Shown one piece after another: positions 1 through 64,000 of a DNA stretch of 64,000 nucleotides. The translations under genes were made by a program, and so were the position numbers. The stretch is from Mesorhizobium sp. CA14. Lineage in GTDB: Bacteria > Pseudomonadota > Alphaproteobacteria > Rhizobiales > Rhizobiaceae. The stretch lies in the NCBI RefSeq assembly GCF_020165195.1, contig NZ_JAIUHR010000001.1:372001-436000 (forward strand), given 5' to 3'. The number at the start of each line of letters is the position of its first letter. Position 1 is the first letter of the stretch. The notes under the pieces are model-generated. The model was not told the DNA's origin. It did not search any database and worked only from the letters and a program-made list of their open reading frames with translations.

Positions 1-1787
1 CGGATCAGTTCCTCGATGGTCGAGAACTGGCGGGCAAGCACGGCCGCCGTCGTCTCGCCGATATGGCGGATGCCGAGCGCGAAGATGAAGCGGTCGAGCT
101 CCGGCTCGCGGCGCGCGTCGATGGCGGCGAACAATTTGTCGAGGCCCTCATAATTGCGCTCCTCGACGCTGCGCACGTTCTTACGGGTCTTGCCGGAGGC
201 TTCCTCGCGCAGCCTCGCCTGCTCCTCGCGCCGCTCCGCCAGCGCCTTGGTGACGGCCGGGCGGCGATCCTTCAGCGTGAAGATATCGGCGGCGGTCTTC
301 ACCAGCCCCGAATTGAAGAACAGGTCGATATTCTCCGCGCCGAGGCCTTCGATATCTAGCGCGCCGCGCGACACGAAGTGGCGCAGCCTTTCGACCGCCT
401 GGGCGGCGCAGATCATCTCGCCGGTGCAGCGCCGCCGCGAATCCTCCTTGCCCGTCTTCTCGTTGATCTCGCGCGTCGCCGGCGAGCCGCAGACCGGGCA
501 GGTATGCGGGAATTCATAAGGCACGGCATTGGCCGGTCGCTTGTCGATGACGACGCTGACGATCTGCGGGATGACATCCCCTGCCCGCTGGATCACCACC
601 GTGTCGCCGATGCGCACATCGATGCCGTCGCGGATCGGCTGGCCGTTGCTGTCGAAGCCTTTGATGTAGTCCTCGTTGTGCAGTGTGACGTTCTCGACCA
701 CCACGCCCCCGACCGTGACCGGCGCAAGCCGCGCCACCGGGGCCAGCGTGCCGGTGCGGCCGACCTGGATGTCGATCCTCTCGACCGTCGTCATCGCCTG
801 CTCGGCGGGGAATTTGTGGGCGACCGCCCAGCGCGGCTCGCCGGTCACGAAGCCCCAACGGCGCTGCAACTCGAGCTGGTCGACCTTGTAGACGACGCCG
901 TCTATGTCGTAGCCGAGCGAGGAGCGCTGCTCCTCAATCCGGTGGTAGTGCGCGATGAGTTCGTCGATCGATTTCGCCCGCACCATCAGCGGGCTGACCT
1001 TGAAGCCCCATTCCTTGAACTTCTGCACGGAATCGAACTGCGTTGGCGCGGGGTCCGCTGTCGTGTAGCCCCAGGCGTAGGCAAAGAATTTGAGGTTGCG
1101 GCTGGCGGTGACCGACGGATCCTTCTGGCGCAGCGATCCGGCCGCGGTGTTGCGCGGATTGACGTAATCCTGGCCGCCGACCGCCGCCGAACGCTGCTTC
1201 AGCGCCTCGAATTCGGCATAGGTCATATAGACCTCGCCGCGGATCTCGATGATCTCCGGCCAGCCCGAACCCTGCAGCTTCTTCGGGATATCGGCGATGG
1301 TTTTCAGATTGGCGGTGATATCCTCGCCAACGGCGCCGTCGCCGCGGGTCGCTCCCTGCACGAACACGCCATTCTCGTAGCGCAGCGAAGCCGACAGCCC
1401 GTCGATCTTCGGCTCTGCCGTAAAGGCGATGTCGAGGTCTTTGTCGCGGTCGAAGAAACGCCTTCCGCGCTCGATGAAATCGGCGACGTCCTGGTCGGTA
1501 TAGGCCTTGGCGAGGCTGAGCATCGGCACCGCGTGCCGCACCTTGGCAAAGCCTTCCGCCGGCGGCGCCCCGACCCGGCGCGACGGCGAATCCTCGCGCA
1601 CGAGATCGGGAAAGCGCTCTTCGATGGCCAGGTTGCGTCTTGCCAGCGCGTCATATTCGGCGTCCGAGATCGTCGGCGCGTCCTCGGTGTGATAGCGCCG
1701 GTCGTGCTCGGCGATCTCCGCCGCGAGCCGCTTCAGCTCCTCCGCGGCCTCTCCTTCGCTCAGCGATTCGACTGGTTTTTCCGACAT
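1..1787 (-). CDS. ligA: NAD-dependent DNA ligase LigA (C-terminus beyond the left edge)
   Basis: This enzyme seals single-strand nicks during replication and repair, using NAD+ as the adenylate donor. The 595 visible residues begin [10 protein letters not shown]. The adenylation motif EPKIDG puts the nucleophilic lysine at about residue 127. [17 protein letters not shown]-fold segment follows, then a four-cysteine zinc finger (CPVCG...[10 protein letters not shown]) and the start of the helix-hairpin-helix region (GLGAENI, GIRHIGE). The rest of the HhH and the BRCT domain lie outside the window. It is last in the lpxC-bamD-recN-ligA run, 134 bp after recN. Identity is certain; only the end is missing. 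Confidence 0.97.
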
Positions 1788-1921
1788 GAAACGCGGTCCT
1801 CGAATTATGGCGGGCCACTATAAATCAGGATTCGCAGCGAGGGAGTCGGATTGCGAAGAAATCATTGCTGAACAGCGGGATGCAGCCATCTGCTGACTCA
1901 GCCTGCCGGCGTCCGGAAATC

Positions 1922-3595
1922 TTAAGCTGCGGCAGTGTTCTCGCGCAGCAACCTCTCGGCAGCGGCGCGCGCCTCGTCGGTGATGACGGCGCCGGCCAGC
2001 ATGCGCGCGATTTCTTCCTGGCGCGCGGCGCGGTCCATTTCGGCGATGCCGGTGGCGACGCGATCCTTGCCGCCGGATTTGGAGATCAGGAAATGCGTCG
2101 CGGCGCGTGCCGCAACCTGCGGCGCATGTGTAACCGAAAGCACCTGCACCCGTTTCGACAGCCGTGCCAGCCGCTGGCCAATGGCATCGGCCACCGCGCC
2201 GCCGACGCCGGTATCGATTTCGTCGAAGACCAGAGTCGGCGCCGAGCCGCGATCGGCCAGCGCCACCTTCAGCGCCAGAAGGAAGCGCGAGAGCTCGCCG
2301 CCCGAGGCAACCTTCATCATCGGGCCCGGCCTGGTACCCGGATTGGTCCGCACCCAGAATTCGACCTGGTCGATGCCTTCTTCCATGCGGTTTTCGGCAT
2401 CGCTTTTCATCTCGACGATGAACTCGGCCCGTTCGAGCTTGAGCGCCGGCAACTCCGCCATCACCGCCTTGGTCAGCCCCGCCGCCGCCGCATTGCGCAG
2501 CGACGACAGCTGCGCGGCGGAAATATCGTAGGCTTCGCGTCCGGCGGCGGCCTGCTTTTCCAGCGCATGTAGCCGCTCCTCCCCGGCATCGAGATCGGCA
2601 AGATCGGCCACCATCGTGTCGCGCAGCTGCGCCAGGTCGTCGACCGCGACATTGTGCTTGCGCGAGGCGGCGCGCAGCGCAAACAACCGCTCCTCCGCCT
2701 TCTCCAGCCGCTGCGGATCATATTCGGTGGCGCGAAGCGCAGCGTCCACGCCGGATTGCGCCGCATCGAGCGAGATCATCGCCTCGTCGAGCGATTTCAC
2801 CACGTCGTCCAGCAGGCCGGGCGCTTCGCTGGACTTGCGCTGCAGCCGCCGTAGCAGACTGGCAAGCTGCGGCAGCGGCGAGGACGGCCCCGACAGAACA
2901 TCCTGCGCGTCATGGATCTCGGCGGCGATCTTTTCCACGCGCATCATCGTCGCGCGCAATTCGGCGAGATCGGTCTCTTCCCCAGGCTGGGGATCGAGTT
3001 TTGCAAGCTCGGCGACGGAAGCGCGCAGATAATCGGCCTCGCGCGCCGCCGCCTCGACCCTGGCGCGATGCCGGGAAAGCTCTTGCTCGCAGTTTCGCCA
3101 GTAGCGCCAGGCTTCGCCCGTGCCGCGCACGGCGCCCAGATGGCCGCCGAAACTGTCCAGCAATTCCCGATGCGCGCCGGGATCGACCAGGGCGCGCTCG
3201 TCATGCTGGCCGTGGATCTCGACCAGCGCGCGGCCGACATCGCGCATCAGCGTGACGCTGGAGGGCTGGTCGTTGACGAAGACCCGCGTGCGGCCGTCGG
3301 CCGTCTGCACGCGGCGCAGGATGATGTCGCCATCGTCCTCGATGTCGTTGTCGGCGAGCAGCGCACGCGCCGGGTGGTTGCGCGGCACGTCGAACACCGC
3401 AATGACCTGGCCTTGCGCGGCGCCGTGGCGGACGAGCGATGCATCGCCGCGCGCGCCGAGCGCCAGCGATAACGCGTCGAGCAGGATGGATTTGCCGGCG
3501 CCGGTTTCGCCGGTCAACACCGAAAGTCCAGGCAGGAAGTCGATGTCCAGCTTTTCGATCAGGACGATATCGCGGATCGACAGTCTGGACAGCAT
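1922..3595 (-). CDS. recN: DNA repair protein RecN
   Basis: RecN is an SMC-like ATPase acting in double-strand break repair. The Walker A motif GETGAGKS is at residues 29-36, a long coiled-coil region fills the middle, and the C-terminal half carries the ABC signature (VASGGELSRFLLALK) and Walker B (TLVFDEIDTGVGG). I chose the ATG at 3595, giving 557 residues starting MLSRLSIRDIVLIEKLDIDF. This matches the family start, whereas the open frame continues 16 codons upstream into the bamD terminus. The bamD stop is only 8 bp away, so the two genes are probably co-transcribed. Confidence 0.95.
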   Translation of the reverse strand: MLSRLSIRDIVLIEKLDIDFLPGLSVLTGETGAGKSILLDALSLALGARGDASLVRHGAAQGQVIAVFDVPRNHPARALLADNDIEDDGDIILRRVQTADGRTRVFVNDQPSSVTLMRDVGRALVEIHGQHDERALVDPGAHRELLDSFGGHLGAVRGTGEAWRYWRNCEQELSRHRARVEAAAREADYLRASVAELAKLDPQPGEETDLAELRATMMRVEKIAAEIHDAQDVLSGPSSPLPQLASLLRRLQRKSSEAPGLLDDVVKSLDEAMISLDAAQSGVDAALRATEYDPQRLEKAEERLFALRAASRKHNVAVDDLAQLRDTMVADLADLDAGEERLHALEKQAAAGREAYDISAAQLSSLRNAAAAGLTKAVMAELPALKLERAEFIVEMKSDAENRMEEGIDQVEFWVRTNPGTRPGPMMKVASGGELSRFLLALKVALADRGSAPTLVFDEIDTGVGGAVADAIGQRLARLSKRVQVLSVTHAPQVAARAATHFLISKSGGKDRVATGIAEMDRAARQEEIARMLAGAVITDEARAAAERLLRENTAAA

Positions 3596-3603
3596 CGCAA
3601 GCT

Positions 3604-4473
3604 TCAGGCGCCGGTGATCAGTTTCCCGGCCTTGGAGATCCACGATCCGGCATTTTCGCGCGGCTCAAGCCCGTTGCTCTGCAGGAGCTTGTAGGAATCC
3701 TTGTACCACGGGCTATCCGGATAATTGTGACCAAGCACCGCCGCGGCCGTCTGCGCTTCCGAGGTCAGGCCCATGGCGTAATAGGACTCGGTCAGGCGCG
3801 CGAGCGCCTCCTCGACATGGCGGGTGTTGGAATAGGTTTCGACCACGGTGCGGAAGCGCTTCACGGCGGCGATGTATTCGCGGCGCTCTAGATAATAGCG
3901 TCCGATCTGCATTTCCTTGCCGGCGAGCTGGTCGTTGGCGAAGCGGATCTTGTCCTTGGCGTCGGCGACATATTCGGAGTTCGGCCAGCGTGTCACCAAA
4001 TCCTGCATGGTCTGGATGGTCTGGCGCGCTTCCTTCTGGTCCTGGGTGACATCCTTGATCTGCCGGTAGTAGCTCAAGCCGATGATGTATTGCGCGTAGG
4101 CGGCGTCGTCGGTCGACGGATAAAGCGTCAAATAGCGTTTCGCGGTTCCGATAGCCTCGTCGTAATTGCCGGCGCGATAATCGGCGAAAGCGCCCATCAC
4201 CATCGATTTGCGCGCGAATTCCGAATAGGGATGCTGGCGATCGACGGCGTCGAACTTCTTGCTGGCCTCATCGAGGCGGCCGGCATTCATATTGGCCAGG
4301 CCCTGATTGTAGAGAACGTCGGCTGGTTCGGTCTGGTCGACATAGGTCGCCAGGTTGATGTCTTTCTTGTCCGACGTGCAGGCCGATACAACGAGCGCGG
4401 GAGCAACCACCGACAGCGCCAGCAGAACACCTCGACGCGGCGCCACCGATTGACCAACTCGCGAAAAAAACAT
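3604..4473 (-). CDS. bamD: Outer membrane assembly lipoprotein BamD
   Basis: BamD (ComL) is a component of the BAM complex that folds beta-barrel proteins into the outer membrane. The N-terminus [20 protein letters not shown] is a lipoprotein signal peptide ending in the lipobox LVVSAC, which makes the cysteine the lipidated first residue. TPR-like repeats follow ([39 protein letters not shown]). The chosen ATG gives 289 residues. An in-frame ATG at 4521 has a comparable AAGGGG ribosome site but would add 16 residues before a complete signal peptide. It lies between lpxC and recN on the same strand. Confidence 0.93.
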
Positions 4474-4675
4474 GTTTGGATTCCGCCCCTTCGGCGTCGT
4501 TTCGGTCCGGGCCGAAGCCATAAACCATTATCCCCTTGCCCGGCAACGCTATGTCCGGCCAATCGCACATTTTTGTGGCGGCTTGGCGTTGCGCCCAAGG
4601 TTGTTCAATTTGAGCGAGCCGTGATGCAATCATGCAACACAAGCTCGCGCCACAAAGCCAGAAAATGGTTAAAAA

Positions 4676-5623
4676 TCAGATCACCCAAGGTGCGTAGACC
4701 GGCCGGCTGACGGCGATCATCTCGGCGACGCGGCCGCGCTCGCGGCGCCTCGTCTCGACGATCTCGAAGGCCGTGTGGTCGGAAAGCAGCCGGCGCAACG
4801 CAGACGCGTTCATCCGGTGGCCGCCGCGATAGGAACGGAAACAGCCGATGAAGCGCGCCCCGGCCAGCGCCAGGTCGCCCATCGCATCGAGCGTCTTGTG
4901 GCGGGCGAATTCATTGGGATAGCGCAGCCCGCCGACATTGATGACGCGGTTGTCGTCGCCGATGACCAGCGAGTTTTCCAGCGACGAGCCGAGCGCGTAG
5001 CCGGCGGCCCAAAGCCGTTCGACATCCTTCATGAAGCCGAAGGTCCGCGCCCGCGCGATGTCGCGGCGGAAGATGTCGGGATTGATGTCGCAGGCGAATT
5101 GCTGGCGGCCGATCGCCGGGCTTTCGAAATCGATCTCGACCTCGAATCGCGTGCCGTCATACGGGCGGAATTCCGCCCAGGACGCGCCGGCTTCCACGCG
5201 CACCGGCTTGACGACGCGAATATAGCGACGCTTCACCGCCAGTGTCTCGATGCCGGCCTGGTCGATGGCTTCGACGAAAGCCATGGCGCTGCCGTCGAGT
5301 ATCGGGACTTCCGAACCGTCGATCTCAATGACGAGGTTGTCGATGCCGAGGCCGAACACCGTTGCCATTAGATGCTCGACCGTGCCGATATGCTCGCCGG
5401 CCGGATCGCCAAGCATGGTGCAGAGATCGGTGGCGCCGACTTCCGCGACCAGGGCGCGGAACTCGCGCGGCTGGCCGCCATTCGAAAGATGGAAGACGAT
5501 GCCCGTATCGGCGTCGGCCGGCAGGAAATGAACGGTGACGGTCTTGCCGCTATGGACGCCGATGCCAGCCAGCGTCGCGCGCGATTTCACTGTCGTCTGA
5601 TAGTCGTGCAAGAGTAACCCCAT
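4676..5623 (-). CDS. lpxC: UDP-3-O-acyl-N-acetylglucosamine deacetylase LpxC
   Basis: LpxC is the zinc enzyme for the committed step of lipid A synthesis. Its 315 residues are typical for the family. Candidate zinc ligands are visible as H84 in VEHLMATVFG and as H242 and D246 in RHKTLDAMGDL. The start MGLLLHDYQTTVKSRATLAG aligns with other LpxC proteins. It sits downstream of ftsZ, as in many proteobacteria, but a strong intrinsic terminator between them implies its own promoter inside 5624-5895. Confidence 0.97.
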   Translation of the reverse strand: MGLLLHDYQTTVKSRATLAGIGVHSGKTVTVHFLPADADTGIVFHLSNGGQPREFRALVAEVGATDLCTMLGDPAGEHIGTVEHLMATVFGLGIDNLVIEIDGSEVPILDGSAMAFVEAIDQAGIETLAVKRRYIRVVKPVRVEAGASWAEFRPYDGTRFEVEIDFESPAIGRQQFACDINPDIFRRDIARARTFGFMKDVERLWAAGYALGSSLENSLVIGDDNRVINVGGLRYPNEFARHKTLDAMGDLALAGARFIGCFRSYRGGHRMNASALRRLLSDHTAFEIVETRRRERGRVAEMIAVSRPVYAPWVI

Positions 5624-5807
5624 ACGCCCAAAATGCCTGCGTCCGCTCCATCGGCCTTGGGTATCTTGCAGCCAGGTGATGGTCTGGCGCTCGCATGGAA
5701 TGCGGCAAAATAAGCAAGAGCATGCGGCTCTATGTGATCGGCAGGCAGGGCTACTCCCCGAATCCCGGCAAACCGACTTTAGTCCGTGGCGAAGATAATG
5801 GCCCGCC

Positions 5808-5820
5808 TTGGAGACTCCAA
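5808..5820. promoter_or_regulatory. 13-bp palindrome upstream of lpxC
   Basis: TTGGAGACTCCAA is a perfect dyad around a central A. It contains GACTC, a GANTC site of the type methylated by CcrM in alphaproteobacteria. On the minus strand its left half serves as the possible -35 of a weak promoter that would transcribe lpxC. Operator function is inference. Confidence 0.3.
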
Positions 5821-5895
5821 ATCACGGTTTCTTACCCTGTGTAACCACGGGATTGTGTTAAAAATATCTCATAAGTCGTTGTTTTTCAAAACTTT

Positions 5896-5931
5896 ACAAA
5901 AACAGCAGGCAGACGATTTCTCGCCTGCCTG
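5896..5931 (-). terminator. Intrinsic terminator of the ftsZ operon
   Basis: Read on the minus strand, CAGGCAGGCGA pairs with TCGTCTGCCTG across a GAAA tetraloop (11 pairs, one G-U), followed by CTGTTTTTG. It lies about 92 bp after the ftsZ stop. The plus-strand reading has no T-run, so the terminator is directional. Confidence 0.8.
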
Positions 5932-5971
5932 TTAACAACCGTTATATATCGTTAACGATCAGCATTGCGCT

Positions 5972-6023
5972 GTATCGACGATCGGCGGCTCGCCGTATCG
6001 ACGATCGGCGGCCGCCGTATCGA
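5972..6023. repeat. Short direct repeat abutting the ftsZ stop codon
   Basis: The 17-mer GTATCGACGATCGGCGG occurs at 5972-5988 and exactly again at 5995-6011 (period 23). A third, truncated copy begins at 6017 and runs into the ftsZ stop codon. It may be a local duplication of the gene end. Confidence 0.75.
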
Positions 6024-7685
6024 TCAGTTGGCCTGGCGGCGCAGGAAAGCCGGGATTTCCAGCTGGTCGTCTTCCTGGACCGTGCGGGCCTGCGGTGTCA
6101 GCCGGCCCTGGTCGTCGAGCTGGCCGCGGCGCGGCGCGTAGAGCTGCGGGTCCTGGCTGGCGAGGCGGCGCATCTCGGGCGCGGCCTGGCGCAGCTTCGG
6201 CTCGCGCGGCTGCGCCGGCTGGAGCCGGGCCGGCTCTTCCTCGCGGCGGGTCAGACCGTTGGTCAGCCGCTTGATCAGCCCCATCGGACCGCTGTTCTCG
6301 TGGTCCGCGGGTCGGCTCTTGGCTTCGACCTCGGCCCTCACCACCGGCGGAAAGTCTTCCACGCGCGGCATGCGCTGCGGGGCCGCGGCCACCGGCTGGG
6401 GCATCTCGCGCTGCGGCGCGGGCTGCTGCATGACCTGCTGCGGCACCACCGGCTGCGGCTGCGGCTGGGCCGGCGGGGCCTGGAAGATCTTGCTCTGCGG
6501 CCGGAAGTCGTCGACCGGCGCGGGGCGCGTCTGCGCCATGGCGGCGGCGTTCGCCTCGGCAAGCTGGATCGCTTCCGCGACCGGATCGACCGCGCGCGGC
6601 TCGTAGGCCTGCGGCTGAACCGGAGCGGGGCGGATTTCGGCAACCGGAGCCACCGCCGGACGGGCGGCCGGCTTCTGCGGCGCGCGGATCGAGATTGGCG
6701 CAGCCGCGATTTCGGCCGCCGACTTGTCGATGCCGGTGGCGACGACCGACACGCGGATCACGCCTTCCAGTTCCTCGTCGAAGGTGGCGCCCAGAATGAT
6801 GTTGGCGTCCTGGTCGACCTCCTCGCGGATGCGGGTGGCGGCCTCGTCCACCTCGAACAGGGTCAGGTCGCGGCCGCCGGTAATCGAGATCAGCAGGCCC
6901 TTGGCGCCCTTCATCGAGGTCTCGTCGAGCAGCGGGTTGGCGATGGCGGCTTCAGCGGCGGCCATCGCGCGGCCCTCGCCCGAAGCCTCGCCCGTGCCCA
7001 TCATCGCCTTGCCCATCTCGCGCATCACCGAGCGGACGTCGGCGAAGTCGAGGTTGATCAGGCCTTCCTTGACCATCAGGTCGGTGATGCAGGCCACGCC
7101 CGAGTAGAGCACCTGGTCGGCCATGGCGAAGGCATCGGCGAAGGTGGTCTTGTCATTGGCCAGCCGGAACAGGTTCTGGTTGGGGATGACGATCAGCGTG
7201 TCGACGCACTTCTGCAGTTCCTCGATGCCCATGTCGGCCGTCTTCATGCGTCGCTGGCCCTCGAAATGGAACGGCTTGGTGACGACGCCGACGGTGAGGA
7301 TGCCCTTCTCGCGCGCGGCGCGGGCAACGACGGGAGCAGCGCCCGTGCCGGTGCCGCCGCCCATGCCGGCGGTAACGAAGCACATATGGGTGTTGGAGAG
7401 GTGATCGATGATCTCGTCGATGCACTCTTCCGCCGCCGCGCGGCCGACTTCCGGCTGCGAGCCGGCGCCGAGGCCTTCGGTGACATGCGCGCCGAGCTGG
7501 ATCAGCCGCTCGGCCTTCGACATGGTCAGCGCCTGCGCGTCGGTATTGGCCACCACGAACTCGACGCCGCGCAGGCCGGCTGTGATCATGTTGTTCACGG
7601 CATTGCCGCCGCCGCCGCCGACACCGAACACGGTGATGCGGGGCTTGAGCTCGGTGATGTCCGGCTTCTGCAGATTGATGGTCAT
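6024..7685 (-). CDS. ftsZ: Cell division protein FtsZ
   Basis: FtsZ is the tubulin-like GTPase that forms the Z ring. The tubulin signature GGGTGTG is at residues 109-115, and the N-terminal glycine loop [11 protein letters not shown] is at 20-30. The globular domain ends near residue 320. A long Pro/Gln/Ala-rich linker follows, and then the conserved C-terminal peptide [15 protein letters not shown] that binds FtsA and other partners. At 553 residues it is much longer than the roughly 380-residue E. coli protein, which is usual for Rhizobiales. It lies 67 bp after ftsA. Confidence 0.98.
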
Positions 7686-7752
7686 TGTCTCCGTCCTTTG
7701 CCTTTCCCGCCGCCTCGCCGCTGCGGCCGCCTATGGGGCTGTCCCCGTCAAA

Positions 7753-9060
7753 TTAAAAACTGTCTCTCAACCACTGACTCATGCGATGCAGTTTTCCGCC
7801 TGTTCCGGTCATCCTGAAACCGGAAAGTCCTTTCGCCGAATGGCTCTCGAAGCTCGCCATCTGCGGATAGATCATCAGTCCGACCGAGGTCGAGAACGCC
7901 GGGCCCTTGGCCGCTTCCGGCAGGCCTGCGACGCCGAGCGGACGGCCGATACGCACATTGCGCCCGAGAATGCGGCGCGCCGCTTCCGGCAGGCCGGCAA
8001 GCTGGCTGGCGCCGCCGGTGAGCACGACGCGCTTGCCGACGGCATTGCCGTAGCCGGACTTGTTCAGCCGGTCGCGCAGAAGCTCCAGCGTCTCGTCGAT
8101 GCGGGCGCGGATGATACGCGTCATCACCGAGCGCGGGATCTGCAGCGGTATATCGCCTTCCTCGCCGATCGGCTGGATCGAGACGAGGTCGCGGTCGTCG
8201 GCGCTGCCGGGCAGCGCCGAGCCATGCATCACCTTGAGCCGCTCCGCGGCGTCAAGCGAGGTCGACAGGCCCTTGGCCATATCGAGCGTCACATGGTTGC
8301 CGCCGATGGCGATGGCGTCGCCATGCACGAACTTGCCTTCCGAGAAGACGGAGATGGTCGTCGTGCCGCCGCCCATGTCGATGCAGGCTGCGCCCATTTC
8401 GAGCTCGTCGTCGACCAACGAGGCAAGCCCGCTGGCATAGGGCGTCGCCACCATGCGTTCGACCGACAGATGCGAGCGGTTGATGCAAAGCTCGAGGTTG
8501 CGCATCGGCGCGGCATCGCCCGTCAGCACATGCATGTCGACGCCAAGCGCATCGCCCACCATGCCGCGCGGATCGCGCATGCCGCGCTCGGCGTCGAGCG
8601 AGAAACCGACCGGCAGCGAATGGACCACCTCGCGCTCGGCCCGCAGCGCCTGCTTGGCGCCGGCGGCGAGCACGCGTTTGATGTCGACTTCCTCGACTTG
8701 ATGACCGCCGAGATTGATCGTCGCCGAGAAGGCTTCGCTCTTCAGCCGGCCGGCCGTCATGTTGACGATGAGGGAATCGACCGTTAGCCCTGCCATGCGC
8801 TCGGCTGCATCGACGGCAAGCCGGATGGCATGCTCGGCGCGGTCGAGATCCACCACCACGCCCGACTTCACGCCTTGCGACTTCTGGTGACCGATGCCGA
8901 TCACCTGGATGCGATGCGACCGCCCGCGCAGAAGCTTGCCGTCTTCGTTCGGCTTGAGCTTCGCCACAACGCAGCAGACCTTGCTGGAGCCGACATCGAG
9001 CACCGTGAGCGTGCCCGACCGGCGCGAAGATGCGTCACCGCCGCCGCCAAGCCAGCTCAT
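7753..9060 (-). CDS. ftsA: Cell division protein FtsA
   Basis: FtsA is the actin-fold ATPase that tethers FtsZ to the membrane. Visible landmarks are the phosphate 1 loop (LTVLDVGSSKVCCVVAK), the phosphate 2 loop (GAACIDMGGGTTTISVF), the adenosine motif (RVVLTGGASQLAGLPE), and a C-terminal amphipathic tail ending KLHRMSQWLRDSF that would be the membrane-targeting helix. The length is 435 residues. The start overlaps the ftsQ stop by 4 bp, which implies translational coupling. Confidence 0.97.
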   Translation of the reverse strand: MSWLGGGGDASSRRSGTLTVLDVGSSKVCCVVAKLKPNEDGKLLRGRSHRIQVIGIGHQKSQGVKSGVVVDLDRAEHAIRLAVDAAERMAGLTVDSLIVNMTAGRLKSEAFSATINLGGHQVEEVDIKRVLAAGAKQALRAEREVVHSLPVGFSLDAERGMRDPRGMVGDALGVDMHVLTGDAAPMRNLELCINRSHLSVERMVATPYASGLASLVDDELEMGAACIDMGGGTTTISVFSEGKFVHGDAIAIGGNHVTLDMAKGLSTSLDAAERLKVMHGSALPGSADDRDLVSIQPIGEEGDIPLQIPRSVMTRIIRARIDETLELLRDRLNKSGYGNAVGKRVVLTGGASQLAGLPEAARRILGRNVRIGRPLGVAGLPEAAKGPAFSTSVGLMIYPQMASFESHSAKGLSGFRMTGTGGKLHRMSQWLRDSF

Positions 9061-10001
9061 ATCTTCGTCTCCGTCTTGCGCTTGGCCAGATTCTTCGGCT
9101 TGTCGCTGAGCGCGGCTTCGCGCTGCGTCGCCGCCTCCGGCGAAAGCTCCACGACCAGCCGGTCGGAGAGCCGCATATCGACGGCGGCGATGTCGCGCGC
9201 CAGCAACCCGTTGTCATGGTCGATCTTGACGAGTTCGGCGATCGCCTGGTCCTCGTTGTCTTCCGGCAGCTTGACCGTGATGCCGTTCTCAAGCCTCAGG
9301 TCCCAGCGCCGCTCGCCGACACGGATGTAACCTTTGACCCGCGCCGCGAGATCGGGATAGCGCTTGATCTTGTCGAGAAAGGCCGGCGCCATCGCCGGCG
9401 CGCCCGCGCCGATGATCAGCGGCAGCAGCGCCTGCTTGCCGCCCGAGAACGGCGCGATCACCTCGCCCGATCGCTCGATGACAGAAACCGAAGTGCCCTG
9501 CTGCCAAAGCGCGAAGGGCTCGCGTTCCTCGACGCGCACTTCCAGCGTATGCGGATAGATCTTGCGCACCGCCGCGCCCTCGACCCAGGGCAGCGTCGCG
9601 ACGCGCTCGCGCGCGGCCTCGGCATCGAAGCCGATCAGCGAGGTCCAGCCGTCGAGGTCGAGCCGGTCCAGCACGTCGATTTCGGAGGTCTGGCGGTTGC
9701 CGACCACCTTGATCTGGTCGACGGCAAAGCCGGTGCGCGCCGTGATACCTTGCACGATGCTGTCGCCATAGCCGCCGAGATAGGCGCCATAGGCGCTGCT
9801 CGATGCGATCAGCGCGGCGGAAAGGATCGCCGCCGAAAAGCGCGGCGCCTCATACTCGCCGCCACACAGGCGCGCCAGCACGCGCATCGGCCGGCGGAGT
9901 TGACGCGGCAACACGAAACGGTCGAATGACAGCGACATGCCGAACAGCGCGAGACCAGCCGCGCCGCCGCCATTACCCTGTCCCCACCTCAACGCAGACA
10001 C
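9057..10001 (-). CDS. ftsQ: Cell division protein FtsQ
   Basis: FtsQ is the bitopic divisome protein linking cytoplasmic and periplasmic division proteins. A cytoplasmic stretch is followed by a membrane segment ([25 protein letters not shown]), then a POTRA domain ([20 protein letters not shown]) and the FtsQ/DivIB domain. I place the start at a GTG (10001), because GGAGGA sits 6 nt upstream of it. The in-frame ATG at 10022 has only a weak ribosome site and would lengthen the overlap with ddl. With the GTG the protein has 314 residues and overlaps the ddl end by 13 bp. Confidence 0.9.
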
Positions 10002-10915
10002 GAAGCGTCCTCCACCATCCAACTCAACAAATCGCCGAACGAGTGCCCCGCTTGCGCGGCGATTTCAGGCACCAGAGACGTCGGCGTCATGCCCGGCTGA
10101 GTGTTGACCTCGAGCCAGACAACCTCGCCGTTTTCGGAGTGACGGTCGTCGTAACGGAAGTCCGATCGGGAAACGCCCCGGCAACCAATGGCAAGATGAG
10201 CCTTGAGGGCCAGTGTCTGTATTTTTTGGTAAATATTCGGTGAAATTTTAGCAGGGATTTCGTGTTTTGATCCACCGGGAACGTATTTTGAATCGTAATC
10301 GTAGAAGGAATGCCCGGTCGGGATGATCTCGCAGACGCCAAGCGCCACGTCGCCCATCACCGCGCAGGTCAATTCGCGCCCATGGATGTAGCGCTCGACC
10401 ATGACGATCTCGCCATATTGCCATTCGGTCGAGCCGATCACCTGCGGCGGATGCGACTGCCCCTCATGCACGATGACCACGCCGAAGCTCGATCCCTCAT
10501 TGACCGGCTTGACCACGTAAGGCGGCTTCATCGGATGCTTGTTCTGGACGGCGAAGCGGTTGACCACCTTCGATTCCGCGACCGGAATGCCGAACGCCTT
10601 GGCAATCTTCTTGGCCTGCTCCTTGTTCATGGCGAGCGCCGAAGCGAGCACACCCGAATGGGTGTAGGGAATTGCGAGATATTCGAGAATTCCCTGGATG
10701 GTGCCGTCCTCGCCGAACGGACCGTGCAGCGCATTGAAGGCGACATCGGGCTTGAGCTCGGCAAGCACAGCCCCGACATCGCGCGAAACATCGACACGGG
10801 TGACCTGATAGCCTTCACTCTCGAGCGCATCCGCACACGCCTTCCCCGAGGACAGAGACACGGGCCGCTCCGAGGAGAATCCACCCAGGAGGACAGCCAC
10901 ATGCTTCTTCTTCAT
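9989..10915 (-). CDS. ddl: D-alanine--D-alanine ligase
   Basis: This ligase makes the D-Ala-D-Ala dipeptide for peptidoglycan. The ATP-grasp fold is visible: [12 protein letters not shown] near the N-terminus, the glycine-rich loop [11 protein letters not shown], and the C-terminal metal/substrate region [15 protein letters not shown]. The frame opens MTGMKKKH. I use the second ATG (308 residues) because AGAGGGG lies 9 nt before it but directly abuts the first ATG. The gene stands alone after a 0.3-kb gap following murB, so it may start a ddl-ftsQAZ transcript. Confidence 0.95.
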
Positions 10916-11227
10916 TCCCGTCATCCCCTCTCACGCCGGGCCTGCAACCGCTATTCCCACACCGCATTTCCGCACATTGAGTCCGAGTCTTCCGGCAGGT
11001 TGCCCCCCCAGACGGAAAACGCGGCTGAACGCGTCGAACGACTCAAATCAGGAAACGCTTTAGGGCAGAGAATCAGAGAGTTGATTCGCTGGCAAGTACC
11101 TATGATTCCGAGAGATTCACTTTCCGCGAAAACAGCCGCAAAAAGTGATTTGTGAGTCTTTAAGGCAACGGTTTGCGGCCGTTTCAGACCGCTGGAAGTT
11201 CAAGCATCACATGAACTCAAGCCTAAG
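10916..11227. other. Intergenic region between murB and ddl
   Basis: This is a 312-bp non-coding gap in an otherwise tightly packed cluster. It contains an interrupted inverted repeat at 11118-11147 (CACTTT..GCG / CGC..AAAGTG) and a second small dyad near 11168-11184 (AACGG/CCGTT). It is the natural place for a ddl-ftsQAZ promoter. I could not identify a convincing -35/-10 pair. Confidence 0.5.
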
Positions 11228-12193
11228 CTAAAGAAGCTGGCCAAGAAACTCCTGGACCGCATGGCCAGGCCTGAAATTGCCGAGGCGCTTGATCTCCCAG
11301 TACAGCCGGATGCCGGCATTCTCCAGCACGCGCGCCCGCACCGTCTCGCCGAGATATTCGAGGTCGTAGCCGGTGGCCGTGCCGGTGTTGATCATGAAGT
11401 TGCAATGCATCGGCGACATCTGCGCGCCGCCGATCATCAGCCCGCGGCAGCCGGCCTTGTCGATCTCCTTCCAGGCCGAGGTGCCTTCCGGATTCTTGAA
11501 GGTCGAGCCGCCGGTCTTCTCGCGGATCGGCTGCACCGTCTCGCGATGGTTCTGCACGGCGTCCATCGCCGCCTTGATCGTCGCCTTGTCTTCCGCAAAC
11601 CCTTCGAAAATGGCCGAGGTGAAGATCAGTCCGGCGGGCGCCGACGAATGGCGATAGGCATAACCCATATCGGGGTTGCTCAGCGTATGGAGATTGCCCT
11701 TGCGATCCAGCGCCCTCACCTCGACGACCCGCTCGCGGGTCTCGACGCCGTTGGCGCCGGCATTCATCCTGAGCGCGCCGCCAACGGCGCCCGGGATGCC
11801 GTGATAGAAATGAAAGCCGCCGATGCCGGCCTCATAGGCCACCGCTGCGAGGCGCTTGTCCGGTGTTGCCGCCCCTGCCTTGATCGTGGTTGGCCCGGTG
11901 GCCTCGGCCTCGCCAAAACCCTTGGCCGAGAGCCTGACGACGAAACCAAGAATGCCGCCGTCGCGCACCAGAAGATTGGAGCCGACACCGACCACCATGA
12001 CCGGTATCTCTTCAGGCACGGCGCGCAGGAAGGCGGCGAGGTCTTCCTCGTCGGCCGGCTGGAACAGCGCTTCGGCCAGGCCACCGGCCCGGAACCAGGT
12101 GATCTTGTCCATCTCGGCGTTCGGCGCGACGCGGCCGCGCAGGCCGGAAAGCTTGTTGCCGAGTTTATCGATCAGGTCCTGGCCGCGCATCAT
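11228..12193 (-). CDS. murB: UDP-N-acetylenolpyruvoylglucosamine reductase MurB
   Basis: MurB is the FAD/NADPH enzyme completing UDP-MurNAc. FAD-binding motifs are visible ([46 protein letters not shown]), as are the catalytic serine region GGSTFKNP and [10 protein letters not shown] near the C-terminus. The ATG at 12193 overlaps the murC stop in an ATGA motif and gives 321 residues. The frame stays open 14 codons upstream inside murC, but nothing supports that longer start. Confidence 0.96.
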
Positions 12194-13596
12194 GACGGCG
12201 TCCCACCAAGTTCCTTGGGCAGCGCATAGGCCCATTGCGTGATGTTGCCGGCGCCGAGGAAGACGACGAAATCGCCGGGCTTGGCAAGCTCGCGAATGGC
12301 GGGCGCGATTGCCGCCTGACCCTCGATATAGCGTGCGTCGCGGTGCCCGCCGGAGCGGATGCGCGACACCAACGCGTCGGAAGTCGCGCCCTCGATAGGT
12401 TCCTCGCCGGCCGCGTAGACCGGCGCCACCATGACCGTGTCGGCGTCATTGAAGCAGACGGAGAATTCCTCGAAGAGGTCGTGCAGCCGGGTGAAGCGAT
12501 GCGGCTGTGCGATGGCGATCACCCGCCCCTTGGTCGCGCTGCGCGCGGCCTTCAGCACCGCCGCGATCTCGACCGGGTGATGGCCGTAGTCGTCGAACAC
12601 CTCCACGCCGTTCCACGAGCCGGTATGGGTGAAGCGCCGCTTGACGCCGGCGAAAGACGAGAGGCCCTTCTTGATCGCCTCGGCCGACAGGCCAAGCTCA
12701 TGCGCCACCGCGATCGCCGCCGTCGCATTGGAAACGTTGTGCCGGCCGGGCATCGGCAGACGCAGGTCATTTATCGACGTCGTGCCCCGCCCCTTGCGAT
12801 CGCGGATGACGATGTCGAATTCGGAGATCGCGCCCTGCATGCGATGGTTGGTGAAGCGCACGTCGGCCTGCGCGTTCTCGCCATAGGTGATGACGCGCCG
12901 GTCCTCGATGCGGCCGACCAGCGCCTGCACTTCCGGATGGTCGGTGCACATCACGCCGAAACCGTAGAACGGCACGTTCTCGACGAACTGGCGGAAGGCT
13001 TCGCGCACCTTGTCGAAGCTGCCATAGTGGTCGAGATGCTCGGGATCGATGTTGGTGACGACCGCGATGTCGGCCGGCAGTTTCAGGAAGGTGCCGTCGC
13101 TCTCGTCGGCTTCGACCACCATCCACTCGCCATCGCCCATGCGGGCATTGGTGCCGTAGGCGTTGATGATGCCGCCATTGATGACGGTCGGGTCGAGCCC
13201 GCCGGCCTCGAGCAGCGTCGCCACCATTGAGGTGGTCGTCGTCTTGCCATGTGTGCCGCCGATGGCGACCGCCTGGCGGAAACGCATCAGTTCGGCCAGC
13301 ATCTCGGCCCTGCGCACGATCGGCAAAAGCTTCTCGCGCGCGGCCTTGAGCTCAGGGTTGGACTTCTTGATCGCGGTCGAAACGACCACGACTTCGGCGT
13401 CGCCGACATTCTCGGCCTTGTGGCCGACGAAGCATTCGATGCCCTTGTCGCGCAACCGCTGCACATTGGCGCCGTCGGCCTGATCGGACCCCTGCACCTT
13501 GTAGCCCAGATTGTGCAGCACCTCGGCGATGCCGCTCATGCCGATGCCGCCGATGCCGATGAAATGCACAAGGCCGATCGTCTGCGGCATCTTCAT
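12190..13596 (-). CDS. murC: UDP-N-acetylmuramate--L-alanine ligase MurC
   Basis: MurC adds the first amino acid of the stem peptide. The N-terminal Rossmann motif is [12 protein letters not shown], the ATP-binding P-loop is [12 protein letters not shown], and the central and C-terminal Mur ligase domains follow ([21 protein letters not shown]). It has 468 residues. Its start overlaps the murG stop by 4 bp and its stop overlaps the murB start by 4 bp, so the three genes are translationally linked. Confidence 0.97.
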
Positions 13597-14717
13597 GGGC
13601 GCGTCCTCCTGTAGTCCGAAACCGTTTTGCCGGACGCAATAGCCTCTGTCAGATCGGCGAGCAACCGCGCCGCGTTCGGTTTCCCGGCCGAACGGGCGGC
13701 GGCGGCCATGGTCGTTAGCCGGTTCGGGTCCTTGACCAGCCCGCCGACCAGCTCGGCGATGCGCGCCGCCGACAGCGTCGACTGCGGATGGAGCTCGGCG
13801 CCCCCGGCGGCGGCAAGGGCTGCGGCATTCGCGGCCTGATCGTGGTCGAGCGCGTGCGGATAAGGCACCAGCAGCGCCGGCCGGCCGATGACGGCGATTT
13901 CCGAAACCGTCGACGCGCCGGAACGCGACATCACCAGATGCGCCGCCCCAATGCGTGCCGCCATGTCGGTGAAGAAGGGCGAAACCTGGGCGTCGACGCC
14001 GAGATCGGCATAGGCCGCCTTCACCCGCGCCACATCCTCGGCGCGCGCCTGCTGGGTGATGACCAGCCGCTTGCGCAGGTCTTGCGGCAGCAGCGCGATC
14101 GCCGCAGGCATGGCATCGGAAAAGAACTGCGCGCCCTGGCTGCCGCCGAACACCAGGAAGCGGAACGGCTCGGCCTCGTTGGAGGCCAGATACGGCGTCT
14201 TCGCCGCTTCGAGGATCTGCGGCCTGACCGGATTGCCGGTGGTCACGGTCTTTGCGCCGACGGCGCTCGCTCCTTCCGGCAGGAAGCCGCCGGCTATCGC
14301 ATCGACGCGGCCGGCGAGCGCCTTGTTGGCGCGGCCCATGACGGCGTTCTGCTCATGGATCAGCGTCGGCACTCTTCGCCTTGTCGCCGCATAGAGGGGC
14401 GGCAGCGTCGGATAGCCGCCGAAGCCGACGACCGCCTCCGGCTTGACCCTGGCGATCACCCGGCTGGCCTCCCGCACGCCCAGCCAGATTTTCCAGAAGG
14501 CCGAGAGCATGGCGACCGGGTTCTTCGAACCGAGCGTCGCCGAGGGGATCGTGTGAATGTCGGCTGCCGGGAAATGACGGGAATAGCGCTCGGCGCGATG
14601 GTCGGTGGCAAGATGCACCTTCCAACCGCGCTCGTTCAACTCGTGCGCCAGCGCCTCGGCCGGGAACAGATGTCCGCCCGTTCCACCAGCCGCAAGCAGG
14701 ATGATACCCTTCGCCAT
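13593..14717 (-). CDS. murG: Lipid II synthase MurG
   Basis: MurG is the membrane-associated glycosyltransferase that adds GlcNAc to lipid I to give lipid II. The family G-loop [10 protein letters not shown] is near residue 11, [12 protein letters not shown] and [16 protein letters not shown] mark the two Rossmann domains, and the C-terminal donor-site helix is [26 protein letters not shown]. The length of 374 residues is normal. It sits 6 bp after ftsW and overlaps murC by 4 bp. Confidence 0.97.
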
Positions 14718-14723
14718 CCCGCC

Positions 14724-15878
14724 TCATTCCGCCGGCATTGCGCGCTGCGACAGGACGAAGCCCATCTGCTTGCGCTTTTCCGGACGCTTGCGCGTCAATG
14801 CGAGCACCATGCCCATCGAGACGGCGATGGCGATCTGCGAGGAGCCGCCATAGGAGATGAAGGGCAGCGTCATGCCCTTGGCCGGCATCAGTTGCAGGTT
14901 CACGCACATGTTGATGGCCGACTGCAGGCCGAAGACGGTGACGAGGCCGCCGACCGCATAGCGGGTGAAATCATCGTGTTCCTTGAGCGCGATGCTCAAG
15001 CCGCGCAGCACGATGAAGGCAAAGATCGACATGATGAAGAAGCACATGATCAGCCCGAACTCCTCGCCCGCGACCGAGAAGACGAAGTCGGTATGAGCAT
15101 CCGGAACAATGCGCTTGACGGTTCCTTCGCCCGGCCCGACACCGAACCAACTGCCGTTGATCAGCGCCTCGCGACCCATGTCGACTTGGAACGTATCGCC
15201 TTCGCCGGTCAGAAATTTGTCGATGCGCAAGGCAACGTGCGGGAACACCGAATAGGCGGCGAACAGGCCGCTTGCCCCGACCATGCCGAGAGCCACGATC
15301 CACAGCCACGGCAGGCCGGCCATGAAGAACATGACGCCCCAAGTGCCGGTCACCAGCATGGTCTGGCCGAGGTCGGGCTGCGCCACCAGAAGCGAGATGA
15401 CCAGCGCAAGCAAAAGCATGGCGAACAGATTGCCGGGAATATCGGGCTGGCGCTTGTGCTCGGCAAACAGCCACGCGCAGATGATGACGAAGGCGGGCTT
15501 CAGGAATTCGGACGGCTGGATGGAAAGCCCGGCGAGCGACACCCAGCGCCGCGCGCCCTTCACCTCGACGCCGATGTAGAGCACCGCCACCATCAGCACC
15601 AGCATGATGCAGAGCATCACCAGCGACATGCGCCTTATCTGCCGCGCCTCCAGGAAGGAGACCGCAAGCATGACGATGAGCGCCGGGATGGTGAAGATGA
15701 CCTGCCTGGTGGCGAAGTGAAAGCTGTCGAGGCCGATACGCTCGGCCACTGCGGGGCTCGCCGCGAAGGACAAAATGATGCCCAGTCCCATGAGCGACAG
15801 GAACGCGGCCAGGAACCAGCGATCGATCGTCCACCACCAGGTGGCAACAGGACTTTTGTCGAGACGGCTTTGCATCAA
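14724..15878 (-). CDS. ftsW: Peptidoglycan glycosyltransferase FtsW (SEDS family)
   Basis: FtsW is the septal peptidoglycan polymerase of the divisome and partner of FtsI. About ten membrane segments are evident ([21 protein letters not shown] at the N-terminus). Conserved SEDS motifs are present: [33 protein letters not shown], and [26 protein letters not shown] near the C-terminus. It has 384 residues. A 4-bp overlap with murD suggests coupled translation. Confidence 0.96.
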
Positions 15879-17278
15879 CGTGGCCCTCCGATGGGTTTGA
15901 CGCCATCAATAGCAGTCGCAGCTTGCCTGAAGACTTCGCCGCGAACCTCGAAATTCTTGAACTGGTCGAAACTGGCGCAGGCCGGCGAAAGCAGCACCAC
16001 GGCTTCGCCGCCGGTGTCGTTTGCCGCGTCATGGGCGGCATGCTCGACCGCCGCCGCAAGCGTTCCCGATATCTCGTATGGCACCGCCTCGCCGAGCGTC
16101 GCCGCGAAGGCGGGCGCCGCCTCGCCGATCAGATAGGCCTTCGCGATGCGCGGGAAGAAGCCGCGCAGCGGCTCGATGCCGCCTTCCTTCGGCAAGCCGC
16201 CGGCGATCCAGTAGATACGATTGGCGAAGCTCGACAGCGCGGGCGCTGCCGCATCGGCATTCGTCGCCTTGGAATCATTGACGAACAGCACATGGTCCTT
16301 GCGGCCGACCTGCTCCATGCGGTGCGCGAGCCCCGGGAAGCTTTCCAGCCCGGCCTGGATCTCGCCGAGCTCGAGCCCGACTTTCAGACAGGCGACGACT
16401 GCGGCCAGCGCATTCTGCGCGTTGTGCTGGCCGCGCAGCGAGCCGATGCCTTCGAGAAAGGCGACGCGGCTGTAGCGGCCGTGCACGGCTTCCATCAGAT
16501 TGGTGCCGTCGGCGAAATAGCCGTCGGTCAAAGGCAGGCGCTTGGAAATACGAACGACCGGCCGGCCGGCCCGCTCCAGACGGTCGGCGATCTGGGCGCA
16601 CCAGGAATCGTCGACGCCGATGATCGCTGTGTCGCTGCCGGCGACCAGCCGCTCCTTGATCGAGGCGTAATGCGCCATCGTGCCGTGCCGGTCGAGATGG
16701 TCGGGCGTAAGGTTAAGCAGGATGCCGGCGGTCGGGTTGACCGAGGGCGCAAGGTCGATCTGATAGGACGAGCACTCGACCACATAGTGCCGCTGAGGCT
16801 CGGGCGGATCGAGCGTCATGATGGCGCGGCCGATATTGCCACCCATCTGCATGTCGCGCCCCGCCGACTTCAAGATATGGGCCGTCAGCGCCGTCGTCGT
16901 GGACTTGCCGTTGGTGCCGGTGATCGCAATGAAGGGCGCTGCCGGCGCGCGGCTGTTGCGCTCGCGGCAGAACAGCTCAATATCACCGATCACCTCGACG
17001 CCGGCGCCGCGTGCGAGCTCCACCGTCCAATGCGGCTTCGGATGCGTCAGCGGCACGCCTGGCGACAGCACGAAGGCGGCGAAACGCGGCCAGTCGGCTC
17101 CACGCAGGTCGCCGGTCGCAATGCCCGCGGCGGCGGCCTTGGAGACGCTGTCTGGATTGTCGTCCCAGGCCAGCACCTCGGCGCCCCCTGCGATCAGCGC
17201 ATGCGCGGTGGCGATTCCCGAGCCGCCAAGCCCGAAGAGCGAAACCCGTTTGCCGGAAAAGGAAGCGGCGGGGATCAA
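15875..17278 (-). CDS. murD: UDP-N-acetylmuramoyl-L-alanine--D-glutamate ligase MurD
   Basis: MurD adds D-glutamate to UDP-MurNAc-L-Ala. The N-terminal nucleotide-binding motif is [16 protein letters not shown], the P-loop is [15 protein letters not shown], the central domain has [18 protein letters not shown], and the C-terminal domain has [15 protein letters not shown] and [20 protein letters not shown]. The length is 467 residues. Spacing of 9 bp to mraY and a 4-bp overlap with ftsW keep it in the operon. Confidence 0.97.
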
Positions 17279-17287
17279 GCAGGCATC

Positions 17288-18370
17288 CTATCTGAGCTTG
17301 AGGGTGGAGAGGCCGACCAGCGCCAGGATGACGGCGATGATCCAGAAGCGGATCACCACCTGGCTTTCGGTCCAGCCGAGCTTTTCGAAATGGTGATGGA
17401 TCGGCGCCATCAGGAAGACGCGCTTGCCGGTCATCTTGAAATAGCCGACCTGGATGATAACCGACAGGATCTCGACAACAAACAGGCCGCCGACGATGAC
17501 CAGCACGATCTCGTGCTTGGTGGCGACCGCAATGGTGCCGATCAGCCCACCCATCGCCAGCGAGCCGGTGTCGCCCATGAAGATCGCGGCCGGTGGCGCG
17601 TTGAACCAGAGGAAGCCCAGGCCCGCGCCGATCACAGCGCCGAGCACGACGGCGAGCTCACCGGTACCGGGCACGAAATGGATCTGCAGATATTCGGCGA
17701 ACACCGCGTTGCCCGACAGATAGGCGATGACGCCGAAGGACGCCGCCGCGATCATGATCGGCACGATCGCCAGCCCGTCGAGGCCGTCGGTCAGGTTCAC
17801 CGCATTGCCCGCGCCGACGATGACGAAGCAGGAGAACGGCACAAAGAACCAGCCGAGATTGATCAGAAATTCCTTGGCGAAGGGAAAAGTCAGCGACGAT
17901 GAGAACGGCGCCTGGCCATTGTGCATGATCACCCACGCTGCGATAGCGGCGATGATGAACTCGATCGCCAGCCTCGCCTTGCCGGAAAAGCCCAGATGCG
18001 ACTGCTTGGTGACCTTGAGATAGTCGTCGTAAAAGCCGATCGAGCCGAAGCCGACAGTGACCAAAAGCACCACCCAGACATAGATGCTGGACAGGTTCGC
18101 CCATAAGAGCGACGAACCGATGATGCCGGACAGGATCATCAGCCCGCCCATGGTCGGCGTCCCCGCTTTCTTGAAATGCGTCTGCGGGCCGTCGGCGCGG
18201 ATCGGCTGGCCCTTGCCTTGCCGCAGACGCAGCGAATTGATGATCGTCGGCCCGAAGATGAAGACGATCAGCGCCGACGTGATCAGCGCGCCGCCGGTGC
18301 GGAAGGTGATGTAGCGGAAAACATTGAAGACCGAGATCTTGTCCGCGAAATCGACGAGCAGTGTGAACAT
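17288..18370 (-). CDS. mraY: Phospho-N-acetylmuramoyl-pentapeptide transferase MraY
   Basis: MraY transfers phospho-MurNAc-pentapeptide to undecaprenyl phosphate to form lipid I in the inner membrane. Family motifs are clear: [10 protein letters not shown] near residue 70, [14 protein letters not shown] around 115, [13 protein letters not shown] near 195, and [12 protein letters not shown] followed by [13 protein letters not shown]. Ten membrane helices are expected over 360 residues. It lies 26 bp after murF. Confidence 0.97.
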
Positions 18371-18396
18371 GGTCCTTCCGTCCCCCGGAACCCGAC

Positions 18397-19830
18397 CTAG
18401 GCCGGCTTGATGTTTGTGGCTTCCGCCGGAAATTTGCCGAGCAACGCCTCGACCAGCTTTGAAAACCCGATGCCTTTCGACGATTTGACCATCACCACGT
18501 CACCGGGCCTGAGCGCGGAGATCACGATCGGCTTCAGCTCTTCGGCTCCCGCCCGATACTCCGTCTGGATATCGGCCGGCAAAACCTCGGCCAGCGCCTG
18601 CATTTCCGGCCCGCCGAGAAAGACGTTGCGCGTGCCCGTGCCGACGATCAGTTCGGCGAGCGCCGCGTGGAGCTTGGCCGAATGGCTGCCGAGCTCCAGC
18701 ATGTCGCCGAGCACCGCAATGCGCCGGCCCTCGCCCGAGACCGGCGTGGCGTTGAGCAGCGCCATGGCCGCCGCCATCGACGCCGGATTGGCGTTGTAGC
18801 TCTCGTCGATCAGCGTGATCGGCCCGTTTGGATGATGCAGGACGTGGCGCCGGCCGCGCCCGCGTTCGGCCGAAAGGTCTGCAAGCGCGGCCGCGACCTT
18901 GTCGACATCGGCGCCGACCAGCTGCGCGGCGCCGAGCACCGCCAGAACGTTCTGCACGATATGGCGGCCGGGCGCCCCGACACGGGCCGTCAGGTCCCTC
19001 TTGCCGATCTTGACGGCGATGTCGGAATGGTCGGCATGAAGCTCGCATCCGACAAGGCGGAAGGCCGAGCGGACATTTTCGCCGAAGCCGAAGACATGCT
19101 CGACGCCTGCCTCCTTCGCCATTTTCCCGAGCAGCTTCCAACGTGGATCGTCACGGTTGAGCAGCGCGGCGCCGCCAGGCTCGATCCCCTCGAAAATCTC
19201 GGCCTTGGCCATGGCGATCTCGTCGAGATTCCTGAAGAAACCGAGATGGGCGGCGGCAATGATCGTCACGATGGCGACATGCGGCCTGACCATCTTGACC
19301 AGCGGCCTGATCTCGCCCGGATGGTTCATGCCGATCTCCAAGACCGCGTAGTCGCAGTCCTGCGGCATGCGTGCCAGCGTCAGCGGCACACCCCAATGGT
19401 TGTTGAACGACTGCGCCGAGGCGTGCACCTTGCCGACCGCCGACAGCACATGGCGCAGCGCTTCCTTGGTGGTCGTCTTGCCGGCCGAGCCCGTGACCGC
19501 GATGATCCTGGCCTTCGAGCGGGCGCGGGCTGCCACGCCGAGCTTCTCGAGGGCCGCAAGCACATCTTGCACGACGATCATCGGCGCCGTCAGCCGGCCG
19601 AGCGAGGGCAGCTTGCCCTCGGCGACGACCAGCACGGCCGCTCCGGCCTTGACCGCCGCCGTCGCGAAATCATGGCCGTCCATCGCCTCGCCCTTGATGG
19701 CGAAGAACGCATCTCCGGGCTCCAGGCTGCGGCTGTCGATCGAAATGCCGGTGATGCCCTGCGGCAGCGAGCCGATCGGCCTGCCGCCCATGGCTTCGAC
19801 GAGCGCTTCCGACGTCCACAGCAGGTTCAT
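18397..19830 (-). CDS. murF: UDP-MurNAc-tripeptide--D-alanyl-D-alanine ligase MurF
   Basis: MurF attaches the D-Ala-D-Ala made by Ddl to the tripeptide precursor. The N-terminal substrate domain contains [20 protein letters not shown], the P-loop is [17 protein letters not shown], and the central motifs [14 protein letters not shown] and [15 protein letters not shown] are typical. It has 477 residues. The start overlaps the murE stop by 4 bp. Confidence 0.97.
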
Positions 19831-21281
19831 GCGGCGCGCTCCTTGAGCGCCTCGCGCACTTCCTCATGGTCGGAGAAGTGGAAGGTTTCGGAGCCGATGG
19901 TCTGGCCTTCCTCATGCCCCTTGCCGGCGACGATGAGCGTGTCGCCGGCGCGAAGCATCGCCACCGCCTCGTGGATCGCCTTGCGGCGGTCGCCGATCTC
20001 GATGGCGCCGGGCGCGGCGGCGAGGATCGCCGTGCGGATGGTTTCGGGCACTTCGGTGCGCGGATTGTCGTCGGTGACGATGACGATATCGGCGAGCCGC
20101 GTCGCGATCTCGCCCATGATTGGCCTTTTCCCCCGGTCACGATCACCGCCGCAGCCGAACACCACGACGACGCGGCCAGTGGTGAAAGGCCGCACCGAGG
20201 TCAGCACATTTTCCAGCGCATCGGGCTTGTGGGCATAGTCGACATAAACGGGGGCGCCAGCCGCGGTGGTGCCGACGAGGTCGAGCCTGCCCGGCGCGCC
20301 CTTCAATTTCTCCAATGCCACCAAGGCTTTGCCCGCGGGTGTTCCAGTCGCGATGGCAAGGCCTGCCGAGACCAGCGCGTTGGCGATCTGGAAATCGCCG
20401 GCCAAAGGCAGGTCGACCTCATGCAGCACGCCGTCCGCTACGATTTCGGCACGCTGCCGATGCCGCTCATGCTCGACCCGCTTCAGCGTCAGGAAATCGC
20501 CATGGCGGCCGACGGTCAGCACTTTCAGCCCCGCCGCCTTCGCGGCTTTGATGGTCGGCTCCGACCACGCGTCGTCGGCAAAGACGATCGCGGGCGCGCC
20601 CTTCGGCAGCAGCGTGTCGAACAGGCGCAGCTTGGCGCGGTGATAATCCTCGACCGTCGGATGGTAATCCATGTGGTCGCGGCCGAGATTGGTGAAGGCG
20701 CCGGCCGCGAGCTTCACCCCGTCGAGGCGGCGCTGGTCGAGACCGTGGCTCGAGGCTTCCATCGAGGCGTGGGTGACGCCGGCATCCGCCAGTTCCTTGA
20801 GCAATCGGTGCAGCGCCACCGGATCGGGCGTCGTCAGTGAGCCATATTCGTTGCGGCCGGGCGCCACGACACCGGTCGTGCCGATCGAGGCGGCGGCAAA
20901 ACCCGCCTGCTCCCAGATCTGGCGGGTGAAGGCGGCGACGGATGTCTTGCCGGCGGTGCCGGTGACGGCGACCATGGTTTGCGGCTGGCGGCCGAAGAAG
21001 CGCGCTGCGCTGAGCGCCAGCGCCAGGCGCGGGTCGTCCACGGCGAGAACCGGGATCGATAGGCCAGAGACGGTCGTGCCCCTGCCGGTGACGATCGCGG
21101 CGGCGCCGCGGCTTGCGGCATCGGCCGCATAGGTCGAGCCGTCGGCCTTGCTGCCGGCTAGCGCGAAGAAGACGACGCCGGTCTTGACCACGCGGGAATC
21201 GGAGGAAAGTCCGGTCACCTCCAGATCGGGGGTAGCTGTTCCCTCGACAGGCAGGATGCCGGCTAGATCTTTTAGATGCAT
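19827..21281 (-). CDS. murE: UDP-MurNAc-L-Ala-D-Glu--meso-diaminopimelate ligase MurE
   Basis: MurE adds the third stem-peptide residue. The P-loop is [15 protein letters not shown], with [13 protein letters not shown] in the central domain. The C-terminal motif TDDNPRTE carries the DNPR signature of enzymes that use meso-diaminopimelate rather than lysine. I start at the ATG 21281 ([14 protein letters not shown], 484 residues), because the 17 upstream in-frame codons look non-coding. It is 54 bp after ftsI and overlaps murF by 4 bp. Confidence 0.96.
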
Positions 21282-21335
21282 TGAGTCCCGTTCACCGCAA
21301 CAAAATAGCGCGCAGTTGCCGGCGCGCCCCAAGAA

Positions 21336-23060
21336 TCACTGATAGGAAACCAGCGTTGCACCATTTTCATGGCTGAAATCTGGCTTCACGCCAAGCATGG
21401 CGGCCGCGCGTCTGATGATGTTGCCGGCCATGACCCCCGCATTGTTGGCGGCAACGTCCGTCATACCGGGCTTTTCAGGATGCGGGGCGTCGGCGATCGT
21501 GAACACCAGATATTGCGGATCGTCCATCGGGAAGGCGGCGACGAAAGTGTTGAAATTCAAGTCCTTGGAGTAGCGGCCGTTGATGACTTTCTCGGCCGTT
21601 CCGGTCTTGCCGCCGACGCGGTAGCCAGGGACCCTGGCGTTTCTGGCCGAGCCTTTTTCGGCATTGAGCGTATAGAGATAGCGCATGCCTTCGACCGTCT
21701 TGTCGCTGACCACTTTCTTGGCTACCGCCATTGCATCCTGCTCGCCGCGCACCAGGAATGTCGGCTCGATCAGATAGCCCTGCATCAGGGCCGCGCAGCC
21801 GACGGCTGCCTGCAGCGGCGTCGTCGACACGCCATGGCCGAAGGCGATGGTGAACGAATTGACCTGTTTCCAGACCTTCGGTTCGGTCGGGCGCGCGACC
21901 TCAGGCAGTTCGGTCTGCATCCTGTCCAGAATGCCGAGGCGGTGCAGGAATTCGCGATGCCCCTCTATGCCGACCAGCTCGGCCTCCCTGGCCGACCCGA
22001 TGTTGGACGAATAGAGGAACACCTCCGGCAGCGACAGCACACGGTTCTTGCCATGGAAATCGTGGATGGCCTGATGGCCGACCCGGATCGGATGCGACGC
22101 GTCGAAGCGGCTGTTCATTGTCGCCTTGCCGGAATCGAGCGCCATGGCCGAGGTGAAGCTCTTGAAGGTCGATCCCATCTCGTAGAGACCCGCCGACATG
22201 CGGTTCAGCCGGTCCTTTTCCTGCGCATTATACGGATTGTTCGGATCGAAGTCCGGCACCGAGGCCATGGCCATCACTTCGCCCGTCTTGATGTTCAGCA
22301 CAACGGCGCCGGCGCCAATGGCGCGATAACGCTCCAGGCCGGCGGCGATCTCGTCGCGCACCACGTGCTGGACGCGCAGATCGATCGACAGCTTGACCGG
22401 CTTGAGATCCTTGGCCACGGCGAGCCCCGACGCCTGCAGGTCGCTCAGCCCCTGCTCGTCGATATACTTCTCCATGCCGGAGATGCCCTGGTTGTCGATA
22501 TTGGTGAGGCCGACGATGTAGGACGAGGTCTCGCCGCTCGGATAGAAGCGCCGCTTTTCGGTGCGGAAGCCGAGGCCGGGGACGCCCAGCGCCAGGATGT
22601 CGGCCTGCTGCTTCGGCGTCAGCTGGCGCTGCAGCCAGACGAAGCCGGCCCCGCTCTTGAGTTTGCGATAGGTCTGCTCGTAATCGATCTCGGGCAGCAC
22701 GGTCGACAATTTCTCGATCGCTTCGTCGGCGTCGACGATGCGGCGCGGCTCGGCAAACAGCGACGCCGTCTTGATGTCGGTCGCCAGCACCTCGCCGTTG
22801 CGATCGACGATATCCGGACGTGACGCCGTGACCCGGTTCTCCGGGCCGCCCGAAAGATCCGGGTTCTGCATGCCGAGATAGACGAGCCGGCCGGCAATGG
22901 TCGAATAGATGGTGAAGAACACCGCCATGGTCATGACGATGCGTGTCTTTGCCTTGCCGCCCGTCGCCTTGCGAGCGGCGTCGACAACGATCGAGCCGTC
23001 CTCAACCTGCTTCTTTCGGCGCTTCAGCAGGTCACCGATCCTTGGAAGCCTGCTGATCAT
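21336..23060 (-). CDS. ftsI: Septal transpeptidase FtsI (penicillin-binding protein 3)
   Basis: FtsI is the division-specific class B PBP that cross-links septal peptidoglycan with FtsW. An N-terminal cytoplasmic tail and one membrane segment (RIVMTMAVFFTIYSTIAGRLVYLG) precede the pedestal domain. The transpeptidase motifs are SxxK in GSTFKSFTSAM, SxN in YSSNIGSA and KTG in GGKTGTAEKV. It has 574 residues. The start overlaps the ftsL stop by 4 bp. Confidence 0.97.
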   Translation of the reverse strand: MISRLPRIGDLLKRRKKQVEDGSIVVDAARKATGGKAKTRIVMTMAVFFTIYSTIAGRLVYLGMQNPDLSGGPENRVTASRPDIVDRNGEVLATDIKTASLFAEPRRIVDADEAIEKLSTVLPEIDYEQTYRKLKSGAGFVWLQRQLTPKQQADILALGVPGLGFRTEKRRFYPSGETSSYIVGLTNIDNQGISGMEKYIDEQGLSDLQASGLAVAKDLKPVKLSIDLRVQHVVRDEIAAGLERYRAIGAGAVVLNIKTGEVMAMASVPDFDPNNPYNAQEKDRLNRMSAGLYEMGSTFKSFTSAMALDSGKATMNSRFDASHPIRVGHQAIHDFHGKNRVLSLPEVFLYSSNIGSAREAELVGIEGHREFLHRLGILDRMQTELPEVARPTEPKVWKQVNSFTIAFGHGVSTTPLQAAVGCAALMQGYLIEPTFLVRGEQDAMAVAKKVVSDKTVEGMRYLYTLNAEKGSARNARVPGYRVGGKTGTAEKVINGRYSKDLNFNTFVAAFPMDDPQYLVFTIADAPHPEKPGMTDVAANNAGVMAGNIIRRAAAMLGVKPDFSHENGATLVSYQ

Positions 23061-23452
23061 TGAACGGTGCTCCCGGTGACCACTGGATCCTTGCCGTCCG
23101 CAGGCTCTTTCCCCAAATTATCGGCCATGCCGCCAAGGCGCTGCGAGGAGAGGTCCTCGATGGTCAAGGGTTTCACGGGAATGTCGTCGAGGCTGCCGAT
23201 CTGGTGCGCGTTGACCGGTTCCAGTCCGAGTTGGCTCTTATAGACATCGGCAAGCTTCTGCAGCCGCGACGGCTGCGTGAGCAGGCTCCAGTCCGCCTTG
23301 AGGAGGTCGATCGTTTCTTCCTCGTAGTGGATCTGCGCCTGGATCTTCTGCACCGCCGCCAGTTGCTCTTCGGCTTCCCGCTTCGTCTTGTAGGTCAGGG
23401 CCGCGGCCGAGACCATGACGGCGATCAGGACTATGTCGCTGGTACGAAACAC
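23057..23452 (-). CDS. ftsL: Cell division protein FtsL
   Basis: FtsL is a small bitopic divisome protein. One membrane helix (DIVLIAVMVSAAALTY) is followed by a coiled-coil segment (KREAEEQLAAVQKIQAQIHYEEETIDLLKADWSLL is the region; heptads are visible) and then a periplasmic tail. I start at a GTG (23452, VFRTSDIVL, 131 residues) because a GGAGAGG ribosome site lies about 8 nt upstream. The upstream ATG at 23518 falls inside rsmH and would add a low-complexity leader. Position between rsmH and ftsI supports the assignment of this poorly conserved family. Confidence 0.85.
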   Translation of the reverse strand: MFRTSDIVLIAVMVSAAALTYKTKREAEEQLAAVQKIQAQIHYEEETIDLLKADWSLLTQPSRLQKLADVYKSQLGLEPVNAHQIGSLDDIPVKPLTIEDLSSQRLGGMADNLGKEPADGKDPVVTGSTVQ

Positions 23453-23456
23453 GTGC

Positions 23457-24473
23457 TCACCTCTCCCCCGGCCGTTCGACGGCGGGAAGCTTTGGAAGGC
23501 CGAAAATCGAAAAATCACCGGCGCGCGCCGGGGCGTCTGTGCGGATCGCTGCGCGCAGTCTGGCCGAACGCGCGCGCGGATTGGTGTCCAGCTCGGCCTC
23601 TCCCGGCGTCACGCCGCCGCCGGCCTTGCGAAAGGTCGCAGCGCGCGCCGGCGCATCGGGCATATGCCGAGAGCCGCCGCCGGCTTCGGAACGGTCGGCG
23701 ATGAAGCGTTTGACGATGCGGTCTTCCAGGGAATGGAACGTCACCACGGCAAGCCGTCCGCCAGGTTTCAGCACACGCTCGGCGGCCAGCAGCGCCCTTG
23801 CGAGCTCGCCAAGCTCGTCATTAACGAAGATGCGCAGCGCCTGGAAGACGCGCGTGGCCGGATGAATCTTGTCCTTCGGCCCCCGTCCGATATGCGTTTG
23901 GATGGCGTCGGCGAGATCGAGCGTGCGCTCGAAAGGCTTCTTCTCGCGCCGGCTCTCGATCATGCGCGCGATGCGGCCGGCATGACGTTCCTCGCCGAGA
24001 AAACCGAAGATGCGGGCAAGGTCGCCGGCCTTGAAAGTGTTGACGACGTCGGCGGCGGAGAGACCCGCCTGCGCCATGCGCATGTCGAGCGGCCCGTCGG
24101 CCCGAAACGAAAAGCCGCGCTCGGCCTGGTCGAGCTGCATGGACGAGACGCCGATATCGAGCACAACGCCATCGGCGCTTTCGACATGCTCGTCCAGCGT
24201 CGAGAACGGCGCCTGGACCAGCCTCAGCCGGCCGCCGGCCCGCTCTTCGAGCGCCCTGCCCGCCGCGATCGCGTCCGGGTCGCGGTCGATGGCGACGACC
24301 GAAGCGCCGCGCTCGAGGATGGCGCTGGTGTAGCCGCCGGCGCCGAATGTCCCATCGACAATCGTCTCGCCGGCCTTGGGCGCGAGCGCGTCGAGCACCT
24401 CGGCAAGGAGGACCGGAATGTGACGGGCCAGTCCGCCAACGGCGTGAGGGTCATCGCCGTGGCCAGCCATCAT
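23457..24473 (-). CDS. rsmH: 16S rRNA (cytosine1402-N4)-methyltransferase RsmH
   Basis: RsmH (MraW) methylates N4 of C1402 in 16S rRNA. The protein starts [20 protein letters not shown] with the family [10 protein letters not shown] motif. The SAM-binding motif is [15 protein letters not shown], and [26 protein letters not shown] and [15 protein letters not shown] are conserved. The ATG at 24473 overlaps the mraZ stop as ATGA and gives 338 residues. The frame stays open far upstream through mraZ, but only this start fits the family. Confidence 0.96.
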
Positions 24474-24928
24474 TCCGATCGCTCCCCGGGCTTCGTCCCC
24501 TGCCGAAGCTGCAAAAGCCTGGCCCGCGCCTGCGCCCCATAGGCGGCAAGCCGTCCCGGCTCCCATACTTGAAAGAAATTGCCGCGACCGACAAAGGCCA
24601 CCTCGTTCGAGATGCCCGTATGCTCGCGGATGAAATCGGTCATGGTGATGCGGCCGTCCTGGTCGAGCTTCAGAAATGTCCCGTCTCCATGGCAGAAGAA
24701 CGACATGTCGTCCGCCGTCTGCAGGAACGGATCTTCCAGCGCGATCCGCTGCTCGTAGCGGTCGAGCAGGTCGAGGCCGCCCACATCCATGGCCGGCAGG
24801 TCCAGGCAGCGCAGCGCGTAGAGTTCCGCATAGCCGCGTTTCTGCACCACGGCGCGGAAATGCGCCGGAACGGACACCCGCCCTTTCGCATCGATCCTGC
24901 TCACCGTATTTGACAGAAAACGGTCCAA
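24470..24928 (-). CDS. mraZ: Transcriptional regulator MraZ
   Basis: MraZ is the DNA-binding regulator heading dcw clusters and usually represses its own promoter. Two AbrB-like swapped-hairpin domains are visible: [18 protein letters not shown] near the N-terminus and [20 protein letters not shown] in the second half. It has 152 residues with a normal start, [13 protein letters not shown]. The next gene, rsmH, overlaps by 4 bp. The repeat boxes at 25105-25138 are likely its binding sites. Confidence 0.96.
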
Positions 24929-25319
24929 TAAACGCTACAGCCGCTGTTGTTGCCGCTGCACCCCTCATGTTGTTCTCCGCGCCCTCGCCGCGTTCGCGGT
25001 AAATGGCTTCATTCACCGAGGCAAAAACCGGCAAACGCACAGCCGCCGCGGCTGCCCGAATGGCGTACGCTTCACCCTGACGCGGAACGAAAGCTTGATT
25101 TAAATGGGATATCATGGGGCACTATGGGCGTCAACGGGAACAGGCATCACAACATGCACGCCACAACCAGAAAGCGCAGGCTGAAGGCATGTCTCGTCTT
25201 TATCGTCTATTAAGCCTAACGAAGCGTTTAGATCCCTCTGGCCCAAAAAGACGCAGCTTGCTGCGCACAGCCCGCGCGCATAGCGTCGGTGGAAGTTTTC
25301 TGCCCGAAGGATCGAGCCG
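24929..25319. other. Divergent intergenic region upstream of mraZ
   Basis: This 391-bp region separates mraZ (minus) from the PLP enzyme gene (plus). It holds the mraZ promoter with MraZ-type boxes at 25105-25138, implying a 5-prime leader of about 170 nt. It also holds a small hairpin, CGCAG-CTTG-CTGCG, at 25252-25265. Short open frames here show no codon bias or ribosome site worth reporting. Confidence 0.5.
25105..25138 (-). promoter_or_regulatory. mraZ promoter overlapped by four MraZ-type boxes
   Basis: On the plus strand TGGG occurs at 25105, 25115 and 25125 and CGGG at 25135, an exact 10-bp period. E. coli MraZ binds TGGGN repeats separated by 5 nt, the same geometry. On the minus strand TTGACG (25129-25134) and TATCCC (25106-25111) are 17 bp apart and form a sigma70-like promoter for mraZ. 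Bound MraZ would cover it, consistent with autorepression. Confidence 0.7.
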
Positions 25320-26435
25320 ATGTCCGACACTGCGAAGTCACGCGCCGCGACACTTGCCCATCTGCGCAGCGCCGGTTTCGCCAAGGGCGATCCCATTCCC
25401 TTGCCGCTGACCATGGCCTCGATTTTCCACGCGCCTGGCGACGCAACGGGCTTCGATCAATATGGCCGCTTCAGCAATCCGACCTGGCATGCCGTCGAGC
25501 ATGCGCTCGGCCATCTGGAAGACGCGCAATGCGTTATTTTTCCGTCGGGAATGGCCGCGATTTCCGCGGTTTTTTTCGCGCTCGTCAAATCGGGCGACCG
25601 CATCCTCTTGCCGTCGGACGGCTATCACACGACGCGGGCCTTGGCTGAGCGTTTCCTGAAACCGCTCGGCGTCGCCTATGACGTGCGGCCGACGGCAAGC
25701 ATGCTGGACGGCGGTTTCGCCGGTTACCGGGCGGTTTTCGTCGAAAGCCCGTCCAACCCGCGGCTGGACATCTGCGACATCACCGCCGCCGCCAAGGCCG
25801 TCCATGCGCAAGGCGGAATCCTGATCGTCGACAACACGACGATGACGCCCTTCGGCCAGCGTCCGCTCGATCTCGGCGCCGACATCGTGGTCTCGGCCGA
25901 CACCAAGGCCATCAACGGCCATTCCGACGTTCTCTTCGGCCATGTCGCCAGCCGCGATCCCGACATTGTCGCCAGGGTGAAGGATTGGCGCGAGACGGCC
26001 GGCGGCATCCCCGGACCGTTCGAGGCATGGCTGGTGCATCGCGGCCTCGAAACGTTGGAAGTGCGCTTCGATCGCATGTGCTCGTCGGCCGAAACCATCG
26101 CGCGGCGGCTGAAAGACCACCTCGCCGTCAGCGGCCTGCGCTTTCCCGGGCTCGAGGGCGATCCTTCGCACAATCTGGCGCGTGCCCAGATGGAGCGCTT
26201 CGGCTTCCTGATTTCCTTCGAGCTCGCTTCCGAAGAACAGGCCGAGGCGTTCATCGACGGTTGCGCGCTGATTGAATCGGCAACCTCCTTCGGCGGCGTG
26301 CACACATCGGCCGAGCGGCGCTCGAAACGCGGCGACGCCGTGCCGCCGGGCTTCGTTCGCCTCGCGATCGGTTGCGAACCTGTCGAGGAACTTTGGCAGG
26401 CAATCGAGGCGTCGTTGGACAAGCTCGACGCCTAG
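25320..26435 (+). CDS. PLP-dependent Cys/Met metabolism enzyme (cystathionine lyase-like)
   Basis: This is a fold type I PLP enzyme of the trans-sulfuration family, 371 residues. The family phosphate-binding segment FPSGMAAISAVFFALVKSGD and the PLP lysine region VSADTKAINGHSDVLFGHV are present, with K in the TKAINGHSD motif, as are VESPSNPRLDICDI and VDNTTMTPFGQRPL. Whether it acts as cystathionine beta-lyase, gamma-lyase or gamma-synthase cannot be told from the sequence. It runs divergently from mraZ and appears monocistronic. Confidence 0.88.
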   Translation: MSDTAKSRAATLAHLRSAGFAKGDPIPLPLTMASIFHAPGDATGFDQYGRFSNPTWHAVEHALGHLEDAQCVIFPSGMAAISAVFFALVKSGDRILLPSDGYHTTRALAERFLKPLGVAYDVRPTASMLDGGFAGYRAVFVESPSNPRLDICDITAAAKAVHAQGGILIVDNTTMTPFGQRPLDLGADIVVSADTKAINGHSDVLFGHVASRDPDIVARVKDWRETAGGIPGPFEAWLVHRGLETLEVRFDRMCSSAETIARRLKDHLAVSGLRFPGLEGDPSHNLARAQMERFGFLISFELASEEQAEAFIDGCALIESATSFGGVHTSAERRSKRGDAVPPGFVRLAIGCEPVEELWQAIEASLDKLDA

Positions 26436-26440
26436 TCCCG

Positions 26441-26734
26441 CTATATCAGATCGTCAGCCTCGATTTTGCGCCGGCCATGCAGGACGCGAAGGATTTCGAT
26501 CGCGTCGTTGCCGACGCGGTAAAAGGTTAGATATTCGCCAACGATGAGATGGCGAATGCCGGAAGCAATATCCTCGCGTAAGGGACCAGATGACGGGTAG
26601 ATGGCGAGTTGCTGCCAACGGTTTTCGATGCGATCGAGCAACCGGTCCGCCGCGGCTTCACTATCACGCGCAACGTACTGCCAGATAGCGATCAAATCCT
26701 CTTCGGCGTGCGAGGTTCGAATGATACGCAGCAA
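26441..26734 (-). CDS. ParE/RelE-family toxin
   Basis: This 97-residue protein has the RelE/ParE toxin pattern: TSHAEEDLIAIWQYVARDSE, a basic middle, then LIVGEYLTFYRVGNDAIEILRVLHGRRKI. Related ParE proteins poison DNA gyrase, but the target here is unknown. The start codon appears to be TTG, 3 bp after the antitoxin stop. An ATG overlapping that stop is in another frame. A weak start would keep toxin output below antitoxin output. It ends 5 bp from the convergent PLP gene. Confidence 0.85.
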   Translation of the reverse strand: MLRIIRTSHAEEDLIAIWQYVARDSEAAADRLLDRIENRWQQLAIYPSSGPLREDIASGIRHLIVGEYLTFYRVGNDAIEILRVLHGRRKIEADDLI

Positions 26735-26737
26735 GTG

Positions 26738-27013
26738 TCATACCGCTCCGCCAGACCGATATCGCCGGCGCGCCTCAGCTTTGATCTCCTCCATGGACAC
26801 GAACTGGCCGGGTCCGCTATCGATCCCCTGCTGCACCAATTCCCGCAATTCCTCGACGGTATAGCCGAGCAGGTCGCGCCGCTCCTTCCATTGCCTGAGC
26901 GCATCGCGGATGACTTCACTGGCCGAGGCGTATTCGCCAGCGGCGACGACATCGTCGACCGCGGCTGCCAGTTCCGGCGAAAGCGTGATGCTGCGTTTAT
27001 CGACCTGGCCCAT
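26738..27013 (-). CDS. ParD-like type II antitoxin
   Basis: This 91-residue partner of the downstream toxin has a ribbon-helix-helix N-terminus (MGQVDKRSITLSPELAAAVDD, then AGEYASASEVIRDALRQWKE) typical of ParD/CopG antitoxins. A variable C-terminal tail would neutralise the toxin. I start at the ATG 27013, which has an AGGAG site 7 nt upstream. The frame extends 17 codons further without support. The antitoxin-first order is standard. Confidence 0.87.
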   Translation of the reverse strand: MGQVDKRSITLSPELAAAVDDVVAAGEYASASEVIRDALRQWKERRDLLGYTVEELRELVQQGIDSGPGQFVSMEEIKAEARRRYRSGGAV

Positions 27014-27041
27014 GATGCACTCCTGCTCTTCCCCAAAAGTA

Positions 27042-27052
27042 CGATTTAATCG
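27042..27052. promoter_or_regulatory. Palindrome upstream of the antitoxin gene
   Basis: CGATTTAATCG is a perfect 11-bp dyad 29 bp before the antitoxin start. ParD-type antitoxins usually bind such dyads to autoregulate the pair, so it is a candidate operator. Confidence 0.4.
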
Positions 27053-27172
27053 CACCAGCTTCAAGGATTAGGTTTGACCACGCCGCCGAGGCTGTCTTGC
27101 GGAATGCCTGAATCAGAAGACTCGCCCGTCAGCCTAACCTCCTGATCCCATTCAGCTATCGCTGCGAAAAAT

Positions 27173-27567
27173 GCCAGCTGGCCTGTAAGCCGGGTTCTGT
27201 ATGGCCCTCGCCTTGCGGCGAGAACGTGGCGGCCATTCATCTTGGGCGCATGTTGCCATGCGCCTCACGCAACCTACCCGGACGGTGGGCCGGAAACAGC
27301 CCTCGAAGGTTTCCCCCTCGTACCGCCCCTATTCGGTTTTGCTCCCGGTGGGGTTTGCCCTGCCGCTCCTGTTGCCAGTCGCGCGGTGGGCTCTTACCCC
27401 ACCCTTTCACCCTTGCCGTGGCAATGCCGCGGCGGTTTGCTTTCTGTGGCACTTTCCCTGGGGTCGCCCCCGCCGGCCATTAGCCGGCACCGTGTCTCCA
27501 TGGAGCCCGGACTTTCCTCACCCGCAACCTTTCGGTTCTCGCGGGCGCGGCCGCCCGGCCAGCTGGC
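27173..27567 (-). ncRNA. rnpB: RNase P RNA (bacterial type A)
   Basis: This is the catalytic RNA of RNase P, which matures tRNA 5-prime ends. Read on the minus strand, it carries the near-universal GAGGAAAGTCCGGGCTCCAT block close to the 5-prime end and closes with ACAGAACCCGGCTTACAGGCC. The outermost helix is formed by GGCCAGCTGGC-type sequence at both ends (27557-27567 and 27173-27183), giving about 395 nt. A run of five T follows the final stem and could end transcription. A possible promoter (TTGCGT, 17 bp, TTTATA) lies just upstream. Exact ends are approximate. Confidence 0.95.
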
Positions 27568-27690
27568 AAGCGCGTATAAAGGGATTCCCGCTTGAAAACG
27601 CAAACGAAAAAGCTGAGGGAGGCGCCCAACGCGGTGAATCCGGGGCAACGACATGTCTGGACGACACGCGTTGCCCAAATCCACTTCGGC

Positions 27691-28398
27691 TTAAGCCGGC
27701 GAGCCCAAGGCCGCCATCTGCACCTTGACCTTGCTGCAATAGGCGGCCGAAACCGGATTCATCCGCGTCGCGCCATGGCCGGCATTGTATTTGAGGATCG
27801 TGCCGCAGGTGGTGCCGCCGCCGAGACCTTGCGCCATGGCAAGATATTTCATGCCGTATTTGATGTTGGTGTCGGGATCGAACAGCCCTTTGGCCGAACC
27901 GGTGTAACCCATCATGCGCGCCGTGGCCGGCTTGATCTGCATCAGGCCGATCTCGCCGGCGCTGCCGACCATGTTCGGCCTGTAGTTGCTTTCGATCTTG
28001 ATGACAGCCGTCGCCAACGAGACCGGCACGCCGTAGCTCGCGGCATAGCGGGCAATGATCGCCGAATACTGGCCGCCGCCGGCTGCAACGGGAGCCGCCA
28101 GGGCGATCTTGCCGGACCGGATCGAGGCCGTCTTGGTAAGATCGATGGCCTTTCTGCCGCGCTTGGCGCGTTTGGCTGTCGATTTCGTCACCCTGGTTGC
28201 GGCGGCCATCTGCATCTTGGCCGGAGCAGCCTTCGCGGTTCTGGATGTTTTGACGCTCACGGCGCCCTTGGGCGTCGCAGGAGCGGCTGTGAAGCCATTG
28301 TCTGCCCTGGGGCTCAGCGGGGAACTGTTGGCCTGGTTGAACGCAAAGCTTATCACTCCGGCAGCAACAGCTGCCGCTACGACGGTCAATTTTTGCAT
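27691..28398 (-). CDS. Lytic transglycosylase (SLT domain)
   Basis: This periplasmic muramidase-like enzyme cleaves peptidoglycan to 1,6-anhydro products. The start at 28398 gives 235 residues beginning MQKLTVVAAAVAAGVISFAF, a signal peptide or anchor. A basic Ala/Lys-rich linker follows, then the SLT catalytic domain: VIKIESNYRPNMVGSAGEIG supplies the catalytic Glu, then LMQIKPATARMMGYTG, then the AGHGATRMNP region. The frame is open 17 codons upstream without a better start. No partner gene is obvious. Confidence 0.9.
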   Translation of the reverse strand: MQKLTVVAAAVAAGVISFAFNQANSSPLSPRADNGFTAAPATPKGAVSVKTSRTAKAAPAKMQMAAATRVTKSTAKRAKRGRKAIDLTKTASIRSGKIALAAPVAAGGGQYSAIIARYAASYGVPVSLATAVIKIESNYRPNMVGSAGEIGLMQIKPATARMMGYTGSAKGLFDPDTNIKYGMKYLAMAQGLGGGTTCGTILKYNAGHGATRMNPVSAAYCSKVKVQMAALGSPA

Positions 28399-28584
28399 GT
28401 AGTCCTGTTCTGTTAGAACCGCGCGAAGAACTTCACGCAGCTGTGCCAATTCAACATCGGATCATCCGGGGAGGATAGACGGCCGATGACTTGCGGGAGA
28501 GGCATTTGGAGGCGGAATTGGCGGCAATAAAGGCGGCGCAATTCACTTTAAGTGACAGGTTGTAATTTAAGCAACTTGTCGTTG

Positions 28585-29352
28585 CTATTCGAGCGGGGCT
28601 GCCTTTACGGAACCCAGGAGTCTTTCCAGCGTGCGGATCGTCGATTTATCCGCCACGCCATCCACCAGCCGCCGCCGGAAATGTCGCTGAAACGCCGCCA
28701 CCACGATTTCCGTCTGCCGGTCGTAGACACAAGATATCTCGACGCCATAGCCATAGAGCGCCAGCATCGACTGCAACGCCTCGACATCGGCGCCGGTGTC
28801 GCCGGCCTTCAGTGCGGCGCCGGGCTCTATCGCCGCCGCGGGCACCAGATGGCCGACACCGGCCGCGAACAGCGCCTTCCAGGGAAATTTCTCGCCAGGA
28901 TCGATCTTGCGACCCGGAGCCACGTCCGAATGCGCGAGCACCCTTGCCGCGGGGATCGAATAACGGCCCACAATACCCGTGCACAACTCGATCACGGCGC
29001 CGACCTGCTGCCTCGGGAAAGCCTTGTAGCCCAGCGAATGCCCGGGATTGACGATCTCGATGCCAATCGAGCAGGAGTTGATGTCAGTACATCCAAGCCA
29101 GGAACTCTTGCCGGCATGCCAGGCGCGGTCGCTCTCGCGCACCATCTGGACGACGCGGCCATCTTCATGAACAAGATAATGCGAGGAGACTTCGCTCGCC
29201 GGATCGCACAGCCATGCCTCGGCGCCGGGGCCGCTTGCCATGCCGGTATAATGCAGCACGATCATGTCGGGCCGGAGCGTCTCGCGGCGCGGACCGAAAT
29301 TCGGCGACACCCGGACCTCGGCACCTGGCTGGTCGGGCAGGAAACCGCTCAT
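28585..29352 (-). CDS. N-acetylmuramoyl-L-alanine amidase with peptidoglycan-binding domain
   Basis: This is an amidase_2 (AmiD-like) zinc enzyme, 255 residues. Likely zinc ligands are in IVLHYTGM near residue 34 and in LAHSDVAPGRKIDPG, and SSHYLVHEDGRVVQMV and GIEIVNPGH are typical of the fold. The last 70 residues (ALKAGDTGADVEALQSMLALYG) form a PG_binding_1 domain. No signal peptide is visible, so it may act on recycled fragments in the cytoplasm or use another export route. Its start overlaps the TerB-DnaJ gene stop by 4 bp. Confidence 0.92.
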   Translation of the reverse strand: MSGFLPDQPGAEVRVSPNFGPRRETLRPDMIVLHYTGMASGPGAEAWLCDPASEVSSHYLVHEDGRVVQMVRESDRAWHAGKSSWLGCTDINSCSIGIEIVNPGHSLGYKAFPRQQVGAVIELCTGIVGRYSIPAARVLAHSDVAPGRKIDPGEKFPWKALFAAGVGHLVPAAAIEPGAALKAGDTGADVEALQSMLALYGYGVEISCVYDRQTEIVVAAFQRHFRRRLVDGVADKSTIRTLERLLGSVKAAPLE

Positions 29353-30068
29353 ACGTGCCTGAGGCCCCGCTCGATCATCTCATAGGCGGCATTGATCGCC
29401 GCAACCCTGGTCGTGGCGATCTTGATGAATTCCTGCGGCAGGCCGCGCGCGATCAATCTGTCCGGGTGATTGTCGGAGATCAGCTTGCGATAGCGTTTCC
29501 TGACCTCCTCGAACGGCTTGCCTCGCTCGATGCCCAGGACGACGTAAGGATCGGCGGCGCCGAGATTGACGTGCCTGGACAGGATCGCCTCGTAATGCAT
29601 CTCATCGATCCGAAAGATCTCGGCGATCCGGTGCAGGAACTGTCCTTCCCGCTCATGAATGAGCCCATCCGCTTTGGCGATGTGGAACAGGCCGTCGAGT
29701 ATGTCTTCCAGCATCATGCAGTTGGCATGGCCTGAACCGCAGAGCTGCGCCATGCGCTGGGCATAGGTTTCGAAGCCGGCGACGTCCTGCTTGGCGATAT
29801 CGTAAAGCCGCGCCACGTTGCGTGTCTCGCTCGGCGGCACTTCGAAGATTTCCTGGAAGGCGCGCACCTCGTCCTGCGTGACGATGCCGTCGGCCTTGGC
29901 CATCTTGGCCGAAAGCGCGATCATCGCCACCGAGAAGGCAACGCGCCGGCGCAGATCCGGATCGCCGGAAAACACGGTGCGCACGGCTTCCACGACATCC
30001 GCGACGCCCGAGGACGCCGACGACGAAACACGAGCGATGAAGTCGCCAAGGCGGTCCCAAATCGACAT
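29349..30068 (-). CDS. TerB-like/J-domain protein (DjlA-like)
   Basis: An N-terminal TerB-type helical domain ([20 protein letters not shown], then [15 protein letters not shown]) is followed by a C-terminal J domain ([20 protein letters not shown]) with the intact HPD in [12 protein letters not shown], so it should stimulate DnaK. I start at ATG 30068 ([15 protein letters not shown], 239 residues); the frame extends upstream with no family similarity. DjlA proteins usually have an N-terminal membrane helix, which is absent here. The 4-bp overlap with the amidase gene hints at a shared envelope role. Confidence 0.88.
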
Positions 30069-30199
30069 GCCGGCTTCATAGTGCGAACCGGGCGGTTCTA
30101 TCAAGCCGGGACGATGCCGCAGGTGACTGGCGATGTGCCGCCGACGGCGCAAAAAGAAGACCGGCATTGCCGGCCTCCCTCGAGATTGTGGATCGGCCC

Positions 30200-30406
30200 T
30201 TACTGCGCAGGCGCGGCAGGAGCCGGCTTTGTTGCCGGAGCCGGTTCGGCAGGCTTCGAAGCGTCGGGCGAAGCTGGCTTCATGGGCTGCTCGTTGGCCG
30301 GCGGATTGGTGCTCTGGGTGGTGGTCTTGTCGGTACCATTGTCGCTGCAAGCCGCGACCCCCAGCAGGGCGAGCGCCGAGACCGACGCCAGAATGAGCTT
30401 CTTCAT
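30200..30406 (-). CDS. Small Pro/Ala-rich lipoprotein
   Basis: This 68-residue protein has a signal peptide, [20 protein letters not shown], whose end forms a lipobox. A Thr/Asn stretch and a tail of Pro-Ala-Lys repeats ([17 protein letters not shown]) follow. AAGGAGAG lies 7 nt before the ATG. It probably sits in the envelope with an extended tail. A 7-bp hairpin (CGCTCAC/GTGAGCG, 30427-30446) lies just before the gene. I do not recognise a function. Confidence 0.8.
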
Positions 30407-30583
30407 GCTATCTCTCCTTCAGCAGACGCTCACATTTCGGTGAGCGGTCGCAGGAGAAATGCATCAGCAGGCGGCCGGTTTCGTAACGTTGCATTTCGAT
30501 GTGTAACATCAACTTACGATTGCTGGCGCCGAAAATCCCAAACCAGCAGAACATGCGCTCGAAGACATGAATGGATAAGCAGA

Positions 30584-33500
30584 ATGCCGGCAGCCGCAGG
30601 AACTGAGAAATGGGACTTTTGGATCGACCGCGGCGGCACCTTTACCGACGTCATCGGTCGTGATCCGCAGGGCCGGTTGCACCCCCGAAAGCTCCTGTCC
30701 GAAAATCCCGAGGCCTATGCGGATGCCGCTATCCAGGGCATCCGCGACCTGATGGGTCTGAAAGCGGGCGCTGCCATTTCCGCCGACGCGATCGGCGACG
30801 TCAAAATGGGCACGACCGTTGCCACCAATGCGCTGCTCGAGCGCAAGGGCGACCGCGTGCTGCTGCTGATCACCAAGGGGTTTCGCGACGCATTGCGCAT
30901 CGCCTATCAGGCGAGGCCGGACATCTTCGCCAAGGAGATCATCCTGCCGGAACAGCTCTACGAGCGCGTCATCGAGATCGACGAGCGCATGCGCGCCGAC
31001 GGCTGCGTCGAGCGCCTGCTCGACATCGCGGCCTGCCGCCCGGCGATCGAACAGGCCAAGGCCGACGGTATCGACGCGGTCGCCATTGTCTTCATGCATG
31101 CCTGGAAATACCCGGACCACGAAAAGGCCGTCGCGAAGGTCTGCCGCAACATCGGCTTCAGCCAGATCTCGGTCTCCCACGAGGTCTCACCGCTCATCAA
31201 GCTGGTCGGCCGCGGCGACACCACCGTGGTGGACTCTTATCTGTCGCCGATACTGTCGCGCTATGTGCAGCGGGTGGCCGGCGAGTTGGGCGCCGGCCCG
31301 CGCCTGATGTTCATGATGTCCTCGGGCGGACTGACCGCTGCCGACCTGTTCCAGGGCAAGGACGCGCTGCTGTCCGGTCCGGCTGGCGGGGTCGTCGGCA
31401 TGGTCGAGACGGCGAAGCTCGCCGGCTTCGAAAAGGTCATCGGCTTCGATATGGGCGGCACCTCGACCGACGTCGCCCATTATGATGGGGAATATGAGCG
31501 CGCCTTCGACACCGAGGTCGCCGGCGTGCGCATCCGCGCGCCGATGATGCGCATCCACACCGTCGCCGCCGGCGGCGGCTCGATCCTGCATTACGAAGCA
31601 GGGCGCTTCCGCGTCGGCCCGGATTCTGCCGGCGCCAATCCCGGCCCGGCCGCCTATAGGCGCGGCGGCCCGCTCGCCGTCACCGATGCCAATGTCATGC
31701 TCGGCAAATTGCAGCCCGATTTCTTTCCGGCGATTTTTGGGCCCGGCCAGGACCAGGCGCTCGACATCGGCACCGTTGGCGAAAAATTCGCAGCACTTGC
31801 CGCCGAAATCGGCGACGGCCGGACGCCCGAAGCGGTCGCTGAAGGCTTTGTCACCATCGCCGTCGAGAACATGGCCAACGCCATCAAGAAGATCTCGGTG
31901 CAGCGCGGCTACGATGTCACCGAGTATCTGCTGAATTGTTTTGGCGGCGCCGGCGGCCAGCACGCCTGCCTGGTCGCCGATGCGCTCGGCATGGAAGCGG
32001 TGCTGATCCATCCCTTCTCCGGCCTGCTTTCGGCTTACGGCATCGGCCTCTCGTCGGTCTTCGCCTCGCGCCAACAGGGGCTACTGCAGCCGCTTGCCGA
32101 AGAATCCCGCTCGGCGATCGAGGCACTCATCGCGGCACTGCGCGGCGACGTCATCGCCGAGCTTGGCGAACAAGGCATTGCCGAGGACGCGGTTTCAACG
32201 AGGCCTGTGCTGCATATCCGCTATGACGGCACCGACACGGCGCTGCCGGTGAATTTCGAGCATGGCTCGATCTTCCGCGCCACGGGCGATTTCGAGACGG
32301 CGCATAAGGCGCAGTTCGGTTTCGTCTACGACGACAAGCCGATCGTCGTCGAGACGGTCGCCGTCGAAGGCATGGAAGCCGCTCGACAGGACAAGACTGA
32401 GGCCCACACCCCTGCCGGGCCTGCGGGAGTTGAGGTCAAGCCTTCGGAAAACCGGCGCATCTATACCGAAGGCCGCTGGCACGAGGCCGGCGTCTACCGC
32501 CGTGAAAACCTGCGGCCATCCAACATGATCGCGGGACCCGCGCTGATCATCGAGCCGAACCAGACCATCGTCGTCGAGCCGGGCTGGCGCGCCGAAATCA
32601 CCAACCTCGATTACGTCGTGATACGCCGGACAGAAAGAAAAGCGCGTGCCGCGGCGCTCGGCACCGAAGCCGATCCGGTGATGTTGGAAGTCTTCAATAA
32701 TCTTTTCATGTCGATCGCCGAACAGATGGGCGTGACGCTGCAGAACACTGCCTATTCGGTCAACATCAAGGAACGACTCGATTTTTCCTGCGCCGTGTTC
32801 GACCGCCACGGCGCGCTGGTCGCCAACGCGCCGCATATGCCGGTGCATCTGGGCTCCATGGACCGTTCCGTCGAAACCATCATCCGCCTGAATTCCGGCG
32901 ACATCCATCCCGGCGACGTGTTTGCGCTCAATGCCCCTTACAATGGCGGCACGCATCTGCCCGACATCACGGTGGTGACGCCGGTCCTCAACGATGCGCT
33001 AAACGAGATCCTGTTCTGGGCGGCTTCGCGCGGCCATCACGCCGATGTCGGCGGCACCGCGCCCGGCTCGATGACGCCGCTGGCGACAACGGTCGATGAG
33101 GAAGGCGTGCTGTTCGACAATTTCCGCATCGTCGACCGCGGCCGCTTCCGTGAGAAGGAGCTGGAGACGCTGCTTACCGACCATCCCTACCCTGCACGCA
33201 ATCCGGTCCAGAACATCGCCGACTTGAAGGCGCAGATCGCCGCCAACGAGAAGGGCGTGGCGGAACTGCGCAAGATGGTCGCGCATTTCGGCCTTGATGT
33301 GGTCGAGGCCTATATGGGCCATGTCCAGGACAATGCCGCCGAAAGCGTGCGCCGCGTGATCGAACGGCTTCCCGACAGCGCGGCTTACGAATATCCGACC
33401 GACACCGGCCAGGTGATCAAGGTGAAGATCACCGTCGACCGGCAAAAGCGCGAGGCGACGGTCGATTTCACCGGCACGTCGCCTGTCATGAAGAACAACT

Positions 33501-34216
33501 TCAACGCGCCGGAGCCCGTCGCCCGCGCCGCGGTGCTCTATGCCTTCCGCGTCATGGTCGAGGACATGATCCCGATGAATGCCGGATGCCTCAGGCCGAT
33601 CAACATCGTTATTCCGGATGGCTGCATGCTCAAACCGTCCTATCCGGCGGCTGTCGTCGCCGGCAATGTCGAGACCTCGCAGCATGTCACCAACGCGCTG
33701 TTCGGCGCGATGGGCGCGATGGCCAATGCGCAAGGCACGATGAACAACCTCACCTTCGGCAACAGGAAACACCAGTATTACGAGACGATCTGCTCCGGCT
33801 CGCCGGCCGGCCGGATGAATTCGGGCCGCGGCTTCGCCGGCACCTCCGGCGTCCATACCCATATGACCAATTCGCGCCTCACCGATCCGGAGGTGCTGGA
33901 ACTGCGCTTCCCCGTTGTGCTGGAAGACTTCCACATCCGCGAGGATTCCGGCGGCAAGGGCAAGTGGAATGCCGGCGACGGCACCAGGCGCACCATCCGC
34001 TTCCTCGAAAAGATGGAATGCGCGATCTTGTCCTCGCACCGCAATCGCCCGCCCCAGGGCCTCGACGGCGGCGGCGACGGCGAGGCCGGCTCGACCAAGG
34101 TCAGGCGCAATGACGGCTCGGTCGACGTTCTGAAGGCCTGCGACCAGACCACGCTCGATGCCGGCGAGGCCGTCATCGTCACCACGCCGACGCCGGGAGC
34201 GTTCGGTAAAGCGTAG
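30584..34216 (+). CDS. Fused hydantoinase/5-oxoprolinase (HyuA-HyuB)
   Basis: This ATP-dependent amidohydrolase probably hydrolyses 5-oxoproline to glutamate or acts on a related hydantoin. The N-terminal HyuA half has the phosphate-binding motif DRGGTFTDV at residues 15-22 and [15 protein letters not shown] further on. From about residue 690 a HyuB half begins ([20 protein letters not shown]), with [20 protein letters not shown] and [14 protein letters not shown]. The start 30584 gives 1210 residues, the normal size for full-length oxoprolinases. The frame is open 139 codons upstream but overlaps the lipoprotein gene and lacks similarity. Substrate is uncertain. Confidence 0.9.
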
Positions 34217-34222
34217 CAATTG

Positions 34223-34262
34223 GCGTCAACCTGCCGTCAACAGGCTGTCACCTGCCTGTCAT
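34223..34262 (+). promoter_or_regulatory. Extended PhoB box upstream of btaAB
   Basis: Four 7-mers sit at an exact 11-bp spacing: GCGTCAA (34223), CCGTCAA (34234), CTGTCAC (34245) and CTGTCAT (34256). The last two match the classic PhoB half-site and together form a near-consensus Pho box 50 bp before the btaA ATG. Betaine lipid synthesis in rhizobia is known to be induced by phosphate limitation through PhoB, so activation here is very likely. Confidence 0.85.
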
Positions 34263-34311
34263 GCCGCTGCGCTACCCGCTTGCGCCAACGCAAACGGGGA
34301 ATCACCTTTCC

Positions 34312-35559
34312 ATGTCGGACGTATCCGGAGAACTCGTTTATCGTCGAGGCAAGGAAGTCGGAAAGGCGGTCTACCAGAACCGGGCATTGTCGAAGGACGG
34401 CATTTCCGAGCGGCTCTTCGCCTTCCTGTTCTCCGGCCTCGTCTATCCGCAGATCTGGGAAGATCCCGATGTCGACATGGAGGCCATGCAGCTTGGCGCC
34501 GGGCACCGGGTCGTCACGATCGCCTCGGGCGGCTGCAATATTCTGGCCTATCTGACCCGCTCGCCGGCCAGGATCGACGCCGTCGATCTCAATGCCGCGC
34601 ACATCGCGCTGAACCGCATGAAGCTGGAGGCGGTGCGCCACCTGCCATCGCAGGGCGACCTGTTCCGCTTCTTCGGCACCGCCGGCACCAGCCACAATTC
34701 GGATGCCTATGATCGCTTCATCGCGCCGCATCTCGATCCGGTCAGCCGCCACTACTGGGAGCGCCGCAATTGGCGCGGCCGCCGCCGTATCTCGGTCTTC
34801 GACCGCAACTTCTACCAGACCGGCCTGCTCGGCCTCTTCATCGCCATGGGTCATCGCGTCGGTAAGCTGTTCGGTGTCGACCCGGCCGGCATCATGAAGG
34901 CCGAGAACATCGGTGAGCAGCGCCGCTTCTTCAACGAGGAGCTGGCGCCGGTCTTCGACAAGAAGCTCTTGCGCTGGGCGACCTCGCGCAAGGCTTCGCT
35001 GTTCGGCCTCGGCATTCCGCCTGCGCAGTATGACTCGCTGATCACCTCCGGCGACGGCACCATGGCGAGCGTGCTCAAGGCGCGGCTGGAAAAGCTCGCT
35101 TGCGACTTCCCGCTGAAGAACAATTACTTCGCCTGGCAGGCTTTTGCCCGACGCTATCCGCAGCCCGGCGAGGCAGCGCTGCCTGCCTATCTGGAAGAGC
35201 GCAATTACAAGACGATCCGCGACAACATCGATCGCGTCGCCATCCACCACGCCAACCTGATCAAATTCCTGGCCGCCAGGGATGCGGGCAGCGTCGACCG
35301 CTTCGTCCTGCTCGACGCGCAGGACTGGATGACCGACGACCTGCTCAACGCGCTGTGGACCGAGATCACCCGCACGGCGTCGGTGGGCGCGCGCGTCATC
35401 TTCCGCACCGCGGCCGAACCGAGCCTCCTGCCCGGCCGTGTCTCTGGTTCGCTGCTCGACCAATGGATCTACGAGGCCGACGCCTCGCGCGAATTCTCGG
35501 CAAAAGACCGCTCGGCGATCTATGGCGGCTTCCACCTCTACGTGAAGCGTGCAGCATGA
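34312..35559 (+). CDS. btaA: BtaA, S-adenosylmethionine:diacylglycerol 3-amino-3-carboxypropyltransferase
   Basis: BtaA transfers the 3-amino-3-carboxypropyl group of SAM to diacylglycerol, the first step to the betaine lipid DGTS, which replaces phospholipids under phosphate starvation. The 415 residues begin MSDVSGELVYRRGKEVGKAV. A SAM-binding region (VVTIASGGCNILAYLTRSPA, then IDAVDLNAAHIALNRMKL) is followed by NWRGRRRISVFDRNFYQTG and VDRFVLLDAQDWMTD. I use the ATG at 34312, since an upstream in-frame ATG lies inside the Pho box. The stop overlaps btaB by 4 bp. Confidence 0.95.
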   Translation: MSDVSGELVYRRGKEVGKAVYQNRALSKDGISERLFAFLFSGLVYPQIWEDPDVDMEAMQLGAGHRVVTIASGGCNILAYLTRSPARIDAVDLNAAHIALNRMKLEAVRHLPSQGDLFRFFGTAGTSHNSDAYDRFIAPHLDPVSRHYWERRNWRGRRRISVFDRNFYQTGLLGLFIAMGHRVGKLFGVDPAGIMKAENIGEQRRFFNEELAPVFDKKLLRWATSRKASLFGLGIPPAQYDSLITSGDGTMASVLKARLEKLACDFPLKNNYFAWQAFARRYPQPGEAALPAYLEERNYKTIRDNIDRVAIHHANLIKFLAARDAGSVDRFVLLDAQDWMTDDLLNALWTEITRTASVGARVIFRTAAEPSLLPGRVSGSLLDQWIYEADASREFSAKDRSAIYGGFHLYVKRAA

Positions 35560-36221
35560 GCACGACGGAGCTGCCGGCCAGCCATGCCGAACTGATGGAC
35601 GGCGTCTACCGCTGGCAGCGCCATATCTATGACCTGACGCGCAAATACTATCTCCTCGGCCGTGACCGTCTGATCGACGGGCTGGACGTGCCGCAAGGCG
35701 GCACCGTGCTGGAGCTTGGCTGCGGCACCGGCCGCAACATCGCCCTTGCCGCCCGCCGCTATCCTGAGGCCCGTTTCTTCGGCCTCGACATCTCGGCCGA
35801 GATGCTGGAGACGGCAAACGCGGCCATCGCGCGTGAAGGTCTGTCCGACAAGGTCAGCCTGGCGCGCGGCGACGCCACCGATTTCGACGCCAAGGCTCTC
35901 TTCGGCATCGAACGCTTCGACCGCGTCTTCATCTCCTATTCGCTGTCGATGATCCCCGGCTGGGAAAAGACCGTATCGGCCGCCCTTGCCGCGCTCGCCT
36001 CTGGCGGCTCCCTGCATGTCGTCGATTTCGGCCAGCAGGAAGGCCTGCCGCGCTGGTTCCGCACCCTGCTGCGCGGCTGGCTGCGGAAGTTCCATGTCGC
36101 GCCGCGCGCTTCGCTGCGCGATGTGCTTGAATCGGAATCGCAGCGCACCGGCGCAACCTTCCGTTTCAGAACGCTTTATCGCGGCTATGCCTGGCTGGCC
36201 GTGATGGGATCCCGCAAATAG
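35556..36221 (+). CDS. btaB: BtaB, diacylglyceryl-homoserine N-methyltransferase
   Basis: BtaB carries out the SAM-dependent N-methylations that turn diacylglyceryl-homoserine into DGTS. Its 221 residues have the class I methyltransferase motif VLELGCGTGRNIALAARRYP, then FFGLDISAEMLETAN and VSLARGDATDF. Adjacency to btaA with an ATGA overlap makes the role clear, since the same arrangement is known in Rhodobacter and Sinorhizobium. It ends 9 bp from the convergent serine hydrolase gene. Confidence 0.94.
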   Translation: MSTTELPASHAELMDGVYRWQRHIYDLTRKYYLLGRDRLIDGLDVPQGGTVLELGCGTGRNIALAARRYPEARFFGLDISAEMLETANAAIAREGLSDKVSLARGDATDFDAKALFGIERFDRVFISYSLSMIPGWEKTVSAALAALASGGSLHVVDFGQQEGLPRWFRTLLRGWLRKFHVAPRASLRDVLESESQRTGATFRFRTLYRGYAWLAVMGSRK

Positions 36222-36230
36222 CAAAAGCGA

Positions 36231-37613
36231 TCAGTGCAGCGCCTTCACCAGCGCCCCAACCATCCTCTGTGGTCGATAGCCGAACTTGCCCGGCGTCAAT
36301 CCAAGCCGCACCACCACCAACTGCTCCGACGGAATGATCGCCGCCGTCTGGCCGTCATGGCCCTCCATCCAATAGGCGTCCTTGGGCAGACCTGCAGCGA
36401 CGCCCGCGCCGGGATTTTCCTCATCGCCCGGGCCTTCGATCCAGACCTGGCCTTTGCCGTAGACCTTTGAGGCCGGCGCGGGTTCGCGCATCCAGTCGAC
36501 GAAACCGGCGGGCAGGATCTGGTTTCCGTTCCAGATGCCGCCCTGCAGCAGGAATTGACCGAAGCGCGCCCAGTCATGCGCCGTGGCATAGAGATAGGAC
36601 GAGCCGACGAACGTGCCTTGCTCGTCGGTCTCGAGCACCGCGCTGTGCATGCCGAGCGGCTCGAATAGCGCCGTGCGCGGCCATGCCAGCGCCTTGGCTT
36701 TGTTGCCGACCGCGTCCTGCCACAGCCGCGACAGCATCACGGCCGTGCCGCTCGAATAGGAAAACACTTTTCCCGCCTCGCCGGTCAGCGGTTGGGCCTC
36801 GGCGAAGCCAGCCATGTCCGGCTCGAGATAAAGCATGCGCGTGACGTCGGCGACGTCGCCATAATCCTCGTTGAACGCCAGCCCGCTCGACATTGCCATC
36901 ATGTCGGCAAGGCTGATGGCGGCGCGGCCATCGGCCTTCCACGGCTTGAACAGGCCCTTGTTGTCGAGCGCCAGCTTGCCGTCCCTGACCAGCGTGCCGA
37001 CGATCGCGGCATTCACTGTCTTGGTCATCGACCAGCCGAGCAGCGGCGTCTTGGCCGAAAAGCCCTCGCCATAACGCTCTGCGACGACGCGGCCGTTCTT
37101 CACGACCACGATGGCGCGCATGCCAATGCCGGCCATGGCGGCATCGTCGACGATTTTCGCGACTTCGGGGTTCTGCGAAGCATCCACACGCTCGCCATCG
37201 GGCCAGAGCGCGTCGGGCTGCGCCGCCGCCGGCGGCGCGGCACGCAGCGATGTCTGCCTTGCCTTGCCGGTATCGCGATCCGGAACCGACGCGCAGCCGA
37301 CGCCATCGCGCTCGACGGCAACGCTCTTGCCGAGAAACCCAAGCAAGCCCGCCGAAACCAGTCCTCTTTCCTTGTCGACGGAGACTTTCATCAGCTTGAG
37401 CAACGGATGGCCGGGCGCCTGCACGTCGACGGCAAGAACCTCTTTGGCGTCGCGTCCGGCGATGAATACATTCGAGCAGACGATCTTGGCCGAGTAGCCG
37501 GAGCCGACGCGGATCAGCTCCGGTGGCGCGAAATAGAGCCAGGCGAAGAGTGCCGCCACCGCCAGGATCACAAGCCCGAGCAGCCATTTGATGAACTTCA
37601 CGACAGCCCGCAT
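36231..37613 (-). CDS. Membrane-anchored serine hydrolase (beta-lactamase/class C fold)
   Basis: This 460-residue protein starts MRAVVKFIKWLLGLVILAVA, a signal anchor. The SxxK nucleophile motif SMTK is at residues 195-198 in LLGWSMTKTVNAAIVG, a Tyr motif lies in FSYSSGTAVML, and EGHDGQTAAIIPSE may be the third motif. The family covers esterases, DD-peptidases and class C beta-lactamases. The sequence does not say which, and beta-lactam resistance should not be assumed. Its start was chosen over an in-frame ATG 26 codons upstream to keep the anchor N-terminal. Confidence 0.85.
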   Translation of the reverse strand: MRAVVKFIKWLLGLVILAVAALFAWLYFAPPELIRVGSGYSAKIVCSNVFIAGRDAKEVLAVDVQAPGHPLLKLMKVSVDKERGLVSAGLLGFLGKSVAVERDGVGCASVPDRDTGKARQTSLRAAPPAAAQPDALWPDGERVDASQNPEVAKIVDDAAMAGIGMRAIVVVKNGRVVAERYGEGFSAKTPLLGWSMTKTVNAAIVGTLVRDGKLALDNKGLFKPWKADGRAAISLADMMAMSSGLAFNEDYGDVADVTRMLYLEPDMAGFAEAQPLTGEAGKVFSYSSGTAVMLSRLWQDAVGNKAKALAWPRTALFEPLGMHSAVLETDEQGTFVGSSYLYATAHDWARFGQFLLQGGIWNGNQILPAGFVDWMREPAPASKVYGKGQVWIEGPGDEENPGAGVAAGLPKDAYWMEGHDGQTAAIIPSEQLVVVRLGLTPGKFGYRPQRMVGALVKALH

Positions 37614-37847
37614 CTTTCCCCGCCTTTTGGATTCGCCGGCTCGATTTATGTCATCGATTTGCCGCCATTGCTTCCGCAAAATCGCCGGCATCGTCGAGCG
37701 CCGTCAATGGATTATCAACCATGTTCGGCGATCAAATGAGCGACTAGGACGGTCCTGTGGGGCGATCGTCCGGAGGGGGCCCGCGTAAGCGACCGCCATC
37801 TATGAAGGACCCATCAGCGGCCGGCTGATCCCGGCTCGGGGAATATC

Positions 37848-38639
37848 ATGCGCCGTCTTGCGGCCATCCTGATGCTTACGCTACTGGGCGCCTGCTCGAC
37901 CGTGGAGGACCTCTCACCATTGTCGCCGTCGTCGCAGACGGTTGCCGTGCGCGCGCCCAAATTCGAGGACTCCAAGCCGCATGAGTGGGACAGCGGCGCG
38001 CCGTGGACCTACGCCATCCACGGCACGGATGTTTCCAAATATCAGAGCTCGATCGACTGGCCGACCGCCAGGGCCAGCGGCATCTCCTTCGCTTTCATCA
38101 AGGCGACGGAGGGTGGCGATCGTTTCGACGACTATTTCAACGAGCACTGGGCGCGCACAAGAGCGGCCGGAGTTCCGCGCGCCGCCTATCATTTCTTCTA
38201 TTTCTGCACCCCGGCCGAAACCCAGGCGCGCTGGTTCATCGCCAATGTCCCGCGAGACCCGTCGGCGATGCCGCCGGTGCTCGATATGGAATGGAACCCG
38301 AAATCGCCGACCTGCAGGCTGCGCCCCGATCCGGCCACCGTGCGCAGCGAAATGACCGTCTTCCTCCAAATGGTCGAGCGCTACTACGGCAAGAAGCCGA
38401 TCATCTACACCTCGATCGACTTCTTCGACGATAACCAGCTGGCGACCTTCCGCGGCTATCCCTATTGGCTGCGCTCGGTCGCCGGCCATCCGCGCGAGAA
38501 ATACGGCAGCCACCCCTTCACGTTCTGGCAGTACACCGGAACCGGCATCGTGCCCGGCATGACCGGCAAGTCCGACATCAACGTCTTCAACGGCTCGGAG
38601 GCCGCCTGGAAGAAGTGGCTGCGGCAGAACACCCGTTGA
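37848..38639 (+). CDS. GH25 lysozyme lipoprotein
   Basis: This is a glycoside hydrolase family 25 muramidase of 263 residues with a lipoprotein signal (MRRLAAILMLTLLGACSTVE). The fold starts at YAIHGTDVSKYQSSIDWPTA, where the Asp is an active-site residue. The family DxE pair is in PPVLDMEWNPKSPTCR, and FWQYTGTGIVPGMTGKSDIN closes the barrel. GH25 enzymes are better known from phages and Gram-positives, but lipoprotein forms occur in Rhizobiales. It would act on peptidoglycan from the periplasmic side of a membrane. Confidence 0.9.
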   Translation: MRRLAAILMLTLLGACSTVEDLSPLSPSSQTVAVRAPKFEDSKPHEWDSGAPWTYAIHGTDVSKYQSSIDWPTARASGISFAFIKATEGGDRFDDYFNEHWARTRAAGVPRAAYHFFYFCTPAETQARWFIANVPRDPSAMPPVLDMEWNPKSPTCRLRPDPATVRSEMTVFLQMVERYYGKKPIIYTSIDFFDDNQLATFRGYPYWLRSVAGHPREKYGSHPFTFWQYTGTGIVPGMTGKSDINVFNGSEAAWKKWLRQNTR

Positions 38640-38710
38640 CATCGGCCGTCCCGCCTGCTTTTCGACACGGCGGGCGGCGAAACATGCAACCGCTGGTAAT
38701 CCGGAGCGGC

Positions 38711-38726
38711 GCACTCGTACGAGTGC
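38711..38726. repeat. 16-bp perfect palindrome
   Basis: GCACTCGTACGAGTGC is a perfect dyad between the GH25 gene and the MltB-like gene. It is flanked by GGAGC on the left and GCTCC on the right, which could extend a cruciform or hairpin. A separate CCCGCC/GGCGGG hairpin lies at 38650-38674. The palindrome has no T-run and may be an operator. Confidence 0.5.
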
Positions 38727-38822
38727 CTGGCGCGGCTCCCGAACTTTGAAATCCTCGCATGCGCCTGTCCGATTCCGGTCCGGATCGCGATGGGGCCATG
38801 CGCCGGTCTCGAAAGGAAAGCG

Positions 38823-40001
38823 ATGCGATTGCGCGTTGAAATCCTGGCGGCGCTCCTTGTCGGCGTGTTTGCGCTGCCTGCCTCGGCACAGGAATGCGGC
38901 GGCGATTTCGAGGCCTGGAAGCAGGGCGTCGCGGCCGAAGCCAAGGCGGCCGGCGTCGGCGCCGTCGGGCTCGACGCGCTGGAGGACGCCACCATCGAGC
39001 AGCGGGCGCTGGCGCGCGACCGCGCCCAGGGTGTCTTCACCCAGATCTTCACCGAATTCGCCAACCGCATGATCTCGGCCTACCGCTTGAAGCAGGGCGC
39101 GGCCAATCTGAAGAAATATGCCGACGTGTTCGACCGCGCCGACAAGGAGTTCGGCGTCCAGCCGGCCATCATCGCTGCTTTCTGGGGGCTGGAGACCGAC
39201 TTCGGCGCCGTCCAGGGCGATTTCCACACGCTGAATGCGCTGGTGACGCTTTCGCATGATTGCCGCCGCCCTCAGCTCTTCCGGCAGCAATTGGTGCCGC
39301 TGCTCACCTTGATCGACCGCGGCGTGCTGCCGGCCGACGTCAAGGGCGCCTGGGCCGGCGAGATCGGCCAGACGCAGATCCTGCCGACCGACTATCTTGC
39401 CAAGGGCGTCGACGGCGACGGCGACGGCAAGGTCGACCTCAGGAACAGCGTGCCGGACGTCATCATGACGACGGCCAACAAGATCATGTCGCGTGGCTGG
39501 AAGCGCGACCAGCCCTGGGTCCAGGAAGTGCGCGTCCCCGACGAGATGCCATGGGACCAGACCGGCCGCACCAACAAATTGCCGCTGTCGCAATGGGCGC
39601 AATGGGATGTTACCGAACCCAACGGCAACCCGCTCATCGACAATGGTCTAAAGGCTGGTCTGGCGCTGCCGATGGGCCGCAAGGGTCCGGCCTTCCTGAC
39701 CTACGACAATTTCGACGTCTATCTGGAATGGAACCAGTCCTTCACCTACGCGCTGACCGCGGCCGTGCTTGCCACGCGCCTTGCCGGCGCGCCGCAATTC
39801 GATCCGCGCACGCCCGAGCAAGGCCTGAGCGGCGAGCAGATGAAGGCCCTGCAGACCAAGCTCGAAGCCAAGGGCTACGACGTCGGCATGGTCGACGGCA
39901 TCCTCGGCACCAACACGCGCGAAGCGGTCCGCAAGGAGCAGACGCGGCTCGGGTTGCCGGTCGATGGCTGGCCGACGCCGGAGCTTTTGGCGAAGCTTTG
40001 A
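38823..40001 (+). CDS. Lytic murein transglycosylase (MltB/SLT_2 family)
   Basis: This 392-residue secreted enzyme starts with a cleavable signal (MRLRVEILAALLVGVFALPASA). The SLT_2 catalytic Glu lies in FWGLETDFGAVQGD, followed by WAGEIGQTQILPTDYLAKGVD typical of MltB. A C-terminal PG_binding_1 domain (SGEQMKALQTKLEAKGYDVG) is present. The ATG at 38823 follows AAAGGAAAG. The upstream in-frame ATG (38790) would bury the signal peptide. It cuts glycan strands to anhydro-muropeptides. Confidence 0.92.
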   Translation: MRLRVEILAALLVGVFALPASAQECGGDFEAWKQGVAAEAKAAGVGAVGLDALEDATIEQRALARDRAQGVFTQIFTEFANRMISAYRLKQGAANLKKYADVFDRADKEFGVQPAIIAAFWGLETDFGAVQGDFHTLNALVTLSHDCRRPQLFRQQLVPLLTLIDRGVLPADVKGAWAGEIGQTQILPTDYLAKGVDGDGDGKVDLRNSVPDVIMTTANKIMSRGWKRDQPWVQEVRVPDEMPWDQTGRTNKLPLSQWAQWDVTEPNGNPLIDNGLKAGLALPMGRKGPAFLTYDNFDVYLEWNQSFTYALTAAVLATRLAGAPQFDPRTPEQGLSGEQMKALQTKLEAKGYDVGMVDGILGTNTREAVRKEQTRLGLPVDGWPTPELLAKL

Positions 40002-40013
40002 ATGGTGAATGGC

Positions 40014-40096
40014 AGTAGTGAGATAGTGATTAGTAAGTAGTAAATAGTGAGTAGCCACTATTTACTGGTCAAATTCACTACTCACTACTCACTATT
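40014..40096. repeat. Heptamer repeat hairpins at a convergent gene end
   Basis: Variants of the 7-mer AGTAGTG/TAGTGAG run through this stretch and then appear inverted as CACTACT, CACTACT, CACTATT at 40076-40096. Inside lies a perfect 11-bp inverted repeat with a 6-nt loop: AGTAAATAGTG (40039-40049) and CACTATTTACT (40056-40066). The inverted copies encode the last residues and stop codon of the LysR gene. It may work as a two-way terminator. Confidence 0.8.
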
Positions 40097-40983
40097 TTTC
40101 TCCGCACGAAATCGATGAACGCGCGCAGCGTCGGCGGCACATGCCGACGGCTTGGATGATACAGGTAAAAGCCCGGAAAGCCGGGCGACCATGCTTCGAG
40201 GAACCGGACCAGCCGGCCCTGCTCGATCCATGGCTGGACCTGATAGTCGATCATGTAAGCCACCCCTGCTCCGCCGAGCGCTGCGTTGAGCATCAACTCC
40301 GTGTCATTCACGGTAAGGCTGCCCTTCACCGCAATTTCCAGCGAACGCTTGCCGCGCGAGAACTCCCATCGGTAGATGTCGCCACCGCCTGGCCACTGGA
40401 AATTGATGCAGCGGTGCAGGTGAAGGTCCTGTGGCCGGCGCGGAATCGCCCGATCCTGGAGATAGGCAGGAGCGGCGACTGCTGCCATCCGCAGATCATC
40501 GCTGAGTTTGACGGCAACCATGTCCCGCTCCAGCCGCTCGCCAAGCCGGATGCCGGCATCAAAGCGCCCTTCGACAATATCAGTCAGCGCATCGTCGACG
40601 ATAATCGTCAGCGCAATGTCGGGATAGGCGCGCTGGAAGTCGCCAAGGATAGGCGCGATGAACCGCATTGCCGCGATGCGCGAAACATTGATGCGCAGCG
40701 CGCCCACGGGCTGATCGCGTCCAGCCTGGGCTTCGGTCACGGCGCTTTCCAACTCGCCGAACACGACGGTAAGGCGGGCGAACAGCGTTTCGCCGGCGGC
40801 GGTCGGCGAGACGCTGCGCGTCGTGCGGTTGAGCAATCTCACCCCGACACGTGCCTCCAACTGCCGGATCGTCTGGCTTAACGCGGGCGGCGATACCCGC
40901 AACCGCGCGGCCGCGCGAACGAAGCTCCCCTCCTCGACAATCGCCGAAAAAGCCTTGAGTTCGGTAAACTCGGAGCCACGCAT
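40078..40983 (-). CDS. LysR-family transcriptional regulator
   Basis: This 301-residue regulator starts MRGSEFTELKAFSAIVEEGS at the ATG 40983. The winged helix-turn-helix (FVRAAARLRVSPPALSQTIR, then QLEARVGVRLLNRTTRSV) is followed by the effector-binding domain. It is divergent from the SDR gene, the classic layout in which LysR proteins control the neighbour. The protein tail KIVSSE and stop are encoded by heptamer repeat units, so the original C-terminus may have been different. The ligand is unknown. Confidence 0.92.
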   Translation of the reverse strand: MRGSEFTELKAFSAIVEEGSFVRAAARLRVSPPALSQTIRQLEARVGVRLLNRTTRSVSPTAAGETLFARLTVVFGELESAVTEAQAGRDQPVGALRINVSRIAAMRFIAPILGDFQRAYPDIALTIIVDDALTDIVEGRFDAGIRLGERLERDMVAVKLSDDLRMAAVAAPAYLQDRAIPRRPQDLHLHRCINFQWPGGGDIYRWEFSRGKRSLEIAVKGSLTVNDTELMLNAALGGAGVAYMIDYQVQPWIEQGRLVRFLEAWSPGFPGFYLYHPSRRHVPPTLRAFIDFVRRKIVSSE

Positions 40984-41012
40984 TATGTATCTCCTGCTTA
41001 ACAAGCCAATCA

Positions 41013-41042
41013 GATAATAGCTCATTATCGGATTAATTTCCG
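41013..41042. promoter_or_regulatory. Candidate LysR operator between the LysR and SDR genes
   Basis: GATAAT-AGCTC-ATTATC (41013-41029) is a perfect dyad containing the LysR consensus T-N11-A (T41015, A41027). A second dyad, CGGA-TTAATT-TCCG, follows at 41029-41042. Both lie in the 128-bp divergent spacer, where LysR recognition and activation sites are expected. Confidence 0.6.
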
Positions 41043-41111
41043 ATCGCTATTTCTTGGCCATCGGCCCCGAACAAAGACCGGTGGTACCCCTAAGGCGAAG
41101 GAAAACCGATC

Positions 41112-41843
41112 ATGTCCAACTCGTTACAAGGCAAAACCGCGATCGTTACTGGCAGCTCGCGCGGCATTGGCCGTGCTATTGCCGAAGGGCTCGCCGCCAA
41201 TGGCGTTGCGGTCGTCATCAACTATGTCGGCGACAAGAGAGCCGCTGACGACGTGGTGTCCGCCATTACGGGCAACGGCGGCAAAGCAGTCGCAATTCAA
41301 GCCGATATTTCCGTTGCGGCTGATGTCCGTCGCTTGTTCGACGAGACCGAACGCCAGTTGGGCTCCATCGACATCGTGGTCGCCAATGTCGGCATCGCCG
41401 TCATCAAGTCGTTCGTTGAGGCAACCGCAGCCGACTTTGACCTCGTCTTCGGCACCAACGCCAAAGGGACCTTCTTCACGCTTCAAGAGGCAGCCAAACG
41501 TGTGCGCGACGGCGGTCGCATCATCGCGGTCTCGACTGGCGGCACCAGGATGTTCTTCACACAGACGGCGCTTTATCTCGGCAGCAAGGGTGCCGTTGAG
41601 CAGTTCGTGCGGGTGCTCTCGCGCGAACTCGGGCCGCGCGGCGTCACCGTGAATGCCTTGTCGCCAGGCTTCACCGACACCGATCTGTTGCCTGAGCGCG
41701 ATCGTGCGGTTGCGGCCAGCATGTCGCCTTTCGGACGGATCGGCGCGCCGCGCGACGTCGCCGATGTCGCCGTCTTCCTCGCCAGCGACGAAGCCCGCTG
41801 GCTGACGGGCGAGAACATTCAGGCCGGCGGCGGGGTTGCGTGA
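41112..41843 (+). CDS. Short-chain dehydrogenase/reductase
   Basis: This 243-residue Rossmann oxidoreductase has the cofactor motif [12 protein letters not shown], followed by a region ([14 protein letters not shown]) suggesting NADPH use. The catalytic Ser is in [10 protein letters not shown], and Tyr-Lys is in [13 protein letters not shown], so YxxxK is present as [17 protein letters not shown] and [13 protein letters not shown] match the C-terminal pattern. The usual NNAG motif is replaced by VANVGIA. It is probably controlled by the divergent LysR. The substrate is unknown. Confidence 0.9.
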
Positions 41844-41856
41844 GGGAGGCAGGCAC

Positions 41857-41999
<143 letters not shown>

Positions 42000-43220
42000 C
42001 TAATCCGCCATCGTCTCCAAACTCGCGAACCCTTGCGGCGCGTCGCCTTCGTCGAAGGGCGTCGTCACCTCGATGAATGTGTCGGGGAAGAAGCCGTTGA
42101 AGCGGGTCCTCAGCGACAGCGAGTAGGCGCCGATATGGCCGATCTCGATCCAGTCGCCGGTGTCGACCGTTTCCGGCAGCCAGAATGGTCTGGACAGGAT
42201 ATCGACGGAATCGCAGGTCGCGCCGCAGACCTTGAACGGCACGATGGTTTTCTCGTCGCCGTTGCGCGTGCGGATCGCGGGATCGGGGATGAAGCGTGCC
42301 GGCAGCGTGATCTTGCCGGTCCATGAATCCGACAGCGACGCCCAGATGCCGTCATTGATGTAGAGCCGCTTGCCCTTGCGCAGCAGCACACGCACGATCA
42401 GCGACAGGCACCGCGCCACGATGACCCGGCCGGGCTCGGCCACCAGCGGCATCTGGTCGAATTGATATTCTTTCAGGTCGCCGGCTAGCCGCGACATAAG
42501 CTGGCCGAGCGAAGGCATCTCGACCTGCCTGCGGTTGGGATCGTGGCCGTATTCGGCGGGAAAGCCGCCGCCGACATCCAGCCCGGCAATGTCGAAGGTC
42601 AGGCGGTTGCGCACCCAGTCGGCCGAGGCCAGCGCCCGCTCATAGGTGTCGGGATCCTCGATCTGGCTGCCGACATGGAAGCAGAGGCCAACTTTGTAGC
42701 CGGTGCGGTTCAGCCGCTCGGCAAGCTCGACGGCATTGGCCGGCCCGGCGCCGAATTTCTTCGACAATTCGTAAGCCGCATGGCCCTTGGTCTGGATGCG
42801 CACGAAGACGGTGATGGCGCCCGGGTCGATATCGAGCGCCCGCACCACCCGCGTCAGCTTGGTGATCTCGTCCTCATGGTCGAGCGAGATCACCCGGATG
42901 CCGTATTTCTCCAGGGCCAGCTTGATGTCCGACTGCGCCTTGACCGGGTGCATGTAGAGCATCTCGGCATCCGCCGAGACCGCGCGCACGGCGGCGAACT
43001 CGCCGGGCGATGCGACGTCGAAGGTGCCGACGCCGGCCTCGACCAGCGTCTTCAGCACGATCTGCTCGCCATTGGTCTTGACCGCATAAGCGGTCTTGCC
43101 AGGAAACATGCCCATGAACTGCAGGGCATCCTCCTTCAGCACCTGCGGGCGGAAACAATAGACCGGATCGTCGGGACGAAGCGCCAGTGCCGCATCACGG
43201 GCATTTTCGAATCGCTGCAT
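42000..43220 (-). CDS. Group IV PLP-dependent decarboxylase (ornithine/lysine type)
   Basis: This alanine racemase-fold decarboxylase of 406 residues resembles eukaryotic-type ornithine decarboxylases. The PLP lysine is K48 in KTAYAVKTNGEQIV. CFHVGSQIEDPDTY, LDVGGGFPAEYGH and EPGRVIVARC follow. The essential cysteine of the partner subunit is in FKVCGATCDSVDILSRP. It would make putrescine or cadaverine. The ATG at 43220 was chosen because the 147 upstream in-frame codons have no similarity. Ornithine is the more likely substrate, but this is unproven. Confidence 0.9.
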   Translation of the reverse strand: MQRFENARDAALALRPDDPVYCFRPQVLKEDALQFMGMFPGKTAYAVKTNGEQIVLKTLVEAGVGTFDVASPGEFAAVRAVSADAEMLYMHPVKAQSDIKLALEKYGIRVISLDHEDEITKLTRVVRALDIDPGAITVFVRIQTKGHAAYELSKKFGAGPANAVELAERLNRTGYKVGLCFHVGSQIEDPDTYERALASADWVRNRLTFDIAGLDVGGGFPAEYGHDPNRRQVEMPSLGQLMSRLAGDLKEYQFDQMPLVAEPGRVIVARCLSLIVRVLLRKGKRLYINDGIWASLSDSWTGKITLPARFIPDPAIRTRNGDEKTIVPFKVCGATCDSVDILSRPFWLPETVDTGDWIEIGHIGAYSLSLRTRFNGFFPDTFIEVTTPFDEGDAPQGFASLETMAD

Positions 43221-43430
43221 GGACGAATCCTCGGGTCTGGAGCGCGCACAATTAATCCTAGCTAGCCGCCAAAGAAAACAGTTCTGTGTCTGGCGACCCG
43301 GGCGGCTTGCTGCACATTTTGGCGACGCTAAACCACCAGTCAGGTTTCGGGTGGCCCTTGCCTGCGGACGCGATATCGGTTGGTTAGGTGTGACGGCTGA
43401 GATTGCGATCGGCCCGGGGAGGAACAGGAC

Positions 43431-44351
43431 ATGTCCATTACGGCCGCCGCCGCGCCGACGCGCGGACCGATGACGCTCAAGGATTGGGCGCAGCTTCTCT
43501 TGCTCGGCGCGATCTGGGGCGGCTCGTTCTTCTTTGCCCGTATTGCCGTTTCCGAAATCCACCCGCTGGCGCTGGTGCTGTTTCGCGTCGCCATCGCCGC
43601 GATCGCACTCCAGCTCTATCTGGCGGTCTGCGGCCCCTCGTTCCGGCTCGCCTTCCCGCATGCCGGCCTGTTCTTCTTGCTGGCGCTCACCAACAACGTC
43701 GTGCCCTTCTCGCTGATCTTCGCCGGCCAGACGCAGCTCGGCGCCGGCGTCGCCTCGGTGCTCAACGCCACGACGCCGTTCTGGACGCTTGTCCTGGCCA
43801 ACGCGCTCACGACCGACGAAAAGCTGTCCTGGAACAAGCTGGCCGGCATCGCGCTAGGTGTTGCGGGAACAGCGGTAATGATCGGCCCGGGCCTTATTGC
43901 CGGCCTCGGCGGCCCTGTCTGGGCCAAGTTCGCCCTGATCGGCGCCTCAGTGTCCTACGCGATCGCCCTGATGATCGCGCGCCGCTTCAAGGGCGTGCCG
44001 TCGCCGGTCATCGCCACCGGGCAACTGACGGCATCGAGCATCATCATGATCCCCATCGTGCTCATTGCCCAGGGGCCGACGGGATTGTTCTCGGCCTCGC
44101 CACCGGTCTGGGCCGCGGTGCTGGGGCTGGCCCTGCTGTCCACCGCCTTTGCCTATATCCTCTATTTCAACCTTGTCGCCTCGGCCGGCGCCACCAATGC
44201 CTCGCTGGTCACCTTGATCGTGCCGGTCAGCGCGGTGCTGCTCGGCTTCCTCTTCCTCGGCGAGCGGCTGGCGCTGTTCGAGATCGGCGGCATGACCCTG
44301 ATCGGACTCGGCCTGATCACCATCGACGGGCGATTGTTCGGCAAATGGTAG
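43431..44351 (+). CDS. EamA/DMT-family transporter
   Basis: This inner-membrane carrier has 306 residues and about ten predicted helices in two EamA repeats (LLLLGAIWGGSFFFARIAVS-like start; second repeat from FALIGASVSYAIALMIARRF). Members export metabolites or take up nucleotide-like compounds. ISFGERL-like motif FLFLGERLALFEIGGM near the C-terminus is typical. It is divergent from the decarboxylase gene, so polyamine or amino acid export is possible but only a guess. Confidence 0.88.
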   Translation: MSITAAAAPTRGPMTLKDWAQLLLLGAIWGGSFFFARIAVSEIHPLALVLFRVAIAAIALQLYLAVCGPSFRLAFPHAGLFFLLALTNNVVPFSLIFAGQTQLGAGVASVLNATTPFWTLVLANALTTDEKLSWNKLAGIALGVAGTAVMIGPGLIAGLGGPVWAKFALIGASVSYAIALMIARRFKGVPSPVIATGQLTASSIIMIPIVLIAQGPTGLFSASPPVWAAVLGLALLSTAFAYILYFNLVASAGATNASLVTLIVPVSAVLLGFLFLGERLALFEIGGMTLIGLGLITIDGRLFGKW

Positions 44352-44485
44352 CGGTGTCATGTCACAGCGCCGCCACAATTTATTCACAACCGCGAAGCCG
44401 GCTTTTGCCGAAGAGTTTCAACGGCTAACGGCAAATTCCAGGTCGCAAATTCCACAATCATGTCGCATTGCAGCACGTTTTCCGC

Positions 44486-44513
44486 TTGCCTGTGACCCAA
44501 ATGACTCTAGATT
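44486..44513 (+). promoter_or_regulatory. Promoter of the 28-residue membrane protein gene
   Basis: TTGCCT (44486-44491) and TAGATT (44508-44513) are 16 bp apart, each matching four of six sigma70 consensus bases. Transcription would start near 44520, about 25 nt before the start codon. The remaining 130 bp back to the EamA gene hold nothing I recognise. Confidence 0.55.
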
Positions 44514-44544
44514 CCGGCCATAGCTCTGAAGAGGAGGCTATGGC

Positions 44545-44631
44545 ATGGGACTGACGAGGCCGATCAACGCTTTGATGATTTGTGCCGCATTTGCATTCAT
44601 CGGTGCCCTTATCATAGGTGTTCTTCCCTGA
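44545..44631 (+). CDS. 28-residue single-span membrane microprotein
   Basis: The frame encodes 28 residues: a short basic N-terminus (MGLTRPINAL) followed by one hydrophobic helix (MICAAFAFIGALIIGVLP). A strong GAGGAGG ribosome site lies 7 nt before the ATG. A promoter at 44486-44513 and an intrinsic terminator at 44680-44706 make it a free-standing transcription unit of about 190 nt. The expected topology is N-in with the helix in the inner membrane. I know no function. Similar tiny hydrophobic proteins often modulate membrane complexes or respond to stress. It could also be a small RNA whose frame is incidental, but the ribosome site argues against that. Confidence 0.72.
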   Translation: MGLTRPINALMICAAFAFIGALIIGVLP

Positions 44632-44679
44632 CCCGCCAAAGCCGGGAAGACTAAATACCGAGAATAGTCCAACAGTTCG

Positions 44680-44706
44680 AAAAGGCCGGGTTCTACCCGG
44701 CCTTTT
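44680..44706. terminator. Bidirectional intrinsic terminator
   Basis: AAAAGGCCGGG pairs perfectly with CCCGGCCTTTT around the loop TTCTA. A T-run exists in both directions. It ends the microprotein transcript on the plus strand and metF on the minus strand (metF stop at 44742). Confidence 0.9.
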
Positions 44707-44741
44707 CCATTGCAAACCCTAACTTCCGTTACAGCTTTGGC

Positions 44742-45659
44742 TCAAGCCGCGGCGGATCCGGCCGCCTCCGCTTCGTGCGAGCGGATGCCGATCATGTGGC
44801 AGACGGCAAAGACGAGGTCGGCGCGATTCATCGTGTAGAAATGGAAGTCGCCAACGCCGCGCTCGACAAGGTCGAGCACCTGCTCGGCCGCCACCGCCGA
44901 GGCCACCAGCGCATGCGTCTGCGGGTCGTTCTCCAGCCCTTCGAAGCGCTCGGCCAGCCATGCCGGCACCAGCGCCCCGCAGCGCGAAGAGAAATTGGCG
45001 ACCTGGGTGAAATTATGCACCGGCAGAATGCCCGGCACGATCGGGATGTAGATGCCGGCGCGGCGCGCCCGCTCGACATAGCGCTCGTAAAGATCGTTGT
45101 CGAAGAAGAATTGGGTGATCGCCCGCGTCGCGCCATTGTCGGCCTTGCGCTTCAGCATGTCGATGTCGGTGGCGAAATCCGGGCTTTCCGGATGCTTTTC
45201 CGGATAGGCCGAGACCGAGATGTCGAAATCGCCGGCGCTCTTCAGCGCGCCCACCAGTTCGGCGCCATTGGCATAGCCATCGGGATGCGGGTGGTAACTT
45301 GCGCCGACACCGGCCGCCGGATCGCCGCGCAACGCGACGAAACGTTTGACACCCATATCCGCGAATTCGCGGATGACCGTGTCGACCTGATCGCGCGCGG
45401 CATCGACGCAGGTCATATGCGCCGCCGGTGTCAGCGTCGTCTCGTTGAGGATGCGCTTGACCGTGCGCGCCGTGCGCTCACGGGTCGAGCCGCCGGCGCC
45501 ATAGGTCACCGAGACGAATTTCGGCTTCAGCGGCTCCAGCCTCGTGACCGTGTCCCATAGCCTTGCTTCCATCTCGTCGGTCTTTGGCGGGAAAAATTCG
45601 AACGAAACCTGGACCTTGTCGCCGATGTCAGGGCGGCGGGAAAAGCGGAACTGGTTCAT
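44742..45659 (-). CDS. metF: Methylenetetrahydrofolate reductase MetF
   Basis: MetF reduces 5,10-methylene-THF to 5-methyl-THF, the methyl donor for methionine. Its 305 residues start MNQFRFSRRPDIGDKVQVSF, and the family core is visible: SFEFFPPKTDEME, VSVTYGAGGSTRERT, AAHMTCVDA, RFVALRGDP and TQFFFDNDLYERYVERAR. The ATG shares one base with the stop of the upstream ArsR-methyltransferase gene (TGATG), so the pair is an operon. Upstream in-frame codons belong to that gene and were excluded. Confidence 0.96.
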   Translation of the reverse strand: MNQFRFSRRPDIGDKVQVSFEFFPPKTDEMEARLWDTVTRLEPLKPKFVSVTYGAGGSTRERTARTVKRILNETTLTPAAHMTCVDAARDQVDTVIREFADMGVKRFVALRGDPAAGVGASYHPHPDGYANGAELVGALKSAGDFDISVSAYPEKHPESPDFATDIDMLKRKADNGATRAITQFFFDNDLYERYVERARRAGIYIPIVPGILPVHNFTQVANFSSRCGALVPAWLAERFEGLENDPQTHALVASAVAAEQVLDLVERGVGDFHFYTMNRADLVFAVCHMIGIRSHEAEAAGSAAA

Positions 45660-46666
45660 CAGGCTGTTTCCCCTACTGGCAAGGAATCGTTGGACGGATC
45701 GGCGATCAAAAGACGACGGTCGCGGCCGAGCCAAAGCTTCACCGTGAGCCCTGCCTCGTTGCCGCCGCGCGGCTCGAATTCCTGGCTGTCCTCGACATCG
45801 AGTCCGGCCTCCTCGAACCAGTCGGACATCTGCCGGTCGGAGAAGCCCAGCCGCATATGGGCGTGCTGGTCGCGCAGGAATTCGAGATTGTGCGGCGCGA
45901 AGTCGACGACGATCAGCCGGCCCGATGGCCTGAGCAGCCGCGCCGCTTCGGCGATGGCGCGGGCTGGATCGTCGAGATAGTGCAGCACCTGGTGGATGGT
46001 GACGAGATCGAAGGCGTTGCGCTCGACCGGAGGCGAGAAAATATCGCCCTGGCGAACCTGCGCATTGGCAATGCCGGCCTTGTCGAGATTGGCGCGCGCC
46101 ACGGTCAGCATCTCACGCGACATGTCGATGCCGACGCCGCGCCGGTAGAGCGGCGCGAAGATTTCGAGCAGCCTGCCCGTGCCGGTACCCAGGTCGAGCA
46201 TCGACTGGAACGGCCGCTTGCCGACGAGCCTGATGAGTGCCGCCTCCACCGCGCGGTCCGGCACATGCAGCGAGCGGATGTGATCCCAGCTCGCGGCATT
46301 CTCGGAGAAATATTCAGCGGCCCGGTCCTGCCGCTTGCGCTTCACCGCGGCCAGCCGCTCGAGATCGCGCACCACCTGCGGATCGGCCTCGCTTATGCCC
46401 GACACCAGACGCTGGACGAAATCGCGCGAATTATCGATGTCGGTCAGCCTGAAAAAAGCCCAGGATCCTTCCTGATAACGGCCGATCAGCCCGGCATCGA
46501 GCAGCAGCTTCAGATGACGCGAGACGCGCGGCTGCGACTGGCCAAGGATCTCGGTGAGGTCGGAGACGGTGAGATCCCCTCGCGCCAGCAGCACCAGGAT
46601 GCGCAGCCGGCTGGATTCGGCCGCCGCCTTCAATGTATCTACCATTGTGTCGAGCGAGATATGCAT
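45659..46666 (-). CDS. ArsR-family regulator fused to a SAM-dependent methyltransferase
   Basis: The N-terminal winged helix is ArsR-like (ESSRLRILVLLARGDLTVSD, then QSQPRVSRHLKLLLDAGLIG). From about residue 130 a class I methyltransferase domain follows: SMLDLGTGTGRLLEIFAPLY, GVGIDMSREMLTVARANL, FDLVTIHQVLHYLDDPARAI. The start 46666 gives 335 residues; MVDTLKAA seven codons later is an alternative. Linkage to metF suggests it senses SAM or SAH and tunes methionine synthesis, though this is inference. The metal-binding cysteines of classic ArsR proteins are not evident in the helix-turn-helix region. Confidence 0.9.
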   Translation of the reverse strand: MHISLDTMVDTLKAAAESSRLRILVLLARGDLTVSDLTEILGQSQPRVSRHLKLLLDAGLIGRYQEGSWAFFRLTDIDNSRDFVQRLVSGISEADPQVVRDLERLAAVKRKRQDRAAEYFSENAASWDHIRSLHVPDRAVEAALIRLVGKRPFQSMLDLGTGTGRLLEIFAPLYRRGVGIDMSREMLTVARANLDKAGIANAQVRQGDIFSPPVERNAFDLVTIHQVLHYLDDPARAIAEAARLLRPSGRLIVVDFAPHNLEFLRDQHAHMRLGFSDRQMSDWFEEAGLDVEDSQEFEPRGGNEAGLTVKLWLGRDRRLLIADPSNDSLPVGETA

Positions 46667-46682
46667 GAGCGGGTTCTCGTTG

Positions 46683-46698
46683 AAAGATATAAAGATAT
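46683..46698 (-). promoter_or_regulatory. AAAGATAT direct repeat upstream of the ArsR-methyltransferase gene
   Basis: AAAGATAT occurs twice head to tail (46683-46690 and 46691-46698), 17 bp before the chosen start. On the coding strand this reads ATATCTTTATATCTTT and would overlap a -10 region. It is a plausible autoregulatory site for the downstream regulator. Confidence 0.45.
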
Positions 46699-46806
46699 GT
46701 TTATGTCGATTTTGAAACTCTGGCAAGCGCTATGTCGCTTCCGGACAAGAAAATGGCGCAGCCGTGATCCGCGCCTGACAGACGGTTTTTGCGTGGGGTG
46801 AAGAAG

Positions 46807-47313
46807 ATGTTTGAGACGCGCGAAGGTGAGACGCTTCTTGCCGCCGATCCGGCGGAGTTGCGGCCGGACGGCCATGTCGTCTTCATCGGCCGCATCGTCT
46901 CGCCCTGGGCCAGTCGCGAGGATTGCCCCAAGAACATGCGCGCCGCCCGGGAATCGCGGCGAGCCGCGACGGTCGTGATCGACGAGCCCTACCGCCCGGG
47001 GCTGCAAAACCTGGAACGCGCCAGCCACGTCGTCATCCTGTCCTGGCTCCATCACGCGCCGCGGAATCTGATTGTGCAGAAACCGCGCCATGCGGCTGAA
47101 CCGAAAGGCGTTTTCTCGCTGCGTTCCCCTGCCCGGCCCAACCCTGTCGGCCTGCATGTGGCGAAACTCGTCGTACTCGACATCGAGGCCGGCCGGATCG
47201 GGATCGACGCCATCGATGTGCTCGACGGAACGCCGGTCATCGACATCAAGCCCTATTACGCTTCCACGGATGCCTTCCCGGAAGCGACGATTGCCGGGCG
47301 AGACGAGAAATGA
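46807..47313 (+). CDS. trmO: TrmO/TsaA-family tRNA m6t6A37 methyltransferase
   Basis: TrmO proteins methylate N6 of t6A37 in certain tRNAs using SAM. The 168-residue protein shows the single-domain beta-barrel pattern: VVFIGRIVSPW at the start, YRPGLQNLERASHVVILSWL, and the family signature FSLRSPARPNPVGLHVAKLV, then IDVLDGTPVIDIKPYY. The start is the ATG 46807 with GGGGTGAAG ahead of it. It overlaps the DUF2293 gene by 4 bp and is divergent from the ArsR-methyltransferase gene. Confidence 0.88.
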   Translation: MFETREGETLLAADPAELRPDGHVVFIGRIVSPWASREDCPKNMRAARESRRAATVVIDEPYRPGLQNLERASHVVILSWLHHAPRNLIVQKPRHAAEPKGVFSLRSPARPNPVGLHVAKLVVLDIEAGRIGIDAIDVLDGTPVIDIKPYYASTDAFPEATIAGRDEK

Positions 47314-47624
47314 GCGCCCCCACCGGCCGCCGCCGTGCCATCGCCAAGGCGCTGACCGCGCTCTTGCCGCTTGCGCCCTATGCCGACATGGAAAAGATCC
47401 GCGCCGACGCCGGTTCCGTGCACATGAAGACCCTGCCCCCGACGATCGCAGTGTGGCTGGCCACCATCGCCCATGTCCGCCATGTCCACACCGATTACGA
47501 GAAGTTGCTCGCCGAGGGCTATGACCGGGATTCGGCGCGCTTCTTCGTGATCGGGCGGACCAATGAGGTGCTCACGCGTTGGCGCGCTACACGCCTGCTT
47601 CAGGAAGACGACGAGGACGAATAG
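47310..47624 (+). CDS. DUF2293-family protein
   Basis: This 104-residue basic protein with an acidic tail (LLQEDDEDE) matches the DUF2293 pattern: LTALLPLAPYADMEKIRADA, HMKTLPPTIAVWLATIAHVRHVHT and FFVIGRTNEVLTRWRATRLL. HxHT and the arginine-rich region suggest nucleic acid contact, but no function is established. An ATGA overlap with trmO suggests a tRNA-related or translation-linked role. Confidence 0.8.
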   Translation: MSAPTGRRRAIAKALTALLPLAPYADMEKIRADAGSVHMKTLPPTIAVWLATIAHVRHVHTDYEKLLAEGYDRDSARFFVIGRTNEVLTRWRATRLLQEDDEDE

Positions 47625-47658
47625 GCGTCTGCGCCCTCTACGCCGCATCCCGCCAATT

Positions 47659-47740
47659 AATTCGGGTGCCGCCTCTGGAAAAACTGCGGCGGCGCCGTAC
47701 AGGGGGATAAACGGAGATTCCTCCGTTTATCCCCCGAATT
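47659..47740. repeat. Two-hairpin folded intergenic element
   Basis: A first hairpin pairs GGTGCCGCC (47665-47673) with GGCGGCGCC (47688-47696), nine pairs with one G-U. A second pairs GGGGGATAAACGGAG (47702-47716) with CTCCGTTTATCCCCC (47721-47735), 15 perfect pairs around ATTC. The outer arms AATTCGGG and CCCGAATT (47659 and 47733) can close the structure. It lies 27 bp before the SDR start and lacks a T-run. Confidence 0.7.
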
Positions 47741-47767
47741 CATCGCCCTCTGGGCGGATAGCAGATC

Positions 47768-48607
47768 ATGACTGATAAGGTTTGGTTCATCACCGGATCG
47801 TCGAAGGGTTTTGGCCGCGTCTGGGCCGAGGCCGCGCTCGCCCGCGGCGATCGCGTCGCCGCAACCGCGCGCGATGCCGGCACGCTTGCCGATCTCCTCG
47901 AGAAATATGGCGACAGGGTCGCTGCCATGCAGCTCGATGTGACCGATAAACAGGCGGTCGAAGCCGCGATCGCCGCGACGCAGAAGCGTTTCGGCCGGCT
48001 CGATGTCGTCATCAACAATGCCGGCTACGGCCATTTCGGCGCCATCGAGGAAGTCACCGAGCAGGAAGCGCGCGACCAGATCGAGACCAACGTTTTCGGC
48101 GCGCTTTGGGTGACGCAAGCCGCGCTTCCCATCATGCGGGCGCAACGCTCCGGCCACATCATCCAGATCTCCTCGATCGGCGGCGTCAACGCCTTTGCCT
48201 CGCTCGGCCTTTATCACGCCTCGAAATGGGCGCTGGAAGCCTTCAGCCAGTCGCTCAGCCTGGAGGTTGCCGGCTTCGGCATCCACGTCACCCTTGTCGA
48301 GCCCGGCGGCTTCTCCACGGACTGGGCCGGGCCGTCGGCCAAGGTTTCCAAGCCGTTGGACGCCTATGAGCCGGTCCGCGCGGCGATGGCCGAGCGCCGC
48401 AGCCGCTCGGTCGCCGGCGATCCGCAAGCGACCGGACCGGCGATGCTGGCGATCGTCGATGCCGCCGAGCCGCCGCTCAGGGTCTTCTTCGGCGATGGCG
48501 GCCTGCCGATGATCAGGCAGGAATATGCCAACCGCATCGCCACCTGGGAAAAGTGGGACCATGTTTCGGTAATGGCGCAGGGCGCCAACAGGAACCGGAA
48601 AGCCTGA
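47768..48607 (+). CDS. Short-chain dehydrogenase/reductase
   Basis: This 279-residue classical SDR has ITGSSKGFGRVWAEAALARG as the cofactor loop, DVVINNAGYGHFG as the NNAG motif, and IIQISSIGGVNAFASLGLYH leading to YHASKWALEAFSQ with the catalytic YxxxK. The C-terminal half resembles single-domain oxidoreductases annotated as ketoreductases, but the substrate is unknown. The only upstream structure is the folded element at 47659-47740, and the start codon is 9 nt after GGCGGATAG. Confidence 0.9.
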   Translation: MTDKVWFITGSSKGFGRVWAEAALARGDRVAATARDAGTLADLLEKYGDRVAAMQLDVTDKQAVEAAIAATQKRFGRLDVVINNAGYGHFGAIEEVTEQEARDQIETNVFGALWVTQAALPIMRAQRSGHIIQISSIGGVNAFASLGLYHASKWALEAFSQSLSLEVAGFGIHVTLVEPGGFSTDWAGPSAKVSKPLDAYEPVRAAMAERRSRSVAGDPQATGPAMLAIVDAAEPPLRVFFGDGGLPMIRQEYANRIATWEKWDHVSVMAQGANRNRKA

Positions 48608-48648
48608 CACTGCCTTGGCCGGGCCCAGACCGGCCGAGGCATGTTGAG

Positions 48649-48767
48649 ATTCAGGTCAGGGCGAGTCGAGAACGGTGGTTTCCGAGAACCGGAACGGAGC
48701 GTGCGTTTGGGCACGTGAGTACCGGAAGCGCAGGAAATCGCCGTTCGCAGGCCGACCTCACCTGAAT
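48649..48767. repeat. 119-bp hairpin-forming intergenic repeat element
   Basis: The ends ATTCAGGTCAGG (48649-48660) and CCTCACCTGAAT (48756-48767) are inverted with one mismatch. Inside, GAACGGTGGTTTCC pairs with GGAAATCGCCGTTC using two G-U pairs, and the centre is CGTGC-GTTTGG-GCACG. The whole segment folds as one long interrupted stem. It sits between convergent genes. Its look suggests a dispersed rhizobial palindromic repeat; only one copy is in this window. Confidence 0.65.
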
Positions 48768-48778
48768 ATCAGCATGCC

Positions 48779-49405
48779 TCACCGATAGATCCACTGCTCC
48801 GGCACCCGGATGGAAATCTCTTCGCCAGCTCTTATGACGCCCGGCTTCTCGACCCAGGCGACGAGGCCGCGCAGCCGCTTCGCCTCCTTGGGGAAGAGCA
48901 GCGCGGTGGACTCCTGATCCGCTGCGCCGACATGCTCGGCTATCGACTGTCCGGCAACGCGGCACGGCTTGTTCTGGCCGTCGATCTTGAGCGTCACGCC
49001 GCCCTTGAAGAACATCAGCGAGCCGGCCGGCAACATCGAAAGATGCCGCACGCCTTCGATCACAAGATTGGCGCCGATCCACTCCGGCTTGATCTCCTCG
49101 AGACCCATGCGTTGGGCGACTATGGCGAGCTCGTCCGCCGCGATAAGCGACAATTGCCGCTCGTTGCGCATCTCGGTGCCGCGCGGATACCAGGGTTCCC
49201 GCCCGCCGGAACGCCGCGTCGTTCCGCCATGGAAGTCGCCGGCGATCCCGTCGAAGCCAAGCCGCAGTTCCTCGACCGCCCTCGTCTCGAAGTGATCGTG
49301 CGGAGCGGCATAGAGCGCCGCTGCCTTTGCCGTCAGCTTGCGGCCGGGCACGATGTCGACCATCGGTTCGGCCGCTGGAAAAAGCTCGAGGTTCGTTTCC
49401 TGCAT
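48779..49405 (-). CDS. MOSC-domain protein
   Basis: This 208-residue protein is built around a MOSC domain (molybdenum cofactor sulfurase C-terminal type). RNERQLSLIAADELAIVAQR and IGANLVIEGVRHLSMLPAGS are typical, and the conserved Cys that binds sulfur or cofactor is in DGQNKPCRVAGQ. MOSC proteins carry sulfur for metal cofactors or reduce N-hydroxylated compounds. No partner redox domain is present here. Confidence 0.85.
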   Translation of the reverse strand: MQETNLELFPAAEPMVDIVPGRKLTAKAAALYAAPHDHFETRAVEELRLGFDGIAGDFHGGTTRRSGGREPWYPRGTEMRNERQLSLIAADELAIVAQRMGLEEIKPEWIGANLVIEGVRHLSMLPAGSLMFFKGGVTLKIDGQNKPCRVAGQSIAEHVGAADQESTALLFPKEAKRLRGLVAWVEKPGVIRAGEEISIRVPEQWIYR

Positions 49406-49587
49406 GCCGCTGGTCTAAAGGCCGCTGAGAATGCGGTCCAGTCGAAAGCGCTGATGATCCGATCACACCGTTTGATGGCGATCACGAGGTTATTACCAGA
49501 AAATGCCACCCCCGCCTCACTACACGTCGCATTGCCGCCGTGCGGCCGGCATAAACGATGCGCGCTATATCGGGAGGAGGCTCGATC

Positions 49588-50154
49588 ATGCAGGTTGGAC
49601 ACGCTGTCGGGGCGCTTTGGCTGTTCTGGGTGGTATCCTGGATTCTTGCCGCTGCCTGGGCCGATCCGGCGCAGAAGCGCGCGGACCTCAAGTCGGAGGC
49701 AGGCTATCGCGTCTTTTGGGTGGCCGGCACCGCGCTGCTGTTCGTGCCGGCGCACGGCTATGGCGGCCGGCTGCGGCTTTGGACGCCGACGCTTACCGAA
49801 GCCTGGATCTGCGTCGCCTTGATCGCCATCGGCATCGCCTTCGCCTGGTGGGCGCGCCTGCATCTCGGCCGGCTATGGTCCGCCACTGTCACGGCCAAGG
49901 CGGATCATCGCGTGGTCGATACCGGCCCTTATGGCCTGGTCCGTCACCCGATCTACACGGGACTGCTGCTGTCCGTCCTCGCCACCATGGCGATCAAGGG
50001 CACCGTATGGGGTATTGCCGGCGCCGCCCTGCTGCTCGTCGGCGTCGTCGTCAAGGCGAGGTTGGAAGAAAACTTCCTGCGCAACGAGCTCGGTCCGGCC
50101 TATGACGACTACGCCAGGCGCGTGCCGATGCTGGTGCCCTTCGCGCCGGCCTGA
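49588..50154 (+). CDS. Isoprenylcysteine carboxylmethyltransferase-like membrane protein
   Basis: This 188-residue integral membrane protein has about five helices and the ICMT/PEMT cofactor signature DTGPYGLVRHPIYTGLLLSV, followed by EENFLRNELGPAYDDYARRV near the C-terminus. The family uses SAM on lipophilic substrates. Bacterial members rarely have known substrates. GGGAGGAGG lies just before the ATG at 49588. It ends 10 bp from the convergent KAS III-like gene. Confidence 0.86.
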   Translation: MQVGHAVGALWLFWVVSWILAAAWADPAQKRADLKSEAGYRVFWVAGTALLFVPAHGYGGRLRLWTPTLTEAWICVALIAIGIAFAWWARLHLGRLWSATVTAKADHRVVDTGPYGLVRHPIYTGLLLSVLATMAIKGTVWGIAGAALLLVGVVVKARLEENFLRNELGPAYDDYARRVPMLVPFAPA

Positions 50155-50164
50155 AGCCGCATCC

Positions 50165-51292
50165 TCAAAGCATGCGCAGCAGCGCGCCGCCGATCGAATA
50201 GCCGGCGCCGAAGGCGCAGATCAGGCCGAAATCGCCGGCCTTCATGTCGGCATGGTTCTCCGACAGCGCCACGATCGCGCCGGCGCCGGCGGTGTTGCCG
50301 AGCCGCTCCAGCACCATCGGCGCGCGGTCATGGTCGACGTCGTGGCCGAAGGACAGTTTCAGGATCATCGCATTCATGCGCGCATTGGCCTGATGCAGCC
50401 AGAAGCGGCGGATGCCATGCGGCGTCAGCCCGTGCTCGGCAAGGAACTCGACGATGAATTTCTGGCCGGCGACGGTGACTTCCTTGAACACCTTGTTGCC
50501 GACCTGCTTGATGAGATTGCCTTCCAGGTTGATCATGTAGGGATCGTCCTGGGCGGTGCGCGTGTAATAGCCGAGATTGGTGCGGATGTTGTTCGACATC
50601 TGCGTCCAGATGCGCGTGTCGAGCACCTCGAAGCGTCCCGGCCGCTTTTCGCCCTGCGCAAGTCCCTCGACGACCATGGCGACCGAGGCATCGCCGAAGA
50701 TGAAATGCGTCTGCCGGTCGCGGAAGTTGAGATGGCCGGTGATGATCTCCGGTGTCGAGACCAGGATGCGCTTATGCGCCCCTGCCCTCACCAGGTTGAC
50801 CGCGACATGCAGCGCCGCCGCGGCGGAAGAGCAGCCGAGCCCCATATCGAAGCCGGCGCCCTTGGTGCCCAGCGCCTCCTGCATCTCGATGGCGATGGCC
50901 GGATAGGGCCGCTGATGATGCGAGGCAGAGCAGATCACCAAGTCGATCTCCGACCCGTCGACCCCGGCATGGGCAAGCGCCTTCCTGGCCGAGGCAATGC
51001 CGAACTCCGCCTCCAGCGACAGCGCGTCGTCCGGCCGCGCCGGAATGCGCGGCGACATGCGGGTCGGGTCGAGGATGCCCTCGCGCTCGATCACATGGCG
51101 GCTTCTCACGCCCGAGGCGTGAACGATGAAGTCGCTGTCCGATTTCTGCAAAAGCGGCTCGCGGGTGTCGGCGCGGCGCGCATTCTCGGTGTCGACCCAG
51201 CTGTTGAAGCTTGCGACCAGCTCTTCATTGGTGATGACGGGCTCAGGGATTTCGGCGCCGATGCCGCTGATGATGACGCGATGCATGTCCAA
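50165..51292 (-). CDS. Beta-ketoacyl-ACP synthase III-like enzyme
   Basis: This thiolase-fold enzyme has 375 residues with an intact triad: C154 in DMGLGCSSAAAALH, His in FWLHQANARMNAM and Asn in LERLGNTAGAGAIVALSEN. It is about 50 residues longer than housekeeping FabH and not next to plsX or other fab genes. It may prime a special acyl chain such as a long or branched lipid, or belong to a secondary pathway. The second Met (51286) is an equal start candidate. Confidence 0.88.
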   Translation of the reverse strand: MDMHRVIISGIGAEIPEPVITNEELVASFNSWVDTENARRADTREPLLQKSDSDFIVHASGVRSRHVIEREGILDPTRMSPRIPARPDDALSLEAEFGIASARKALAHAGVDGSEIDLVICSASHHQRPYPAIAIEMQEALGTKGAGFDMGLGCSSAAAALHVAVNLVRAGAHKRILVSTPEIITGHLNFRDRQTHFIFGDASVAMVVEGLAQGEKRPGRFEVLDTRIWTQMSNNIRTNLGYYTRTAQDDPYMINLEGNLIKQVGNKVFKEVTVAGQKFIVEFLAEHGLTPHGIRRFWLHQANARMNAMILKLSFGHDVDHDRAPMVLERLGNTAGAGAIVALSENHADMKAGDFGLICAFGAGYSIGGALLRML

Positions 51293-51401
51293 TCCGTCCG
51301 AGGGGCAAGCTGTGCCGAGGCGAGGCGCTACACTTGTCGCATTTGCCCGGTTTATTCCAGCTTAATTCGACAACCACCGCTGGCATTCAGGTGGTGGATG
51401 C

Positions 51402-52169
51402 TCAAGCGCGCTTTGCGACGATGAAGATGCGCGGGAAGCGCAGCAGCACCTTGCCGTTCGCCGTTTTCGGATAGGCCTTGGCGATCTTCGCCGTGTAGCT
51501 GTCGAGGAACAGCTTCTTTTCATCCGCATCGAGCGGATCGAGGAACGGCTTCAGCCCCGTCGCCTTGACCCATTCGACGATCGCTTCGGCATCGGCCAGC
51601 GGATGGTTGTAGATGGTGTGCCAGATGTCGAGCCGGTCGGCGAGCGGCGACAACAGATCGTAGTAGAAGGACACCGGCGGCAGCGGCCCGCGCGCCGCGC
51701 CCTCGAGCTTCGCCGAGAACCGCATCTCGGCCGCGGTTTCGCGCATCAGCCGGTGCGACGGCTCGCCGAGATTGTCGGGCATCTGGATGGCCAAGGCGCC
51801 GCCGGGCGCCAGCAATCCCGTCAGCCGCTGGAACACCGCCGGATGCTCCGGCAGCCACTGGAAGACGGCATTGGCGAAGATGACGTCGACGGGATGCTCC
51901 GGTTGCCATCCGGCGGCATCCGCCAGCTCGAAATTGACATTCGGCAGCCGCGCCCGCGCCTTCTCGATCATGTCCGGCGAGGTGTCGAAGCCGCTCACCT
52001 GGGCATCCGGCCAGCGCTCGACCAGAAGCTCGGTCGAGTTGCCGGGACCGCAGCCGATATCGACGACGCGACGCGGAAAATCGACCGGCACCTGCGCAAC
52101 CAGGTCCCGCGCCGGCCGCGTGCGCTCGTCCTCGAATTTGAGGTATTGGGCGGCGGACCAGTCAGCCAT
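51402..52169 (-). CDS. tam: Trans-aconitate 2-methyltransferase
   Basis: Tam methylates trans-aconitate, a spontaneous by-product that inhibits aconitase. The 255-residue protein follows the family closely: [20 protein letters not shown], the SAM motif [53 protein letters not shown] and [18 protein letters not shown]. It appears to be transcribed alone or after an unrelated gene. Confidence 0.93.
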
Positions 52170-52207
52170 GTGAGAACCCGCTTTGTTCGCCGCCCTTTGG
52201 ACTGATC

Positions 52208-53857
52208 TTACCGCGTCAGCCGCTTGTGCGTCATGCGGTGCGGCGTTGCCGCTTCGGCGCCAAGGCGCCGCAGCTTGTCCTTCTCATATTCCTCGAAATT
52301 GCCTTCGAACCATTCGACATGCGCGTCGCCTTCGAAGGCGAGCATGTGGGTGGCCATGCGGTCGAGGAACATGCGGTCGTGGCTGATGATGACGGCGCAG
52401 CCGGCATAGGCTTCCAGCGCGTCTTCCAGCGCGCCCAGCGTTTCGGTGTCGAGGTCGTTGGTCGGTTCGTCGAGCAGCAGAACATTGCCGCCGCCCTTCA
52501 GCATCTTGGCCAGGTGGACGCGGTTGCGCTGGCCGCCCGACAGGTTGCCGACCTTCTGCTGTTGGTCGCCGCCGCGGAAGTTGAACGACGAGCAATAGGC
52601 GCGGCTGTTGACCTCGTGCTTGCCGAGCTTGATGACCTCGGCGCCGCCGGAAATCTCTTCCCACACCGTCTTGTTAGGGTCGAGCGCGTCGCGGCTCTGG
52701 TCGACATAGCCGAGCCGCACGGTCTCGCCCTTGCGGATCGAGCCGGCATCCGGCGTTTCCTGGCCCGTGATCATCTTGAACAGCGTCGTCTTGCCGGCGC
52801 CGTTCGGGCCGATGACACCGACGATGCCGCCCGGCGGCAGCTTGAACGACAGATCCTCGATCAGGAGCTCGTCGCCGAAGCCCTTGTTGAGGCCTTCGAC
52901 CTCGATGACGAGGTTGCCGAGGCGCTCGCTCGACGGGATGACGATCTGCGTGTCGGTCGGCTTGCGGCTCTGCGACTGCTCGACCAGTTCTTCATAGGCC
53001 TTGATACGCGCCTTGGACTTGGTCTGGCGTGCCTTGGGCGAGGACTGGATCCACTCGCGCTCGCGCCAGATCGACTTCTGGCGGGCGTCGTCCTCGCGGC
53101 CTTCCTGGATCAGGCGCTTCGCCTTGGCGTCGAGATATTTGGTGTAGTTGCCCTCGTAAGGGATGCCGCGGCCGCGGTCGAGCTCGAGGATCCAGCCGGT
53201 CACGTTGTCGAGGAAGTAGCGGTCGTGGGTGATGATCAGCACCGAGCCGGGATAGTCGCGCAGATGCTTTTCCAGCCATTGCGTGGTCTCGGCGTCGAGA
53301 TGGTTGGTCGGCTCGTCGAGCAGCAAGAGGTCGGGCTGTTCGAGCAGCAGCCGGCACAGCGCCACGCGGCGGCGTTCGCCGCCCGACAGGTTGGTCACTT
53401 CGGAGTCAGGCGGCGGACACTGCAGCGCGTCCATCGCCATTTCGACCTGCTGTTCGAGATCCCACAGATTGAGCCGGTCCATCTCGTCTTGGAGCTTGGC
53501 CGACTCGTCGGCCGTCTCGTCGGAATAGTTCATCATCAGCTCGTTGTAGCGCTCGATGATGGCGGTCTTCCTGGCGACGCCGTCCATGACGTTTTCGCGC
53601 ACGGTCTTGGTGTTGTCGAGCTGCGGCTCCTGCGCCAGGTAGCCGACGGTGGCGCCCTCGGCCAGCCACGCCTCGCCCTGGAACTCCTTGTCGAGCCCGG
53701 CCATGATGCGCAGGATCGTCGACTTGCCCGAGCCGTTGGGGCCGAGAATGCCGATCTTGGCATCCGGATAGAAGGACAGGTGGACGTTATCGAGCACCTT
53801 CTTGGTGCCATAGGCCTTCGACAGGCCGGACATGTGATAGATGAACTGGCGAGCCAC
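52208..53857 (-). CDS. ettA: ABC-F translational throttle EttA
   Basis: EttA binds the ribosomal E site and regulates entry into elongation according to ATP level. Two ABC domains are complete: Walker [10 protein letters not shown] and GPNGAGKTT, signature motifs [20 protein letters not shown] and [18 protein letters not shown], and the Pro/Arg-rich linker between them. I start at a GTG (53857, [17 protein letters not shown], 549 residues), which matches the E. coli N-terminus (MAQFVYTM). The frame extends ten more codons upstream. Confidence 0.94.
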
Positions 53858-54108
53858 GCGCGCTTTCCCTGGAAACTGAAGTGTCAAGGTTGATGGGGGT
53901 TGGGCGCTATGTAGGCGATGAAGCGCCGAACGGCAATCGCTTTCGGCGCCAGACGCGCCAATCCGCGCGGATTCGCCGGTTTTCCGGCACCCAAATTCGC
54001 TCAGGGCTTTTTCGCCGCTCTCGCGATCGTGCGAAATCGGGGGTTAACCATTCGCCTTCAAAACGATGCTAGGTTGGGAAATCGCAGCCATGCCGCGGTT
54101 TCGGCGCC

Positions 54109-55335
54109 ATGGCCACGCTTTTCCGCTTCCGGCGCCGCATCGGGCTTGGCGTGTTCATCTGCGCGCTCGGCGTCATGCATTTCCTCGAAACCTACCTTGC
54201 CAGCGTCTTCTATGTCGCGCTGCCGTTCGGGCTGGTGTCGCCCGGCTCCGCCGTGCTCTTCTCCGGCAAGCTCGTCGTGCTGCTGCTGCTCTACATGAAG
54301 GAGGATGCGGCGACCGTTCGCCAGCCGATCTACGGCCTGCTGCTTGGCAACGCCGTGATGATCGGGCTGGTGCTGGTCCTGCGCCTGCACGCGATCGCTC
54401 CACTTCCAAGCGGCAAGCTTCCCGACATCGCCTTCATCGACGAGATGGGCTGGCTGATGGTCTGGGGCACCACGCTGCTCGTCGTGGACGCAATCCTGAT
54501 CATCCTGCTTTACGAGAAGCTCGGCGCCTATCTGCGCGTAAGGCCGTTCCTGCGCATCCTGGTATCGGTCGCCTGCGTGCTCACCTTCGACCAGGCCGGC
54601 TTCTTCACCGCGCTGCATTTCGTCGCCGGCGCGCCGATCGAGGTCTTCTTCGGCGGCTGGTTCGCCAAGATGGGCGCCGCACTTGCCTATAGCGGCATGC
54701 TCGTCGCCTATCTGAAATGGGTCGAAGACCACGATGTCGCCGTGCCGCGCGGCTTATCCGACATTTTCGACGCCCTCACCTATCGCGAGCGCTACGAAGC
54801 GCTGATCAAATATGTCGGCCGCGACGGCCTCACCGGCCTGCTGCATCGCGGCAGTTTCGATGCCGACGGCGAGTCCGCAGTCTCGACCGCCATCAGGATC
54901 GGCAAGCCGCTCAGCCTGCTCGTCGTCGACGTCGACCACTTCAAGTCGATCAACGACCGCTTCGGTCATGCCGAGGGCGACAAGGTGCTGAAATCGATGG
55001 CTGCCCTGCTGGTCGAGACGGTCGGCGGCAACGATCAGGTGTTCCGCATCGGCGGCGAGGAATTCGCCGTGCTGACGCAGCAGTCGCACGGGCCCGCAAG
55101 GCTGCTCGGCGAGACCATCAGGAACGCCGCCAAGACCTCGGCGCATACCGCCCGTTTCAACATCACCGTGAGCGCTGGCGTCTCCACCGTCAGCGAGACG
55201 ACGCGCTGTCTAGCCGACATTTTTGCGCTGGCCGACCAGCGCCTCTACAAGGCGAAGTTGAGCGGCCGCGACCGCGTGGTCGGCGAACCTGGCAGCGAGG
55301 CTATCATCCTGCAGGCGGCCTCCCGATCAGCCTGA
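54109..55335 (+). CDS. Membrane GGDEF-domain diguanylate cyclase
   Basis: This 408-residue protein has about six N-terminal membrane helices (IGLGVFICALGVMHFLETYL onward) ending near residue 205. The GGDEF domain follows: YVGRDGLTGLLHRGSFD, LLVVDVDHFKSINDRFGHAEG and the active-site FRIGGEEFAV. The intact GGEEF predicts c-di-GMP synthesis. An RxxD inhibitory site is missing in the usual place (VGGNDQVF precedes the active site), so product inhibition may be weak. The membrane sensor family is not recognised. Confidence 0.9.
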   Translation: MATLFRFRRRIGLGVFICALGVMHFLETYLASVFYVALPFGLVSPGSAVLFSGKLVVLLLLYMKEDAATVRQPIYGLLLGNAVMIGLVLVLRLHAIAPLPSGKLPDIAFIDEMGWLMVWGTTLLVVDAILIILLYEKLGAYLRVRPFLRILVSVACVLTFDQAGFFTALHFVAGAPIEVFFGGWFAKMGAALAYSGMLVAYLKWVEDHDVAVPRGLSDIFDALTYRERYEALIKYVGRDGLTGLLHRGSFDADGESAVSTAIRIGKPLSLLVVDVDHFKSINDRFGHAEGDKVLKSMAALLVETVGGNDQVFRIGGEEFAVLTQQSHGPARLLGETIRNAAKTSAHTARFNITVSAGVSTVSETTRCLADIFALADQRLYKAKLSGRDRVVGEPGSEAIILQAASRSA

Positions 55336-55396
55336 AAAAGAACGGGCTGACCAATATCGACCTGACCAAAGAACGGCCCGGCCAAGGATCTCTCGC

Positions 55397-56404
55397 CTAC
55401 TGGAAGCCGATCGCGTCGACAGTGCCCTTGGGGCAACCGGCCTTGGCTGTCGGTGCCGATGCCATCAGGAGATCGGCGAGCTTGCTGTCCGGGCCGATCG
55501 GACCGGACAGGCCGAGCGTGATCTCGCCGATCATACGCCTGCCGCTCGACGGGTCGACCAGACAGGATACGCGCACCCGGTCGCCTGCGCCGGCGCCGAA
55601 GGCCTCGTTGAATGCGCCGCGGATCTGGTCCGAGGTCAATTGCTTGCCGATGTTCTTGTTGAATAGATCGCGCACCGCCGAGCCGTTCACCGCCCGCATC
55701 AGGTTCAGCGCGTCGGAGAAATAGTCCTGCTGGTTCTTGCCGTAGCAAGTGCCGTGCTTGATCCATTCGTGGCGCTCCAGTTTGGAGGCCGTGCCCGGCA
55801 TCACCTGGTCGAGCTCGGCGCGCGTGTTGGCGGCGAGATCGACCGGCGGCAGGTCTCCCCAATGCGCCGGATTGTCATTGGCCTTGTCGCTTGCCGACAC
55901 CTGGCAATAGAAATTGCCGTTCGGCTGCGGCCACAGCCCATGCAGCGTGAAATGCGAAGCATCGAACTCGCCGGGGCTCTGCGCCTTGCATTCGGGCTTG
56001 CTTGCCTTGGTCTCGCAGAAAGCCGGCTGCCAACTGAGCGCAAAGACATATTCGGGTTTTCCGGAGACTGACGACGGCTTGGTCTGACCGGAAGGCGCCG
56101 GCGTGGTCGCAGCGCTGCCGCCGCTGACATGGCCGCAGCTGATCTTCACCCAGCGCCGCTCGGGATCGGCGCCCGGCACCTGGATAAGGTAGTGGGTGGG
56201 CTCTTCCTTGTTGCCGGCAAGGAGCTCGTAGCTCTGCCCGGCCTGCGTCGAGATATTGCCGGGGTTCTTGCCGCTCTTGATGGCCTGCGTCGCCGGGCAG
56301 GCGCTGTCGGCGACGAAAGTGCCGCTCATCTTCACGTCGGCATGCGCCGCGCCGGCACCGGCCAGAGCCAGCACCATCGAACCCCACAATGCCCAAACCC
56401 GCAT
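55397..56404 (-). CDS. Secreted ribonuclease T2
   Basis: RNase T2 enzymes cleave single-stranded RNA via 2-prime,3-prime-cyclic phosphates in the periplasm. The protein starts MRVWALWGSMVLALAGAGAA with a signal peptide (335 residues). The active-site segments are intact: CAS I FTLHGLWPQPNG and CAS II ERHEWIKHGTCYG, each with a catalytic His. A roughly 90-residue cysteine-containing N-terminal extension (DSACPATQAIKSGKNPG) precedes the catalytic domain and is unusual. An in-frame ATG 14 codons upstream is less likely. Confidence 0.93.
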   Translation of the reverse strand: MRVWALWGSMVLALAGAGAAHADVKMSGTFVADSACPATQAIKSGKNPGNISTQAGQSYELLAGNKEEPTHYLIQVPGADPERRWVKISCGHVSGGSAATTPAPSGQTKPSSVSGKPEYVFALSWQPAFCETKASKPECKAQSPGEFDASHFTLHGLWPQPNGNFYCQVSASDKANDNPAHWGDLPPVDLAANTRAELDQVMPGTASKLERHEWIKHGTCYGKNQQDYFSDALNLMRAVNGSAVRDLFNKNIGKQLTSDQIRGAFNEAFGAGAGDRVRVSCLVDPSSGRRMIGEITLGLSGPIGPDSKLADLLMASAPTAKAGCPKGTVDAIGFQ

Positions 56405-56598
56405 CCCGCTCTCCCGGCGATCATTGAACCGTATTGGATTCGTCACACTAGAACAGCCGACGTGTCAGAATTGCGATCTTTTTCGCCGCTCGAAAAAACA
56501 ATCCCCAGCTGAGCAATCCCTATCGGCGGATTCGCAAGCGCGCTCCTCCACTTGACGCCGGCAAAAGCCTCGCCCAACAGTCGCCGAGGGAGCGAAAC

Positions 56599-57531
56599 AT
56601 GCCATTCGACAGAAAGACCAGCCTGGCCTCACCGACCGGGGCCGAGCTCAACCTCTGTGTGAAACACGCGGAGGCGAAGCCACGCGCCGTGGTCCAGATC
56701 AATCACGGCCTGGCCGAGCATGCGGCGCGCTATGCCCGCTTTGCCGACTACCTCGCGCCGCGCGGCTTCCACGTCTACGCCCACGACCATCGTGGCCATG
56801 GCGCGACGAAGGCGGCCGACGCGCCGCTCGGCAAGTTCGCGAACAGCGACGGCATCGCCAAGGTGATCGCCGACGTCGGCGCCGTTCACGACTTGATCGC
56901 GGCCGAGCATCCGGGCTTGCCGGTGATCGCCTTTGGACATTCGCTGGGCGCTTCGGTGGCGCTCAACTTCGTGCTGTGCCATTCCGAACGCGTCCATGCC
57001 GCCGCGATCTGGAACGGCAATTTCTCGCAAGGCCTGCTCGGCCAATTGGCGCTGCTCATCCTCGGCTGGGAACGGATGCGGCTGGGCTCCGACGTGCCGT
57101 CGCGCCTTCTGCCCAAGCTCACTTTCCAAGCCTGGGGCAAGGCAGTGCCCAACCACCGGACCCTATTCGACTGGCTGTCGCGCGACTCTGCCGAGGTCGA
57201 CAAATACATCGCCGATCCGCTCTGCGGTTGGGACGCGTCCATCTCGATGTGGCGTGACGTGGTCAGCATGGCGCAGCACGCCGGCAAGGATTCGAACTTC
57301 ACCGGCGTCCGCCGCGACCTTCCTTTCAATCTCATCGGCGGCGAGAAGGACCCCGCATCGGATTACGGCAAGGCCGTCCATCACCTGGCAAAGCGCATGC
57401 GGGCGATGGGCTTTTCGAATCTGGTTTCAAAGGTTTACCCGCAAACCCGCCATGAAAGCCTGAACGAGATCAACCGCGAAGCCGTCATGAACGATTTCGC
57501 CGCATGGGCGGATAGCGTGCTGAAGTCCTGA
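56599..57531 (+). CDS. Alpha/beta hydrolase (monoacylglycerol lipase-like)
   Basis: This 310-residue cytoplasmic hydrolase has the oxyanion region INHGLAEHAARYARFADYLA, the motif AHDHRGHGAT, and the nucleophile elbow AFGHSLGASVALNF. The acid lies in LIGGEKDPASDYG, and the His in YPQTRHESLNEI. This is the serine aminopeptidase S33/monoglyceride lipase pattern. A ribosome site GAGGGAG precedes the ATG. It lies 80 bp before the CoA-transferase gene on the same strand, so co-transcription is possible. Confidence 0.9.
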   Translation: MPFDRKTSLASPTGAELNLCVKHAEAKPRAVVQINHGLAEHAARYARFADYLAPRGFHVYAHDHRGHGATKAADAPLGKFANSDGIAKVIADVGAVHDLIAAEHPGLPVIAFGHSLGASVALNFVLCHSERVHAAAIWNGNFSQGLLGQLALLILGWERMRLGSDVPSRLLPKLTFQAWGKAVPNHRTLFDWLSRDSAEVDKYIADPLCGWDASISMWRDVVSMAQHAGKDSNFTGVRRDLPFNLIGGEKDPASDYGKAVHHLAKRMRAMGFSNLVSKVYPQTRHESLNEINREAVMNDFAAWADSVLKS

Positions 57532-57611
57532 GCGGCGTGGCCCATCGTATGGGTCGTGACACGGCCGGTACGGGTTGCTAGAGGCTGCGCTTTGTTTAAC
57601 CACGGTGATCC

Positions 57612-58787
57612 ATGGCCGAACCTCCGCTGAAAGGCATCCGCGTTATCGAACTCGCCCGCATCCTGGCCGGTCCCTGGGCCGGGCAGTTGCTGGCCGATCT
57701 AGGCGCCGATGTCATCAAGGTCGAAAGCCCAGACGGCGGCGACGATACCCGCAAATGGGGTCCGCCCTTCGTCATGAGCCATGACGGCGAGAACCTCTCG
57801 GCCGCCTATTACCATTCCTGCAATCGCGGCAAGCGCTCCATCGCCATCGATTTCTCCAAGCCCGAGGGCGCCGAGACGCTGCGCAGGCTGGTCGCCACCG
57901 CCGACGTGCTGATCGAGAATTTCAAGCTCGGCGGCCTGAAGAAATACGGCCTCGACTATGAGAGCCTGAAGGCGATCAATCCCCGCCTCGTCTATTGCTC
58001 GATCACCGGCTTCGGCCAGGACGGCCCCTATGCGCCGCGCGCGGGCTATGATTTCATCATCCAGGCCATGGCCGGGATGATGTCGATCACCGGCGAGCCT
58101 GGCCGCGAGCCGCAGAAGGCCGGCGTCGCCATCTCCGATCTGTTCACCGGCCTCTATTCTGTAGTCGCAATCCAGGCGGCACTGCGCCATGCCGAAAAGA
58201 CCGGCGAGGGTCAGCTTATCGACATGGCGCTCTACGACAGCCAGATCTCGGCGCTCGGCAACCAGAACCTCAACTATCTCGTCTCCGGCAAGTCGCCGGT
58301 GCAGATGGGAAACGCGCATATGAACATCGCCCCTTACGAGGTGCTGCCGGTGAGGGACGGCCACATCATCCTCGCGGTCGGCAATGACGGCCAGTTCGGC
58401 AAGTTCTGCGCCGTGGTCGGCCTCGCCGATCTCCCCACCAATCCGGATTTCGCCACCAACCCCGCCCGCGTCGCCAACCGGGTGAAGCTGCGCGAGTTGA
58501 TCATCGCGACGCTGAGCACCTGGGATCGCGATCCGCTGCTGGCGAAGCTCGAGGCTGCCGGCGTGCCGGCAAGCCCGATCAACACCATCGGCCAGATGTT
58601 CGACGATCCGCAGACCATCGCGCGCGGCATGCGGCTCGACCTCGACGACGGCCATGGCAATCGCCTGCCTTCGGTGCGCGCGCCGATGGTGATGTCGGGC
58701 ACGCCGCTCGTCTATGAACGCCCCTCGCCGCGCCTTGGCGAGCACACGCAAGAAATCCTTGCCGAACTGGAGAGAGCAGCAAAATGA
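57612..58787 (+). CDS. CaiB/BaiF family (class III) CoA-transferase
   Basis: Class III CoA-transferases move CoA between carboxylic acids. The 391-residue protein shows the family profile: IRVIELARILAGPWAGQLLA, LGADVIKVESPDGGDDTRKW, NRGKRSIAIDFSKPEGAETL, and the catalytic Asp region TGEGQLIDMALYDSQISAL. The stop overlaps the ThDP enzyme gene by 4 bp, so the two probably share a pathway. Formyl-CoA:oxalate transfer is one option in such pairs, but the specific substrate cannot be read from sequence. Confidence 0.92.
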   Translation: MAEPPLKGIRVIELARILAGPWAGQLLADLGADVIKVESPDGGDDTRKWGPPFVMSHDGENLSAAYYHSCNRGKRSIAIDFSKPEGAETLRRLVATADVLIENFKLGGLKKYGLDYESLKAINPRLVYCSITGFGQDGPYAPRAGYDFIIQAMAGMMSITGEPGREPQKAGVAISDLFTGLYSVVAIQAALRHAEKTGEGQLIDMALYDSQISALGNQNLNYLVSGKSPVQMGNAHMNIAPYEVLPVRDGHIILAVGNDGQFGKFCAVVGLADLPTNPDFATNPARVANRVKLRELIIATLSTWDRDPLLAKLEAAGVPASPINTIGQMFDDPQTIARGMRLDLDDGHGNRLPSVRAPMVMSGTPLVYERPSPRLGEHTQEILAELERAAK

Positions 58788-60433
58788 AAACCGGCGGACA
58801 ACTGATCGTCGAGGCGCTCGAAGCGAACGGCGCCGACCGCATCTTCTGCGTTCCGGGCGAATCCTATCTCGCGGTGCTCGACGCGCTGCACGACTCTTCG
58901 ATCCGCACAATCGTCTGCCGCCAGGAAGGCGGTGCTGCGATGATGGCCGACTGCCAGGGAAGGCTGACCGGCAAGCCGGGCATCTGCTTCGTCACCCGCG
59001 GCCCCGGCGCCACCAACGCCTCGGCCGGCGTCCATATCGCGATGCAGGATTCGGTGCCGATGATCCTGTTCATCGGCCAAGTCGCCAGCCACGCCAAGGA
59101 GCGCGAAGCCTTCCAGGAGGTCGACTACAAGCGCTTCTTTGGCGATATCGCCAAATGGGTGGTCGAGATCGACGATGCCGCGCGCATCCCGGAATTCGTC
59201 ACGCGCGCCTTCGCCGTGGCGACTTCCGGCCGTCCCGGCCCGGTGGTCATCTCGCTGCCGGAAGACATGCTGACCAGCGAGGTCGAGGCTCCGGAAGCGC
59301 TGCCGCACACGCCGGTCGAGACGCGTCCCGGTGAAGCCGAGATCGACGTACTGGAGATGTTGCTGAGCAACGCAAAGCGGCCGTTCGTCATTCTCGGCGG
59401 CACGCGCTGGAATGAGGAAGCGGTGGCGCATATGCGCCAGATCGCCGAGACCTGGTCATTGCCGGTCGGCTGCTCCTTCCGCCGCCAGATGCTGTTCGAT
59501 CATCTGCATCCGAACTACGCCGGCGATGTCGGCATCGGCATCAATCCCAAGCTGGCGGAGCGGATCAAGCAGGCCGACGTCGTGCTTTTGATCGGCGGCC
59601 GCTTGGGCGAGATGCCGTCCTCCGACTACACATTGCTGAAAAGCCCCTATCCCGACCAGGCGCTTGTGCATGTTCATGCCGATGCCGGCGAGCTCGGCCG
59701 CGTCTATCGGCCGACGATAGCCATCAATGCTTCGCCCGCCGCCTTCGTCGCGGCTTTTGCCAAGCGCAGGCCAACGGCCAAGCCTGCCTGGGCGGGCGAG
59801 GCGGAAAAGGCGCATGCCGCCTATCTCGAATGGTCGACGCCGCCGCAGACCGGCCCGGGCGCCGTCCAGATGGGCCCGATCATGGACTATCTCGGAAAGG
59901 TTCTGCCGGAAGATGCCATCCTCACCAATGGCGCCGGCAACTACGCCACCTGGGTGCATCGCTTCTACCGCAACCGCCGCTTCGGCACGCAGGCGGCCCC
60001 GACTTCCGGATCGATGGGCTATGGCACGCCGGCCGCAGTCGCCGCCAAGTCACTGTTCCCGGATCGCACGGTGGTTGCCTTTGCCGGCGACGGCTGCTTC
60101 CTGATGAACGGCCAGGAGTTCGCGACGGCTGTCCAGTATGACCTGCCGATCGTCGTGATCGTCGTCAATAACGGCATTTACGGCACGATCCGCATGCATC
60201 AGGAGCGGGAATATCCAAGCCGCGTCGTCGCCACCGACCTTAAAAACCCGGACTTCGCGGCGCTGGCCCGCGCCTATGGCGGCCATGGCGAGACGGTGGA
60301 AAAAACCGCCGACTTCGCGCCGGCCTTCGAGCGCGCGCGCGCCAGCGGCAAGCCGGCGATCGTCGAGATCAAGCTGGATCCCGAAGCGATCACGCCGACC
60401 CGCACGCTGACGCAGATCCGCAACAAGGCCTGA
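58784..60433 (+). CDS. Thiamine diphosphate-dependent enzyme (acetolactate synthase-like)
   Basis: This 549-residue protein of the AHAS/benzoylformate decarboxylase superfamily has the catalytic Glu (E48 in VCRQEGGAAMMADC). The N-terminal PYR domain contains FVTRGPGATNASAGVHIAMQ. The C-terminal ThDP motif runs GDGCFLMNGQEFATAVQYDL through IVVNNGIYGTIRMHQER. The regulatory subunit of acetolactate synthase is not nearby. Coupling to a CoA-transferase suggests a carboligase or decarboxylase acting on an acyl-CoA or 2-keto acid. Confidence 0.9.
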   Translation: MKTGGQLIVEALEANGADRIFCVPGESYLAVLDALHDSSIRTIVCRQEGGAAMMADCQGRLTGKPGICFVTRGPGATNASAGVHIAMQDSVPMILFIGQVASHAKEREAFQEVDYKRFFGDIAKWVVEIDDAARIPEFVTRAFAVATSGRPGPVVISLPEDMLTSEVEAPEALPHTPVETRPGEAEIDVLEMLLSNAKRPFVILGGTRWNEEAVAHMRQIAETWSLPVGCSFRRQMLFDHLHPNYAGDVGIGINPKLAERIKQADVVLLIGGRLGEMPSSDYTLLKSPYPDQALVHVHADAGELGRVYRPTIAINASPAAFVAAFAKRRPTAKPAWAGEAEKAHAAYLEWSTPPQTGPGAVQMGPIMDYLGKVLPEDAILTNGAGNYATWVHRFYRNRRFGTQAAPTSGSMGYGTPAAVAAKSLFPDRTVVAFAGDGCFLMNGQEFATAVQYDLPIVVIVVNNGIYGTIRMHQEREYPSRVVATDLKNPDFAALARAYGGHGETVEKTADFAPAFERARASGKPAIVEIKLDPEAITPTRTLTQIRNKA

Positions 60434-60501
60434 GCGTCGACAAAAGCCTAGGCAGAGTTCCTTCGCGCCGACGTCCGAATTGATCGCGATCCTATCGGGC
60501 G

Positions 60502-60942
60502 CTACATCGCCTTCTCGATCTGGCCGCGGATTTCGCCGTCCTTGTTCTTGGCTGTGTGGACGTTGACATAATATTTGCCGGCCTCCAGATCGGCTGCCTG
60601 CTCGTCGGTGAGCGTCGCCGATCCCTTGATGGGACTCTTGAGCTTACCTTTGAATGGGATCACCGGGTCCGCGTTTGCGCCCATATCCGCCGGCCCGTGT
60701 ATGTGGGCGGCCACGGCGGGCCCGCTGAGGCCGGAATATTTGACGTTCCAGCTGAGCTTCTTGCTTGTGGTGTCGAAGGTGAGTGTGGCGGTTCCCTTGC
60801 CCTTGGTGGTGACGGGCGGGCTCTGCTGGCTCCCGTCGAGCGTCGCCTTGTACTTCACCATCTCGGCCATGGCCGGTGATGCGAGAAGGAAGGCGGTCGA
60901 AACGGCCAAGGCCGAAAGCATCGGCACGGATAGGATGCGCAT
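60502..60942 (-). CDS. Secreted CHRD-domain protein
   Basis: The start at 60942 (MRILSVPMLSALAVSTAFLL) gives 146 residues with a signal peptide cleaved near SPAMA-EMV. The mature part is one CHRD domain: YKATLDGSQQSPPVTTKGKG, AAHIHGPADMGANADPVI, and YYVNVHTAKNKDGEIRGQIE. CHRD domains occur in chordin and in many bacterial extracellular proteins. Their bacterial role is unknown. The upstream 31 in-frame codons are excluded because they precede the signal peptide. Confidence 0.88.
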   Translation of the reverse strand: MRILSVPMLSALAVSTAFLLASPAMAEMVKYKATLDGSQQSPPVTTKGKGTATLTFDTTSKKLSWNVKYSGLSGPAVAAHIHGPADMGANADPVIPFKGKLKSPIKGSATLTDEQAADLEAGKYYVNVHTAKNKDGEIRGQIEKAM

Positions 60943-61059
60943 GAAGAACCTCCGTTGATTGCAGCACCCTTCGCGGCTCCCCTGCGCGCGGATGCGCCAA
61001 TTAACGGCCGAGTGGCCGAATGTATCCCGGCACACAGTTATTTTTTACCGCAGGCAACG

Positions 61060-61082
61060 AAAAAGGGGCGGTCGCCCGCCCC
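61060..61082 (-). terminator. Intrinsic terminator after the ABC importer genes
   Basis: On the minus strand GGGGCGG pairs with CCGCCCC around a GCGA tetraloop, followed by TTTTT. It begins 28 bp after the stop of the substrate-binding protein gene and ends that operon. Confidence 0.9.
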
Positions 61083-61109
61083 TTCCATCTTCCGCATTGA
61101 GAGCGGAGC

Positions 61110-62081
61110 TTACTTGATCGCCTTGTCGGTGATCGCAGTCGTATAGGCGCCGCTCGCCTCCTTGCTGATGATCTTCTGGTCGAGCAGCGCCTTGGCGGTG
61201 CGCTCGTAAGCGGCCGGGATCAGCTTGCCGTCGGCATTGTCGACCAGCTTGGCCACTTCCTTCATCATGAACTTCTGGTGGTTCTCGTCCTGGCCGCCGG
61301 CGTCGACGACGATCTCGGCCGCCTCGTCGGTGTTCTCCGTGGCGTATTTCCAACCCTTCATCGAGGCGCGCACGAAGCGCACCATCTTGTCCTCGAAGGC
61401 CGGGTCCTTGAGCTTGTCCTCGAGCGTGTAGAGCCCGTCCTCCAGAAGGTCGTTGCCCATGGCGGAGTAGTTGAACACGACCAGGTCTTCCGGCTTGTAG
61501 CCGGCGTCGAGCACCTGGCCGTATTCATTGTAGGTCATCACAGAGATGCAGTCGGCCTGTTTCTGGATCAGCGGCTGCACGTCAAAACTCTGCTTGAGCA
61601 CGGTCACGCCGTCCGGGCCGCCATCGGTCTTGAGGCCGATCTTGTTCATCCAGGCGAAGAACGGATATTCGTTGCCGAAGAACCAGACGCCGAGCGTGTG
61701 GCCCTTGAAGTCGGCTTCCGTCTTGATCGGTCCATTCTTGGGGCAGACCAGCTCCATGCCGGCCTTCTTGAACGGCTGGGCAATGTTGACCAGCATCACG
61801 CCCTTGTCGCGGGCCGCGAGCGCGCCGCCCATCCAGTCGACGATGACGTCGGCGCCGCCGCCGGCGATCACCTGCTCGGGCGCGATGTCCGGGCCGCCCG
61901 GCTTGATATCGACGTCGAGGCCTTCGGCGTCATAGAAACCCTTGGCCTTGGCGACATAATAGCCGGCGAACTGGGCCTGCGTGACCCATTTCAGTTGCAG
62001 TGTCACCTTGTCGGCGGCCATCGCCTGGAAGGCGGCCAGCGACATGGCGCCGGCCAGAGCAGAAATCAGCAGTCTTTTCAT
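61110..62081 (-). CDS. ABC importer substrate-binding protein (NMT1/THI5-like)
   Basis: This periplasmic binding protein has 323 residues from ATG 62081, with a signal peptide (MKRLLISALAGAMSLAAFQA). The NMT1/THI5 fold is recognisable: LQLKWVTQAQFAGYYVAKAK, then GFYDAEGLDVDIKPGGPD, then GADVIVDWMGGALAARDKG, and LGVWFFGNEYPFFAW. Such proteins bind thiamine pyrimidine precursors, riboflavin, nitrate or aromatic sulfonates. Pyrimidine-type ligands are the most likely here. It follows two permease genes, with the terminator just downstream. Confidence 0.9.
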   Translation of the reverse strand: MKRLLISALAGAMSLAAFQAMAADKVTLQLKWVTQAQFAGYYVAKAKGFYDAEGLDVDIKPGGPDIAPEQVIAGGGADVIVDWMGGALAARDKGVMLVNIAQPFKKAGMELVCPKNGPIKTEADFKGHTLGVWFFGNEYPFFAWMNKIGLKTDGGPDGVTVLKQSFDVQPLIQKQADCISVMTYNEYGQVLDAGYKPEDLVVFNYSAMGNDLLEDGLYTLEDKLKDPAFEDKMVRFVRASMKGWKYATENTDEAAEIVVDAGGQDENHQKFMMKEVAKLVDNADGKLIPAAYERTAKALLDQKIISKEASGAYTTAITDKAIK

Positions 62082-62120
62082 CTTATTACCCTCTGAAGTT
62101 AGCACCCAAACCCACCGCCC

Positions 62121-63275
62121 CTATCCACCACGGACAGAGGGATGCCAAAATGTGACGGCTCTCTCGACGAGAGCGACCACGCCATAAAAGACCGAACCCG
62201 CAAGTGCTGCAACTGCGATTTCGGCCCACACCATGTCGATGTTCATCCGCCCGACTTCCGTCGAGATGCGGAATCCCATGCCGACCACGGGCGTACCGAA
62301 GAACTCCGCGACGATGGCGCCGATCAGCGCCAGCGTCGAGTTGATCTTCAGCGCATTGAAGATGAACGGCATTGCCGCCGGCAGCCTGAGCTTGAGCAGC
62401 GTCGGCCAATAGCCCGATGCATAAGTGCGCATCAGGTCGCGCTCCATATGCCCGGATGCGGCAAGCCCCGCCACCGTGTTCACCAGCATCGGGAAGAAGG
62501 TCATGATGATGACCACCGCGGCCTTGGACGGCCAGTCGAAGCCGAACCACATGACCATGATGGGTGCCACGCCGATGATCGGCAGCGCCGAAACCATATT
62601 GCCGATCGGCAGCAGCCCGCGCCGCAGGAACGGCACGCGGTCGGCGAGGATGGCGACGGTGAAGCCGGCGAGATTGCCGACGACATAGCCGATCAGCACC
62701 GCCTTGAAGATCGTCTGCCGCACATCCGACCCCAGGATCGGCAGTGAGTTGGCGATGCGCGCGCCGATGGCGCTCGGCGGCGGCAAAAGAATGAAGGGGA
62801 TGCCGGCGCCGCGCGTCACCGCCTCCCAGATGATCAGGATCCAGGCGCCGAAGATCGCCGGGATGATCAGGCGCAGCGCGTTCCTTGCGACGCTCCCGCT
62901 TGGACGCATCGAGGAGAGCAACGCAACGCAGCGCCAGGCCAGCAGCCAGGCAGCGGCAAGCAGCAGGAAATATGGCGCCAGCGCCGTGCCCTCGAAACCG
63001 GCTATGCCCTTGACCAAGAGCCAGGCTGCGGCATGAGCGCCGACGAAAAGCACGATGGCCTCAACGACTGGCGTCAGCCTTAAGATCGAGACCAGCGCCG
63101 CAATGAGCAACAGCCCGATGATCAGCCCCTTCGCGCCCATATAGGGATAGGCCAGCGTTGCGGCCGGATCCGCCAGCGCGGCTGCCTCCGGCTTCGTCAT
63201 TGCGCCAAGCGCAAGGGCGATGAAACAAAGCAGGATCGCCAGCACCGATTGCCATGATGGCTTCAGCCAATTCAT
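62121..63275 (-). CDS. ABC importer permease 1
   Basis: This inner-membrane permease of the BPD_transp_1 family has 384 residues. The C-terminal half has the EAA loop region with GYVVGNLAGFTVAILADRVPF, FFPMLVNTVAGLAASGHMER and LRLPAAMPFIFNALKINSTL. The first 130 residues form extra hydrophobic helices beyond the roughly 250-residue norm. The start overlaps the stop of the second permease gene by 4 bp. It ends 39 bp before the binding protein gene. Confidence 0.92.
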   Translation of the reverse strand: MNWLKPSWQSVLAILLCFIALALGAMTKPEAAALADPAATLAYPYMGAKGLIIGLLLIAALVSILRLTPVVEAIVLFVGAHAAAWLLVKGIAGFEGTALAPYFLLLAAAWLLAWRCVALLSSMRPSGSVARNALRLIIPAIFGAWILIIWEAVTRGAGIPFILLPPPSAIGARIANSLPILGSDVRQTIFKAVLIGYVVGNLAGFTVAILADRVPFLRRGLLPIGNMVSALPIIGVAPIMVMWFGFDWPSKAAVVIIMTFFPMLVNTVAGLAASGHMERDLMRTYASGYWPTLLKLRLPAAMPFIFNALKINSTLALIGAIVAEFFGTPVVGMGFRISTEVGRMNIDMVWAEIAVAALAGSVFYGVVALVERAVTFWHPSVRGG

Positions 63276-64000
63276 GCCGGCCTCCCGCCCATGGCGCGAT
63301 CGACCAGGCGTCCGGCGATGCCCACGACCATCACCAGCAGCGCCGCGACGACGGACCCCGCGACCAGCGCCGACCAGATATCGACGGTCTGGCTGTAATA
63401 GGCGCCAGCAAGCAGCTTCGCGCCGATGCCGGCGACCGCACCCGTCGGCAATTCGCCGACGATGGCGCCGACGAGGCTTGCCGCCACCGCCACCTTCATC
63501 GAGGTGAACAGGAACGGCACCGAGGCCGGCACCCTCAGCTTCCAGAAGGTCTGCGAGGCGCTGGCATTATAGGTGTGCATCAGATCGAGATGCATGAGCT
63601 CGGGCGAGCGCAGGCCTTTCACCATGCCGACGGCGACGGGGAAGAACGACAGATAGGTCGAGATCAGCGCCTTGGGGATCAGGCCGGTGATGCCGATTGC
63701 CGCCAGCACCACGATGATCATCGGCGCCACCGCCAGGATCGGAATGGTCTGCGAAGCGATGATCCACGGCATCAGGCTGCGGTCGAGCGTCGCCACATGC
63801 ACGATGCCGACGGCAATGACGATGCCGAGCGCCGTACCGAAGGCGAAGCCGAGCAGCGTCGAGGACAGGGTCACCCAGGCGTTGTAGACGAGGCTGCGGC
63901 TCGACGTGACGGACCGCAGGAAGGTGTTTTGGAAGAAATTCACCGCCACTTGATGCGGCGCCGGCAGCGTCGGCTTCGGCTGCGACAGCGTCTTGCCGAT
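63272..64000 (-). CDS. ABC importer permease 2 (N-terminus beyond the right edge)
   Basis: This is a second BPD_transp_1 permease, 242 residues visible. The conserved loop is in LRVPASVPFLFTSMKVAVAA, with VHVATLDRSLMPWIIASQTI and LISTYLSFFPVAVGMVKGLR. The frame stays open to the last base (QPKPTLPAPHQVAVNFFQNT), so the start lies outside the window. A GTG at 63949 is possible but leaves a short N-terminus. An ATPase gene is expected further upstream, off the edge. Confidence 0.92.
   Translation of the reverse strand: MGKTLSQPKPTLPAPHQVAVNFFQNTFLRSVTSSRSLVYNAWVTLSSTLLGFAFGTALGIVIAVGIVHVATLDRSLMPWIIASQTIPILAVAPMIIVVLAAIGITGLIPKALISTYLSFFPVAVGMVKGLRSPELMHLDLMHTYNASASQTFWKLRVPASVPFLFTSMKVAVAASLVGAIVGELPTGAVAGIGAKLLAGAYYSQTVDIWSALVAGSVVAALLVMVVGIAGRLVDRAMGGRPA

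Follow-up and report, generated by a model that had tools for sequence, protein, structure and literature searches.

The microprotein gene described here lies between an EamA transporter gene and a convergent metF gene, as read directly from the sequence of the window, the whole 64-kb stretch of DNA that was analysed. The following features were assigned, with their basis given in brackets.

43431 to 44351, plus strand: EamA transporter gene, the upstream neighbour (PF00892)
44458 to 44478, unstranded: PhaR-type palindromic box, core CGCATTGCA at 44464 to 44472 (matrix score 13.8; core fits the published YGCRNYGCR; position conserved)
44486 to 44491, plus strand: predicted -35 box TTGCCT (sequence; CTTGCC or CTTGTC at the equivalent place in many relatives)
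44508 to 44513, plus strand: predicted -10 box TAGATT (sequence; TAGANT recurs among relatives)
44510 to 44514, unstranded: GANTC methylation-type site overlapping the -10 box (GANTC in 48 of 107 family loci)
44531 to 44537, plus strand: Shine-Dalgarno sequence GAGGAGG (sequence; GGAGG in 189 of 226 loci)
44545 to 44631, plus strand, stop included: 28-codon membrane-type microprotein gene (homologs, codon constraint, hydropathy)
44682 to 44704, unstranded: terminator stem-loop (sequence; one within 160 nt past the stop in 80 of 107 relatives)
44742 to 45659, minus strand: metF, the convergent neighbour (PF02219; MetF match in 102 of 107 family loci)

The predicted -35 and -10 boxes are 16 nt apart, 7 nt separate the GAGGAGG from the ATG at 44545, and the 28-codon frame encodes MGLTRPINALMICAAFAFIGALIIGVLP. 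Besides the 189 loci with GGAGG, a further 35 of the 226 carry a Shine-Dalgarno core of 4 nt. The terminator consists of a 10-bp stem (44682 to 44691 and 44695 to 44704) enclosing the loop 44692 to 44694 and is followed by TTCCATT; its position is common to the microprotein gene and metF, and it is T-rich on both strands. An earlier note had claimed a promoter, the GAGGAGG, a frame of 28 codons and a terminator for this place, and direct reading bore out all four. A generic promoter and terminator scan listed neither the promoter nor the terminator of the unit, the cutoff for promoters being 9 of 12 consensus matches and the microprotein promoter having 8. By generic rules both elements are thus unremarkable, and the case rests on conservation. 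Stem-plus-T terminators at most 160 nt after the stop were found in 80 of the 107 family loci versus 2 of 424 control windows. At 44540 to 44554 an out-of-frame mini-ORF of four codons (MAWD, then stop) overlaps the microprotein gene; it begins at a second ATG, 5 nt ahead of the start codon, and GGCTATG directly after the Shine-Dalgarno sequence recurs by eye in many relatives.

Using the 28 residues as query, 133 of the 151 genomes of the GTDB family were matched at E<=1. An order-wide alignment query of 60 sequences found a match in 126 of 151 family and 164 of 297 order genomes (E<=0.01). In a class-wide sample 8 of 289 genomes, the own genome included, gave a match; one of the other seven was strong (E 5e-7), and this class figure also bounds the noise. 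Matches were usually one per genome, and the homologs were 25 to 28 residues long. For the family, 111 loci were scored and 107 kept, after L002, L109, L110 and L111 had been dropped for lack of a homolog (L109 being a 200-base stretch). These 107 loci stand for 107 of the 151 family genomes, most second members of a genus having been left out. For the order, 40 loci were hand-picked from 123 matching genomes and 39 remained, since the peptide was not refound in L217. A third set, the named loci, comprised the best 80 of 320 confirmed ones. Among the 107 family peptides 72 had 28 residues, 29 had 25 and 6 had 27; N8 was conserved in 103, F16 in 106 and F18 in 102 of them.

The codon-level comparison pointed to purifying selection. 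In frame, pN/pS was 0.177 for 53 close and 0.364 for 48 distant loci, while the five other frames gave 1.38, 2.98, 1.08, 0.39 and 3.95 for the close and 1.11, 2.04, 0.97, 0.61 and 1.92 for the distant loci. The low pair of 0.39 and 0.61 belongs to one reverse frame and was read as the shadow of the true frame. Mean pairwise identity among the 80 named loci was 84% for the ORF, 37% for the 3' UTR and 53 to 62% for upstream stretches. The earlier note had proposed a search for homologs with a check of codon-level conservation, and had named as the outcome that would speak against a gene the retention of promoter and terminator with loss of the frame. The opposite was seen: the ORF was the most conserved part, and the frame persisted in four genomes whose upstream box is gone. 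Judged from sequence comparison, the 28-codon frame is a real, conserved microprotein gene.

Two observations were made at the edges of the homolog set. In family f32 of the order (genomes G181, G278, G391 and G415), several members of one genus matched about equally weakly (E 0.0046 to 0.0099), as a diverged homolog that the model can barely reach might do. Outside the order, a genome of about 1.5 Mb (G604, locus L244) encoded a clear homolog that resembles the 25-residue peptides, is extended at its N terminus and is preceded by AGGAGG; this homolog in a small genome of another order may reflect transfer, contamination or an odd lineage.

The product is predicted to be a single-span inner-membrane peptide. 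Hydropathy of the 60 aligned members showed one hydrophobic stretch of helix length, with a mean hydropathy from residue 7 to the end of 2.45 in the median and 1.95 at minimum. The stand-alone, probably translated single-helix microprotein of the earlier note is in line with this hydropathy and with the purifying selection. Net charge was +1 in 37 and 0 in 19 of the 60 members, so that an orientation with the N terminus inside is a weak inference. Conservation was not focused on one face of the helix (p 0.42), and hence no partner-binding face was seen. Searching three members, Pfam gave no match up to E 5, the phasin domain PF09361 included, and NCBIfam nothing above its cutoff; one of the three had matches to PetN and PsaM below it. 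A literature text search with the first residues of two peptides yielded no publication.

Concerning the genomic neighbourhood, a MetF match was present within the fetched stretch in 102 of the 107 family loci. Of the 39 order loci, 20 had MetF or MetH nearby and 9 had an amidase, which indicates that the old location was widely kept, yet relocation was common. Sampling nearby genes in these 39 loci, with some of the neighbours left unnamed, showed no recurrent same-strand partner close downstream. A role as upstream leader peptide was rejected, as the convergent metF follows and no same-strand gene lies just downstream to be attenuated. Rfam at gathering scores returned RNase P alone for the entire window. 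This RNase P RNA (RF00010, 27170 to 27566) is located about 17 kb from the microprotein gene, on the same relative strand as in S. meliloti, where the distance from rnpB to the RNA SmelC549 is about 14.5 kb according to the available text of PMC7143759; the two distances indicate that the wider neighbourhood was kept.

In the upstream regions of the 107 family loci the sequence GCANYGCAGCA was seen just before the -35 box. PhaR was guessed from it before the comparison with the published PhaR motif WNWDDNYGCRNYGCRNHHWNW and site table (available part of PMC12542648). In the window the box lies just outside the coordinates covered by the earlier note and is centred at about -52 from the predicted transcription start. 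A matrix was built from 17 published sites of promoters marked as efficiently bound in that part of the paper, leaving out three weaker exoH sites and the mirror entry acyP. Using a threshold of at least 8, a box was found upstream in 78 of 107 family, 72 of 80 named and 19 of 39 order loci. Control windows elsewhere in the loci gave 26 of 1644, 12 of 1438 and 16 of 693, shuffled upstream stretches 90 of 1070, 73 of 800 and 28 of 390, in the same order, and regions upstream of neighbouring genes 5 of 253. The strict core, 60 to 100 nt upstream, was present in 82/107, 75/80 and 20/39 loci versus 6/253 neighbouring gene starts, and the median distance from box centre to ATG was 76, 75 and 82 nt for the family, named and order sets. 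Order loci with a met neighbour had the box in 12 of 20 cases, those with none in 7 of 19. This threshold left 25 of the 101 PhaR-positive loci of the family, and 20 of the 39 loci of the order, without a box. The scores of 13.8 in the window and 16.0 in S. meliloti 4H41 are below those of all 17 training sites (minimum 16.8). Of the three phasin genes in the own genome, two are preceded by double boxes according to the same matrix (22.7 and 13.9; 26.5 and 20.3), and the third has no box (best 5.5). We infer that PhaR binds at the microprotein promoter.

Taking PF07879 as PhaR, 257 of 297 order genomes were positive. The gene was found in 163 of these 257 versus 1 of the 40 PhaR-negative genomes (Fisher 1.8e-14, uncorrected for kinship, with the sets compared by hand), and 94 of the 257 were without a detectable gene. 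By hand count it occurred in 28 of 48 families and in none of the five wholly PhaR-less ones (chance about 0.009). The association of gene and PhaR follows phylogeny in part. In the family sample 120 of 134 PhaR-positive and 6 of 17 PhaR-negative genomes had the gene. Four of these six (G016 and G119 of one genus, G078 and G096) are 94 to 99% complete, lack PhaR and any PhaC match, and kept the gene but no box. The two other PhaR-negative genomes, the drafts G031 and G110, keep both gene and box; G031 carries PhaC and belongs to a genus with a PhaR-positive member, and the completeness of G110 is 68%. Overall, the box was present in 76 of 101 PhaR-positive versus 2 of 6 PhaR-negative loci (p 0.045). 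For the near-complete PhaR-negative genomes, from three genera, it was 0 of 4 (p 0.005), the two drafts having been left out after the result was seen. The box tends to go with PhaR, and the protein appears able to outlive polyhydroxybutyrate (PHB).

These data were also considered with a regulator other than PhaR at the upstream box, the microprotein then being real and not tied to PHB. Such a regulator would fit the asymmetry of the conserved box, which extends as GCANYGCAGCA, its scores under those of the training sites, and the survival of the gene in the four genomes without PhaR and PhaC. However, it is in just these four that the box was lost, order genomes lacking PhaR almost never carry the gene, and the PhaR sites of SMb20609, SMc03815 and SMa1961 also read GCAGCA in the published site table (available part of PMC12542648). 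We regard another regulator as unlikely, with some weight left to it, and continue with PhaR.

A second motif was observed at the promoter. GANTC, 25 to 55 nt before the start, occurred in 48 of 107 family loci versus 187 of 4274 control stretches. Its overlap with the -10 box (TAGANTC) concentrated among the 72 loci with 28-residue peptides, which hold 46 of the 48. The N varies (C 22, T 20, A 7, G 2) with GA and TC constant, and by eye GANTC seems retained where the PhaR box was lost (L043, L052, L054). Its place over the -10 box hints at cell-cycle methylation control, for which GcrA/CcrM was considered.

S. meliloti 4H41 (L175) encodes in the equivalent setting a strongly hydrophobic homolog of 25 residues, MGLTHSLNVLMISAAFAFVAVMLFV. 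The corresponding place in the strain 1021 literature is occupied by an RNA. In the available text of PMC2573895, sm4 is placed in a 541-nt gap after SMc01844 in the orientation > > <, with predicted 5' ends at 2371490 and 2371606, a 3' end at 2371852 and a small-RNA microarray signal under salt. The same RNA appears in the available part of PMC2873474 as the trans-encoded sRNA SmelC549 (2371597 to 2371855); RACE had verified its 5' end, and stable structures had been predicted for its shorter derivatives. A screen of the sRNAs of that study for frames of 60 nt or longer had picked out six among the trans-sRNAs. SmelC549 is further listed among trans-sRNAs with nodule expression (PMC7143759, in part). 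Five S. meliloti records were matched and three opened, two of these with almost no annotation. In the Ak57 record exactly 541 nt separate the DMT transporter gene from metF, and the PLSDB gene table of this record, which can be incomplete, lists no feature between the two. The locus was equated with the strain 1021 RNA on matching gap length, gene order and orientation. Aligned by the terminator, the published SmelC549 5' end precedes the ATG by 24 nt and is 1 nt away from the predicted transcription start, the older predicted sm4 end 2371606 is 8 nt off, and a candidate PhaR-type core in the 541-nt region, CGCAGTGCA, belongs to a box centred at -52. These sequence correspondences identify sm4/SmelC549, filed as non-coding, as the mRNA for a conserved protein of 25 residues. 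The 3.7-Mb record named S. meliloti Ak57 pSymB (CP090106.1, L251) carries the metF region, which is chromosomal in strain 1021, and is probably a mislabelled chromosome. MmgR, a PhaR-controlled sRNA, was rejected as the identity of the RNA, since it maps to 3046712 to 3046789 in S. meliloti 1021 and SmelC549 to 2371597 to 2371855.

The locus might instead act chiefly through a trans-acting regulatory RNA, SmelC549 as filed, with the short frame as a second or minor function. The publication as trans-encoded sRNA with RACE-mapped 5' end and structured shorter derivatives (PMC2873474) and the microarray signal under salt (PMC2573895) agree with this, and in the available text of PMC3927594 four conserved stem-loops are described for the SmelC549 family, with a function inferred for them. 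Yet the same text confines the RNA family to Sinorhizobium and makes it the most divergent in nucleotide sequence of all those compared, whereas the peptide is found across the order. Adding the codon-level constraint and an ORF far more conserved than the 3' UTR, we consider a primary RNA function distinctly improbable and retain the mRNA reading.

At the protein level, the available part of PMC10117765 describes SEP6 of S. meliloti 2011, with fewer than 30 residues and a predicted helix, Western-positive, mainly in the P100 fraction and conserved in Hyphomicrobiales; 13 of the 48 novel frames of that study lie in annotated ncRNAs. Compared by description alone, the microprotein is possibly this membrane-associated SEP6.

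Two further identities of the peptide were weighed. A small PHB-granule protein, that is a mini-phasin and not a membrane regulator, would account for the PhaR-type box, for its place, common to phasin promoters, and for the strong hydrophobicity. The peptide is, however, far shorter than phasins, three members matched neither PF09361 nor another Pfam family, and four genomes that lack PhaC, and with it a PHB synthase of that kind, have retained the gene, which makes a granule protein a poor candidate. The toxin of a type I toxin-antitoxin pair, silenced by antisense RNA, deserves hardly any credence: size and hydrophobicity fit, and one promoter-like site on the minus strand (44639 to 44611, TTGGCG-17-TATGAT, 9/12) points back across the gene end, but long-term purifying selection, a stable place beside metF in 102 of 107 family loci and usually one match per genome stand against it.

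Weighing all data, we lean toward a single-span membrane microprotein with its own predicted promoter and terminator that is likely under the PHB-sensing PhaR and would bind a membrane partner. As long as little PHB is stored, PhaR would occupy the box at about -52 and keep the promoter repressed. Accumulating PHB would draw PhaR away, and the small mRNA would be made. The short helix would then insert into the inner membrane, probably with the N terminus inside, and adjust a membrane partner, by which the carbon-storage status would reach the membrane. Sequestration of PhaR by accumulated PHB, relieving repression, is described for other S. meliloti promoters in the available part of PMC12542648. 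At the microprotein promoter repression appears about twice as probable as activation. As the PhaR of Ralstonia eutropha is reportedly also called an activator, activation was kept as the alternative sign. Small single-span peptides often work by binding a membrane protein, and a partner of this kind is proposed here. The retention of the gene in four genomes that have neither PhaR nor PHB synthase makes the PHB granule itself an improbable partner. The earlier note had left the function unknown; this is now narrowed to likely control by PhaR and PHB. For the wider proposal, that an ancient order-wide membrane microprotein belongs to the core of the PhaR regulon and relays carbon-storage status from PHB granules to an inner-membrane target, and that the published ncRNA family is its mRNA, we see the chances as evenly balanced.

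Among known systems, CydX, KdpF and MgtS are small single-span regulatory or accessory membrane peptides. The microprotein is like them in size and in its single hydrophobic helix and differs in that no partner operon was seen and three members gave no Pfam match. With the PhaR (AniA) regulon of S. meliloti (phaP1, phaP2, phaZ, mmgR and others) it shares the type of box and its upstream place near -35; the phaP1 and phaP2 promoters also hold site copies upstream of -35 (available part of PMC12542648). The targets in part 1 of Table 3 exclude the microprotein locus, and metF, "small protein" and "ncRNA" are not mentioned in the portion of this paper available. PhaR would gain a likely output at the membrane. 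SEP6 resembles the S. meliloti peptide of 25 residues in having fewer than 30 residues, one predicted helix and conservation in Hyphomicrobiales (PMC10117765, in part). A gene of 25 to 28 codons was kept across much of an order and is absent from one well-annotated S. meliloti gene table, a type of source that can be incomplete. The RNA sm4/SmelC549/SMc06721 agrees with the microprotein gene in the 541-nt gap, the orientation and a 5' end 24 nt before the ORF. It was filed as a trans-encoded ncRNA of Sinorhizobium, whereas here this catalogued non-coding RNA becomes the predicted mRNA of an order-wide peptide.
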